A stretch of 44,110 bases of DNA, taken from contig NZ_LIQR01000008.1 in assembly GCF_001418575.1 (NCBI RefSeq), forward strand, positions 1 to 44,110. Reading direction: 5' to 3'. Shown piece by piece: positions 1 through 44,110 of this stretch. The notes under the pieces were generated by a model. It did not search any database and had not been told where the DNA came from. It was given only the letters and a program-made list of their open reading frames with translations. The DNA is from Peterkaempfera griseoplana (GTDB lineage Bacteria > Actinomycetota > Actinomycetes > Streptomycetales > Streptomycetaceae). The first letter of the stretch is position 1, and each line of letters begins with the position of its first letter. A program made the position numbers and the translations under genes.

Positions 1-584
1 CCGTGGTGCACCACGGTCAGCCAGCCGCCCGGACCGCGCCGGGTGACGGTGTCCGCCACCGCCTGGGAGACCGCGATCACCGCGTCGTTGCGGCCGTAGG
101 TGGCGGCGTTGGCCCAGCGGGTGGCGGTCCGGTAGCGCTCCCACATGTTGTGCTCGGTGTGCACCAGCCGTACCCGGCGCAGCCCCGGCCCGCGCACCAG
201 CAGCCGGGCGGCCACGGCGGGCACCGGCATATGGGTGTGCACCAGCGCGTACCCGCGCTCCACGGCCAGCCGCCGCAGCCGCAGTGGCCAGCGGGGGTCC
301 GGGCGGCCCGGGGTGCCGGGGGTCCCGCCCAGGCAGTGCACCCGGGCGCCGGCCGCCTCCAGGGCGGGTACCAGGGCGTCCTTCCAGGGCAGCACATAGG
401 CGACGTCGACCTCGTAGCGGTCGCGGTCCAACTGCCGGGCGCAGTTGACCAGCAACTGCTCGGCGCCGCCCCGCCCCAGTCCCTTGGCCAGCCACAGCAC
501 CCGGGTACGGCCGTCGCGGGGCGGGTTCTGCGCCGGTGCGGGGTCCGGGGCGGCGGCCGGTTCGGTCGCGGCGGCGTCCGTCAC
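1..584 (-). CDS. GT4-type glycosyltransferase, N-terminal part (runs off the window)
   Basis: This is the N-terminal 194 codons of a retaining GT-B glycosyltransferase; the 3' end lies beyond base 1. After a Pro/Ala-rich leader of about 27 residues the reading gives the Rossmann strand VLWLAKGLGRGGAEQLLV, whose GGAE turn is typical of GT4 acceptor-binding domains. It continues with HTHMPVPAVAARLL and a VHTEHNMWERYR segment. The GTG start at 584-582 overlaps the TGA stop of the upstream kinase-like gene (GTGA), which implies translational coupling. The donor-binding half with its EX7E motif is not in the window, so the sugar cannot be guessed. Its position after a chain-length protein suggests that it adds a sugar to an exported polysaccharide. 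Confidence 0.85.
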   Translation of the reverse strand, partial: MTDAAATEPAAAPDPAPAQNPPRDGRTRVLWLAKGLGRGGAEQLLVNCARQLDRDRYEVDVAYVLPWKDALVPALEAAGARVHCLGGTPGTPGRPDPRWPLRLRRLAVERGYALVHTHMPVPAVAARLLVRGPGLRRVRLVHTEHNMWERYRTATRWANAATYGRNDAVIAVSQAVADTVTRRGPGGWLTVVHH

Positions 585-2383
585 CGGTCGTCCCCCTCGG
601 CGCGGCGGACGGACGCGGCGCCGTCGGCGAACCCCACGTCGGCGGGGTGCTCAGGCGGACCGGCGTCCCGGCCGCGGGCCCAGCTGGGGGCGGGCCGTTC
701 GGGCTCCCGGGCGGCGCCCTCGCCGGCGGCGGGGCGGTTCAGGGCCCGGGCCTGACCGCCGCGGCCCAGCGGGGTGACGGCCGCGCCGGACGCGGACGAC
801 TCCGAGCGGCGCAGCCCCACCCGGGGCAGCCCGCCGGAGGGCGAGGTGGAGGCGGTCAGCGCGACGCCGGCCACCGGCACCCCGGTACGGGCCAGCAGCT
901 CGCTCACCCGGGCCGCCTGCTCGGGGGTCACATTGCCGCTGCGGACGGTCACCAGCACCGCGTCGGCGTGCTGCACCAGGTCGTAGGCGTCGTTGGCGTG
1001 CAGCAGCGGGGAGGTGTCCATCAGGACCAGGTCGGCGTGGCGTCTGGCCCGCTGGAGCACCTCGCCGGCCCGCATCACCAGGGCGGCGGGGTAGGCGTTG
1101 GTGTTGCCGGCGCCGATCAGGGTCACCCCCTGGACGTTGGTGGGCCGGATGACGTCCTCGATGCCCAGCGACCGGGTGCCGGCCAGCAGTTCGGCCATGC
1201 CGGGGCCGGTTCCGCTGCCCAGGTGCTCATGGGTCTGCGGGTGCCGGAAGTCGCAGTCCAGCACCAGGACCGAGCGTCCGGTCTCGGCCAGGGCCGCCGC
1301 CAGGTTGGCCACCGTGGTGGTCTTGCCGTCGCCGCTGCGGCCGGACATCACCAGGACGACCGGCGCCGGGTGGGCGAGCCGCCGGGCGGCGCGGGCGGCC
1401 GGGGTGCCGTCCTCCTCGCCCTCCCTGATGTGGAGCGCCAGCGAGGAGGGGCCGGTGAGCAGCAGCGTGGAGCGCAGCGAGCGGTACGCCTCGGCGGCCG
1501 GCGCGGACGGCCGGGCGGTCACCACCGGCTCGCGCAGTCGGCGCAGCCGCCGGGAGAGCACCGGGATCTCCCCGATCACCGGCAGCCCGAAGGCCTCCTC
1601 GGCGGCGTTGCGGCTGCGCACCCTGCTGTCCAGCCGGTCCAGCATCAGCGCGGCGACCACGCCGAGCGCCAGCCCCAGCAGCACCGCCAGGCCGAGGCGC
1701 AGCGGACGGCTGCTGGGCGCGGTGAGGATGTTGGAGGAGGCCGGGCTGCTGTCGATGGAGCCCCACTGGCGCACCGCGTCGGTGCGGGCGGCGTTCTGCA
1801 GGTTGGAGATGTCCGTGAGGGTCTGGGTGACCGCGGCCTTGGCGGCGTCGATCTGCGGCTGGAGCTTGACCCGGGTGGCACGGGTGGCGGTGGCGAACTG
1901 GGTGTTCAGGGTGTCCAGTTGGCGCTGCTGGACGGTGGCCTGCTGCTGGAGGGCCTGGATGGAGTCCTGGGCGTTGCGCTGCGCCTCCCGGCCGTAGCCG
2001 GAGATGGTGGCGGTGGCGAAGGCGCTGGCCACGTCGGAGCAGGCCTGCTGGGTGGGGCCGTGCGCGGTGAACTGCAGCATCTGCGGGCTGACCGCGGCCA
2101 CCTCACGGCGGGCCAGCAGCCCCTGGATGTCGGTGGTGCCGAGCTTCCTGGCGGCGGCCTCCGCGACGTCCGAGCCGGTGGCGAAGGACATCACCTGGTC
2201 GATCTTGACGGTGTCCCCGGAGCCCGCGGCCGGGACGATGCTGACCTTGCACTCCCACTTGCCGTTGTCCACGGCCGTGCCGGTCGGGGTGAGCAGCCAG
2301 CCGATGACGAGCGCGGCCAGTGCGCAGCCGGCCAGCAGCCGCCAGTGCCGCCGCAGGACGGTGAGATGGTTTGCCGGTTCCAC
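581..2383 (-). CDS. Polysaccharide co-polymerase / BY-kinase-like chain-length protein (Wzz-Wzc type)
   Basis: The predicted 600-residue membrane protein is a fusion of a Wzz-like chain-length part and a CpsD/Wzc-like P-loop ATPase. A first membrane helix lies near residues 15-32 (LLAGCALAALVIGWLL), followed by an extracytoplasmic region with a Gln-rich coiled coil (about 145-200) and a second helix (LGLAVLLGLALGVVAALML). The cytoplasmic ATPase has Walker A GRSGDGKTTT near 345-355, Walker A' LVLDCDF near 372 and Walker B LVLMDTSPL near 450. The C-terminal tail after about 530 is Arg/Pro/Ala-rich and has no tyrosine cluster, so autophosphorylation of the usual kind is doubtful. I chose the GTG at 2383 because AGGGGA precedes it and the first helix follows quickly; the frame stays open 37 codons further upstream. 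Coupled by GTGA to the downstream glycosyltransferase. Confidence 0.85.
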   Translation of the reverse strand: MEPANHLTVLRRHWRLLAGCALAALVIGWLLTPTGTAVDNGKWECKVSIVPAAGSGDTVKIDQVMSFATGSDVAEAAARKLGTTDIQGLLARREVAAVSPQMLQFTAHGPTQQACSDVASAFATATISGYGREAQRNAQDSIQALQQQATVQQRQLDTLNTQFATATRATRVKLQPQIDAAKAAVTQTLTDISNLQNAARTDAVRQWGSIDSSPASSNILTAPSSRPLRLGLAVLLGLALGVVAALMLDRLDSRVRSRNAAEEAFGLPVIGEIPVLSRRLRRLREPVVTARPSAPAAEAYRSLRSTLLLTGPSSLALHIREGEEDGTPAARAARRLAHPAPVVLVMSGRSGDGKTTTVANLAAALAETGRSVLVLDCDFRHPQTHEHLGSGTGPGMAELLAGTRSLGIEDVIRPTNVQGVTLIGAGNTNAYPAALVMRAGEVLQRARRHADLVLMDTSPLLHANDAYDLVQHADAVLVTVRSGNVTPEQAARVSELLARTGVPVAGVALTASTSPSGGLPRVGLRRSESSASGAAVTPLGRGGQARALNRPAAGEGAAREPERPAPSWARGRDAGPPEHPADVGFADGAASVRRAEGDDR

Positions 2384-2811
2384 CGGTGGAGTTCCCCTCG
2401 CGATCGTGTGCTGGTGCTGCCGGGACCGGCCGCCTCGCGGCCGTTCCCTGCGGTGCCGGCGCAGCCGTCCCCGCGGGCCGTCGCAAGCCCGCACGGTGCG
2501 TACGGCGATGGCGGGGCACGGATACCCCGGCCGTCCCCCTCCCCAGGGGGCGGCCGTGCCTCGCTGGCTGGCCGGTCAGGCCGGTATCGCCATGGCCGGC
2601 CCGGACGGCGCCGGCCGCGGACGCATGCCGCAGGGCCGGCCGCCGTCGGCGGTCGCGGGACTACTCGGACGGTTGTGCACCTGTTACCCCCCTGAACGGC
2701 CGGAAGACCTGCGTCCCCACCCCCGTGAGCTTCCGGCACCACCTGCGATGCTTGCCCCAGTCGGCGCCCGGCGCAACCACTTTGGCAATTCCGGGCCCCG
2801 AGGTGGGGGCG
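2384..2811 (-). other. 428-bp intergenic region before the co-polymerase gene
   Basis: No gene is supported here. It separates the 3' end of one minus-strand glycosyltransferase from the start of the co-polymerase, so it should carry a promoter or a long leader. The best promoter candidate on the minus strand is TTGCGC (2776-2771), a 17-bp spacer, and AAGCAT (2753-2748), which is weak. The remainder is GC-rich with several short inverted repeats. I could not match it to a riboswitch family. Confidence 0.35.
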
Positions 2812-3972
2812 TCAGGCCCTGGCCCGGCCCGCGAGCGCCCGCTCGTAGAAGTCCACGGTGCGGCCGGTCACATGCTGCAGGGTGTAGAACGCCAGGAAGC
2901 GCGCCCTGGCCGCCGCCACCCGCTGCCGGGCCGCCTCGGTGTCGCCCAGCGCGTCGGTGAGCGCGTCGGCCAGCGCGCCGGGCCGCTCGGGCGGTACCAG
3001 CGCCGCGTACTCCTCGGAGCCCACCGTCTCCCGCAGTGCGGGCACGTCGGAGCAGACCAGCGGCACGCCGACGCCCATGGCCTCCATGGCCGCGCTGCCC
3101 AGTCCCTCCCAGCGGGACGGGGCGGTGAAGACGTCGCTGGCCGCCATCAGGTCGAAGACGTCGGTACGGGCGCCCAGGAACTGCACGCTCCGCGGCCCGT
3201 CCCGGTCGGCGGCCTCGGCGAGGGCGCGCAGCCGCCCGGTCTCCGCCCCCGGGCCGCCGGCCAGCAGCAGCACCGCCTCGGGGACCGCCCGGCGCACCCG
3301 CGGCCAGGCCTCCAGCAGGACGTCAAGGCCCTTCTGGTACTGCTGCCGGGCCGCCGCCAGCACCAGCGGCGCCTCCTGCGGCACCCCCAGCGCCGCGCGG
3401 ACCTTGGCCCGGCGCTCCGGGGTGACCGTCCCCAGCACCTCGGGGTCGCGGCCGCGCGGTATCACCTCGATCCGGTCGGCGGAGATCCGCAGCCGGCGGG
3501 ACATCGCCCCGGCCACATGCCGGGTGAGCGCATGGAAGCGGCGGGTCCCCTGCGCGGTGACCCCGTCGACGGCCTGGGCCGCGCGCACCTTCCACGGACT
3601 GAGCCCGCGGGCGTGCACATGCTCCGGCCCGTACGAGGAGTTGACCAGGCTGGAGACCACCGGGACCCGGGCCGCCAGCGCGGCGGTGCGGCCCAGCACG
3701 TCGGACTCGTAGAGGGTGGTGTGCACCAGGTCGGGGCGGCGCTCGCGCAGCAGGTCGTACAGTCCGCGCACCCGCGCGGCCCGGTGGGGCCGGTGCACAC
3801 CGAACAGGGTGGCGCCGGCGGCGGTCAGTTCGGGCTGGAAGCCCTCGGAGTCGACCAGGTAGGCGATGTCCAGCTGCACACCGCTGCGGACCAGATGGGG
3901 CGCCATGCTGGCCAGCCCCTGCTCCGCTCCGCCGACTCTCTCCAGGCTGTCGATCACGTAGAGCACATGCAT
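2812..3972 (-). CDS. GT4 family glycosyltransferase
   Basis: This is a complete 386-residue GT-B glycosyltransferase. The N-terminus MHVLYVIDSLERVGGAEQGL is the first Rossmann strand with the GGAE turn. The donor domain begins near residue 205 (LVLAAARQQYQKGLDVLLEA), and the EX7E donor-binding motif is in SRWEGLGSAAMEAMGVGVPLV near residues 300-320. The usual VIPNGVD linker reads VIPRGRDPE, a modest deviation. The ATG at 3972 is preceded by GGGGGGAG at good spacing; the frame is open 53 codons further upstream, but that stretch has no family similarity. It is the first gene of a minus-strand series and is divergent from another GT4 gene at 4234. A role in transferring an NDP-sugar onto a growing surface glycan is inferred from family and context. 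Confidence 0.88.
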   Translation of the reverse strand: MHVLYVIDSLERVGGAEQGLASMAPHLVRSGVQLDIAYLVDSEGFQPELTAAGATLFGVHRPHRAARVRGLYDLLRERRPDLVHTTLYESDVLGRTAALAARVPVVSSLVNSSYGPEHVHARGLSPWKVRAAQAVDGVTAQGTRRFHALTRHVAGAMSRRLRISADRIEVIPRGRDPEVLGTVTPERRAKVRAALGVPQEAPLVLAAARQQYQKGLDVLLEAWPRVRRAVPEAVLLLAGGPGAETGRLRALAEAADRDGPRSVQFLGARTDVFDLMAASDVFTAPSRWEGLGSAAMEAMGVGVPLVCSDVPALRETVGSEEYAALVPPERPGALADALTDALGDTEAARQRVAAARARFLAFYTLQHVTGRTVDFYERALAGRARA

Positions 3973-4087
3973 GTGCCGGTCTCCCCCCTCGTGCGACGCG
4001 CCCCGGCCCTGGCGGCCGGACACCGGCGCGAACGCCGACACAGCATCCCAGGCAGGATCTGGGGCCCGCTGGCGAATACCAGTGCGG

Positions 4088-4116
4088 ATACGTAAAAACT
4101 GTCCCCAGCGATGCAA
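4088..4116 (-). promoter_or_regulatory. Candidate promoter for the minus-strand GT4 gene
   Basis: On the minus strand TTGCAT (4116-4111) is followed after 16-17 bp by TACGTA/ACGTAT (4094-4088), in an unusually AT-rich patch of a very GC-rich region. It lies about 115 bp before the ATG at 3972. The match to a vegetative-type promoter is fair; no start site is known. Confidence 0.4.
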
Positions 4117-4233
4117 AGATCCGGTCGTCACCGAGCGCGTCGCACCGGAAATCGGTCACTTTCCATGACAGCCGGTCAGCCGCCCCCGGGAACAGGCAAT
4201 GGCGCCGCCGTGACTGTGCCAGGGTTTGACACC

Positions 4234-5334
4234 ATGCCGGACACCGCGTCAGCCCCCCGCCCCCGCGTGCTCCACCTGGTCACCGACGCCCGTCGGCGCG
4301 GCGCCCAGAACCTCGCCCGCGACCTGCACGGCGAACTGCTGGCCCGGGGCCGCGACAGCCGTCTCGCCGCACTCCAGCCGCACCCCGACGCCCCCGCCGG
4401 CGACCCGCTGCCCGTGCTCGGCCCCACCCGCTTCCACCCCGCGACCCTGCGCGCTCTGCGCCGCGCCGCCGCGGCCGCCGACGTGGTGGTCGCCCACGGC
4501 TCCAGCACCCTGCCCGCCTGCGCCGCGGCCCTGCTCGGCAGCCGCACCCCCTTCGTCTACGTCAGCATCGGCGACCCCCGCCACTGGACCGCCGACCGCT
4601 CCCGGCGGCTGCGGGTCCAGGCCATGCTGAGCCGCGCCGCCGCCGTCGCCGCGCTCACCGACGGCGCCCGCGAGGTGCTGCTGGAACGCTTCCGGCTGCC
4701 GTCCGCGAAGGTCCGCACCATCCCCAACGGCCGCGCCGCCGACCGCTATCCGCCCGCCGACGGCCCAATGCAGCGCAGCGCCGCCCGTAGCGCCCTCGGT
4801 CTCCCGGAGGACGCCGACCTGGTCGCCGCCGTCGGCGCCCTCGCCCCCGAGAAGCGGCTCGACCTCGCCGTCGAGGCCGTCACCAGGACCCCGGGCGCCC
4901 ATCTCGCGGTGGCGGGCGAGGGACCGCTGCGCGCCGCGCTGAGCGAGCACGCCGAAACCCTGGCGCCGGGCAGGGTGCACTTCCTCGGCAACCTGCCCGA
5001 CCCGGCGCCGCTCTACCGGGCCGCCGACGCCCTGCTGCTCAGCAGCGACAGCGAAGGGGTGCCGGGCGTCCTCATCGAGGCCGCCCTCGCCGCGCTGCCC
5101 AGCGTCGCCACCGATGTCGGCTGGGTGCGCGAGGTGGTCCTGGACGGCGTCACCGGTGTGCTGGCACCCCCGGGTGACGCCCAGGCGCTGGCCGACGGCC
5201 TCGGCAAGGTCCTCGGCGGCGACCGCGCCGCCCTGGGCGCGGCCGCCCGCCGTCACGCCCTGGACCGCTTCGAACTGGGCGTCGTCGTGGACGCCTGGGA
5301 GCGGCTGCTGGACGAGGTCGCCGTCCTCAGGTAG
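4234..5334 (+). CDS. GT4 family glycosyltransferase
   Basis: The protein of about 366 residues has the GT-B layout: acceptor domain starting RVLHLVTDARRRGAQNLARDL, linker TIPNGRAADRYPP, donor strand VAAVGALAPEKRLDLAVEAV, and an EX7E motif in SEGVPGVLIEAALAALPSVA. The start is uncertain. ATG 4234 has AGGG about 9 nt upstream and places the first beta strand about 17 residues in. ATG 4165 or GTG 4210 would add 23 or 8 residues of Gly/Pro-rich sequence without family character. It is divergently transcribed from the GT4 at 2812-3972 with about 260 bp between them. It probably serves the same glycan; the sugar specificity is unknown. Confidence 0.85.
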   Translation: MPDTASAPRPRVLHLVTDARRRGAQNLARDLHGELLARGRDSRLAALQPHPDAPAGDPLPVLGPTRFHPATLRALRRAAAAADVVVAHGSSTLPACAAALLGSRTPFVYVSIGDPRHWTADRSRRLRVQAMLSRAAAVAALTDGAREVLLERFRLPSAKVRTIPNGRAADRYPPADGPMQRSAARSALGLPEDADLVAAVGALAPEKRLDLAVEAVTRTPGAHLAVAGEGPLRAALSEHAETLAPGRVHFLGNLPDPAPLYRAADALLLSSDSEGVPGVLIEAALAALPSVATDVGWVREVVLDGVTGVLAPPGDAQALADGLGKVLGGDRAALGAAARRHALDRFELGVVVDAWERLLDEVAVLR

Positions 5335-5339
5335 CGGGC

Positions 5340-5359
5340 CGCCCGGGGGCAGCCGGGCG
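5340..5359 (+). terminator. Weak hairpin after the GT4 gene
   Basis: CGCCCGG-type arms (C5340-G5346 against C5353-G5359) form a 7-bp stem with a 6-nt loop just after the TAG stop at 5332-5334. There is no U-tract, which is usual in Streptomyces; the stem is short, so this is only a candidate. Confidence 0.35.
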
Positions 5360-5439
5360 TCACCCACCGTCAAAGCCACTGCCACACGGCGCAATTGTCA
5401 GTACCATCCCCGCAAGGTGCAGGCGAGGAGAGGGGCGCG

Positions 5440-8257
5440 GTGGTGTCCAAGACACCGGCGGCGTCGGGAGCGGCGTCGCCCGACCGCATCGGACCGGGCG
5501 TGCCCGCGGCCGTCCGGGGCGGCGGACCGCAGCTGTTCGAGCGGGACAGCGAACTGGCCGCCGTCCGCGAGGCGGTGGACCGGATCTGCGACGGGCCCGA
5601 CGGCGACGGCCGGGGGATCGGCGGCCTGCTGCTGTTCAGCGGCGCCGCGGGCCTCGGTAAGACGACCCTGCTCGCCGAGGCGCGCCGCGCGGCGGCCGCC
5701 CGGGACTGCACCGTGCTCTTCGCCCGCGGCAGCGAGCAGGAGCACACCGTCCCCTTCCATGTGGTGCGGCAGCTGCTGCAGCCCGTCCTCGCCTCCCGCA
5801 CCGAGGCCGAGTGCCGGGAGCTGTTCGGTGGCTGGTACGAGATCGCCGGCCCCGCCGTCGGCCTCTTCGCCCGGGGCGACGGCGCGCTGCCCGACCCGCA
5901 GGGCGTCCGCGACGGCCTGGACTGGGTCGTCACCAGGCTGGCCGTCCACCAGCCGCCGGTCGTGCTGGTCCTGGACGACGCCCACTGGGCCGACCTGGAG
6001 TCCCTGGCCTGGCTCGCGGCGTTCGCCGTCCGGATCCGGGAGCTGCCCGTCCTGGCCGTCCTCGGCTACCGCCCCGCCGAACTGCCCGTCGAGGCCGAGA
6101 CCTTCCGCGAGCTGGTCACCGGCCGCACCGCCCGGCCGATCGGCCTGAGCGCACTGAGCCCGGACGCCGTCGCCGGCCTGGTCAGAGCCGCCCTCGGCGA
6201 GGTCGCCGACGAGGCGTTCTGCCGCGAGTGCTGGGCTGTCACCGGCGGCAACCCCTATGAGACGGTCGAGTTGATCGCCAGGGTCCAGGACCGCGGCGTC
6301 CAACCGGTCGGCGACGCAGCCCCGCTGCTGCGCGACCTCGCCGCCACCGCCCGCGGCAGCGGACTGGTCCGCCGGCTGGAGCGCCTGGGGCCGGGCGCCG
6401 TACGGCTCGCCTGGGCCGCCGCCGTCCTCGGCACCGCCATCGAACCCGACCTGGCCGCCACCGTCGCAGGCCTCGGCCCCGCGGAGGCCGCCGACGCCGT
6501 GGACCGGCTGCGCGCCGCCCGCATCCTCACCGGCACGGCCGCCCTGGAGTTCGTCCACCCCCTGATCGCCACCGCGGTCTACCACGCCATCCCCCCCGGC
6601 CGTGCGCACCGCGCTGCACGGCCAGGCCGCCTGGGCCGTCGACGACGCCGGACTCGGCATCACCGCCGCCGCCCGCCACCTGCTGGAGACCCATCCCGAC
6701 GGCGACCTCGCCACCGTGGACCGGCTGCGCGCCGCCGCCCGGGAGAACCTGCGGGCCGGCGCCCCCGAAGCGGCCCGCCGCTGCCTGGAGCGCGCCCTGC
6801 GGGAGCCGCCGGCCCTCGCCGACCGGGCCGTGGTCCGCTATGAACTCGGCTGCTCCGCGCTGCTCACCGCGCCCGCCCTCACCGTCAACCATCTGCACGC
6901 CGCCCTCGCCGAACCCGACCTCGACCCCCAGCTGCGCGAGGACATCGCCTTCCGCCTCGCCCAGGCGCTCGCCCACAGCGACCGGCTGAAGGAGGCCGCG
7001 GAGATGGTCGGCGAGGAGTCGGCCCGCACCGAGTCCCGCCGCGGCCGGCTGCGGCTGCAGGCGGCGCACTTCCTCTGGCAGGTCTTCGACGCCGCCGAGA
7101 CCGGGGGCCCGGTACGCTCCCGCCGCCTCGCCCGGCTCGCCGAGCACCTGGCCGGCCGCACCGAGGGCGAACGCGCCGTCCTGTGCCTGCGGGCCTGGGA
7201 CGCCACCCTGCGGGGCGAGCCGGCCGCGGTCGCGGTGGGTGCCGCCGACCGGGCCCTCGCCCTGGAGGACGCGGAGCCGCAGGCCGGCGGGGTGCGGCAG
7301 GCACCGCCGCCCGGACGGCCCGGCCGTCCGCTCGGCTACACCGACCCCGACTGGGGCTTCGAACTGCCCAGCGTGGCCGCGCTCTCCTTCATGTACGCCG
7401 ACCGGCCCGACCGGGCGGAGGAGATGTTCGCCGCCGCCATCGCCGAGTGCGAGCAGACCGGATGGAGCGGGGCGCACCTCTCCTTCGCCTTCACCCTCCT
7501 GGGACTGGTGCGCTTCCGCCGCGGCCGGCTGGGCGAGGCGGAGGAGTTCGCCCGCGAGGGGGTGCGGCTCGCCGACCGGGTGGGCCGCCGGGTGCCCGCC
7601 CAGTGGTACGCGGTCGGGCTGCTCATCGATGTGCTGCTCTCCCGCGGCCGCCTGGAGGAGGCCAGGGAGATCGCCGGGGCCCATGAGTTCGGCCCGCCGT
7701 TCCCCGCCGCCGTGGTCTTCCCCGACCCGCAGACGGTGCTGGGCCGGCTGCTGCTCGCCGAGGGGCGGCACGCCGCCGCGGCCGCGGAACTCACCGAGGT
7801 CGGACGGCGCATGGAGGCCAAGGGCGCCCTCAACCCCACCTGGTGCCCCTGGGCCGGGCATCTGGCCCTGGCGCTCGCCGGGGACGACCCGGCGGCCGCG
7901 CGCCGGCTGGCGGAGCAGACCCTGGAGCGGGCGCGCCGCCAGGGCACCGCCACCGCCGTCGGGCAGGCACTGCGCACCTCCGCCGCGGTGGCGGCCGGTC
8001 CCGCGGAGGCGGTCGTCCTGCTGCAGGAGGCCGTGGAGCACCTCGACCGCTCACCCGACGCCCATGAGTACGCCGAGGCGCTGGTGGACCTCGGGGCGGC
8101 GCTGCGTGCAACGGGGCGGACCGCCGAGGCTGCGGAGCCGCTGTACCGGGGGGCCGACCTGGCCGTGCGCTGCGCGGCGGACGGCCTGGTGGAGCGGGCG
8201 CTGGCCGAGCTCGCCGCGGCGGGGCTGCGGCCGCGGCTGCTGCGTACCGTCGACTGA
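5440..8257 (+). pseudogene. LAL-type (large LuxR-like) AAA ATPase regulator, frameshifted and without its HTH domain
   Basis: The first frame (5440 to 6597) encodes an AAA/ATPase module: Walker A SGAAGLGKTTLLAEA near residue 70 and Walker B VVLVLDDAHWAD near 175. It ends in the conserved LEFVHPLIATAVYHAIPP. At a C7 run the similarity jumps to the next frame (AVRTALHGQAAWAV), which stays open to the TGA ending at 8257 with TPR-like helical repeats. Without the jump the first frame stops at 6843 after about 80 Arg/Pro-rich residues of nonsense. The rejoined protein would have about 938 residues but stops at GLRPRLLRTVD, where LAL proteins normally continue into a LuxR helix-turn-helix, so the DNA-binding domain is missing as well. 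GTG 5440 (or 5443) follows GAGGAG. The second frame may still be translated from GTG 6602. Either a decayed regulator, a sequencing error in the C-run, or a non-DNA-binding signalling ATPase. Confidence 0.8.
6591..6597 (+). other. Frameshift site (C7 homopolymer)
   Basis: Seven consecutive C residues. Removing one C gives the continuous family reading ...ATC CCC CCG GCC GTG CGC... (IPPAVR), which joins the two LAL halves perfectly. With seven C the reading goes out of frame. Confidence 0.8.
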
Positions 8258-8454
8258 GCCGCCGGGCCCGGCGCGGGGCCACGGGCGCGCAGAGGTCCGC
8301 AGCCCGTCCGGGGGCGGTCCGGCCGCCGGGGCGCATCCGGGCGGGGGTGTTGATCACGTTCACCAAATCACCTCCGGTCGGCCACATCCTGTGCCAGAGT
8401 TGGGCAGACCCGGTCCCGGGACGGGGCCGCTGGGGGGACGAAAGGCGGAGGTCC

Positions 8455-9342
8455 GTGGGGGGACGCAACGCACAGGTGGCCGAGGTGCGCGCCCAGGCAG
8501 GCGCGGCCGTGGCGGAGGGGCCGGCGCCGGGCACGGTGTTCAGACGCCGGCTGCGCCCGGGGCAGGTGGCCAGGGAGCTGTGGGGGGCCCGCGAACTGGT
8601 CCGGGCGCTGGCCGAACGCGACCTGAGAGCCCGTTACAAGCAGGCAGTGCTGGGATTCGCCTGGGCGGTGCTGACACCGCTGGCGCTCTGCGCCATCTTC
8701 ACCCTGGTCTTCCACCGGGCGGTGAAGATCGACACGGGTACGGCGCCCTACGCCCTCTTCGCCTACGTCGGCCTGATCGTCTGGCAGTTCTTCAGCAACA
8801 CCATGAACCAGGGCGCGCTGAGCCTCGCCAACAACCTCAGCCTGCTCAACAAGGTCTACTGCCCCCGCGAGGTCTTCCCGCTGGCCACCATGCTGGTCGC
8901 CACCGTGGACATGCTGATCGGCATCGGGGTGCTCGGGGTGCTCTTCCTGGCGTTCTGGACGGTTCCCGCGGCCACCGCCGCCTGGGCGCTGCCGCTGCTG
9001 CTGATCCAGTTCACCTTCACCTACGGGGTGGCGCTGGTGCTCTCCATCGCGGTGGTCTACCTGCGGGACGTCCGCCATCTGCTGCCCATCATCACCCAGA
9101 TGGGAGTCTTCGCCACCCCGGTCGCCTATCCGCTGTCCCAGATCCCGCAGCGGCTGCAGGAGATCTATGTGGCCTTCAACCCCCTGGGCGCCGTCATCGA
9201 GGGCTACCGGCGGGCGCTGCTCTACGGCGACGCGCCGGACGCCCGGCTGACCCTGATCGCCGCCGCCAGCTCACTGGTCTACGTGGTGGGCGGCTACCTC
9301 CTCTTCAAGAAGCTCGAGACGGGGATCGCCGATGTCGCGTGA
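8455..9342 (+). CDS. ABC transporter permease, Wzm/TagG (ABC-2) type
   Basis: The 295-residue integral membrane protein would form the channel of an ABC-2 exporter for lipid-linked polysaccharide or teichoic-acid-like polymer. After a cytoplasmic N-terminus containing LVRALAERDLRARYKQAVLGFAW (the conserved interface helix of the Wzm family), six hydrophobic segments are visible: LTPLALCAIFTLVF, LFAYVGLIVWQFF, MLVATVDMLIGIGVLGVLF, LLIQFTFTYGVALVL, MGVFATPVAYPLS and AAASSLVYVVGGYLLF. The GTG at 8455 follows GGCGGAGG closely; GTG 8476 is an alternative. It overlaps the ATPase gene by 11 nt, so the two are co-translated. The AT-rich patch at 8346-8400 probably holds the promoter of this exporter operon. 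Confidence 0.88.
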   Translation: MGGRNAQVAEVRAQAGAAVAEGPAPGTVFRRRLRPGQVARELWGARELVRALAERDLRARYKQAVLGFAWAVLTPLALCAIFTLVFHRAVKIDTGTAPYALFAYVGLIVWQFFSNTMNQGALSLANNLSLLNKVYCPREVFPLATMLVATVDMLIGIGVLGVLFLAFWTVPAATAAWALPLLLIQFTFTYGVALVLSIAVVYLRDVRHLLPIITQMGVFATPVAYPLSQIPQRLQEIYVAFNPLGAVIEGYRRALLYGDAPDARLTLIAAASSLVYVVGGYLLFKKLETGIADVA

Positions 9343-10525
9343 GCTGCCCGACGGGACCATCCGCACCGAGCACGTCTGGAAGCGCTTCAAGGCCGACCAG
9401 CAGCGGATGCTGCTGCGCGACAAGGTCGAGGCCGTCAGCCGCAGGCTGCGCGGCCTGCGCGGCGAGGACTGGCGCTGGGCGCTGCGGGACATCAACCTCC
9501 ACATCGAGCCGGGCGAGGCTGTCGGCCTGATCGGCTCCAACGGCTCCGGCAAGTCCACCCTGCTGAAGATGCTGACCCGGGTGATGTACCCGTACGCGGG
9601 CGACATCGACGTACGCGGCCGCATCGGCGCCCTGATCGAGATCAGGGCCGGGATCCACCCCGACCTGACCGGCCGGGAGAACATCTACCTCTTCGGGGCC
9701 CTGCTCGGCCTCAAACGCCGTGAGGTCGCCGGCCGCTTCGACGACATCGTGGAGTTCGCCCGGCTGAACGACGCCATCGACCGCCAGGTGAAGTTCTACT
9801 CCTCCGGGATGCAGATGCGGCTGGGCTTCGCCGTGGCCGCCTATCTGGAGCCGCATGTGCTGCTGGTCGACGAGGTGCTGGCGGTCGGCGACGCCGTCTT
9901 CCAGCAGCGCTGCCTGGACCGCATGCGCGAGGTGCTGGACCAGGGCACCACCCTGGTCTTCGTCTCCCACGACCTGCCCGCGGTGGAGTCCATCTGCACC
10001 CGGGGCATCTGGCTGGACCGGGGCACCGTCCGGGTCGACGCGGGCATCCGGGACGCCATGGCCGGCTACCGCGACTCCATCGAGGCCCAGTCGGAGGCCG
10101 GCGCCCGCACCGGGGAGCCGCTGCAGCTGCTCAAGCACGAGGTCCGCGGCGTCGGCCGGGACAGTCTGCTCACCGACGAGCCCATGGTGGTCGACCTCTT
10201 CCTGGGCGGCGACTACCGCGGCGACGCCACCCTGCACCTCGGGGTCAGCGAGGGCACCGCCAGCCCCATCTTCCAGATCAGCCACGAGATACGGCTCGAC
10301 GGCGCGGACCGCAAGGTCACCTGCACCATCCCGCGCCTGCCACTGCCCCGCGGCCGCTACACCCTCTGGGCCGGCGTGTACTCCATCGGCCGTACCGACG
10401 GCGGCACCCTGATGAGCTGGCACTCCGCCGGGCAGTTCGACGTCTTCGGCCCGATGCTGGACACCCCGCCGCGCGCCGTGGTGCTCGCCGCCCCGGTCTT
10501 CGTCCCGCACCACTGGGGGGACTGA
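9332..10525 (+). CDS. ABC transporter ATPase, Wzt/TagH type with C-terminal glycan-binding-like domain
   Basis: The 397-residue protein powers export through the permease encoded just upstream. The ATPase domain has Walker A GSNGSGKST (68-76), the ABC signature YSSGM (156-160) in KFYSSGMQMRLGFAVA, Walker B VLLVDE (about 176-181), and a switch His in FVSHDLP. The degenerate LSGGQ and the start HVWKRFKADQQRMLLRDKVEA are typical of the polysaccharide/teichoic exporter subfamily. Residues from about 265 to 397 form an additional beta-rich domain (VRGVGRDSLLTDEPMVVDL onwards) matching the position of Wzt C-terminal carbohydrate-binding domains, which recognise a finished glycan before export. ATG 9332 lies inside the permease 3' end. 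The GT4 gene follows after 1 bp. Confidence 0.88.
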   Translation: MSRELPDGTIRTEHVWKRFKADQQRMLLRDKVEAVSRRLRGLRGEDWRWALRDINLHIEPGEAVGLIGSNGSGKSTLLKMLTRVMYPYAGDIDVRGRIGALIEIRAGIHPDLTGRENIYLFGALLGLKRREVAGRFDDIVEFARLNDAIDRQVKFYSSGMQMRLGFAVAAYLEPHVLLVDEVLAVGDAVFQQRCLDRMREVLDQGTTLVFVSHDLPAVESICTRGIWLDRGTVRVDAGIRDAMAGYRDSIEAQSEAGARTGEPLQLLKHEVRGVGRDSLLTDEPMVVDLFLGGDYRGDATLHLGVSEGTASPIFQISHEIRLDGADRKVTCTIPRLPLPRGRYTLWAGVYSIGRTDGGTLMSWHSAGQFDVFGPMLDTPPRAVVLAAPVFVPHHWGD

Positions 10526-10526
10526 C

Positions 10527-11747
10527 ATGTCGTCAGGCGACGGTCAGGGCATCCGGATCCTCGTCCACCTCAACAACCTCGCCCTCGGCGGCGCCCAGAT
10601 CAACGCCGTCGACATCGCCCGCACCCTGCGCGACCGCGGACACCACCCGGTGCTCTTCGCCCGCGGCGTCGACGGCCCGGCGCCGCTGGTGGACAAGGCC
10701 GCGGCGCACGGCCTGGACCTGGTGGTGGCCGGCGGACCGGCGACCCCGCGCGCCACCGTACGGGCCCGGCTGGGCAGGCTGGCCCGCGAGCACCGCAGCC
10801 AGGTGCTGCACGCCTGGGAGGTCCCCGCCGCCCGCAACGCCTACTTCGGCCCCGGACGCTACGGGCGGCTCCCCGTCGTCACCACCTTCTACGGCATCCG
10901 GATGCTCCGCGGCATGCCCCGCCACCAGCCCCTGGTCCTGGGCCTGGGGGCGCTGCTGTCCGAGGGACGCGCCTTCGGCCACCGCGACCTGCACCTGATC
11001 GAGCCCCCGGTCGACACCGGCACCGACGCCCCCGGCGCGGTGGACGGCGCGCGCTTCCGCGCCACCCACGGCATCCGCCCCGACGAACGGCTGCTGGTCA
11101 TCGTCACCCGGCTGGTCCCCGACCTGGGCAAGGACGCCGGAGCCGAACTCACCGTGCAGGCCGTACGGGCGCTGGCCGACCCCGGCGTCCGCCTCGCCGT
11201 CGTCGGCGAGGGGCCCAGCCGGGCCCGGCTGCAGGCCGCCGCCGCGGCGGCCAACGCCGAACTCGGCCGGGAGGCGGTGCTGGTCCCCGGGCAGATGCCC
11301 GACCCGCGCACCGCCTACGCCGCCGCCGACATCGTGCTCGGCATGGGCAGCTCGGCGCTGCGCGGACTGGCCTTCGGCAAACCGCTGATCGTGCACGGAG
11401 CCGACGGCTACACCGCCGTCCACGAACCGGGACCGGCGGTGGAGGAGCACGCCTCACGCTGCATGTACGGCTACGGCACTGGCGAGCGTTCCCCGGCGGC
11501 GCTCGCCAGGCAGATCCGCGGGCTGCTGGACGACCCGGCGCGCCGCGCCTGGCTCTCCGTCTGGGGCCGCGGCTGGGTGGTGGGCCGCTTCTCGCTGGAG
11601 AGCGTCGCCACCGCCTTCGAGCAGCTCTACCAGGCCGCGCTGGCGGCCCCGCCGGGACTGGCCGGCTGGCTGCGCGACGCCGAGCAGATGGTCCGCTACG
11701 ACTACCTCAAGCCGACCGGCCGCCGTCTGCTCGGACAGCACCGCTGA
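10527..11747 (+). CDS. GT4-like glycosyltransferase with a degenerate donor motif
   Basis: A 406-residue GT-B protein and third gene of the exporter operon. The acceptor-domain strand HLNNLALGGAQINAVDIARTL and the donor-domain phrase VIVTRLVPDLGKDAGAELTV are GT4-like. Where other GT4 enzymes have EX7E, this protein reads GMGSSALRGLAFGKPLIVHG, so both acidic residues are gone. It may be a catalytically altered enzyme, a different donor-site solution, or a non-catalytic subunit. The start ATG at 10527 is 1 bp after the stop of the ATPase gene, which makes co-translation likely. The gene ends at a hairpin shared with the convergent GT2 gene. Confidence 0.82.
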   Translation: MSSGDGQGIRILVHLNNLALGGAQINAVDIARTLRDRGHHPVLFARGVDGPAPLVDKAAAHGLDLVVAGGPATPRATVRARLGRLAREHRSQVLHAWEVPAARNAYFGPGRYGRLPVVTTFYGIRMLRGMPRHQPLVLGLGALLSEGRAFGHRDLHLIEPPVDTGTDAPGAVDGARFRATHGIRPDERLLVIVTRLVPDLGKDAGAELTVQAVRALADPGVRLAVVGEGPSRARLQAAAAAANAELGREAVLVPGQMPDPRTAYAAADIVLGMGSSALRGLAFGKPLIVHGADGYTAVHEPGPAVEEHASRCMYGYGTGERSPAALARQIRGLLDDPARRAWLSVWGRGWVVGRFSLESVATAFEQLYQAALAAPPGLAGWLRDAEQMVRYDYLKPTGRRLLGQHR

Positions 11748-11778
11748 CCCGCCCCCGGTGGCGTACCTCCGGGGCGGG
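11748..11778. terminator. Bidirectional hairpin between convergent genes
   Basis: CCCGCCCCCGG (11748-11758) pairs with CCGGGGCGGG (11769-11778), with one bulged C and a 10-nt loop. It starts directly after the TGA of the upstream plus-strand gene and lies 21 bp from the stop of the minus-strand GT2 gene, so it could end both transcripts. Confidence 0.6.
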
Positions 11779-11798
11779 GAGGTGCACCGTGCCCGGGG

Positions 11799-13004
11799 TC
11801 AGTCGGGCGCCGGGTAGGTACGGCCCTTCCAGGCCGCCCCCCGCCCCTGCCAGTGCTGGACCGCGGAGTCGACCGTCATCAGCAGATAGAGCGCGGCCGT
11901 GTACGGCAGCAGCAGCGCCGCCGCCAGCGGCTGCCCGTAGTAGCGGAGCATGGGCGCGTACGTCCCCGCCATCAGCGCCCAGGCGGCCGCTCCCAGCCCG
12001 GCCACCAGCGGAGCCCCGCCCACCAGCCCCGCCACGGTGGCCACCGGGGGCACCAGGTAGACCAGCGCCAGCCCCAGCACCGTCCCGGCCAGCAGCAGCA
12101 CCGAGTGCCGCAGCTGGGCGAAGGCGCTGCGGGAGACCATCCGCCACAGCTGGGAGAGGTCCGGGTACGGCCGCACACTGTCGACCTGCTCGGCGAGGCC
12201 CAGCCAGATCCGTCCCCCGGAACGCTTCACGGCCCGCGCCAGCGACACGTCGTCGATCACCGCCCCCCGGATCACCTCGACCCCGCCGGCCCGCTCCAGG
12301 GCGTCGCGCCGCACCAGCGAGCAGCCGCCGGCCGCCGCCGCGGTGCGGCCGCGCGGCCGGTTGGACCAGCGGAACGGATACAGCTGCGCGAAGAAGTAGA
12401 CGAACGCGGGCACGATCAGCCGCTCCCAGCCGGTGTGCACCCGCAGCCGGGCCATCTGCGACACCATGTCCAGGCCGGCGGACTCCGCGGCGGCGACCAG
12501 CCCGGCGAGCGAGTCCGGCCCATGGGCGATGTCGGCGTCGGTCAGCAGCAGGTACTCCGGCTCCCCGGCCTGCTCCACACCGTGCCGTACCGCCCAGAGC
12601 TTGCCGGTCCAGCCCGGCGGCGGGTCCCCCGGAGTGGTGACGGTCAGCGGCAGGCCGCCGGCCGCTCCCAGGCTGCGGGCCAGCTCACCCGTGCCGTCCG
12701 TGGAGCCGTCGTCCACCAGCACCACCCGGGCCTCGCCCGGATACCGCTGGGCCAGCAGGCCCGGCAGGCTCAGCGGAAGCACCTCCGCCTCGTCGCGGGC
12801 CGGGACCACCACCGCGACCGAGGGCCACCGGGCGGGGGAGTCCGGGCGCGGCGGGAGCCGGACGTCCGTCCGCCAGAAGAAGCCATGGCACAGGGTCAGC
12901 CACACCCAGGCCGCCAGGGACACCGCGGAGATCCACCCGAGCACCGTCACGCCCCGCAGTCTGCCGCACCGGGCGCTGTGCCGTGGCCCCGCCGCCGCGG
13001 TCAC
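11799..13004 (-). CDS. Membrane GT2 glycosyltransferase, HpnB-like
   Basis: The 401-residue protein is an inverting GT-A (family 2) glycosyltransferase. An N-terminal membrane helix (VLGWISAVSLAAWVWLTLCHGFF) precedes the catalytic domain VAVVVPARDEAEVLPLSL, with the nucleotide-binding VDDGSTDGT and the metal-binding LLLTDADIAHG. A later VIDDVSLARAVKRSGG supplies the catalytic acidic pair, and three hydrophobic segments close the protein. This arrangement resembles the hopanoid-associated HpnB family, but no hopanoid gene is nearby, so a glycolipid or polysaccharide substrate is equally possible. GTG 13004 overlaps the trmO stop (GTGA). A shorter start at the internal GTG before VTVLGW is possible, since the first 18 residues lack character. 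Confidence 0.82.
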   Translation of the reverse strand: MTAAAGPRHSARCGRLRGVTVLGWISAVSLAAWVWLTLCHGFFWRTDVRLPPRPDSPARWPSVAVVVPARDEAEVLPLSLPGLLAQRYPGEARVVLVDDGSTDGTGELARSLGAAGGLPLTVTTPGDPPPGWTGKLWAVRHGVEQAGEPEYLLLTDADIAHGPDSLAGLVAAAESAGLDMVSQMARLRVHTGWERLIVPAFVYFFAQLYPFRWSNRPRGRTAAAAGGCSLVRRDALERAGGVEVIRGAVIDDVSLARAVKRSGGRIWLGLAEQVDSVRPYPDLSQLWRMVSRSAFAQLRHSVLLLAGTVLGLALVYLVPPVATVAGLVGGAPLVAGLGAAAWALMAGTYAPMLRYYGQPLAAALLLPYTAALYLLMTVDSAVQHWQGRGAAWKGRTYPAPD

Positions 13005-13417
13005 CGTTCGGAGAGCGGCCCCAGCACCGGTTTGACGTCCACGATCGGCGTGCCGTCCAGCGCCTCCAGATCGCGCACCCGCAGCCGGGTGCCCTCGACC
13101 GCCAGGATCTCCACCCGGTGCAGCCCCACCGGGTTGGGGCGGTCGGGCGAGCGGGTGCAGAAGACGCCGGTCTCCCGGCGGGCGGCGTCCCCACGCGGCC
13201 GGACGGTCAGCACATCGCGCCGGGCCCGGTCCAGCCAGGTCAGCAGCAGCACCTCGGACCCGGCCCGCAGACCGCGCAGGCCCTCGGCCACCTCCGGCTC
13301 GAAGACCAGCCAGGCCTCGGGGGAGCCCTCGTCGCCCTGCCGGGGCGCGGAGGCGCGGTCCGTCAGCGGGGACTCCACCCGCCCGATCGGCCGCACCTGG
13401 TACGGGCTGCTGTCCAT
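13001..13417 (-). CDS. trmO: tRNA (N6-threonylcarbamoyladenosine37-N6)-methyltransferase TrmO (TsaA family)
   Basis: The 138-residue protein matches the TsaA/TrmO family, a single beta-barrel SAM-dependent methyltransferase that N6-methylates t6A37 in tRNA-Thr. Visible landmarks are the N-terminal VRPIGRVESPL, DEGSPEAWLVFEPEVAEGL, the middle VLLLTWLDRARRDVL, and the highly conserved GVFCTRSPDRPNPVGLHRVE that forms the SAM/substrate pocket. The C-terminal GTPIVDVKPVLG is also typical. ATG 13417 has GAGGGGAG 5 nt upstream. The frame is open 33 codons further, but those codons overlap the divergent racemase start. It is coupled to the downstream GT2 gene by a 4-nt overlap, a pairing with no obvious functional logic. 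Confidence 0.9.
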   Translation of the reverse strand: MDSSPYQVRPIGRVESPLTDRASAPRQGDEGSPEAWLVFEPEVAEGLRGLRAGSEVLLLTWLDRARRDVLTVRPRGDAARRETGVFCTRSPDRPNPVGLHRVEILAVEGTRLRVRDLEALDGTPIVDVKPVLGPLSER

Positions 13418-13489
13418 GCCGCTCCCCTCACGCTCCGGCCGTGCCGCCAGCCTAGGGCACCTCATGGGCCCCGGGGCCGGTACATCGTC

Positions 13490-13495
13490 TAAGGT
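13490..13495 (+). promoter_or_regulatory. -10 box (TAAGGT) of a short-leader or leaderless transcript
   Basis: TAAGGT lies 2 nt before ATG 13498 and 8 nt before GTG 13504. If it is the -10 element, the transcript would start at or near GTG 13504, giving a leaderless mRNA with the protein beginning VKIALMDSG. Confidence 0.4.
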
Positions 13496-13497
13496 CG

Positions 13498-14295
13498 ATG
13501 ACCGTGAAGATCGCACTGATGGACTCCGGTATCGGCCTGCTCGCCGCCGCGGCCGCCCTGCGGCGGCTGCGCCCCGACGCCGACCTGGTGCTCTCCTCCG
13601 ACCCCGACAGCATGCCGTGGGGCCCCCGCACCCCCGAGAACGTCAGCGCGCTGGCCCTGGACTGCGCCCGGGCCGCCGCCGCACACCGCCCCGACGCCCT
13701 GATCGTTGCCTGCAACACCGCCTCGGTGCACGGCCTGGAGGCGCTGCGCGCCGAGCTGGAACCCGGCCTTCCCGTCATCGGCACCGTACCGGCGATCAAG
13801 CCCGCCTCCGCCGTCGGCGGCGTGGTCGCGATCTGGGCGACCCCCGCCACCACGGGGAGCCCCTACCAGCGCGGCCTGATCCGTGACTTCGCCGACGGGG
13901 CCGAGGTCGCCGAGGTGGCCTGCCCCGGCCTCGCGGACGCCGTACAGCGCGCCGACGAGCGGGCCATGGACGCCGCGGTGGCCGACGCCGCCGCCCGCAC
14001 CCCGGCGGGGATCCGCGCCCTGGTCCTCGGCTGCACCCACTACGAGCTGGTCGCCGAGCGGATCAGGGCCGCCGTCGCCGGCTCCGCCCACCCGGAGCTG
14101 GCCCTCTTCGGTTCGGCCGACGCGGTCGCCGCGCAGGCCCTGCGCCGGGTCGCCGCCGCCGCGCCCGAGCGTGCGGCGGCCACGGGGGGCGGCACCCTGC
14201 GGGTGCTCCTCGGCGGCCGGGAGAGCGAACTGCCCCCGGAGGCGCTGCGCTTCGCCGAGGGCCGGGCGATCGCGGGGGCCGCCGTACCGCGCTGA
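13498..14295 (+). CDS. Aspartate/glutamate racemase family protein (MurI-like)
   Basis: The 265-residue protein has the two-cysteine layout of cofactor-independent Asp/Glu racemases: N-terminal LMDSGIGLL (acid/serine site), ACNTAS with Cys72, and VLGCTHYEL with Cys179 and His181. MurI normally interconverts L- and D-glutamate for peptidoglycan. Here the PYG motif after the first strand reads MPWGPR, so it may be a diverged second racemase rather than the housekeeping MurI. The ATG at 13498 has little ribosome-binding sequence; GTG 13504 is the likely alternative if the mRNA is leaderless. Divergent from trmO, with about 80 bp between the two starts. Confidence 0.8.
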   Translation: MTVKIALMDSGIGLLAAAAALRRLRPDADLVLSSDPDSMPWGPRTPENVSALALDCARAAAAHRPDALIVACNTASVHGLEALRAELEPGLPVIGTVPAIKPASAVGGVVAIWATPATTGSPYQRGLIRDFADGAEVAEVACPGLADAVQRADERAMDAAVADAAARTPAGIRALVLGCTHYELVAERIRAAVAGSAHPELALFGSADAVAAQALRRVAAAAPERAAATGGGTLRVLLGGRESELPPEALRFAEGRAIAGAAVPR

Positions 14296-14413
14296 GCGGC
14301 GGGCGGTACGCGCCGGGCGGCGGGCGGTGTGCGCCGAGCGGTGTGCGTCATGAGCCGGGCTGCTGCGGGCGGCCCGGGCTGCGCGTCGGTGCCGTCGGGC
14401 GCAGCCTGGGCGG

Positions 14414-15400
14414 GTGGGATCCGCCGGCGCCGCCGTACCGCTTCCGTCCCTGCGGCCGATGCTGGCCGTGGCGGGAGTCCTGCCCGCCCGCCAGGAGGAG
14501 TGGGCGTACGAGGTGAAGTGGGACGGCATGCGGGTGCTGGCCGAGCTGCCCGGTGACGGGACGGTCCGGCTCCGGTCCCGCAGCGGCCGCGACGTCACCG
14601 CGCAGTACCCCGAGCTGGCGGTGCTGCCCGAGGTGCTGCCCGGCGCGATGGACGCGATCCTGGACGCGGAGATCGTCTCGCTGGGCCCGGGCGGCCGGCC
14701 GTCCTTCGGCCGGCTCCAGGAACGGATGAGCCTGCAGCGTCCGGCGGAGGTGCGCCGGGCGGCGGCCGCCGCGCCGGTGACGGCCATGGTCTTCGATGTG
14801 CTGTGGCTGCGGGGCGGGCAGGTCACCGCGCTGCCGTACACCGCACGCCGGGAGCTGCTCACGGGCCTGGGCATCGGCCATCCCCGGGCGGTCGTCCCCG
14901 CCAACTGGGCCGGTACCGGCACCCTCGCCTTCGACTGGACGCGCTCGGCGGGGCTGGAGGGGCTGATCGCCAAGCGGCTGGACTCGCGCTACCGGCCGGG
15001 GGCCAGGTCCCGGGACTGGGTCAAGATCAAGCACCTGCGCACCGCCGATGTCACCGTCGGCGGCTGGGTGCCGGAGGGACCCCGCGCCGAGGTCTGCCGG
15101 GCGCTGCTGATCGGCGTGGCCGACCCCGTCGGACTGCGCTACGCCGGCCGGGTCGGCACCGGCTTCACCGAACGCGACCGGCGCACCCTGGCCGGACTGC
15201 TGCGGCCGCTCGCCGGGCAGGCACCGCCCTTCACGGCGAACCTGGAGGCGCTCGCCGAGGAGGCGGGCCGGGCGGTGCGCTGGGTCCGCCCGGTGCTCCA
15301 GGGGGAGGTGGAGTATCTGGAGCGCACCACCGGCGGGCGGCTGCGGCAGCCGGTCTGGCGCGGGCTGCGCGGCGACGCGGCGGACCGCGCGCCGTACTGA
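14414..15400 (+). CDS. ATP-dependent DNA ligase, LigD ligase-domain type
   Basis: The 328-residue protein is a stand-alone ligase that would seal nicks or ends in NHEJ. The nucleotidyltransferase domain carries the adenylated lysine in EVKWDGMR (Lys35), motif III LDAEIV (84-88), motif IV LEGLIAKR (181-188) and motif V DWVKIKH (201-207). The remainder to residue 328 is the OB-fold, with the terminal VWRGLRGD typical of LigD-type ligases. GTG 14414 places motif I at the expected distance. It is convergent with the stand-alone polymerase gene and close to ku, so the three LigD activities are split rather than fused. The 118 bp before it contain only GGCGGGCGGTGTGCG-like repetitive GC sequence. 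Confidence 0.9.
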   Translation: MGSAGAAVPLPSLRPMLAVAGVLPARQEEWAYEVKWDGMRVLAELPGDGTVRLRSRSGRDVTAQYPELAVLPEVLPGAMDAILDAEIVSLGPGGRPSFGRLQERMSLQRPAEVRRAAAAAPVTAMVFDVLWLRGGQVTALPYTARRELLTGLGIGHPRAVVPANWAGTGTLAFDWTRSAGLEGLIAKRLDSRYRPGARSRDWVKIKHLRTADVTVGGWVPEGPRAEVCRALLIGVADPVGLRYAGRVGTGFTERDRRTLAGLLRPLAGQAPPFTANLEALAEEAGRAVRWVRPVLQGEVEYLERTTGGRLRQPVWRGLRGDAADRAPY

Positions 15401-15434
15401 CCGCCGCCTTCCGGACGACGGCCCGGCACTGACC

Positions 15435-15497
15435 GGGTCGGTGTTCTCGGGTCGGTGCGCGGGGGTCGGTGTGCGAGGGTCAGTGCGAGCATCAGTG
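15435..15497. repeat. Four to five imperfect 14-bp tandem repeats at a convergent gene end
   Basis: GGGTCGGTG begins at 15435, 15449 and 15463, and GGGTCAGTG at 15477, a strict 14-bp period. A fifth partial copy (ATCAGTG, 15491-15497) overlaps the stop end of the polymerase gene. The array lies between the convergent ligase and polymerase genes. Confidence 0.75.
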
Positions 15498-16394
15498 CGC
15501 CGGGGGCAGCGGCCGGGCGCGGTCCGGGTCGGCCAGGGCGGCGAAGAGGTCACCGTCCCGTTCGATGCGTGCCAGCACCTGCCCGGGGGTGAAGGAGAGC
15601 TCCTCCGCGCGGGTGCAGCCGGCCACCTCGTCCCAGTGGACGGGCGCCGAGACGGCCGGGGTGCGCCCGGCCCGCAGGGTGTAGGCGGCCGCGGTGGTCT
15701 TGGCGCTGGCGTTCTGGCTCCAGTCGACGAAGACCTTGCCCGTCCGCAGCTGCCGCGCCATCCGGTGCAGCACCAGGTCCGGCCGGTCGGCCTCCAGCCG
15801 CCGCGCCAGCGCCCTGGCGTAGTCGGAGACCTGTCGCCCGGGGGCCGGGGCGATCGGCGCGTAGAGGTGCAGGCCCTTGGAGCCGCTGGTCTTCACCCAG
15901 CACTCCAGCCCGTCCCCGGCCAGTGCGTCGCGTACCAGGCAGGCGACCCGGCAGCACTCCGGCAGGCCCACCCCCGGCCCGGGGTCGAGGTCCACCACCA
16001 GGCGGTCGTGGGCGTCGCGTCCGCCGTCCACGGTCCACTGCGGTACGTGGACCTCCAGCGCGGCCAGGTTCGCCAGCGCCATCAGCGTCGCCATGTCGTC
16101 CACCAGGACCTGGCGGCGGGTGCCCTCCCTGCCGTGGACCTCCGCGGTGGGCGCCCACTCCGGCAGGCCCGGCGGGGGGTGCTTGATGTGGAAGAGCTCG
16201 CCCTCCACCCCGTCGGGGAACCGTACGAAGGACGCCGGCCGGCGCCGTACATGAGGCAGCAGGGCCGGAGCCACCAGGGCGTAGTAGTGCAGCGCTTCGC
16301 CCTTGGTGAAGCCCGTCGCCGGCCAGAGGACCTTCTCCAGATTGGCGAGAGCCAGTCGGCGGCCGTCGACTGTCGTGGCGATCCGGTCCGGCAT
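15492..16394 (-). CDS. LigD-type NHEJ polymerase (archaeo-eukaryotic primase fold)
   Basis: The 300-residue protein is the stand-alone polymerase module of bacterial NHEJ, which fills gaps and adds nucleotides at Ku-bound ends. The catalytic motifs are present: DLDPGPG with Asp135/Asp137 for metal binding, SGSKGLHLY with Ser172, Lys173 and His176, and VFVDWSQN with Asp224. The N-terminal LEKVLWPATGFTKGEALHYY is the family opening that contacts the 5' phosphate of the end. ATG 16394 has GGGGGA upstream; the longer frame extends into ku. It is divergent from ku with only 31 bp between starts, so the promoters must overlap coding sequence. Confidence 0.92.
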   Translation of the reverse strand: MPDRIATTVDGRRLALANLEKVLWPATGFTKGEALHYYALVAPALLPHVRRRPASFVRFPDGVEGELFHIKHPPPGLPEWAPTAEVHGREGTRRQVLVDDMATLMALANLAALEVHVPQWTVDGGRDAHDRLVVDLDPGPGVGLPECCRVACLVRDALAGDGLECWVKTSGSKGLHLYAPIAPAPGRQVSDYARALARRLEADRPDLVLHRMARQLRTGKVFVDWSQNASAKTTAAAYTLRAGRTPAVSAPVHWDEVAGCTRAEELSFTPGQVLARIERDGDLFAALADPDRARPLPPAH

Positions 16395-16425
16395 ACGGTG
16401 AAAGTCCCCCAGAAGGGACAAAACC

Positions 16426-17391
16426 ATGCGCAGTACCTGGAAAGGTGCCATCACCTTCGGTCTGGTGAGCATTCCCGTGCAGCTCTTCCCCGCCACCGAG
16501 GAGCACGGCGTCAGCCTGCATCAGGTCCATGCGGAGGACGGCGGCCGCATCCGCATGAAGCGGTACTGCGAGAAGGAGAACCGGGAGGTCCCCTACGCGG
16601 AGATCGCCAAGGCCTATGAGTCGCCGGACGGCCGTACCGCGGTGCTCACCGACGACGACCTCTCCGAACTGCCGCTGCCCAGTAAGAAGATCATCGATGT
16701 GCTGGCCTTTGTGGACGCCTCGGAGGTGGACCCGCTGCTGCTGGCCAAGCCGTACTATCTGCAGACCGCAAGCCCCGCCGCGGCCAAGCCCTATGTGCTG
16801 CTGCGCGAGGCGCTCAGCGGCAGCGGCCGGGCCGCGGTCACCAAGATCACTCTGCGCACCCGGGAGAGCCTGGCGCTGCTGCGGGTCCGCGGCGACCTGC
16901 TGGTGCTGCAGACCATGCTCTGGCCCGACGAGGTCCGCCCGGCGGCCGGACTGGAGCCGCAGGGCAAGGTCGACGTACGGCCGCAGGAGCTGAAGATGGC
17001 CACCTCGCTGATGGACACCCTCAGCGAGGACTTCGACCTCCAGGCCCTGCACGACGACTACCAGCACGCCCTGGACTCACTGGTCGCCGCCAAGCTGGAG
17101 GGTGTGGAGCCGCCGAGCGGCGAGGAGGCCGAGGCGGCCGGGGCGGACAACGTCATCGACCTGATGGCGGCCCTCTCCGCCAGCGTCGAGGCCGCCGAGC
17201 GCAGCCGGTCCGGCGGCCCCGCGGGCTCCGGCGCGGGCGGGGCGGAGAAGGAGCCGGGCAAGGCGGCCCGCAAGCAGCCCGCCCGCAAGAGCGCGGCCAA
17301 GGCCGAGACGTCCGCCGGGAGCGGCGGCAAGACGGCGGCGAAGAAGACGCCTGCCAAGAAGACCGCCGCCCGCAAGCGTGCCAGCGCCTGA
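16426..17391 (+). CDS. ku: Ku protein, DNA double-strand end-binding for NHEJ
   Basis: The 321-residue bacterial Ku homodimer subunit encircles DNA ends and recruits the LigD-type polymerase and ligase. The core (1-255) opens with MRSTWKGAITFGLVSIPVQL and includes RIRMKRYCEKENREVPYAEI, PYYLQTAS, and the conserved LVLQTMLWPDEVR. From about residue 265 it changes to a Gly/Ser linker and then a lysine-rich tail with AAKKTPAKKTAARK repeats (275-321). In other actinobacteria such tails help DNA binding and threading inward from ends. ATG 16426 follows AAGGGACA. It is followed after 18 bp by the PHP-domain gene and is divergent from the polymerase gene. Confidence 0.93.
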   Translation: MRSTWKGAITFGLVSIPVQLFPATEEHGVSLHQVHAEDGGRIRMKRYCEKENREVPYAEIAKAYESPDGRTAVLTDDDLSELPLPSKKIIDVLAFVDASEVDPLLLAKPYYLQTASPAAAKPYVLLREALSGSGRAAVTKITLRTRESLALLRVRGDLLVLQTMLWPDEVRPAAGLEPQGKVDVRPQELKMATSLMDTLSEDFDLQALHDDYQHALDSLVAAKLEGVEPPSGEEAEAAGADNVIDLMAALSASVEAAERSRSGGPAGSGAGGAEKEPGKAARKQPARKSAAKAETSAGSGGKTAAKKTPAKKTAARKRASA

Positions 17392-17409
17392 GCCGGGAGG
17401 GACCCGCCC

Positions 17410-18426
17410 GTGGACCCGGTCGAGGCGCTGAACCGGATCGCCTTCCTGCTGGAGCGCGACCAGGCCGCCACCCACCGGGTGAAGGCCTTCCGCACCGCCG
17501 CCGCGACCATCGCCGGCCTTCCCAGGACCGAGGTGGAGCAGCGTCGGCGCGCCGGCACCCTCACCGCCCTGCCCGGTATCGGCCCCCGGACCGCCGCCGT
17601 GGTCGAGCAGGCGCTGCAGGGCGCCACCCCCGAGTACCTCGACGACCTGGAGCAGCGCGCCCGGCAACCGCTCACCGAGGGCGGCCGGGAGCTCAGGGCG
17701 GCGCTGCGCGGCGACTGCCATCTGCACTCGGACTGGTCCGACGGGGGGAGCCCGATCCCGCTGATGGCGGAGACCGCCCGCTCGCTGGGGCACCAGTGGG
17801 CCGTCCTCACCGACCACTCGCCCAGGCTCACCGTCGCCCGCGGTCTCAGCCCCGACCGGCTGCGCGAGCAACTGCGGGTGGTCGCGGAGCTCAATGCGAC
17901 CCTGGCGCCGTTCCGGCTGCTCACCGGCATCGAGTGCGACATCCTCGACGACGGCTCGCTCGACCAGGAGCCCGGTCTGCTGGCGCAACTGGACATCGTG
18001 GTCGCCTCGGTGCACTCCAAACTCCGGATGGACGCACCCGCGATGACCCGCCGGATGCTCGCCGCCGTCCGCAACCCCCGGGTCGACGTCCTCGGCCACT
18101 GCACCGGGCGGCTGGTCACCGGCCGGGGGCGCCCGGAGTCGCAGTTCGACGCGGAGGCGGTCTTCGCGGCCTGCGCCGAGAGCGGCACCGCGGTGGAGAT
18201 CAACTCCCGGCCGGAGCGCAGGGACCCCCCGCGCCGGCTGATCCGCGAGGCCCTGGACGCCGGGGTGCTCTTCGCGGTCGACACCGATGCGCACGCCCCC
18301 GGACAGCTCGACTGGCAGATCTACGGCTGTGCGCGGGCCGAGGAGTGCGGTGTGCCGGCCTCCCGGGTCGTCAACACCCTCCCGGCGGAGCGGCTGCTCG
18401 CCTGGAGCCGCGACCGCCGGTCCTGA
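17410..18426 (+). CDS. PolX-like HhH-PHP protein lacking the polymerase domain
   Basis: The 338-residue protein keeps the ends of a bacterial family-X polymerase but not the catalytic palm. Residues 1-40 resemble the 8-kDa domain opening (EALNRIAFLLERDQAATHRVKAFRTA), residues 50-68 are a helix-hairpin-helix (LPGIGPRTAAVVEQAL), and from about 100 there is a PHP phosphoesterase domain with CHLHSDWSDG, LTDHSPRL, GIECDIL, VASVHSKL, GHC and DTDAHAPG supplying metal ligands. In PolX this domain has 3'-5' exonuclease or end-processing phosphatase activity. The direct position after ku (18 bp; GGAGGG before GTG 17410) points to trimming of ends during NHEJ, by inference. The stop abuts the convergent padR-like gene with no gap. 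Confidence 0.85.
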   Translation: MDPVEALNRIAFLLERDQAATHRVKAFRTAAATIAGLPRTEVEQRRRAGTLTALPGIGPRTAAVVEQALQGATPEYLDDLEQRARQPLTEGGRELRAALRGDCHLHSDWSDGGSPIPLMAETARSLGHQWAVLTDHSPRLTVARGLSPDRLREQLRVVAELNATLAPFRLLTGIECDILDDGSLDQEPGLLAQLDIVVASVHSKLRMDAPAMTRRMLAAVRNPRVDVLGHCTGRLVTGRGRPESQFDAEAVFAACAESGTAVEINSRPERRDPPRRLIREALDAGVLFAVDTDAHAPGQLDWQIYGCARAEECGVPASRVVNTLPAERLLAWSRDRRS

Positions 18427-19050
18427 TCAGCCCGTCCCCTCGGCTGCCTCCATGTCCGCCGCACGGGCCAGCAGCTCCTCGGGGGACCAGGCCAGCCGGC
18501 CCTCGCGCAGATCCGTCAGCACCGAGCGGACCCACCGCAGTTCGGCGGCGGCCATCGTGTGCAGGTACTCGTCCTCCAGGCTGACGATCCGCGGCAGCCC
18601 GCTCTGCTGCTGCGCCTGTCGGGCGGCCTCGGCCGAGGCCAGTGAGCGCTCCAGAGCGTCCGCACGGCGGCCGAGCGCCTCGGCGATCTCCTCCGGTTCG
18701 AGCAGCATCAGATAGGAGAGGGCGGCGGGGAACTCCGGGTACTCCTGCCGGGGGGTGCCCAGCATCTCCAGCATCCAGCTGTGCGCGGTCTCCCGGCCGG
18801 CCGCGGTGAGCTCATAGACGGTGCGCTCCGGATAGAGCTGGTCCCGCCCGGTCTCCCGGACCGCGATCAGCCCGGCCGAGTGCAGCCGCTCGATGGTCCG
18901 GTAGAGGCTTGCCCGCTGGCTGACGTTGACCACCTGGTCCTTGCCCCACTGCTTGATCAGCCGCTGGATCCCGTAGGGGTGCAGCGGCCGGTACGCCAGC
19001 AGGGAGAGCACGGTGAGGGCCAGCGGGGAGCTGCGGGGCGCCGAGGTCAT
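18427..19050 (-). CDS. PadR family transcriptional regulator
   Basis: The 207-residue protein has the PadR winged helix-turn-helix: SPLALTVLSLLAYRPLHPYGIQRLI, then VNVSQRASLYRTIERLHSAGLIAV as the recognition helix and YELTAAGRETAHSWM in the wing. A helical C-terminal dimerisation part follows (about 100-200). The gene is read from ATG 19050. On its own strand TAGTAT lies exactly 6 nt upstream, which suggests a leaderless mRNA. It is divergent from the hypothetical protein and monooxygenase genes and probably represses them and itself through the repeated ACTAG boxes between them; PadR proteins commonly act as ligand-released repressors of an adjacent operon. Confidence 0.88.
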   Translation of the reverse strand: MTSAPRSSPLALTVLSLLAYRPLHPYGIQRLIKQWGKDQVVNVSQRASLYRTIERLHSAGLIAVRETGRDQLYPERTVYELTAAGRETAHSWMLEMLGTPRQEYPEFPAALSYLMLLEPEEIAEALGRRADALERSLASAEAARQAQQQSGLPRIVSLEDEYLHTMAAAELRWVRSVLTDLREGRLAWSPEELLARAADMEAAEGTG

Positions 19051-19056
19051 GCGCTC

Positions 19057-19108
19057 ATACTAGACGCAGAAAGACTAGTTGACCTGAGACTAGTTGCAGT
19101 GCAACTAT
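19057..19108. promoter_or_regulatory. Divergent promoters covered by four ACTAG-like boxes at 15-bp spacing (probable PadR operator)
   Basis: ACTAG occurs at 19059, 19074 and 19089 and ACTAT at 19104, each 15 bp apart; the middle two are embedded in a 10-bp direct repeat AGACTAGTTG (19072-19081, 19087-19096). A perfect inverted repeat GTTGCA-G-TGCAAC spans 19093-19105. The first box overlaps the minus-strand -10 TAGTAT (19062-19057), 6 nt from the padR ATG. The last box overlaps a plus-strand -10 AACTAT (19103-19108) placed 18 bp after TTGACC (19079-19084). One bound array would thus block both promoters. Confidence 0.7.
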
Positions 19109-19217
19109 CGAGGAGAGGCAGTCAGCCCCGGCCGTCAACCGACGGCCGTCAAGCAGGCAGCCGTCAATCGGGCAGCCGTCGACCCGACAGCCGCCGACCG
19201 GACGAAGGAGCCCCGCG

Positions 19218-19697
19218 ATGAGTGTCAGCACCGCCGTCGAGCGCATCCATGTGGACCACGACGTCGCCAGGCGCCTGGGCGACTGGACCGCCGCCGGCCG
19301 CTTCGAGATCCGCGCCCGCGACGGCGTCGTCGTCGTCGACCTGCGCGCCCGCCCCGAGCGCGACGAGATCGAGCTCCGGCTGGACCTGCGGCACGCCGTC
19401 GTCAAGCTGCTGGTGGCCGAGGACGCCGAGGTCGACGCATGGGACCTGCGCCGGACCGGCCGGGGCCGTACCAAGGACCACGGCGCACCCCGGCTCGCCC
19501 CCGCGGCGCCGTCCCAGCGGATCCGGCTCCACGGCGTCGCCCATGACAGCGAGATCCGGGTGCAGCGCGGTGGAGTGGCCCGGATCACCGCGATGTTCTC
19601 CCGCGAGTACCTGGAGGAGCTGCGCCGGGTGCACCGCCAGGGCGGCCTGCCCACCATCGACGACCCGGCGCCCGCCGCGGCCGCCCGGAAGCACTGA
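19218..19697 (+). CDS. Conserved hypothetical protein of unknown function
   Basis: A 159-residue soluble protein whose family I do not recognise. It is rich in charged residues, with beta-strand-like stretches (FEIRARDGVVVVDLRARPERDEIELRL in two pieces, then RIRLHGVAHDSEIRVQRGG). The tail is LRRVHRQGGLPTIDDPAPAAA. No signal peptide or membrane segment is seen. GAAGGAG stands before ATG 19218. The leader between promoter and gene (about 19118-19210) contains repeated CCGTCAACCG/CCGTCGACCC-like units. It is 13 bp upstream of the monooxygenase gene and so belongs to the same PadR-controlled transcript; it could be an accessory or sensor protein for that enzyme. Confidence 0.75.
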   Translation: MSVSTAVERIHVDHDVARRLGDWTAAGRFEIRARDGVVVVDLRARPERDEIELRLDLRHAVVKLLVAEDAEVDAWDLRRTGRGRTKDHGAPRLAPAAPSQRIRLHGVAHDSEIRVQRGGVARITAMFSREYLEELRRVHRQGGLPTIDDPAPAAAARKH

Positions 19698-19710
19698 GGA
19701 GAGAGCAGAG

Positions 19711-20907
19711 ATGAGCCGGCAGCACACCCGCACCGCCCTGGTCGTCGGCGGCGGCATCGGCGGCCCGATCGCCGCGATGGCCCTGGCCCGCGCGGGCATC
19801 GAGGCCACCGTCCACGAGGCCTACAGCTCCACCGCCGACGGCGTCGGCGGCGCACTCAGCCTGGCCCCCAACGGCCTGGACGCCCTGGACGCCATCGGGG
19901 TCGGCGACGCCGTCCGCCGGATCGGCACCCCCATGACCGGGATCGTCCTGGAGAACTGGAAGCGCCGCCCGCTCGCCACCTTCGGCAGCATCCCGGGCAT
20001 CCCCCCGCAGCAGTTCCTGTGGCGGGGGGAGCTCTACCGGGTGCTCCACGACGCGGCGGAGCAGCGCGGCATCACCATCACCCACGGCCGGCGCCTGGTC
20101 GACGCGGAGGAGACCGGCGACGGAGTCGTCGCCCGCTTCGCGGACGGCACCACCGCCGAGGCGGACGTGCTGATCGGCGCGGACGGCATCCGCTCGACCG
20201 TACGCCGGCTGATCGACCCGCAGGCCCCGCAGCCCACCCGTCACCCGCTGCTGGGCTTCGGCGGCCGCCTCCCGGACACCGGGCTGCCCTCCACCGGCGG
20301 GCGGATGCACATGAGCTTCGGCCGACGGGCCTTCTTCGGCTGGATGGTGGACGCGGACGGCAGCGGCGGATGGTTCGTCAATCTGCCGTACGACGAGCCC
20401 ATGACGGCCGCCGAGGCCACCGCGCGGGGCGCCGCCCACTGGCTGCCGCTGCTGCGCGCGGCCGTCGCCGGCGACCGGACCCCGGCAGCGCAGCTGCTGG
20501 ACCGGCTGGACCCGGCCGACCTGGTGATGACCGGCTCCATGGAGAGCATGACCCGTGTTCCGCACTGGAGCCGCGGCCGTCTGGTCATCACCGGAGACGC
20601 GGCCCACGCCCCCTCCTCCAGTTCGGGGCAGGGCGCCTCACTGACCGCGGAGAGCGCCGTCCAACTGGCGCGCTGTCTGCGCGACCTGCCCCACCAGGAG
20701 GCCTTCGCGGCCTATGAGACGCTGCGCCGGGCCCGGGTCGAGCGCATCATCAAGGCCGCGGCGCGCACCAACTCCGACAAGGCCGCCGGACCCGTCGGCC
20801 GGGTCGTCCGCGATGCGCTGATGCCGCTGGCGATGCGGCTGATGAAGCCGGAGAAGCAGGCTTGGCAGTTCAGCCACCACATCGACTGGCAGGCGCCGGT
20901 CCGGTGA
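19711..20907 (+). CDS. FAD-dependent aromatic-type monooxygenase
   Basis: The 398-residue flavoprotein belongs to the group of single-component NAD(P)H-dependent hydroxylases (p-hydroxybenzoate hydroxylase fold). It has the dinucleotide motif VVGGGIGGPIAAMALARAG near residues 10-28, followed by the acidic VHEAY that holds the ribose. It also has the central DG motif LIGADGIRSTVRR and the second FAD motif GDAAHAPSSSSGQGA. It would hydroxylate an aromatic or polyketide-like compound; the substrate is unknown. ATG 19711 has GAGGAGAGAG upstream and is 13 bp after the hypothetical protein gene. Control by the adjacent PadR suggests a role in detoxifying or converting the compound sensed by that repressor. 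Confidence 0.88.
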   Translation: MSRQHTRTALVVGGGIGGPIAAMALARAGIEATVHEAYSSTADGVGGALSLAPNGLDALDAIGVGDAVRRIGTPMTGIVLENWKRRPLATFGSIPGIPPQQFLWRGELYRVLHDAAEQRGITITHGRRLVDAEETGDGVVARFADGTTAEADVLIGADGIRSTVRRLIDPQAPQPTRHPLLGFGGRLPDTGLPSTGGRMHMSFGRRAFFGWMVDADGSGGWFVNLPYDEPMTAAEATARGAAHWLPLLRAAVAGDRTPAAQLLDRLDPADLVMTGSMESMTRVPHWSRGRLVITGDAAHAPSSSSGQGASLTAESAVQLARCLRDLPHQEAFAAYETLRRARVERIIKAAARTNSDKAAGPVGRVVRDALMPLAMRLMKPEKQAWQFSHHIDWQAPVR

Positions 20908-21001
20908 GCCGCTGGTGGGCGTCCCCGGCCGGGCGGGCCACCTCAAGCAGCGCGCGGGATCCCGGCGGCGGACGGGGGACCTCCCGCCGGGACCGGCCGA
21001 C

Positions 21002-22093
21002 TCACCCGTCCACCGCCGGGGCCCCCGCCGCCCGGCGGGCCCTGGCCCGCTGCCGCAGGACGAGCAGCGCGCCCCCCGTCCCCCGGGGGAGCAGCAGTCC
21101 GAGGTCGTCCCGGTCCACGGCGCCGAAGCGGTACTTGTAGCCCTCGGTGCCGCGCAGGAAGTCGAAGGTGCGCACCCCCCGCTCGGCGCAGGCCCGCATC
21201 GCCTCGGCGATGACCGCGGTGCCCAGCCGCAGCGGCGCCCAGGCCGGGTCCCAGCCGATCTGGTAGTAGGAGAAGGTGTCCCCCCACAGGAAGCCGTAGA
21301 GCCCGCCGACCACCTGACCGCCCGAGGAGGCGATCAGCAGGGCCGGTCCCCGGCCCGCGGCGGCGCGCTCCAGCAGCCGGTGGTGCAGGGGACGGCGTGC
21401 GGCGTCGAAGGTGGTGGGCCGTCCCAGTGCGGCGCGGCGGAGCAGATGCAGCCGCATCACCTCGTCCAGCAGCTCCGGTCCGGCCTCACCCGGCGGCACC
21501 CAGCGGAAGTCCACCCGGGCGGCGGCGAGCTTGCGCCCGTAACGGCGGACCGCCGCCCTGAACTGCCGTGAGCCCAGGGCGTCCACCCCGGCGGAGAGGT
21601 CCGCACGGGGGCAGCGGAACCGCTCCACGGTGCGCAGGCCGGCCGGCAGCGGGCCGGTCTGGGCGGGGTCGACGTTGGGAAGCCAGAGACTGGCACCCCG
21701 GCTGCGGCGCGCCAGCCACTCCCGGACGTCCGCCCGGCGTCCGGGCAGGGCCGGCAGACCGCAGTGGTCCGCCGCCCCGGGCCCGGAACCCAGCAGGGTG
21801 ACGCAGGGGACCGAGACGGGGGCCCGCGGATGCAGCCGCAGCCGGGTGCGCAGCAGCGGCACCACCGCCTCCACCGCGCCGCCGGGGCCCTGCCACACCG
21901 CGATCTCGGCGGCACCCGGGGCCAGGCCGGCTCCCAGCGTCTCCCACCAGGCCAGCACCCAGTCGGGCGTCATGAACCACGACCCGTCCGGGTCCGCGGC
22001 GACCAGCGACCGCCAGCCCTCCTCGACCCCGGCGGGCAGCGCCGGTGAGCGGTACAGCCGCGGCTGTGCCGACCCGTCGGTCCCCACTTCCAT
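21002..22093 (-). CDS. FemAB/CelD-like GNAT acyltransferase (BioF2-like)
   Basis: The 363-residue cytosolic protein resembles the CelD/BioF2 GNAT-fold acyltransferases found in exopolysaccharide clusters. It opens with GVEEGWRSLVAADPDGSWFMTPDWVLAWWE, typical of the first GNAT-like half. The second half has RAAVRRYGRKLAAARVDFRW, a long helix, then LLIASSGGQVVGGLYGFLWGDTFSYYQIGWDPAWAPLRLGTAVI (the acyl-CoA binding beta-bulge region) and FDFLRGTEGYKYRFGA. ATG 22093 has GGGAGGGCGAG directly upstream; the frame stays open through the next gene, which is a GC artefact. It is 26 bp downstream of the deacetylase gene and probably co-transcribed. It may N- or O-acylate a sugar, replacing groups removed by the deacetylase. 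Confidence 0.8.
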   Translation of the reverse strand: MEVGTDGSAQPRLYRSPALPAGVEEGWRSLVAADPDGSWFMTPDWVLAWWETLGAGLAPGAAEIAVWQGPGGAVEAVVPLLRTRLRLHPRAPVSVPCVTLLGSGPGAADHCGLPALPGRRADVREWLARRSRGASLWLPNVDPAQTGPLPAGLRTVERFRCPRADLSAGVDALGSRQFRAAVRRYGRKLAAARVDFRWVPPGEAGPELLDEVMRLHLLRRAALGRPTTFDAARRPLHHRLLERAAAGRGPALLIASSGGQVVGGLYGFLWGDTFSYYQIGWDPAWAPLRLGTAVIAEAMRACAERGVRTFDFLRGTEGYKYRFGAVDRDDLGLLLPRGTGGALLVLRQRARARRAAGAPAVDG

Positions 22094-22119
22094 CTCGCCC
22101 TCCCCCCTTGGCGGCCCGG

Positions 22120-23124
22120 TCAGGAGCCGCCGCGCAGCCGGTGCACCGCGGGGTGCAGGCCCGAGAGGATGGTGTCGAAGCGGTGCAGGCTGGTGGCGGC
22201 GTTCACGCGCAGTCTGCTGATCCGCAGGGGGTCGCTCGGCAGCAGCGCCTCCTGCCGGTGGTCGAAGAGGAACCCCAGGTGGTAGCCCAGCTCCCGCAGG
22301 ATGCGGTCGGCCCTCGGGTCGGCATTGCCGTTGGGGTAGGCGAAGGCGGTGGGGGGTTCGCCCAGCCAGCGGTGCAGGGCCTGATGGGCTCCGGTGATCT
22401 CGGTGCGGACGGTGGCGTCGTCGCAGCGGTCCAGGCAGGGGTGGTCCATGGTGTGGTTGCCGATCTGCACCCCGCCGGAGCGCAGGCTGCGCAGGTCCTC
22501 GGCCGACAGCTGGGTCTGGCGCGGTGCCGGGCGGGAGGCGCTCACCCGCAGCTCGGCCAGGCTGCGGCGGCGGTCGGGGTCCGGCAGCGCCTTCAGCCGG
22601 CGGACCACGGCCGCGGGCGATCCGCCGGGCGGCAGTGAACGGGCGGTGCCGCCGTGCCGGGCCAGGAAGGCCGCCTCGCGCCACCAGAACGGCTGGTCGC
22701 CGCCGATCACCCCGGTGACCACGAACGCCACCGCGGGGATGCCGCGCCGCTCCAGCACCGGCAGGGCCTCGGTGACCACCGACCGGTCGCCGTCGTCGAA
22801 GGTCACCAGGGCGCTGCGCGGCGGCAGCGGCCGGTCCTCGGCGGCGGCCTGCCGTACGTCGTCCAGGGAGACCGGATGGGCGGTGCGCAGCAGCCGGTCC
22901 ATCTGGGCGGCGAAGCTGCGGGGGTCGTCGATCTCGTGGTAGGCGAGGACCGCCAGCCGCCGTGCGGAGCGGGCGCGGAAGATCGGCTGTGCCGGGCAGT
23001 TGCGGAGCAGGGCGTCCAGGCGGCGCCTGCGGCGGGGCCCCATCGGGGTGAGGCGCTTGGGCCCGGGTGCGAGGGTGGTGATCATGGCGGTGGACGAACG
23101 CGTGGTCGTGTCCGGATGCGGCAC
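22120..23124 (-). CDS. Polysaccharide deacetylase (NodB domain)
   Basis: The 334-residue protein has a NodB-type carbohydrate esterase 4 domain that removes acetyl groups from N-acetylated sugars. Motif 1 TFDDG lies at 108-112 (VTFDDGDRSVVTEALPVLERRGIP), motif 2 NHTMDHP at 223-229 supplies the zinc ligands His224 and His228, and TAFAYPNGNAD matches motif 3. A basic N-terminal stretch (PMGPRRRRRLDALL) precedes the domain; no clear signal peptide is seen, so action may be cytoplasmic or membrane-associated. GTG 23124 follows GGAAGGGGGA; an internal ATG at 23085 lacks such a site. The gene is followed by the acyltransferase gene on the same strand. Confidence 0.86.
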   Translation of the reverse strand: MPHPDTTTRSSTAMITTLAPGPKRLTPMGPRRRRRLDALLRNCPAQPIFRARSARRLAVLAYHEIDDPRSFAAQMDRLLRTAHPVSLDDVRQAAAEDRPLPPRSALVTFDDGDRSVVTEALPVLERRGIPAVAFVVTGVIGGDQPFWWREAAFLARHGGTARSLPPGGSPAAVVRRLKALPDPDRRRSLAELRVSASRPAPRQTQLSAEDLRSLRSGGVQIGNHTMDHPCLDRCDDATVRTEITGAHQALHRWLGEPPTAFAYPNGNADPRADRILRELGYHLGFLFDHRQEALLPSDPLRISRLRVNAATSLHRFDTILSGLHPAVHRLRGGS

Positions 23125-23432
23125 GGGTCCCCCTTCCGACGCCTTGGCGGCGCGGCGGCTCCGCCGGAGCGGCAGGACGCCTGCCCTTCCGGCGCTGGTG
23201 GTGCGACGGGGTGGACGGCTCCACCCCTGAGGTACGGCGACCCGGGGCAGGCCCCCCAACCCGGCCCGGGGTCGCTCAACGTAGTACAGACCCATACGCT
23301 CCGTGGATGGTTGTAGCCGGATGGAGATGAATTTCTGTCCGGCGCGGCGGTCCGGACGTCCCGTGCGGACGGTGCTGAACCCTCATGTGCTTGCCGGTGC
23401 CCAGGCCGGGCAGCCGGTATACCGTGAGGGCC
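23125..23432. other. 308-bp divergent intergenic region
   Basis: No gene is supported. It must hold the promoters of the minus-strand deacetylase and the plus-strand membrane protein. The plus-strand TATACC (23418-23423), inside the palindrome CGGTATACCG, lies 9 nt before ATG 23433 and is a candidate -10 box. An AT-richer stretch at 23300-23340 may hold the other promoter. Confidence 0.35.
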
Positions 23433-24008
23433 ATGGAGGATGCGGAGAGCGATCGTGAAGGCGTTCCGGCGGGCGCCTCGGCGTCCGGTGCGGCGGCCTC
23501 CTCCGAGCGGCCGCTGTGGACCGGTTCGGCGCACAACGGCCACCAGTGGCTGCTCGCCCTGGTGGGAGCGGCCTGCCTGGCCCTCGGGGTCCTGGTGGCG
23601 GTCACCGTCCCCGACACCGACGGCCCGGCGGCCTGGGTGATGACGGTGGCGGGCTGCCTGGCGGTGGGCATGCTGCTGCTGGCCGGAACCCTGGCTTTCG
23701 TACATGTTCATGTCAAGATTGACCGTCACGCCCTGGAGGTGCGCTGCGGCCACATGGGCCTGCCGCGCCGCCGGATCCCGCTGACCGAGGTGGTGGACGC
23801 CAGCTACCAGCCCTGCACCCCCATGCACTGGGGTGGCTGGGGCTACCGCTACCGCCAGAACCACGGCGCCGCGGTCGTGGTGCGCAAGGGCCCGGCCCTG
23901 GTGCTCGAACTCGGCGGAGGGCGCCGCTTCACCGTCACCGTCGACGACGCCGAAGCCGCGGTCACCGTGCTGAGATCGCTGCTGCCCGCCCGGCCGGGGG
24001 CGGTGTAG
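23433..24008 (+). CDS. Small membrane protein of unknown function, two helices
   Basis: The 191-residue protein has an acidic/Ala-rich N-terminus (about 40 residues) and two close membrane helices (WLLALVGAACLALGVLVAV and AAWVMTVAGCLAVGMLLLAGTLAFV). A cytoplasmic beta-rich region of about 90 residues follows, with LEVRCGHMGLPRRRIPLTEVVDASY, GWGYRYRQNHGAAVVVRKGPALVLEL and FTVTVDDAEAAVTVLRSLL. This resembles actinobacterial membrane proteins with a PH-like soluble part, but I do not assign a function. ATG 23433 has GAGGG at short distance. It is divergent from the deacetylase gene and followed, after 160 bp, by another deacetylase gene. Confidence 0.75.
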   Translation: MEDAESDREGVPAGASASGAAASSERPLWTGSAHNGHQWLLALVGAACLALGVLVAVTVPDTDGPAAWVMTVAGCLAVGMLLLAGTLAFVHVHVKIDRHALEVRCGHMGLPRRRIPLTEVVDASYQPCTPMHWGGWGYRYRQNHGAAVVVRKGPALVLELGGGRRFTVTVDDAEAAVTVLRSLLPARPGAV

Positions 24009-24168
24009 CACAGCACACTTATCGGCCGTTGACCCGAGGCCTTTGCGCTTCTTTCACATTTTGCGGGCATCAGCCCCACAGTTCCCCCTAAGGTGGTCCC
24101 GTTCGGGGATGGGACACCACCACCGGGCAGCGGTGCCGGGGAGGGCACCGCCGCAAAAGGGGGGAACC

Positions 24169-25002
24169 GTGAGCCGCAGCACCGCGCCGTCGCCACCCGC
24201 CGGCGCCCGCACCCGGGTCAAACAGCAGCTCGCCCGTGCCGCGGGCAGCCGCCCCGCACAGGGCGCCACGCTGCTCATCTACCACCGCGTCGGCGGCGGC
24301 TCGCCCGACGAGCTCGACGTCTCCACGGCGGACTTCACCGCCCAGATGGACCTGCTGGCCGAACTCCCCGGCACCCCCGTCGTCCCGATCGACGAGGCGG
24401 TCGACCGGCTGGAGCGCGGAGACCGGGCCGGTACCGCCGTCCTCACCTTCGACGACGGCTTCGCCGACGTCTACCACCACGCCTGGCCGGTCCTGAGGGA
24501 GCGCGGCCTGCCCTTCACCGTCTACCTCGCCAGCGGCCACGTCGGCGGCGAGATGCGCTGGGAGGGTTCCACCGCCAAGGCCGCCGGCGCCCCCGCCCTC
24601 AGCTGGGCACAGCTCGCCGAGATGGCCGCCGGCGGGCTCTGCACCGTCGCCAACCACACCCGCAGCCACGCCCGCCCCGCCCTGCTGACCACCGAGGAAC
24701 TCGACGCCTGCAACGACGACGTCGAGGAGCACCTGGGCACCCGCCCCCGGCACTACGCCTACACCTGGGGCGTCCCGGTGCCGCACATGGAGTCCGCACT
24801 GCGGGCCCGCTTCCGCAGCGCCGCCACCGGCGAGGTCGGCCGCAACCTCCCGGGCGCCGACCCGGTACGGATGCGCCGCGTCCCGGTGCGCCGCACCGAC
24901 CCGGTCGACTTCTTCCGCGCCAAGCTCACCGGGCGCCTCCTCCCCGAACGCGCCTACGCCCGCCTGGTCGCCGGCGCCAAGGCGGTGGGCGCCCGTGCCT
25001 GA
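24169..25002 (+). CDS. Polysaccharide deacetylase (NodB domain)
   Basis: The 277-residue protein is a second NodB-type deacetylase, different in sequence from the one at 22120. The domain begins with ATLLIYHRVGGG, motif 1 is LTFDDGFADVYHHAWPVL (TFDDG 93-97) and motif 2 NHTRSHARP holds His163 and His167. The later YAYTWGVPVPHM matches motif 3 loosely. No signal peptide is evident. GTG 24169 is preceded by AAAGGGGGGAA. Its end overlaps the GT4 gene by 8 nt, so it is the first gene of a three-gene operon (deacetylase, GT4, phosphoglycosyl transferase). It may trim an acetyl group from the linker sugar or repeat unit in the cytoplasm. Confidence 0.86.
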   Translation: MSRSTAPSPPAGARTRVKQQLARAAGSRPAQGATLLIYHRVGGGSPDELDVSTADFTAQMDLLAELPGTPVVPIDEAVDRLERGDRAGTAVLTFDDGFADVYHHAWPVLRERGLPFTVYLASGHVGGEMRWEGSTAKAAGAPALSWAQLAEMAAGGLCTVANHTRSHARPALLTTEELDACNDDVEEHLGTRPRHYAYTWGVPVPHMESALRARFRSAATGEVGRNLPGADPVRMRRVPVRRTDPVDFFRAKLTGRLLPERAYARLVAGAKAVGARA

Positions 25003-26230
25003 CGGCCCGCGCGGCCCCGGCGGCCGGCCCCTGCGCGTCGCCCATCTCACCACCGTCGACATGTCCCTCCACCTGCTGCTCGGCACCGAGCTGCGGCACG
25101 ACGTGGAGAGCGGCTTCGAGACCTACGGGATCAGCGCCCCCGGACCGCACGTCCCCACCCTCGAGGCGCTCGGCGTCACCCATGTCCCGCTGCCCGCGCT
25201 CACCCGCTCCTGGAACCCGCGCAGCGACGCCGCAGCCGCCCGGGAGCTGCTGGCCGCGCTCCGGCGCATCCGCCCGGACGTCCTGCACACCCACAACCCC
25301 AAGACCGGAGTGCTCGGCCGCATCCTGGGCCGCGCCGCCCGGGTGCCGGTGGTGGTCAACACCTGCCACGGCCTGTGGGCCCAGGCCCATGACCCGCTCG
25401 CCAAGCGGGTGCTGGTCCTCGGCGCGGAGGCCCTGGCCGGCCGCTTCTCGCACGCCGAGCTCTACCAGAACGCCGAGGACCGGCGCACCCTCGCCCGCGC
25501 CGTACCCGCCCGCCGCTCCCGGGTGGTCGGCAACGGCGTCGACCTGGAGCGCTTCACCACCGGCCCGGACCGGGCCGCCGTCCGTGCCCGGATCCGTGCC
25601 CAGCTGGGCGTCGCCGACGACGAGCTGCTGGTCGCCGGAGTCGGCCGCAGGGTCGCGGAGAAGGGCATCCGGGAGTACGCCGCGGCCGCCCGCGCACTGG
25701 CCGGCAAGGCACGCTTCACCTGGATCGGCCCCGCGGACCCCGCCAAGTCCGACGCCCTGGCAGGAGCGCTCGACGGGGTGGAGTTCCTCGGTGAGCGCTC
25801 CGACATGTCCGACGTCTACGCGGCGCTGGACGTCTTCGTCCTCCCGTCCTACCGCGAGGGGTTCTCCCGCTCCGGCATGGAGGCCGCAGCCTGCGGGCTG
25901 CCGATGGTGCTGAGCGACATCCGCGGCTGCCGGGAGATCGGCACCCACGGTGAACACCTGCTGCTGGTCCCGCCGGGCGACCCCGCCGCGCTCACCGGAG
26001 CCGTCGGCCGGCTGCTCACCGACCCGGGCCTCAGGAGGCGGCTGGGGGAGGCCGCCCGCGACCGGGCACACCGGGAGTTCGACCAGCGGGCGGTGGCCCG
26101 GGTCTCCGTGCAGACCTATGCCGCCGTCGCCCGGGACCGGGGCCTGGGCTGGACGACCGACGTACCGCACAGACAGCACGGCTCACCGCTCCGCGCCGGT
26201 GCGGAGCCGACAGGGGGGAAGCACGCATGA
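24995..26230 (+). CDS. GT4 family glycosyltransferase
   Basis: A complete 411-residue GT-B enzyme. Acceptor-domain features are LRVAHLTTVDMSLHLLLGTEL and VLHTHNPKTGVLGRILGRAARVPVVVNTCHGLW. The linker VVGNGVDLERF, the donor strand VAGVGRRVAEKGIREYAAA, and the EX7E motif in YREGFSRSGMEAAACGLPMVLSD are all intact. The HNPKTG and NTCHG phrases are often seen in GT4 enzymes adding the second sugar to undecaprenyl-diphospho-sugar, which fits the phosphoglycosyl transferase gene that follows with a 4-nt overlap. GTG 24995 lies inside the upstream deacetylase gene. Confidence 0.88.
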   Translation: MPDGPRGPGGRPLRVAHLTTVDMSLHLLLGTELRHDVESGFETYGISAPGPHVPTLEALGVTHVPLPALTRSWNPRSDAAAARELLAALRRIRPDVLHTHNPKTGVLGRILGRAARVPVVVNTCHGLWAQAHDPLAKRVLVLGAEALAGRFSHAELYQNAEDRRTLARAVPARRSRVVGNGVDLERFTTGPDRAAVRARIRAQLGVADDELLVAGVGRRVAEKGIREYAAAARALAGKARFTWIGPADPAKSDALAGALDGVEFLGERSDMSDVYAALDVFVLPSYREGFSRSGMEAAACGLPMVLSDIRGCREIGTHGEHLLLVPPGDPAALTGAVGRLLTDPGLRRRLGEAARDRAHREFDQRAVARVSVQTYAAVARDRGLGWTTDVPHRQHGSPLRAGAEPTGGKHA

Positions 26231-26949
26231 AGCGAGGGGGGGACCTGGCGGTCGCCGTGCCGGCCGGGATCGTCGCGATCCCACTGGTACTGCTGATCGC
26301 CCTGCTGGTCCGCGCCACCATGGGCGGCCCGGTGGTGTTCCGTCAGGTACGCACCGGGCGGGACGGCGCCGAGTTCGAGATCCTCAAGTTCCGCACCATG
26401 CGCGACCGGCGCTTCCCGGACGAGGAGGACGCACCCCGCATCACCCGCCTCGGCCGGCTGCTCCGCGCCACCAGCCTCGACGAACTGCCCCAGCTGTGGA
26501 ACGTCCTCCGCGGCGACATGGGTGTCATCGGCCCCAGGCCCACCCTTCCCGAGCAGGTCGTCCACTACTCGCCACGCCAGCGCGGCCGGCTGGCCGTCCG
26601 GCCGGGACTCACCGGCTGGGCCCAGATCCAGGGGCGCAACTCCATCAGCTGGCCCGAGCGGATCGAACTGGACCTCTGGTACATCGAGCACCGCTCGCTG
26701 CGGCTGGACCTGCGGATCCTGCTCCGCACGGTCGGCGTACTGCTGAGGCCCGCCGGAATCACCGGCGCGGGCGGCGTCAACCCCGGCTTCCCCGCGCCCA
26801 GCGAGCCCGTCCTGCGTGCGGTGCCCACCACCGCACCCCACCCCGGCACGGTGCCCGCGCAGGTGCACCGTCAGGGCGGCCCGGTCACCCCGCTGCCCGC
26901 CCGCACCCGTTACCCGCAGCCGGCCGCCGCGGCGGAGGAGGCGTCCTGA
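26227..26949 (+). CDS. Undecaprenyl-phosphate phosphoglycosyl transferase (bacterial sugar transferase)
   Basis: The 240-residue monotopic enzyme transfers a sugar-1-phosphate from an NDP-sugar to undecaprenyl phosphate, starting the repeat unit. A single N-terminal re-entrant membrane helix (VAVPAGIVAIPLVLLIALLV) is followed by GGPVVFRQVRTGRDGAEFEILKFRTM and the catalytic Asp85-Glu86 in TSLDELPQLWNVLRGDM. Then come GPRPTLPEQ and RPGLTGWAQIQGRNSISWPER, all family hallmarks. The C-terminal 50 residues are Pro/Ala-rich and probably disordered. ATG 26227 overlaps the GT4 stop (ATGA). The operon ends at two consecutive hairpins just downstream. Confidence 0.92.
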   Translation: MKRGGDLAVAVPAGIVAIPLVLLIALLVRATMGGPVVFRQVRTGRDGAEFEILKFRTMRDRRFPDEEDAPRITRLGRLLRATSLDELPQLWNVLRGDMGVIGPRPTLPEQVVHYSPRQRGRLAVRPGLTGWAQIQGRNSISWPERIELDLWYIEHRSLRLDLRILLRTVGVLLRPAGITGAGGVNPGFPAPSEPVLRAVPTTAPHPGTVPAQVHRQGGPVTPLPARTRYPQPAAAAEEAS

Positions 26950-26961
26950 CCGTACGCCGCA

Positions 26962-27005
26962 GGCACTGCCCGCGCCTGGTCCACCGACCCGGCGCGGGCA
27001 GTGCC
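26962..27005 (+). terminator. Strong hairpin terminator after the phosphoglycosyl transferase gene
   Basis: GGCACTGCCCGCGCC (26962-26976) and GGCGCGGGCAGTGCC (26991-27005) are perfectly complementary: a 15-bp GC-rich stem with a 14-nt loop, 13 bp after the stop codon. There is no U-tract, as usual for this kind of genome. Confidence 0.8.
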
Positions 27006-27010
27006 GTGCG

Positions 27011-27038
27011 CCGTGCCCGCGGACGTCCGCGGGCACGG
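27011..27038. terminator. Perfect 28-bp palindrome, second hairpin
   Basis: Two 14-bp arms, CCGTGCCCGCGGAC (27011-27024) and its exact complement (27025-27038), meet without a spacer. It follows 5 bp after the first terminator and probably backs it up; a DNA-binding site is the alternative. Confidence 0.65.
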
Positions 27039-27106
27039 TAACGGCGGCCCGCCCGCGGCCGCCGGCCGTCGACGACCGGGGTGACACCGCTGCGGTGAAC
27101 CCTCGG

Positions 27107-27158
27107 CCCTGAGCTGCCGCGCTGACCTGCCGCCCTGACCTGCCGCCCTGACCTGCGG
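27107..27158. repeat. Four tandem 13-bp repeats (consensus CCCTGACCTGCCG)
   Basis: Units at 27107-27119, 27120-27132, 27133-27145 and 27146-27158 differ at one or two positions each. The array lies about 380 bp before the first gas-vesicle gene. Confidence 0.85.
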
Positions 27159-27436
27159 GCCGCCGGTGCCGTGCGCCCCGGCGTGCGAGGGCCCTTCCCG
27201 GGCCCCTGCCCGAGCCGTACCGGGACGTCGGCGACGAGCCGCACCGGGCGTCCACGACGTGCCGTCCACGGCTGCCGGCCGGTCTGCGGCGTCCCGGCGC
27301 ACCCGCCCGCCCGGAGGGTGGCGCCCAGCGGCGTCCGGCGGTGACGTGACCCGCCTGCGGGGCAGCCGGCAGACCGGTGCGGCCGGGCCAAGGAGGTCAC
27401 GAGGGGCCTGCCCGCCAGGGGATTCGGCACGCCCGG

Positions 27437-27461
27437 GCATGGGGTGGAGGGCGCCGGGTAG
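27437..27461 (+). promoter_or_regulatory. Candidate SigB-type stress promoter of the gas-vesicle operon
   Basis: GCAT (27437-27440), a 15-bp spacer and GGGTAG (27456-27461) fit the GNNT-N14-16-GGGTAC-like pattern of Streptomyces SigB-family promoters with one mismatch. It would give a leader of about 70 nt before gvpO. GC-rich DNA gives such matches by chance, so this is tentative. Confidence 0.35.
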
Positions 27462-27539
27462 GGGCGGATCCGACAGAGACACAGCAGCCGCGCAGGCTGA
27501 CGTGCCATCAGCGACCGACCCGGTTTGGAAGGTCAGGAC

Positions 27540-27851
27540 ATGGGCGACGACAGTGACGGGACGTCCGGCCGAGAGGACAACGGAACGGCCAGGGGCGTGA
27601 AGCCCGCGGTGGCCATCCGCAACGCGCGGGAACAACTCTCCGCGCTGCTCGGGCGTGAGCCCGAGTCGGTCTCCGCACTGGCCCGGACCGACCAGGGCTG
27701 GACCGCCGATGTGGAAGTGCTGGAACTGGAGCGCATCCCGGACTCCACCAGCGTGCTCGCCACGTACACGGTGCAGCTCGACGCCGACGGCGACCTGATC
27801 GGCTACGAGCGGCGCCGCCGGTACAGCCGTGGTCAGGTGGACCGCCGCTGA
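27540..27851 (+). CDS. gvpO: Gas vesicle protein GvpO
   Basis: The 103-residue protein matches the GvpO family. The N-terminal 25 residues are hydrophilic and probably disordered. The conserved part runs AVAIRNAREQLSALLGREPESVSALARTDQGWTADVEVLELERIPDSTSVLATYTVQLD and ends in ERRRRYSRGQVD. GvpO is needed for vesicle formation in haloarchaea and is the first gene of actinobacterial gvp operons; its biochemical role is unclear. ATG 27540 has AAGG and AGG upstream. About 96 bp separate it from gvpA, the largest gap within the operon apart from the promoter region. Confidence 0.88.
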   Translation: MGDDSDGTSGREDNGTARGVKPAVAIRNAREQLSALLGREPESVSALARTDQGWTADVEVLELERIPDSTSVLATYTVQLDADGDLIGYERRRRYSRGQVDRR

Positions 27852-27947
27852 CCGGACCGGCACCGCACCGGCGATCACGGCCGGACACACCATGACCAAC
27901 CGGGCACCTGACCGACATCGACCCCCCATCGAAAGGGGCGAATCATC

Positions 27948-28379
27948 GTGACAGTGGCCACACAGCAGACGGCCGCCCCTCAGGCCCAGAAGACCGACGG
28001 CGGCCTGTACGACATCCTCGAACTCATCCTGGACCGCGGACTGGTGATCGACGCCTTCGTGCGCGTCTCGCTGGTCGGCATCGAGATCCTGCGGATCGAC
28101 GCCCGGGTGGTCGTCGCCAGCGTCGACACCTATCTGCGGTTCGCCGAGGCGTGCAACAGGCTGGATCTGGAGAACAAGGGCGGCGCCACCCTCCCCGATC
28201 TGGTCGGTGAGACCACGGAGAAGGGCGCCAGGGGCAAGACCCGGGGTGCTCTCTCGGGCGCGCTGGAAAGCATCTCCGACTCCTTCAGCCAGGGCCGGCA
28301 GGGCGACTCGCAGGAGGAGGAGCGGGAGGAACGCCCGCGTACCCGCCGCACCACCGCCCGCCGCAAGGAGGAGTCCTAG
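27948..28379 (+). CDS. gvpA: Gas vesicle structural protein GvpA (GvpA/GvpJ family) with charged tail
   Basis: The 143-residue protein contains the GvpA fold at about residues 18-70: [20 protein letters not shown], then [31 protein letters not shown], which gives the helix-strand-strand-helix ribs of the vesicle wall. Unlike the 70-80 residue GvpA of cyanobacteria, it continues with about 70 residues of charged sequence ending [10 protein letters not shown], as in other Streptomyces clusters. GTG 27948 has AAAGGGG upstream. Whether it builds ribs or acts as a GvpJ-like tip protein cannot be settled from sequence; it is the closest to GvpA of the three paralogues here. Confidence 0.88.
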
Positions 28380-28382
28380 ACC

Positions 28383-29135
28383 ATGTCCGTCTACGTCTAC
28401 GCGATCACCGACGAGCGAAGCACCCCCGACCTCGCCGACACCGCCGGTGTGGGCGCCCCTCCGGCACCCCTGCGGGTGGTGCGGTGCGGGGGCGTGGCCG
28501 CGGTGGTCAGCGACGCGGCGGAGACCGTGCGCGCCAAGCGGCGGGACCTCAAGGCCCATCAGGACGTCCTGCAGAAGCTGCGCCGCACCGGGCCCGTGCT
28601 GCCGATGCGGTTCGGCCTGCTGGCGGAGGACGACGCCGCGGTACGGCGGGTGCTCACCGAGCGGGAGCGCGACTTCTCCGAGCGGCTGCGGGCGCTCGAC
28701 GGCCGGGTGGAGTTCAACGTCCGCGCCGTCCAGGACGAGGACACCGCGCTGCAGGCCGTCCTGGCCGGCAGCGAGCAGGTGCGGCGGCTCAACGAGGCGG
28801 CCCGCAGCGGCTCCCACCAGGACCGTCTCGCCCTGGGCGAGGCCGTCGCCGCCGAACTGCAGTCCCGTCAGCAGGCCATGGCCGCACGGGTGTCGGCTGC
28901 CCTCCGCCCCCTGGCGGAGGCCGAGGCCTCCGGAACGCTCTCCTCGTCCGGGGACATCTTCCTCAGCGTGAGCTTCCTGGTGCGCGGTGAGCGGGCGGCC
29001 GAGTTCGGCGCCGCCGTGGACCGCCTCGCCGAGGACATCGGCCCGGAGGCGGAGCTGCGGCTGTACGGGCCGCTGCCGCCCTACAGCTTCGTGGAGGCGG
29101 CGGCCGGGGCTCCGGAGCGGCAGTGGGCCTCCTGA
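28383..29135 (+). CDS. gvpF: Gas vesicle protein GvpF (GvpL/GvpF family)
   Basis: The 250-residue protein belongs to the GvpL/GvpF family, which binds GvpA monomers and sits on the gas-facing side during early assembly. It opens with SVYVYAITDERS and has VRCGGVAAVVSDAAE, AHQDVLQKLRRTGPVLPMRFGLLAEDDAAVRRVL (the conserved VLPMRFG core) and a C-terminal ELRLYGPLPPYSFVEA. ATG 28383 is 3 bp after the gvpA stop. Its end overlaps gvpG by 13 nt. A second member of the same family (gvpL) occurs later in the operon. Confidence 0.9.
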   Translation: MSVYVYAITDERSTPDLADTAGVGAPPAPLRVVRCGGVAAVVSDAAETVRAKRRDLKAHQDVLQKLRRTGPVLPMRFGLLAEDDAAVRRVLTERERDFSERLRALDGRVEFNVRAVQDEDTALQAVLAGSEQVRRLNEAARSGSHQDRLALGEAVAAELQSRQQAMAARVSAALRPLAEAEASGTLSSSGDIFLSVSFLVRGERAAEFGAAVDRLAEDIGPEAELRLYGPLPPYSFVEAAAGAPERQWAS

Positions 29136-29392
29136 CGGGGCTGCTCACCCTGCCGCTGGCGCCGGTGCGCGGGGTCGGCTGGGTGCTGGACCAGGTCGTC
29201 GCCGAGGCGGAGCGCCAGTACCGCGACCCCGCACCCGTCGAACGCGAACTGGCGCGGCTGGAGCGGGAACTGCTGGCCGGCCGCATCACCGAGGAGGAGT
29301 TCGACCGCCGGGAGGACGAGCTGCTGGACCGCCTGGAGGAGCTGAGGGGCCCGCAGACGGGCACCTTCGGCGGGCCGGCCCGGGACGGATGA
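29123..29392 (+). CDS. gvpG: Gas vesicle protein GvpG
   Basis: The 89-residue protein fits GvpG: the opening GLLTGLLTLPLAPVRGVGWVLDQVVAEAERQY is the conserved amphipathic start. It is followed by a charged coiled-coil region VERELARLERELLAGRITEEEFDRREDELLDRLEEL. GvpG is an accessory factor needed for vesicle formation. The GTG at 29123 lies inside the gvpF end (13-nt overlap), giving tight coupling. The tail of about 15 residues is Gly/Pro-rich. Confidence 0.88.
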   Translation: MGLLTGLLTLPLAPVRGVGWVLDQVVAEAERQYRDPAPVERELARLERELLAGRITEEEFDRREDELLDRLEELRGPQTGTFGGPARDG

Positions 29393-29423
29393 ACACCACC
29401 GAGCGATCAGGAAGTGGAAGCGC

Positions 29424-30080
29424 GTGAACACCAACACCAAGATAGGCATCGCCGTGGCAGGCGGCTATCTGCTCGGCCGTACCAGGAAGGCCAAGCTCGC
29501 CATAGGCCTGGGCCTGTGGCTGGCCGGTAAGAAGCTGTCGATCGACCCACGGCAGCTGCCGCAGCTGCTCGGCGCGCTGCCGGGGGCGGCCGGCCTCAGC
29601 GCTCAGGTACGCGGCGAACTGGCGAAGGCCGGCAAGGAGGCCGCCGGCGCCGCGCTGACCCGCAGGGCCGACAGCTGGGCGGAGTCCCTGGGCCGGCGGA
29701 CCGAGATGCTGCGCGGCGCCCCCGTGGGCGGCTCGCGGGACGAGCCCGACGACGAACCCGACGACGAGTACGACGGTGAACCGGAGGCCGAGGAGGCCGA
29801 GGAGCCGGACGCGCCGGAGGCCGAACAGGAGGAGACGGACGCGCCCGAGGACGCGGAGGAGGAGCCCGAGGAGACCGCACCCCGGCGCCGCCCCGCAGCC
29901 CGCACCGCACGGAAGACCGGCAGCGCCGCCCGGAAGTCCGACGGCCCTGCCCGGAAGTCCGAGGGCGCGGTACGGAAGTCCGAGGGTGCGGTGCGGAAGA
30001 CGGCGGGCACCGCCCGGCGGGCCGCGGGAGCCGCCCGGCCGCGCCGCAAGGCCGCGGAGAGGAGCCGGGACGATGGCTGA
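29424..30080 (+). CDS. gvpY: Gas-vesicle operon protein GvpY (low-complexity acidic/basic protein)
   Basis: The 218-residue protein corresponds by position and character to GvpY of Streptomyces gvp clusters. A short hydrophobic N-terminal region (IGIAVAGGYLLGRTRKAKLAIGLGLWLAGKKL) could touch a membrane or the vesicle wall. Residues about 110-155 are strongly acidic (repeated DEPDDE, EAEEAEE), and the last 60 residues are basic with repeats of the type RKSEGAVRKSEGAVRKTAG. The function is unknown. GTG 29424 has GGAAG upstream. It overlaps gvpZ by 8 nt. The opposite charges of the two tails suggest self-association or contact with the acidic tail of GvpZ, by inference only. Confidence 0.78.
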   Translation: MNTNTKIGIAVAGGYLLGRTRKAKLAIGLGLWLAGKKLSIDPRQLPQLLGALPGAAGLSAQVRGELAKAGKEAAGAALTRRADSWAESLGRRTEMLRGAPVGGSRDEPDDEPDDEYDGEPEAEEAEEPDAPEAEQEETDAPEDAEEEPEETAPRRRPAARTARKTGSAARKSDGPARKSEGAVRKSEGAVRKTAGTARRAAGAARPRRKAAERSRDDG

Positions 30081-31191
30081 ACACAGCGTCACCGGCACCC
30101 TGGGACGGGTCCGTCAGGCCGCCGCGCACAACCCCGGGACGGCCCGGCTGATGGACGCGGCCGAACAGTACCTCCAGGCCAGGGTGAAGCACACCGTCTC
30201 CTCCCTCGGCCGCGGCCTCGGTGAGGCGACCACCAGGCTTCAGCAGGGCGACACCCCGCTCCAGGGCGGCAATCCCCTGAAGGGCGGCGCCTCACTGCTC
30301 GGCGGAGTGGTCAAGGACCAGGCCAAACAGGCCCTCAAGAACAAGGCCTCGGGTGCCGCGGCCGGCCTCAAGGAGAAGCTCGGCGGCCTGCTCGGCAAGG
30401 GCGGCCGTGGCCGGGGCGGCGGCGGTTCCAAATCGGTCACCATCGTCGAGGATCTCGCCGTCGGGGTGCCGGTGCGCACCGCGTACGACCAGTGGACGCA
30501 GTTCCAGGAGTTCGGCAACTGGTCCAAGGGCGTCCGCAGCGTGGAGAACGCCGACGAGACCACGACCCACTGGAAGGCCAAGATCTTCTGGTCCAGCCGC
30601 AGCTGGCAGGGCAAGGTCACCGAGCAGATCCCCGACCGCCGCATCGCCTGGACCACCGAGGGCGCCAAGGGCACCACCAAGGGCGTCGTCACCTTCCATC
30701 CGCTGGGCGAGGAACTCACCCAGGTGCTGCTGGTGATCGAGTACTTCCCCAAGGGCCTCTTCGAGAAGACCGGCAACATCTGGCGCGCCCAGGGCCGTCG
30801 CGCCCGGCTGGACCTCAAGCTGTTCCGGCGCTTCGTCACCATGAAGGGCGAGGCCACCGGGTCGTGGCGGGGCGAGATCCGCGACGGCGAGGTCGTCACC
30901 TCGCACGAGGACGGCCTGCGTGACGACGAGGACCACGGTGAGGAGCGGTCCGGCGGAGGCGAGCCGGACGACGAGTACGACGAGTACGACGAGCCGGGGG
31001 AGGAGTACGCGGAGGACGACGAACCCGAGGACGAGTTCGCCGAGGACCAGGAACCCGTGGACGAGTTCGCCGAGGACGAGGAGCCCGAGGAGGAGTACGT
31101 CGAGGAGCCCGAGGACGACCCGGAACCCGGCTACGGTCCCGGGGACGAGGCCGAGGACGACCGCGCGTACGAGAAGGAACCTGCTCGCTGA
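30073..31191 (+). CDS. gvpZ: Gas-vesicle operon protein GvpZ with SRPBCC (cyclase/dehydrase-like) domain
   Basis: The 372-residue protein has three parts. Residues 1-115 are helical/Gly-rich (LGGLLGKGGRGRGGGGSK at the end). Residues about 118-270 form an SRPBCC/START-like domain recognisable from VEDLAVGVPVRTAYDQWTQF, EFGNWSKGVRSVE, WQGKVTEQIPDRRIAWTTEG and GVVTFHPLGEELTQVLLVIEYFPKG. From about 285 to the end it is a very acidic low-complexity tail (DEYDEYDEPGEEYAEDDEPE and similar). Members of this fold bind hydrophobic ligands, so lipid or GvpA binding is conceivable but unproven. ATG 30073 overlaps the gvpY stop by 8 nt. Corresponds by order to GvpZ of Streptomyces clusters. Confidence 0.82.
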   Translation: MAEHSVTGTLGRVRQAAAHNPGTARLMDAAEQYLQARVKHTVSSLGRGLGEATTRLQQGDTPLQGGNPLKGGASLLGGVVKDQAKQALKNKASGAAAGLKEKLGGLLGKGGRGRGGGGSKSVTIVEDLAVGVPVRTAYDQWTQFQEFGNWSKGVRSVENADETTTHWKAKIFWSSRSWQGKVTEQIPDRRIAWTTEGAKGTTKGVVTFHPLGEELTQVLLVIEYFPKGLFEKTGNIWRAQGRRARLDLKLFRRFVTMKGEATGSWRGEIRDGEVVTSHEDGLRDDEDHGEERSGGGEPDDEYDEYDEPGEEYAEDDEPEDEFAEDQEPVDEFAEDEEPEEEYVEEPEDDPEPGYGPGDEAEDDRAYEKEPAR

Positions 31192-31208
31192 GGCGAGGGG
31201 ACGGAACC

Positions 31209-31553
31209 GTGAGCCAGATCTACGCATCCCCGCCGCAGGGCGGCGGCGCCAACCTCGCCGACATCCTGGAGCGCGTCCTGGACAAGGGCGTGGTCATCGC
31301 CGGTGACATCAAGATCAACCTGCTGGACATCGAGCTGCTCACCATCAAGCTCCGCCTGCTGGTGGTCTCGGTCGACAAGGCCCGCGAGATGGGCATCGAC
31401 TGGTGGGAGAGCGACCCGTCGCTCTCCTCCCGGGCCCGGGACTGCGCCGTCGGCGACCGGCGGGACCAGCCGGACCTGGAGGCCGAGAACGCGCGCCTGC
31501 GCGCCGAGCTGGCCTCCCTGCGCCGGCCGGCACCCGAGGAGGTGGAACGATGA
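31209..31553 (+). CDS. gvpJ: Gas vesicle protein GvpJ (GvpA/GvpJ family)
   Basis: The 114-residue protein carries a GvpA fold (ANLADILERVLDKGVVIAGDIKINLLDIELLTIKLRLLVVSVDKAREMG in two stretches). After it come the conserved GIDWWESDPSLSS and a C-terminal coiled coil (LEAENARLRAELASLRR). The WW motif and longer tail are typical of GvpJ, a minor component needed to start or close the vesicle tip. GTG 31209 follows GAGGGGACGGAACC. It overlaps gvpL by 4 nt (ATGA). Confidence 0.88.
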   Translation: MSQIYASPPQGGGANLADILERVLDKGVVIAGDIKINLLDIELLTIKLRLLVVSVDKAREMGIDWWESDPSLSSRARDCAVGDRRDQPDLEAENARLRAELASLRRPAPEEVER

Positions 31554-32356
31554 CGGCGACCTCCGTCTACACCTACGCCGTGCTGCTGCCCTTCCACGGC
31601 CACCAGGAGGCGATCCCGGAGCTGCGGGGCGTCGGCGGCCTGCCGGTCCGGCCGGTCCTCCACGGGGGACTGGTGGCGGCGGTCAGCGACGTCCCGGCGG
31701 GCGACTTCAGCGAGCAGGCCCTCAGGACCCGGCTGGAGGACCTCGCCTGGGTGGAGACCACCGCCCGCGCCCATCACGGTGTCGTCGCCGCACTGGCCGC
31801 CAGGACCGCGGTGCTGCCGTTGCGGCTGGCCACCGTCCACCTGGACGAGGACCGGCTGCGGCTGATGCTGGCCGACCGCCGCTGCGACCTCGCCGAGCAG
31901 CTCGCCCGGCTGGCCGGGCACGCGGAGTGGGGCGTCAAGGTGTACGCGCTGCCCGCGGCGCAGTCGCGCACTCCGGAGCCCGGCTCCGCCTCCGGCCCGG
32001 CCGACAGCCCGGGCAGGTCCTACCTCCGCGGCCGCCGCGAGCAGCGCCGTGCCCGGGAACGCGGCTGGGAGGACGCGGCACGGTTCACCGAGCGCCTGCG
32101 CAGCGAACTCGGCGAGCTGGCGGACGGCCTGCGCCGGCACCGGCCGCAGTCGGGACAGCTGGCCGTCGGTCCCGGGACGAACGTGGCCAACGACGCGTAC
32201 CTGGTGGCGGAGGACCGGGCGGCGCAGTTCCAGCAGCGCATACGGTCGCTCGCCGAACCGGAGGCCGGTCTGCGGGTGGAGGTCACGGGCCCCTGGGCGC
32301 CCTACTCCTTCGCCGCCACGGCGGAGAGCGGCACGGCCGTCCCGGAGCACGCATGA
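31550..32356 (+). CDS. gvpL: Gas vesicle protein GvpL (GvpL/GvpF family)
   Basis: The 268-residue protein is the second GvpL/GvpF family member: SVYTYAVLLPFHGHQ, LVAAVSDVPAGDFSEQALRTRLEDLAWVETTARAHH, TAVLPLRLATVHLDEDRLRLML and C-terminal GPWAPYSFAA. A central Arg-rich insert (RSYLRGRREQRRARERGWEDA) distinguishes it from the GvpF earlier in the operon. In haloarchaea GvpL interacts with most accessory Gvp proteins, so it may act as the assembly platform here. It is coupled to its neighbours by ATGA overlaps at both ends. Confidence 0.88.
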   Translation: MTATSVYTYAVLLPFHGHQEAIPELRGVGGLPVRPVLHGGLVAAVSDVPAGDFSEQALRTRLEDLAWVETTARAHHGVVAALAARTAVLPLRLATVHLDEDRLRLMLADRRCDLAEQLARLAGHAEWGVKVYALPAAQSRTPEPGSASGPADSPGRSYLRGRREQRRARERGWEDAARFTERLRSELGELADGLRRHRPQSGQLAVGPGTNVANDAYLVAEDRAAQFQQRIRSLAEPEAGLRVEVTGPWAPYSFAATAESGTAVPEHA

Positions 32357-32574
32357 CCGCGGAACCGGCCGTGCGGGACGCCGCGGGGCCGCCGGCCGGG
32401 CCGCAGCTCGCACTCATCGACCTGCTGGACCGGCTCCTGGACGGCGGGGTGGTCCTCACCGGTGACCTGGTGCTCTGCATCGCCGACGTGGACCTGGTGC
32501 ACATCTCGCTCCGCGCCGTCATCAGGTCGGTGGAGGAGGCCCTGCCGTCCCTGTGGGAGGAGGTGCCGCGATGA
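32353..32574 (+). CDS. gvpS: Gas vesicle protein GvpS (short GvpA-fold paralogue)
   Basis: The 73-residue protein is mostly a single GvpA fold: LALIDLLDRLLDGGVVLTGDLVLCIADVDLVHISLRAVIRSVEEAL. It lacks the charged tails of the other two paralogues. By position between gvpL and gvpK it is GvpS of the Streptomyces order; GvpS-type proteins are minor wall or tip components. ATG 32353 overlaps the gvpL stop, and its own stop overlaps the gvpK start (ATGA at both ends). Confidence 0.86.
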   Translation: MTAEPAVRDAAGPPAGPQLALIDLLDRLLDGGVVLTGDLVLCIADVDLVHISLRAVIRSVEEALPSLWEEVPR

Positions 32575-32852
32575 CCGAGCGGCTGCGGATGGACCAGGAC
32601 ACGGTGGAGCGGGACCTCATCCGGCTGGTGCTCACCCTGGTCGAACTCCTCCGTCAGCTGATGGAGCGTCAGGCATGCCGCCGGGTGGACCGCGGCGACC
32701 TCTCGGAGGAGGAGGAGGAGCGGGTCGGGCTCACCCTGATGCTCCTGGAGGAGCGTATGGGCGAACTGCGGGACCGCTTCGGGCTCAGCCCCGAGGACCT
32801 CAACCTCGACCTGGGCCCGCTCGGCACCCTGCTGCCCCAGGACGCGGGGTGA
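32571..32852 (+). CDS. gvpK: Gas vesicle protein GvpK
   Basis: The 93-residue protein is GvpK, the last gene of the operon: VERDLIRLVLTLVELLRQLMERQACRRVDRGDLSEEEEERVGLTLMLLEERMGELRDRFGLSPEDLNLDLGPLG contains the family's helical core and the conserved LNLDLGPLG end (quoted here in outline, positions about 12-87). GvpK is an essential accessory protein in other species. ATG 32571 overlaps the gvpS stop. The 45 bp after it contain CGGCAGGCCGG and CCGGCCCTGCGG, which can form an imperfect hairpin towards the convergent DoxX-like gene. Confidence 0.9.
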   Translation: MTERLRMDQDTVERDLIRLVLTLVELLRQLMERQACRRVDRGDLSEEEEERVGLTLMLLEERMGELRDRFGLSPEDLNLDLGPLGTLLPQDAG

Positions 32853-32897
32853 CCGGCAGGCCGGGGGCGGCCGTGCGCACCGCTCCGGCCCTGCGGG

Positions 32898-33254
32898 TCA
32901 CCAGGCGCCGTGGTAGGCCGCTCCCAGGACCAGGACGGCCGCCGCGGTGAGCAGGAACACGATCCCGCCCACGATGTTGCGGGACCCCACCCGCAGATGG
33001 GCGATGATCGCGCCGATGAAGTAGAGCACCAGGCCACAGGCGGCGAGAGTCCCCAGGAGCGGCACGGCGAGCCCGGCCAGCAGCCCCACGGTGCCCGCTG
33101 CCAGCAGCATGCCGAGCACCGGCACCCACTTCCGCGGAATGCCCTTCATGTCCGCCTGGGACTTGGGGTACTCATGGCCGATCAGATAGGTGACGGCGGC
33201 GGCGCCGTTGAAGACCACGCCGAGTATGGTGACCGTGAGGTACGCGGCGAACAC
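32898..33254 (-). CDS. DoxX-like four-helix membrane protein
   Basis: The 118-residue protein has four hydrophobic segments: FAAYLTVTILGVVFNGAAAVTYLI, WVPVLGMLLAAGTVGLLAGL, LLGTLAACGLVLYFIGAIIAHL and GGIVFLLTAAAVLVLGAAY. The spacing and the loop HLRVG fit the DoxX-like family, whose members often support redox homeostasis. GTG 33254 follows CGGAGAC on the minus strand; the frame is open far upstream but only as Arg/Pro-rich artefact. It is convergent with gvpK, 45 bp apart, and functionally unrelated to the vesicles as far as can be seen. Confidence 0.8.
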   Translation of the reverse strand: MFAAYLTVTILGVVFNGAAAVTYLIGHEYPKSQADMKGIPRKWVPVLGMLLAAGTVGLLAGLAVPLLGTLAACGLVLYFIGAIIAHLRVGSRNIVGGIVFLLTAAAVLVLGAAYHGAW

Positions 33255-33815
33255 GATGTCTCCGTCTCTGTGGGGCGGGGTGCCGGCGGGCACCGCCGCT
33301 GCGGGATGTGGTGTCCCCGGCTGGGACGTCGGGTGGGGCTTCCGGGGCCGTCCGCGGCACCGGTTCCAGGGCGGGTGACCGGCCGCCCTCCCGGGTCGCG
33401 GGGGCGGGCCGTCCGGCAGCCCACGCGGCAGAACCGGCGCAGAGGGGGTGACGGGTCCACCAGCCCTGCTGTGCGCCCCCCGCGACCTGGCCCTTCGGCG
33501 GAGCCTCCGACACGCCTTCGTCCCCCACTGCTGTAAGCCGGTTGTGCACGGCCGGCCCGCCGCCTGACCCGGGTGGTCCTCCTGCCCCGTCCGCACTCGC
33601 CGAGCGGCGGCCAGGTGCTGCCGAAGTCCCTTGCCGTGAACGGCAGTTGAACGTGCACCACTGTGGGACAACCTAAAGGACCAGTCCCCGCCAGCGAGGG
33701 CGAACCCGCAGACCCGGTGACGAGCCCCGGGGGCCCCGGACACGAGAGCGGTGACTGTCAGAGGTGCTTGCCACGGTGCACGCGTCCGTCAGGATCCGGT
33801 ACACGGGGGGTTGTT
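33255..33815. other. About 560-bp divergent intergenic region
   Basis: No gene is supported. Reading frames on both strands are Arg/Pro-rich and mutually overlapping. A less GC-rich segment at about 33640-33680 (GCAGTTGAACGTGCACCACTG and following) may contain a promoter for the SnoaL-like gene, and GGTGCC-GGCG-GGCACC near 33278-33293 is a short hairpin upstream of the DoxX-like gene. Confidence 0.4.
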
Positions 33816-34487
33816 GTGGGCGGCACCGGCATGCACGCGTTCGGTATCGGTCTGTCCGACCAGTGGACGGCCATGTGGAACGGCGACCTCGGTCTCGTCG
33901 ACGAGATGATGGCGCCCGAGTTCGTGCTCCGCCACGCACAGGCGGGCACCGACGCCTTCGACGGGATCCGCACCCCGCCGCAGCCGGCCGAGACGGTCGC
34001 CGCCTGGCACCGATCCCACGACGGGCTTCTCTTCACGGCGGAGGGCACCGCCGTGGTCGACCTGACACCCGCCGGCGGAGGGCCGACCGGATCGGTCGCA
34101 CGCCCCTACCTGGCACGCTTCGCCGGCGAGCGGGGCGGAGAGACCGCCAGAAGCGGAATCGACATCCTCAGGGTCTCCGCCGGGCTGATCGTCGAGGTGT
34201 GGTCCGTCTCCTCAGGCGCAGGCGGGCGGACCTTCCACCGCCGAGTGCCCGGACCGGTGGCACCCGTGCGCGGGCCGTGCGGTCACCCGGGCCGGACGGC
34301 CCCGGAGCGCCGGTCAGCCCGGGCGGGCCCCGCACGACGTCCCGCGCCCGCGACGCGTCGCTACGCGGGAGCCACCTCGGGCCGGCCGTGCCCGGCGCCG
34401 GAGTCCTCCTCCGTCAACGGGCGCGCCGTGGCCATGCCCAGCAGCAGACCGGCGCCCACGGTGACGGCGGCGAAGCTGAGCACGTAG
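33816..34487 (+). CDS. SnoaL/NTF2-like protein with an unusual C-terminal extension
   Basis: Residues up to about 140 look like a SnoaL-like (NTF2 fold) protein: HAFGIGLSDQWTAMWNGDLGLVDEMMAPEFVLRHA, then IDILRVSAGLIVEVWSVSSGAGG. Such proteins are small hydrolases, isomerases or ligand binders of unknown substrate here. GTG 33816 follows GGGGGG; ATG 33831 is an alternative. From about 34230 on, the frame continues as Arg/Pro-rich sequence to 34487 and overlaps the 3' end of the opposite-strand Wzy-like gene by 127 bp. That tail is probably not native, and a lost stop or frameshift near 34230 is possible. Confidence 0.65.
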   Translation: MGGTGMHAFGIGLSDQWTAMWNGDLGLVDEMMAPEFVLRHAQAGTDAFDGIRTPPQPAETVAAWHRSHDGLLFTAEGTAVVDLTPAGGGPTGSVARPYLARFAGERGGETARSGIDILRVSAGLIVEVWSVSSGAGGRTFHRRVPGPVAPVRGPCGHPGRTAPERRSARAGPARRPAPATRRYAGATSGRPCPAPESSSVNGRAVAMPSSRPAPTVTAAKLST

Positions 34488-35431
34488 TCGATGGTGGCGT
34501 GCACCGCCAGGCCGGTCAGTGCCACAGCCGCCGAGAGCGCCACCGCCGTGGGCCGCGGCGAGCGTGCCAGCGACCAGAGCGTCCACAGAAAAGCGCAGAT
34601 CAGCAGGGCCAGCCCGGGCAGCCCCTGCTCGGCGGCCTGCTGCAGCGCCGCCGAGTGGGTCTTGGTGGTGTCCTGGTCGGCCCGGGCGGTGGGGCTCTGC
34701 TCGGCGAACCGGTCCGGCCCCACGCCTCGCAGCGGATGCCGGCCCACCTGGTCCAGCGCGTCCCCCCACAGCTCCAGCCGGCGCTCCGACAGCTGGGCCA
34801 CCGCATGCCGCTGCAGGGCCGCCGGGACGTGGCCGCGCGCCAGCGCGACCGTGCCGCAGCCCGCCAGCGCCGCACAGAGCGCCAGCACCACCAGCAACGG
34901 CCCCCGGCGCCGTGACCGTGCGGCCGCGCAGGAGACCAGCAGCGTCGCGACCGAGGTGGCGAAGGCCGCGGCCGAGCCGACCAGCAGGTTCAGTCCGGCG
35001 AGGACGGCTCCCAGCGCCAGCAGCGCCGCGCGTACCCGGATGCCGCGCGCCGACCAGGCGGCGCAGCACGCCGCGCCGACGCCCAGCGCCAGCAGCGCGC
35101 CGTCGGCGTTGCCGTAGTGCAGCGGGGGCGCCAGCGGATCACCGGACAGGGCGCCGGGTGTGGCCGCGACCACCAGCCCCACCGCGACGGCGGCCGCCGC
35201 CGGGGCCACCGTGGGCAGCAGCGCCCCGGCCACCCGCCCGGCGGCGAAGCCGGCCGCGACCGCCAGCAGGGCCAGCAGCACCCCCTCGGGCCGGGCCGCC
35301 TCATGGCCGACCGCGGAGGCCAGCGTCCAGCCGGCGCAACTGGTCAGGACCACCGGGCCCAGCACATCGGGGCTCGACACACGGGACCGGGACGGCAGCA
35401 CGGCACCGGAGACGGCATCAGAACCCGGCAT
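34361..35431 (-). CDS. O-antigen ligase / Wzy-like polymerase family membrane protein
   Basis: The 356-residue protein has about nine or ten hydrophobic segments, for example VVLTSCAGWTLASAVG, LLALLAVAAGFAAGRVAGALL and AVALSAAVALTGLAVHATIDYVLSFAAVTVGAGLLLGM. A large soluble loop contains QLSERRLELWGDALDQVGRHPLRGVGPDRFAEQSP, the Wzy_C-type signature with the R-x-x-x-W...HP-x-x-G-x-G pattern. It ends with TKTHSAALQQAAEQGLPGL, where the conserved His follows. Such proteins polymerise or transfer lipid-linked glycans outside the membrane. ATG 35431 is preceded by GAAGGGGGCGGGG. It is divergent from the acyltransferase gene, with about 145 bp between the starts. Confidence 0.82.
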   Translation of the reverse strand: MPGSDAVSGAVLPSRSRVSSPDVLGPVVLTSCAGWTLASAVGHEAARPEGVLLALLAVAAGFAAGRVAGALLPTVAPAAAAVAVGLVVAATPGALSGDPLAPPLHYGNADGALLALGVGAACCAAWSARGIRVRAALLALGAVLAGLNLLVGSAAAFATSVATLLVSCAAARSRRRGPLLVVLALCAALAGCGTVALARGHVPAALQRHAVAQLSERRLELWGDALDQVGRHPLRGVGPDRFAEQSPTARADQDTTKTHSAALQQAAEQGLPGLALLICAFLWTLWSLARSPRPTAVALSAAVALTGLAVHATIDYVLSFAAVTVGAGLLLGMATARPLTEEDSGAGHGRPEVAPA

Positions 35432-35576
35432 CCCCGCCCCCTTCGAGTCCCCCCGCTGCGGACCGGCACCGCCGCCGTGCCGTCGGCCCCGGGCATCCGG
35501 GCCCGAAGCGGTGCGGCAGGTGGCCGGGCACCCGGACCTGCCCACACCGTAGTGCCGCAGCGGGCAGGATGTGACC

Positions 35577-36266
35577 ATGTCGCAAAGGATTTCCGCGCCG
35601 GATGTACACACCGTCCCGCACCCCGCGCCGGCACCGGCGGCCGAACACGGCACCGGCCTGTGGATCGCGGGAGCCGGGGGAGTCGGCCGGGAGGCCCTGG
35701 ACACCGCGCTGGCCGCGGGCGTCCGGGTGGCGGGATTCCTCGACGACCACCTGGCCGGGGGCACGGTACGGGGGCTGCCGGTGGTGGCGCCGTCGCAGGT
35801 GCCGTCCGGTGCCCGCTACCTGGTGGGGATCGCCGACCCCGGGGTGCGGCTGCGCCTGGCGGAGCTGCTGGAGCAGCGCGGCGCCCGCCCGGCCGGCCTG
35901 GTCCACCCCCGGGCGCTGATCGCACCGGAGACCGAACTGGCCGAGGGCTGCCTGGTGCTGGGTGGGGCGTACATCTCCAGCAGTGTGCGGCTGGGTCCGC
36001 ACACCCAGGTCCACTACAACGCCACCATTGGCCATGACGCGGTGCTGGGGGCGCGGGTGACGGTCTATCCGGGCGGCAACGTCTCCGGTGCGGTGCGGCT
36101 GGAGGACGGCGCCACCGTCGGCAGCAACGCGGTGGTGCTGCAGGGGCGCACGGTGGGCCGCGGGGCGTTCGTCGGCGCGGCGGCGGTGGTCACCCGGGAC
36201 GTACCGCCGGGGACGACGGTGGTGGGCTCCCCCGCACGGCCGCTGCGCGGGCCGGGGAGCGCATAG
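35577..36266 (+). CDS. NeuD/PglD-like sugar acyltransferase (left-handed beta-helix)
   Basis: The 229-residue protein has an N-terminal Rossmann-like domain (GLWIAGAGGVGREALDTALAAG, FLDDHLAGGTVRGLPVV). From about residue 110 it has a left-handed beta-helix of hexapeptide repeats (HPRALIAPETELAEGCLVLGGAYISSSVRLGP, VHYNATIGHDAVLGARVTVYPGG, GATVGSNAVVLQGRTVGRGAFVGAAAVVTRDVPPGTTVVGSPARP; given in parts). This is the PglD/NeuD family, which acetylates an amino- or hydroxy-sugar nucleotide with acetyl-CoA. The His in IGHD is the likely catalytic base. ATG 35577 has AGGA 7 nt upstream; GTG 35571 is an alternative. The following Nudix gene starts 9 bp downstream. Confidence 0.85.
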   Translation: MSQRISAPDVHTVPHPAPAPAAEHGTGLWIAGAGGVGREALDTALAAGVRVAGFLDDHLAGGTVRGLPVVAPSQVPSGARYLVGIADPGVRLRLAELLEQRGARPAGLVHPRALIAPETELAEGCLVLGGAYISSSVRLGPHTQVHYNATIGHDAVLGARVTVYPGGNVSGAVRLEDGATVGSNAVVLQGRTVGRGAFVGAAAVVTRDVPPGTTVVGSPARPLRGPGSA

Positions 36267-36269
36267 TCT
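36264..36269 (+). promoter_or_regulatory. -10 box (TAGTCT) of a leaderless Nudix transcript
   Basis: TAGTCT overlaps the acyltransferase stop codon and lies exactly 6 nt before ATG 36276, the spacing expected if transcription starts at the A of the start codon. No clear -35 is seen. It suggests that the Nudix gene has its own promoter in addition to read-through. Confidence 0.5.
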
Positions 36270-36275
36270 CCCCGT

Positions 36276-36785
36276 ATGGCGATTCCCGAGTTCCTCCGCG
36301 ATCTGCGCTCCCTGGTGGGCACCCGTCCGCTCTGGCTCTGCGGTGTCACCGCCGTCGTCCTCGACGACCAGGGCCGGGTACTGCTCGGCCGCCGGGCCGA
36401 CACCGGCAACTGGTCGGTCATCAGCGGCATCCTCGACCCGGGCGAGGAGCCCGCGGACGGCGCCGTCCGCGAGTGCTGGGAGGAGACCGGGGTGGAGGTC
36501 GTACCGGAGCGGATCACCAGTGTGACCGTCTCGCGGATGCTGGAGTACCCCAACGGGGACCGCAGCCAGTACGTCGAGATCACCTTCCTGTGCCGGGCGG
36601 TGCGCGGTGAGGCCCGGGTCAACGACGACGAGTCCCTGGAGGTCGGCTGGTTCGCCCAGGACGCCCTGCCGCAGCTGGGGGAGAGCGCCACCCGCCGGCT
36701 GAACCATGCGCTGAGCGGAAACCCCGAGGCGCACTTCTCCTTCTCGGGTCTGGAGGAGGTCCTCACCCCGGCCCGGGGCGTCTGA
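36276..36785 (+). CDS. Nudix hydrolase
   Basis: The 169-residue protein carries a complete Nudix box at residues 51-73: G-x5-E-x7-R-E-x2-E-E-x-G, read as GILDPGEEPADGAVRECWEE and TGVEV. It lies within a domain starting LWLCGVTAVVLDDQGRVLLGRR and continuing YPNGDRSQYVEITFLCRAV. It would hydrolyse a nucleoside diphosphate linked to another group; the actual substrate cannot be read from sequence, although NDP-sugars are plausible given the neighbours. No ribosome-binding sequence precedes ATG 36276, which fits leaderless translation. The gene ends before a pair of hairpins and the convergent epimerase gene. Confidence 0.9.
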   Translation: MAIPEFLRDLRSLVGTRPLWLCGVTAVVLDDQGRVLLGRRADTGNWSVISGILDPGEEPADGAVRECWEETGVEVVPERITSVTVSRMLEYPNGDRSQYVEITFLCRAVRGEARVNDDESLEVGWFAQDALPQLGESATRRLNHALSGNPEAHFSFSGLEEVLTPARGV

Positions 36786-36792
36786 CCTTCGC

Positions 36793-36855
36793 GGGCCGGG
36801 GAGCAAGTCGGGCCACCGCTCCCCGCCCGTGGGCACCTGCACCGCGCCCACGGGC
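36793..36855. terminator. Two overlapping hairpins between convergent genes
   Basis: Hairpin 1: GGGC-C-GGGGAGC (36793-36804) with GCTCCCCGCCC (36818-36828), one bulged C. Hairpin 2: GCCCGTGGGC (36825-36834) with its exact complement GCCCACGGGC (36846-36855), 11-nt loop. They share 36825-36828, so only one forms at a time; one may end each of the converging transcripts. Confidence 0.6.
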
Positions 36856-36927
36856 CGGGCGGCCGTCGTGCCGGCGCCGGGCCCGGGCGCGGCAGGCCGG
36901 TTCGAGGCAGGGCAGTTCAGGAGCGTT

Positions 36928-37854
36928 TCAGGCGCGGAACCACTCCACCGTGCGCTCCAGCCCCTCCCGCAGCGGCACCGGCTGCACCTCCGGGAAGAGC
37001 GACCGCAGCCGGGAGTTGTCCGCCTGGGAGTCCCGGACGTCGCCGGGGCGCGGCTCGCTGTGCTCCACCTCCACCGGCCGGCCCAGCACCGACTCCAGCT
37101 CGGCGACCAGCTCGGTGAGCGAGGTCCGGCTGCCGAAGGCGAGGTTCACCGGGTCGGGGTGGACCACCCGGCGCAGCACCGCGTCGGCCAGCACCCGGGT
37201 GACGGTGCCGACATAGGTGAAGTCGCGGGTCTGCCCGCCGTCGCCGTGCACCAGCAGCGGCCGCCCGGCCAGCGCGGCGTCCACGAACGCCGGCACCACC
37301 GCGGCGTAGGAGTGCCCGGCCGGCTGCAGCGGACCGAAGACATTGAAGAACCGGAACGGCAGCACCCCCAGCCCGTAGCAGTGGTGGAACGCCGCGAGGT
37401 AGGCCTCGGTGGCCAGCTTGCTGACCGCGTACGGGCTCATCGGCGCCGTACGCATCGTCTCCCGCTTGGGCAGCTCCCGGTTGGCGCCGTACACCGACGA
37501 CGAGGACGCCGCCACCACATGGAGGTCGCCGGCCCGGCGGGCGGCCTGGAGCACCTCCAGGGTGCCGGTGGCGTTGGCGTGGTGGCTGGCCACCGGGTCG
37601 GCCACCGAACGCGGCACCGACGGCAGGGCCGCCAGGTGCACCACGGCGTCGGCCCCGGCGAACGCCTCGTCCAGCAGCGCCGGGTCGAGGACGGTGCCCT
37701 CGTGGAAGGCGACGTCCAGCCCCGTCAGATTGGCCTTGCGGCCCGTGGACAGGTCGTCGACCACCCTGACCTGCTCCACCTCCGGCCGCTCCAGCAGGGT
37801 CCGGGCCAGGTTGGCCCCGATGAAACCGGCTCCGCCGGTGATGACGACTCGCAT
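36928..37854 (-). CDS. NAD-dependent sugar-nucleotide epimerase/dehydratase
   Basis: The 308-residue extended SDR enzyme has the NAD-binding MRVVITGGAGFIGANLARTL (G-x2-G-x2-G at 7-13), the ribose-binding VVDDLSTGRKANL and VVHLAALPSVPRSVADP. The catalytic Ser in VAASSSSVYG and the Tyr142-x3-Lys146 in SPYAVSK are present. QTRDFTYVGTVTR and RPGDVRDSQADNSRLRSLF are typical of UDP-hexose 4-epimerases of the GalE/WbpP group. It would supply an epimerised NDP-sugar for the surface glycan. ATG 37854 follows AGAGGGGGG. It is the only gene of its transcript unless read from the dha genes 117 bp upstream. Confidence 0.88.
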   Translation of the reverse strand: MRVVITGGAGFIGANLARTLLERPEVEQVRVVDDLSTGRKANLTGLDVAFHEGTVLDPALLDEAFAGADAVVHLAALPSVPRSVADPVASHHANATGTLEVLQAARRAGDLHVVAASSSSVYGANRELPKRETMRTAPMSPYAVSKLATEAYLAAFHHCYGLGVLPFRFFNVFGPLQPAGHSYAAVVPAFVDAALAGRPLLVHGDGGQTRDFTYVGTVTRVLADAVLRRVVHPDPVNLAFGSRTSLTELVAELESVLGRPVEVEHSEPRPGDVRDSQADNSRLRSLFPEVQPVPLREGLERTVEWFRA

Positions 37855-37971
37855 GGCGTACCCCCCTCTGCGGCCGGCCCGCTGCGTCCCCCCGGGGCGG
37901 CCGGCTCACCCCGTCGGCGATGGTAGCCCCGGGCCGGCCGCCGGCGGGCCGGAAAGCGGACGGAAGCCGGG

Positions 37972-38520
37972 TCAGCCCTTGCGGAACCGGTAGGCGTCCT
38001 CCGCGGCGTCGACCACCGCCGCCAGGTCCCCGCCCGCCGAGGCCGTGACCACCGCGGCGATCGCCCCCTCCACGAAGGGCGCGTTGGCGAACCGGGTCGG
38101 GAACGGCAGCCCGTTGCTGTCGGCCTCCGCCAGCAGCGACTTCACCGTCAGCACCGCACTGCCCAGATCCGACAGCAGCACCACGCCCATGCCCTGGTCC
38201 ACCCGCTTGGCGGCGGCCAGCACCAGTTCGGCGCTGGTGCCCAGCCGGCCGTCCGCGGTACCGCCGGCGGTTCCCACCGGCGCCGGATCACCGGAACCCA
38301 CCAGGCCGATGGCCAGCGCGGCGGTCGCCGAGGCGACCTCCCGGCTGTGCGACACCAGCACCACGCCCACCCGGTCCAGCTCCGCCGGGTGCGCGATGAC
38401 CGGGGGCTCCACCGGGGCGACGGCCGGGCGCGGGGCCACCCGGCGGGCGGCGCCCGACTGAGCCGAGGGGGCCTCACTGATCGGGATCACCTCGGCGCCG
38501 CCGCCCTCGGAGGTGCTCAT
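37972..38520 (-). CDS. dhaM: DhaM-type phosphotransferase subunit of dihydroxyacetone kinase
   Basis: The 182-residue protein contains one EIIA-Man-like domain from about residue 48: RVGVVLVSHSREVASATAALAIG, where the His in VSHS is the phospho-acceptor. It continues with GTSAELVLAAAKRVDQGMGVVLLSDLGSAVLTV and NAPFVEGAIAAVV. It would carry phosphate from the PTS protein HPr to ADP bound on DhaL. The HPr and EI-like domains of the E. coli protein are absent, as in many actinobacteria. The first 47 residues are Ala/Pro-rich and unusual. ATG 38520 overlaps the dhaL stop (ATGA). Confidence 0.87.
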   Translation of the reverse strand: MSTSEGGGAEVIPISEAPSAQSGAARRVAPRPAVAPVEPPVIAHPAELDRVGVVLVSHSREVASATAALAIGLVGSGDPAPVGTAGGTADGRLGTSAELVLAAAKRVDQGMGVVLLSDLGSAVLTVKSLLAEADSNGLPFPTRFANAPFVEGAIAAVVTASAGGDLAAVVDAAEDAYRFRKG

Positions 38521-39191
38521 CGCGGCCCCGCCTCCGTCCCCGGTGCTCCCGGCGCCGACGCGTCCCGCAGACACGCCAGCAGCAGCGCCGAGGAGGTGGC
38601 CCCGGGATCCTGGTGGCCGATGCTGCGCTCGCCCAGATAGCTGGCGCGGCCCTTGCGGGCCAGCAGCGGAACGGTGGCCTCCGCCCCCGCCAGGGCCGCC
38701 TCCGCCGCCGCTGCCAGCGCCTCCCGGGCGCTGCCGCCGTCGGTCAGCGCCCCGGTGTAGGCCTGGGAGGCGGGCAGCAGGGCGTCGACCATGGTCTTGT
38801 CGCCCGGCTCGGCGCCGCCCAGCTCCCGTACGGCGTTGACGGCCGCCGCCAGGGCCTCGCCCAGTTCGGGCGGGGTCACCTCGGGGGCGTCGCCGAGTGC
38901 CTTCCCGGCCCTGCGCAGCGCCGTGCCGTACAGCGGGCCGGAGGCGCCGCCGACGCTGGAGACCAGGGTGCGGCCCACCGTGACCAGCAGCTCCCCCGGC
39001 GTTCCCGGCGGCTCGGTGCGCACCGCGAGCGCGGCGGCGGTGAACCCCCGGTCCAGGTTGGCGCCGTGGTCGGCGTCGCCGATGGGGGAGTCCAGCTCGG
39101 TGAGCCGGGGGCTCTCCCGGTGTACGGCGTCTACGGCCAGCTCCAGCCAGTGGCGGAAGAAGGCGGTGTCGAGGACGGTCACGGTCGGCAT
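38517..39191 (-). CDS. dhaL: Dihydroxyacetone kinase ADP-binding subunit DhaL
   Basis: The 224-residue protein has the DhaL helical barrel that holds ADP with two Mg ions. The metal-binding aspartates are in LTELDSPIGDADHGANLDRGF, followed by SSVGGASGPLYGTALRRAGKAL, PGDKTMVDALLPASQAY and GRASYLGERSIGHQDPGATSS, all conserved. Phosphate moves from DhaM to the bound ADP and then to dihydroxyacetone on DhaK. ATG 39191 has no strong ribosome-binding sequence visible beyond GGAGCGAC. It is 36 bp downstream of dhaK and overlaps dhaM by 4 bp. Confidence 0.93.
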   Translation of the reverse strand: MPTVTVLDTAFFRHWLELAVDAVHRESPRLTELDSPIGDADHGANLDRGFTAAALAVRTEPPGTPGELLVTVGRTLVSSVGGASGPLYGTALRRAGKALGDAPEVTPPELGEALAAAVNAVRELGGAEPGDKTMVDALLPASQAYTGALTDGGSAREALAAAAEAALAGAEATVPLLARKGRASYLGERSIGHQDPGATSSALLLACLRDASAPGAPGTEAGPR

Positions 39192-39227
39192 CCGGGTTGT
39201 CGCTCCTGCGGTCGAGGGAGTGGGGGG

Positions 39228-40220
39228 TCAGCGGCCCCAGCGCAGCGCGGGGGTCTGCACCGGCGCGTCCCACAGCCGCAGCAGGACGTCGTCGGTGCGG
39301 CACAGCGTGAGCGAGCAGCCCGCCATGTCCAGGCTGGTGACGTAGTCGCCCACCAGGCAGCGGGCGATCGGCACGCCGCGCCGGCGCAGGATCCGGTCCA
39401 CCTCGGCGCAGACGACGTAGAGCTCCTGCAGCGGGGTGCCGCCCGTGCCGTTGACCAGGACCAGCACCGGGCCGCCCGGGGGCAGGTCGGCCAGGACCGC
39501 GTCCAGGCAGACCTCGGCGAGTTCGGCGGCCGGCATCATGGCCCGCCGCTCCCGGCCCGGTTCGCCGTGGATGCCGATGCCCAGCTCCAGTTGGCCGTCC
39601 GGCAGGTCGAAGGTGGGCGAGCCCTTGGCGGGGGTGGTGCAGGCGGTGAGCGCCACCCCGAAGCTGCGGGACGACTCGTTGACCCGGCGGGCCGTCGCGG
39701 CGACCTGGTCCAGCGGCGCCCCGGACTCGGCGAGCGCCCCAGCGAGCTTCTCCACGAAGAGTGTGGCGCCGGTGCCGCGCCGCCCGGCCGTGTACAGGCT
39801 GTCGGTGACCGCCACGTCGTCGTCCACCACCACCTGCCGCACCTCGACCCCGGCGTCCTCGCACAGTTCGGCGGCCAACCGGAAGTTGAGCACGTCACCG
39901 GTGTAGTTCTTCACGATGTGGAGTACGCCCGCGCCGCCGTCCACCGCCCTGGTGGCGGACGCCATCTGGTCGGGCACCGGGGAGGTGAAGACCTCACCGG
40001 GGCAGGCCGCGTCCAGCATCCCGAAGCCGACGAACCCGGTGTGCAGCGGCTCGTGCCCGCTGCCGCCGCCCGAGACCAGGCCGACCTTGCCGGCCCTGGG
40101 GGCGTCGCGGCGCACCACGATCCGGGCCTCCAGGTCCACGGCCAGCTCCGGATGGGCGACGGCCAGACCGCGCAGCGCGTCGGGGACCACCCGATCGGGG
40201 GCGTTGACCAGCTTCTTCAT
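39228..40220 (-). CDS. dhaK: Dihydroxyacetone kinase substrate-binding subunit DhaK
   Basis: The 330-residue protein is DhaK: MKKLVNAPDRVVPDALRGLA, LVSGGGSGHEPLHTGFVG for substrate contacts, and IVKNYTGDVLNF. LGIGIHGEPGRERR supplies the His that binds dihydroxyacetone covalently as a hemiaminal. VLVLVNGTGGTPLQELYVV and C-terminal MAGCSLTLCRTDDVLLRLWDAPVQTPALRW complete it. It would feed dihydroxyacetone into glycolysis as DHAP. ATG 40220 has GAGGAAGCGG upstream; the frame is open 80 codons further but without family character. First gene of a dhaKLM operon, divergent from the DUF397 gene. Confidence 0.94.
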   Translation of the reverse strand: MKKLVNAPDRVVPDALRGLAVAHPELAVDLEARIVVRRDAPRAGKVGLVSGGGSGHEPLHTGFVGFGMLDAACPGEVFTSPVPDQMASATRAVDGGAGVLHIVKNYTGDVLNFRLAAELCEDAGVEVRQVVVDDDVAVTDSLYTAGRRGTGATLFVEKLAGALAESGAPLDQVAATARRVNESSRSFGVALTACTTPAKGSPTFDLPDGQLELGIGIHGEPGRERRAMMPAAELAEVCLDAVLADLPPGGPVLVLVNGTGGTPLQELYVVCAEVDRILRRRGVPIARCLVGDYVTSLDMAGCSLTLCRTDDVLLRLWDAPVQTPALRWGR

Positions 40221-40443
40221 CGCCGCTTCCTCCCGTTCCGCCGAGTGCAGCCGGCCGGTCCGCGGGACCACCGCGACCGCTGCTGCCACTGTCGCAAACC
40301 CGAGCCCGCTGCGGAACGACCCGGAGCGGCCCGGCTCCCGGCGTGTCCGCGCCCCGGCGAGTGTGCAACCGGGGCAAACGGCTGCTGGCGACGTGCCCCG
40401 CTGGCTACGCTGGCTCCCGGACGACGGCGGGAGGAGTGCAGGA

Positions 40444-40701
40444 GTGTCAGGCGAAAGCACCAGTGTGGACCTCGGCGGACCCGAGGTCCTCGCAGACGGA
40501 CGGAAGCCGCAGATCGACCTCAGCGAAGCGCAGTGGCTCTCCAGCAGCCAGGGGGTCGGCGATGTGCAGATCGCCTTTGTGGAGGGCTATATCGCGATGC
40601 GCGACGGCCGGCAGCCGGACGGCCCGGCGCTGATCTTCACCCCCGGCGAGTGGCGGGCCTTCGTGCTCGGCGCACGGGACGGCGAGTTCGACCTCACCTG
40701 A
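40444..40701 (+). CDS. DUF397 domain protein
   Basis: The 85-residue protein matches the DUF397 pattern: DLSEAQWLSSSQGVGDVQIAFVEGYIAMRDGRQPDGPALIFTPGEWRAF with the typical WxxSS start, VAMRDxxxPDGPxLxF middle and EWxAF end. It closes with LGARDGEFDL. In Streptomyces such small proteins usually lie beside an XRE-type regulator and can work as its partner; no such regulator is present here, so this is an orphan copy. The usual Cys-Val in the middle is replaced by QIAF. GTG 40444 has GGGAGGAG 8 nt upstream. Divergent from dhaK. Confidence 0.85.
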   Translation: MSGESTSVDLGGPEVLADGRKPQIDLSEAQWLSSSQGVGDVQIAFVEGYIAMRDGRQPDGPALIFTPGEWRAFVLGARDGEFDLT

Positions 40702-40870
40702 CCGCCGCACGGCGTACACGGCAGGCCGCCCCGTCCCGCGCTGCGCCCGGCGGGCGGCCTGCCGTGCGCCCGCCCGGGGACGCCCGGCGGGCGGTGACGG
40801 CGGCCGGGGCCGCCGCCCGGCCACGCCCGACGTGGGGCGGACGGCTGCGCGGCCTGCGCCGACCGCCCCG

Positions 40871-40876
40871 TACGAT
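40871..40876 (+). promoter_or_regulatory. -10 box (TACGAT) of a leaderless transcript
   Basis: TACGAT lies exactly 6 nt before ATG 40883, the leaderless spacing also seen at 36264 and 41470. No convincing -35 is visible. Confidence 0.5.
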
Positions 40877-40882
40877 GTCCCC

Positions 40883-41377
40883 ATGCCGTTTCTCCGCCGC
40901 CGCTCCGGCACCCCCGCGGGCCCTGACTTCGATGTGCTCGCGATGGACCCCGGGGACTGGCCCGGCCACTTCGGAGCCGCCATCCTGGCCGGTGCCGACG
41001 GGACCTGCCAGGGGATCTTCCTGCGCTACGACCTCTTCGGCGGCCGCGGCCCCGCGATGCTGATCGGCAACCTGCCGGAGGGTTCCCCGGCCAGGGAGCC
41101 GGAGGACGGCGTTCCCTTCGAGGTCCGGCAGCTGCTCGCCGCCCTGGAGAACGACGAGCCGGTGAGCGTCGTCTCCACCGAGGACTTCCCGGTGCTGCTC
41201 GGCGACGACCTGCTGATCGTCAAGAAGGTCAAGGTCAGCGAGGAGAGGGTGACCTGCGCCCAGTTCGGCCGCAGCGACGGCGTCCAGGTCACCATCGCCT
41301 CCTGGGACCGGCCGATCTCGGACGACCTCTACCAGCTGCTCAAGCCGCTGCCGGCCGACATGTTCCAGCAGGGCTGA
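40883..41377 (+). CDS. Conserved actinobacterial protein of unknown function
   Basis: The 164-residue soluble protein begins MPFLRRRSGTPAGPDFDVLAMDPGDWPGHFGAAILAG. It alternates beta-rich and acidic stretches (IFLRYDLFGGRGPAMLIGNLPEGSPA, VRQLLAALENDEPVSVVSTEDFPVLLGDDLLIVKKVKV, given in parts) and ends SDDLYQLLKPLPADMFQQG. I recognise no catalytic motif, signal or membrane segment, and do not assign a function. No ribosome-binding sequence precedes ATG 40883, but a -10 box does, so it is probably leaderless. It stands alone between the DUF397 gene and the leader-peptide unit. Confidence 0.78.
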   Translation: MPFLRRRSGTPAGPDFDVLAMDPGDWPGHFGAAILAGADGTCQGIFLRYDLFGGRGPAMLIGNLPEGSPAREPEDGVPFEVRQLLAALENDEPVSVVSTEDFPVLLGDDLLIVKKVKVSEERVTCAQFGRSDGVQVTIASWDRPISDDLYQLLKPLPADMFQQG

Positions 41378-41445
41378 GCGCCCCCACGCCCCGCCGGGCG
41401 GCGGGCCGGGACCGTCGCCGGCGCGGCCCGGCCGTCGGACCGCGG

Positions 41446-41475
41446 TTGACGCCGCCGAAGCCCGGTTCGTAGATT
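41446..41475 (+). promoter_or_regulatory. Consensus promoter of the leader-peptide transcript
   Basis: TTGACG (41446-41451), an 18-bp spacer and TAGATT (41470-41475) give one of the best vegetative-type promoters in the window. The -10 box ends 6 nt before ATG 41482, so the transcript probably starts at the leader peptide's first codon. Confidence 0.75.
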
Positions 41476-41481
41476 CCCTCC

Positions 41482-41610
41482 ATGCCGTGCCGTCCGCTGC
41501 TGACCCGTCGCAGCCATGTCGACCTCCGGCGGACCGCCAGCGCAGTCTGTAGCGGCGCCGTGCGCGACCGCGCGGCGGCGCCCCTCGCCGCCGCGCGCCG
41601 TACGGCCTGA
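41482..41610 (+). CDS. Short regulatory leader peptide (LTRR-x-HVDL-xR type)
   Basis: This 42-codon frame opens with a leaderless ATG and encodes MPCRPLLTRRSHVDLRRTAS then AVC. The LLTRR-x-H-(V/I)-DL-x-R-x-(A/S)-S-A-(V/L/I)-C pattern is the signature of the small leader peptides that precede sulfur-assimilation and sulfonate-use genes in Streptomyces and relatives. There translation over Cys codons is thought to sense cysteine supply. The typical peptide stops shortly after SAVC, whereas this one runs 19 residues longer (Arg/Ala-rich) to TGA at 41608. It lies 137 bp before the acyl-CoA-dehydrogenase-like gene. The identification rests on the motif, the promoter and the spacing. Confidence 0.75.
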   Translation: MPCRPLLTRRSHVDLRRTASAVCSGAVRDRAAAPLAAARRTA

Positions 41611-41747
41611 CACCTCCGCCGAACCCTCCGCGCCCTCGCGCCGTCCCGCCCCGGCTGCGCCGCCCCGCCGTCGCCGCTCGGTGTCCGGTGCACCGCGCCC
41701 CCGCCCGCTGCCGCGCGCAGCGCCGCCACCGTTCCGGAGAACCGCAT

Positions 41748-42935
41748 ATGACGACCCTTCAGCACAGCGGCCCCACCACCGTCGCCGCCGCCATGGCCGC
41801 GCTGCCCCGCGTGGTCGACCTGCTGGCCGCCCGCGCGGACGAGCTGGACCGCGAGGGCACCTTCCCCTACCAGGGCATCGAGGCCGTCCATGAGGCCGGG
41901 CTGCTCACCCTCACCGTCGGCGCCCGCTACGGCGGGACGGCGGCCGGCCTCGCCGACACCGTCCGGGTGCTCGGCGAACTCGGCCGGGGCGACGCGTCGG
42001 TGGCGCTGGTCGCCGCCGGTACGCTGCTCCACCACGCCGCCCAGTCCCACCACGGCTTCTGGCCGGAGCCCCTCTACCGGGCGCTGCTGGAGGAGTCCCG
42101 CCGCGGGCCGGCCCTGGCCGCCACCCTGCGGTCGGAGCCCGCGGACGACACCGCCGGCCCCTCGGAGATCCCCGCCACCGTGGCCCGCCGCACCCCCGGC
42201 GGCTGGCTGCTGCACGGCCGCAAGACCCGCTGCACCGGCGCCGAGGCGCTCTCCTGGATGGCGGTCCCGGCCCGGACCGACGAGCCCGTGCCCCGGGTCG
42301 GGACCTTCCTGGTGCGCGGCGACGCCCCCGGGATCGAGATCGACCCCACCTGGGACCATCTGGGGCTGCGGGCCAGCGCCGGGCACGATGTGCTGCTGAA
42401 CGACGTGCTGGTACCCGAACGGGCCGCCGTCGGCCTGCGCGACCCGGGCATCCGTCCCGGAGCCGGCCAGGACGGCCCCGAGGCACAGGGTCCCGAGGCG
42501 CTCGCGGCGGCCTGGCGGAACCTGGCCCTGCCCGCCGTGCAGCTGGGCGCCGCCCGTGCCGCCCGCGACTGGCTGGTGGGCTTCCTGCACCGCCGGGACA
42601 CCTCCCGGGCACCGGCCCCCCGCGCCGCCCTCGGTGAGATCGAGATCCGGCTGGCCTGCGCCGAGGACCTGCTCACCGCCCTCGCCCAGCGGATCGACCA
42701 GGGCGATCCGGCAGCCGTCCCCCGTACCGGCCCCGCCGGGCTGCTCGCCGTACGCGCCGCGGTCTCCTCCGTGGAGCAGGCCCTGGCCCTGGCCGGCGAC
42801 CAGGGGCTCAGCCGCGCCAACCCCCTGGAGCGGCACCACCGGGACATCCTGTGCGGACGGACCCACTGCCCCCAGGAGGACGCGGTGCTCACCGGGGCCG
42901 GAAGCGCCGCCCTGGCCCGGGCGGCGTCCCGCTGA
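41748..42935 (+). CDS. Acyl-CoA dehydrogenase-like flavoprotein (probable sulfur-compound oxidoreductase)
   Basis: The 395-residue protein has the acyl-CoA dehydrogenase layout. An N-terminal helical domain (LPRVVDLLAARADELDREGTFPYQGIEAVHEAGLLTLTV, in parts) is followed by the YGGTAAGLADTVRVLGELGRGDASVALVAAG segment. The middle beta domain has GGWLLHGRKTRCTGAEALSWMAVPA and the C-terminal helical part ends ERHHRDILCGRTHCPQEDAV. The usual catalytic Glu position is not evident, which is common in the SfnB/DszC-like flavin-dependent relatives acting on sulfur compounds. The sulfur-type leader peptide just upstream supports that idea; it is an inference. ATG 41748 has CGGAGAA upstream. The substrate is unknown. 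Confidence 0.83.
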   Translation: MTTLQHSGPTTVAAAMAALPRVVDLLAARADELDREGTFPYQGIEAVHEAGLLTLTVGARYGGTAAGLADTVRVLGELGRGDASVALVAAGTLLHHAAQSHHGFWPEPLYRALLEESRRGPALAATLRSEPADDTAGPSEIPATVARRTPGGWLLHGRKTRCTGAEALSWMAVPARTDEPVPRVGTFLVRGDAPGIEIDPTWDHLGLRASAGHDVLLNDVLVPERAAVGLRDPGIRPGAGQDGPEAQGPEALAAAWRNLALPAVQLGAARAARDWLVGFLHRRDTSRAPAPRAALGEIEIRLACAEDLLTALAQRIDQGDPAAVPRTGPAGLLAVRAAVSSVEQALALAGDQGLSRANPLERHHRDILCGRTHCPQEDAVLTGAGSAALARAASR

Positions 42936-42954
42936 GCCCGGCCGGCGCCGGGGC

Positions 42955-44028
42955 TCAGCGGGTGCCCACCGCGGCCCGCACCGCACGGCGCGCCAGGGCC
43001 GCGTCGTCGTGCAGCCGCCGGATCAGGATGCGCTGCTCCTCACCGGCGCCGGGCACGTCGTACCTGCGCAGCTCCCGCATCAGCACCAGGATCAGGTTCA
43101 CCAGGAACGCGTCCCGGGGCACCGTCCCGGACGCCTGCGCCAGCTGGCTGATCTGCCGACGTGCGGCAGTGTCGCCGGAGAGCACGCTCCAGAGCACCGC
43201 GAGGTCGTAGCCGGGCAGGTACCAGCCGGCCCGCTCCCAGTCGACCAGCACCGGCCCGGAGGGGGCCAGCAGCACATTGGAGAGCAGCGCGTCGCCGTGG
43301 CAGAACTGCGCCGGGGTGTGGGCCAGGCCGTGCAGCAGCTGTTGGAGGTCACCGGTGTCCCGGTCGGTCAGCAGGCCCAGGGCGTGGTAGCGGGCGATCT
43401 CGGTGGGGTAGTCCAGCGGGGCGTGGAAGCCGGACTGCGGCCGCCACAGGTTGAGCGCCCGGACCGACCCCAGCACCGCACGCACCTCGCCCGGCGTGGG
43501 GGCGTCCCCGGGGTGCCGCTCCCGGGCGGCCGGACGGCCCGGCACCCGCTCCAGCAGCAGCACACAGCGGTCCGGGTCGGCCGCCACGAGCTTGGGCAGC
43601 CGTACCGGGGGCCGCAGCCGTACGAAGGCCCGGTAGCAGGCCACCTCATGGCGGAAGCTCTCCACCCAGCGCAGCTCCTCGGGGCCGCGCCGTACGGTCG
43701 GCGTCAGGCACTTGGCCACCACCGGGGTGCGGCCGACGGTGCCCGCCACCAGGACGTGACGGCTGTCCTCGCGGATCAGCTGGCGCGGGGTGAACGAGGG
43801 ACATATCCGCGTCACATGGGCCATCGCCGCCCGCACCAGCGGGGACTGCAGGGCGGCGGTGTCCGGCCGCCCTGGGGCCGGCTGGGGCAGCCGGCCGCGC
43901 AGCGCGGGGTCGCCCGCCGGACGGGGCAGCAGGGCCGTGCCCACCGGTGTCACGGAACGCCGGGGGACCATGGGGGAGCGGGTGTCGAGGGGATGCCCGG
44001 TGTGCACCGGGGCGGACGGCGCGCCCAC
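42955..44028 (-). CDS. Aminoglycoside phosphotransferase-fold (APH) protein, start uncertain
   Basis: The protein of at least 357 residues has the APH/choline-kinase fold. The N-lobe has [36 protein letters not shown] (Lys of VAKC and Glu of RHEVA) and the hinge is [10 protein letters not shown]. The catalytic loop is [17 protein letters not shown] (His-Gly-Asp and Asn) and the metal-binding loop is [24 protein letters not shown]. It probably phosphorylates a small metabolite or sugar; antibiotic resistance is possible but not implied. GTG 44028 is the first start in the window, but the frame stays open to base 44110, so the true start may lie outside. The first 60 residues are low-complexity and ATG 43971 is another candidate. 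Confidence 0.8.
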
Positions 44029-44110
44029 CGGGCGGCGGCGCAGCGCGGCCGGGGCGTGCAGCGCGGTGGGGGACTGCGCGACAGGGGACGGGGCGGTGGC
44101 TGACGGATAC

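Follow-up and report, generated by a model that had tools for sequence, protein, structure and literature searches.

A putative cysteine-responsive leader peptide precedes a lone group D flavin-monooxygenase-like gene in Peterkaempfera griseoplana

A short open reading frame that sits directly behind a consensus promoter and in front of an acyl-CoA-dehydrogenase-like gene raises 2 linked questions: what such a leader would sense, and what kind of enzyme it would control. We examined this locus in a 44,110-nt stretch of P. griseoplana DNA (the window). The promoter (41446-41475, plus strand) comprises a -35 element, TTGACG (41446-41451), an 18-nt spacer and a -10 element, TAGATT (41470-41475), with 6 nt between its last base and the leader ATG at 41482, just as the initial annotation had it. 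It was the sole consensus promoter in 41300-41900, and the composite pattern TTGAC-N17-20-TANNNT-N5-8-ATG occurred once in the window and in 0 of 100 shuffles. The leader ORF (41482-41610, plus strand; 42 codons followed by TGA), identified from the ORF listing, a profile match and its conservation before orthologues, encodes MPCRPLLTRRSHVDLRRTASAVCSGAVRDRAAAPLAAARRTA. Since the promoter spacing, which is conserved in orthologues, fits a transcript start at the leader ATG, the ORF is probably leaderless. Profile match, paralogous and orthologous leaders and codon comparison delimit a conserved 19-residue core, PLLTRRSHVDLRRTASAVC (41494-41550, plus strand), that closes with the proposed sensing codon, a conserved Cys codon TGT (41548-41550, plus strand). 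Cys3 and Cys23 are the only cysteines in the peptide, and no Cys codons are contiguous. From sequence comparisons, we consider it probable that this is a cis-acting cysteine-responsive leader ORF of the NF042934 family, controlling one group D flavin-monooxygenase-like gene that would serve in organosulfur scavenging.

The peptide had been singled out for a signature of sulfur-gene leaders, and this identification held: core residues 5-23 scored 31.7 bits against the NCBIfam model NF042934 (cis_reg_atten, 'putative leader peptide'; cut-off 27). All 31 Streptomycetales genomes scanned contained leaders exceeding this cut-off, as did 5 of 119 genomes drawn from the phylum, 3 of these 5 belonging to the family of the window; none of 14 control genomes contained a match over the cut-off. 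The window leader scored 7.5 bits against NF042936, below its cut-off of 45, and had no listed match to NF042933, the model named for Ms5788A of Mycobacterium smegmatis. A second leader of the same genome, L078, which precedes a mercaptopyruvate-sulfurtransferase-like gene, passed NF042933 (47.4 bits, cut-off 45). A leader of mycobacterial type with a run of 6 Cys, from another genome of the class, MLTKRRAVDLCRVAGCCCCCCSC, which matches the mycobacterial model, scored 56.3 bits on NF042933 and 44.5 bits on NF042934; one family therefore joins single-Cys and poly-Cys leaders.

In M. smegmatis, leaderless ORFs whose Cys codons are contiguous reportedly function as cysteine-dependent attenuators (PMC9031893 and PMC13236596, which cite Canestrari et al. 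2020 for the cysteine-responsive leaderless ORFs of this species). The window leader resembles the Ms5788A family in a core pattern that ends in Cys, a probably leaderless layout and sulfur genes downstream; it differs in having one Cys at the conserved site rather than a run, and in its failure to match NF042933. With NF042934 it shares a core over the curated cut-off and a site before a sulfur-related gene, while departing from it in its length of 42 codons, the usual stop having been lost, and in that the gene it would control is a lone oxygenase-like one. The window leader adds a member to an already known kind of leader. A search of the open literature returned no study of streptomycete leaders. 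At L160 and L161, a mycobacterial-type poly-Cys leader is followed by a membrane-protein-like gene that reads like DUF4395 and then by a sulfurtransferase-like gene; the Cys run opens with TGT.

We searched upstream of orthologues for the same peptide, a search named beforehand as one that could overturn the reading, using relatives of the downstream protein taken from named genomes and from a set of 298 genomes belonging to the family. The peptide frame was conserved. Almost every close relative was preceded by the same leader, M[SP]CR-x-PLLTRR-[RS]-[HY]-[LV]-DLRRTASA-[AV]-C, after which came PGR or a similar ending and the stop codon, and leader, promoter and spacing were kept before nearly all Kitasatospora and Streptomyces orthologues, with the layout TTGACG ... 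TACAGT/TAAAGT, 7 nt, ATG. The leader was absent from that place in some relatives, among them the homologues of Azospirillum, Pseudomonas, Actinomadura, Dactylosporangium and Streptomyces Ru73. Gene order was likewise fixed, running from dihydroxyacetone-kinase-like genes through a DUF397 protein, a 181-aa protein, the leader and the oxygenase-like gene to an APH-like kinase on the opposite strand (the kinases were named by Pfam in the window and otherwise by reading of the sequences). The controlled gene had been described as lone and lacking a transporter beside it. This is correct for the window, in which it is flanked by the 181-aa protein, which has no family matches, and by the APH-like kinase on the other strand, with no transporter adjoining; orthologues occupy the same position. 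Since this order is fixed among relatives, the oxygenase gene is lone as a rule, not as an accident of one strain.

The initial annotation further noted that the peptide is about 19 residues longer than usual, and proposed that its mechanism may differ for this reason. The length was roughly right: 19 residues follow the conserved Cys in the window leader, compared to 1-3 in orthologues. The proposed consequence fared less well. The 19-codon extension (41551-41607, plus strand) is restricted to the window species and its sister (L009), which represent one genus. Between these 2 leaders, codons 1-23, which include the core, differ by 4 synonymous changes and 1 nonsynonymous change, while codons 24-42, the tail, differ by 4 synonymous and 9 nonsynonymous changes. 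This pattern suggests that the core is constrained at the peptide level and the tail is not. We rejected the tail as a functional element on these counts and on its confinement to one genus; it is best read as the result of a lost stop, with no function at the level of the peptide. Because it appears free of such constraint and is limited to one genus, the tail provides no argument for another mechanism.

A more informative feature was the choice of codon at the conserved Cys. Every one of the 14 leaders in this genome has TGT there, as do 57 of 58 distinct leader cores and 32 of 32 Cys-bearing leaders of an additional set drawn from the order and class, in which one leader reads TGA at the Cys position and a few loci gave no match. 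A stricter leader pattern yielded TGT in 9/9 and 26/26 distinct leaders. By comparison, TGT accounts for 138 of 1069 Cys codons in nearby ORFs (~13%) and for 7 of the 54 Cys codons found elsewhere in the leader frames, and GC3 of the remaining core codons is 0.86. The enrichment (Fisher p 8e-23) counts leaders as independent though relatives are not fully so; the p-values of 1e-8 and less share this assumption, and paralogues before different genes agree. Base pairing fails to explain the preference, since the bases 3' of TGT vary among paralogues. UGU may be decoded slowly by wobble. We regard this UGU signature as the most useful new lead from the locus. The sole TGC was found in L097, a leader-like ORF ~775 nt upstream of an oxygenase homologue, on the minus strand and pointing away from it. 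In L133, a leader-like core carries TGA in place of the Cys codon, and the peptide terminates there.

We next consider the RNA downstream of the Cys codon. Within the extended leader, 18 nt 3' of this codon, lies a perfect 12-bp hairpin, CGCGCGGCGGCG-CCCCT-CGCCGCCGCGCG (41569-41597, plus strand). Most orthologues possess a stable hairpin of other sequence that begins 12 nt beyond the Cys codon; when 36-nt windows were folded the mean z was lowest just after the Cys codon (-1.69; elsewhere -0.9 to 0.4). Two orthologues examined, L034 and L036, lacked a strong hairpin at this site. A hairpin placed 12-18 nt ahead could meet the ribosome entry site during decoding of UGU. Folding of the leader and UTR together was unexceptional (z -1.14), and single folds were no better than shuffles. 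Given this result, and a covariation term of -0.01 (almost nil) by RNAalifold for 20 orthologues, a conserved RNA switch was rejected. An Rfam search returned nothing relevant, with one weak chance match.

Sequestration of the ribosome binding site by the Cys codon was also considered. A 137-nt untranslated stretch (41611-41747, plus strand) separates the leader from the gene and contains the Shine-Dalgarno (SD) sequence GGAG (41736-41739, plus strand), recognized by sequence. In orthologues, the SD GCCCGGAGG has a potential pairing partner in TGT CCG GGC, and the duplex energy with the SD along leader and UTR was lowest at the Cys codon (mean -16.75 kcal/mol). This peak was absent in the window (rank 0.07) and its sister (0.83), and was not general among other leaders of the genome. 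Moreover, SD accessibility did not rise in a folding calculation in which the leader was masked up to and including the Cys codon (mean change -0.06 kcal/mol). Since the pairing was confined to orthologues and masking gave no release, this candidate was set aside.

Based on family membership and context, cysteine control of the gene is likely, and the model we favor for it is that ribosomes pause at UGU when cysteine runs short. Transcription would start at the leader ATG, as the promoter spacing suggests, and ribosomes would translate the LTRRxHVDLRRTASAVC segment, as its conservation suggests. When cysteine is plentiful, ribosomes would pass UGU and downstream expression would stay low. When Cys-tRNA is short, they would pause with UGU in the decoding center, possibly with help from the conserved nascent peptide and from the hairpin that lies 12-18 nt downstream; the paused ribosome may then alter the mRNA fold or keep transcription going, allowing expression of the oxygenase gene. 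An RNA switch joining pausing to expression is an unproven candidate, to which the masking calculation lent no support. Counting against this model are the presence of one Cys rather than a run at the conserved site, the lack of an intrinsic terminator, the absence of SD pairing at the Cys codon in the window and its sister, the unexceptional fold, the near-nil covariation, the masking result, and the score of the protein far below the SfnB cut-off (see below).

The same sensor might have a transcriptional output, in which Rho stops transcription within the 137-nt untranslated stretch, C-rich and G-poor, unless a ribosome is paused at UGU. GC skew is negative across 41550-41749 (-0.24 to -0.29), UTR length varies among orthologues, and no intrinsic terminator was found in 41300-41900; attenuators of S. 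lividans often lack an intrinsic terminator as well (PMC8079986). The peak of SD complementarity at the Cys codon of orthologues, in contrast, fits a translational switch better, and we view termination by Rho as possible but rather unlikely.

A comparable degree of doubt attaches to nascent-peptide arrest, in which the residues preceding Cys would act in the exit tunnel and the stall would be set by the peptide sequence, not by the supply of Cys-tRNA alone. Consistent with arrest, L-T-R-R and D-L-x-R-T-A-S-A are nearly invariant while their codons vary synonymously, and the core is common to leaders before unrelated genes. Conversely, the strict choice of UGU points to the codon, and codon hunger can apparently suffice, as suggested by the runs of Cys codons in mycobacterial relatives. 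The strictness of UGU offers a cheap way to tell codon-specific hunger from nascent-peptide arrest and to learn how one codon can sense. Extending the model of pausing at UGU to the order, we tentatively propose that Streptomycetales leaders may be genome-wide single-codon cysteine sensors, in which a nearly invariant UGU held against the GC3 bias, a conserved nascent peptide and a hairpin 12-18 nt ahead would let one codon suffice to sense Cys-tRNA charging, where mycobacterial leaders use runs of Cys codons.

We turn now to the enzyme that the leader would control. The downstream gene (41748-42935, plus strand) encodes a 395-aa protein for which Pfam, NCBIfam and a predicted structure all point to the acyl-CoA dehydrogenase fold. 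Pfam reported acyl-CoA dehydrogenase domains, and an AlphaFold2 model (pLDDT 86.1) was supported in this fold by Foldseek and VIA-align. The best NCBIfam match was SfnB (TIGR04022) at 84.9 bits, far below the equivalog cut-off of 430.9; the protein resembles SfnB and DszC-type group D flavin monooxygenases in fold, in this best match and in the uptake clusters of its homologues, but differs from SfnB in falling so far short of the cut-off. The closest solved structure was the flavin-containing monooxygenase 5z8t/5gj7 (Z 44.9, rmsd 3.0, 34% identity over 373 residues), for which no published function was found in the open literature. The next Foldseek matches were the flavin enzymes KijD3 and DnmZ, both nitrososynthases; beyond the first 2 structural matches, the Z values of monooxygenases and dehydrogenases tie.

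If the gene encoded an ordinary acyl-CoA dehydrogenase, its link to sulfur would be accidental. The Pfam domains and the shared fold agree with that explanation, but the catalytic Glu of the EGT motif (SCAD/MCAD type) is absent: RTHCPQED stands in its place, compared to YEGTSQ, GEGTAE and YEGTNQ in 3 dehydrogenases of the same genome, a test that leaves in dehydrogenases whose catalytic base lies in another helix. Together with the structural matches to a flavin monooxygenase and then to nitrososynthases, the homologue neighborhoods described below and the leader itself, this renders an ordinary dehydrogenase improbable. The initial description as a lone acyl-CoA-dehydrogenase-like flavoprotein therefore stands for the fold, the Pfam domains and the lone position, but the missing Glu and the best structural match indicate that the product is better read, on the predicted structure, as a group D flavin monooxygenase. 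In Acinetobacter, monooxygenases of this group oxidize dimethyl sulfide, using FMNH2 from a shared reductase (PMC13352529). Because such enzymes draw on a shared reductase, a lone oxygenase gene is reasonable; here the supply of FMNH2 would fall to a reductase from another locus, for example SsuE, whose gene is itself preceded by a leader of this family.

The genomic company of the leader family supports a role in sulfur metabolism. The genome contains about 14 such leaders, and, in agreement with the expectation that they precede sulfur genes, the genes 3' of them include those for SsuE (215.5 bits, cut-off 164), MetY (771 bits, cut-off 703), a sulfite/nitrite-reductase-like protein, a mercaptopyruvate-sulfurtransferase-like protein (rhodanese), an NtaA/DmoA-like monooxygenase, a TauD-like dioxygenase, an SsuA-like binding protein and a luciferase-like monooxygenase; names other than SsuE and MetY are best matches below cut-offs. 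Homologues of the controlled gene at 40-54% identity adjoin SBP, ABC and luciferase-like monooxygenase genes, and paralogues at 45-57% identity lie in operon-like clusters with ABC, luciferase-like monooxygenase and flavin-reductase-like genes. The gene appears to fit a sulfur-scavenging oxygenase. The earlier reading of a sulfur-scavenging oxidoreductase is supported by the leader family, by these clusters with transporters and monooxygenases and by related leaders upstream of the paralogous operons, with the amendment that the enzyme would be an oxygenase rather than a dehydrogenase. With these findings, the sulfur genes under leaders of this kind in relatives of streptomycetes gain a lone oxygenase-like member. 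The leader points to an organosulfur function where automatic annotation would label the product an acyl-CoA dehydrogenase. That the peptide instead acts in trans as a small protein, with no cis element, would agree with its conservation at the peptide level but is very improbable, given about 14 divergent copies each before a different gene, a freely varying tail, and mycobacterial relatives that reportedly act in cis.

A second leader class, M[LP]xTHP[GAN]VVCR[YF]VD[FYL]xRTSS[AD]LC, was observed 6-11 kb upstream of paralogous oxygenase clusters (L102, L109, L113-L130); the one member scored reached 16.8 bits, under the NF042934 cut-off of 27. Lastly, a leader-like ORF with a sub-cut-off score of 20.5 bits (L084) overlaps or lies just 5' of a ROK-type-regulator-like gene.
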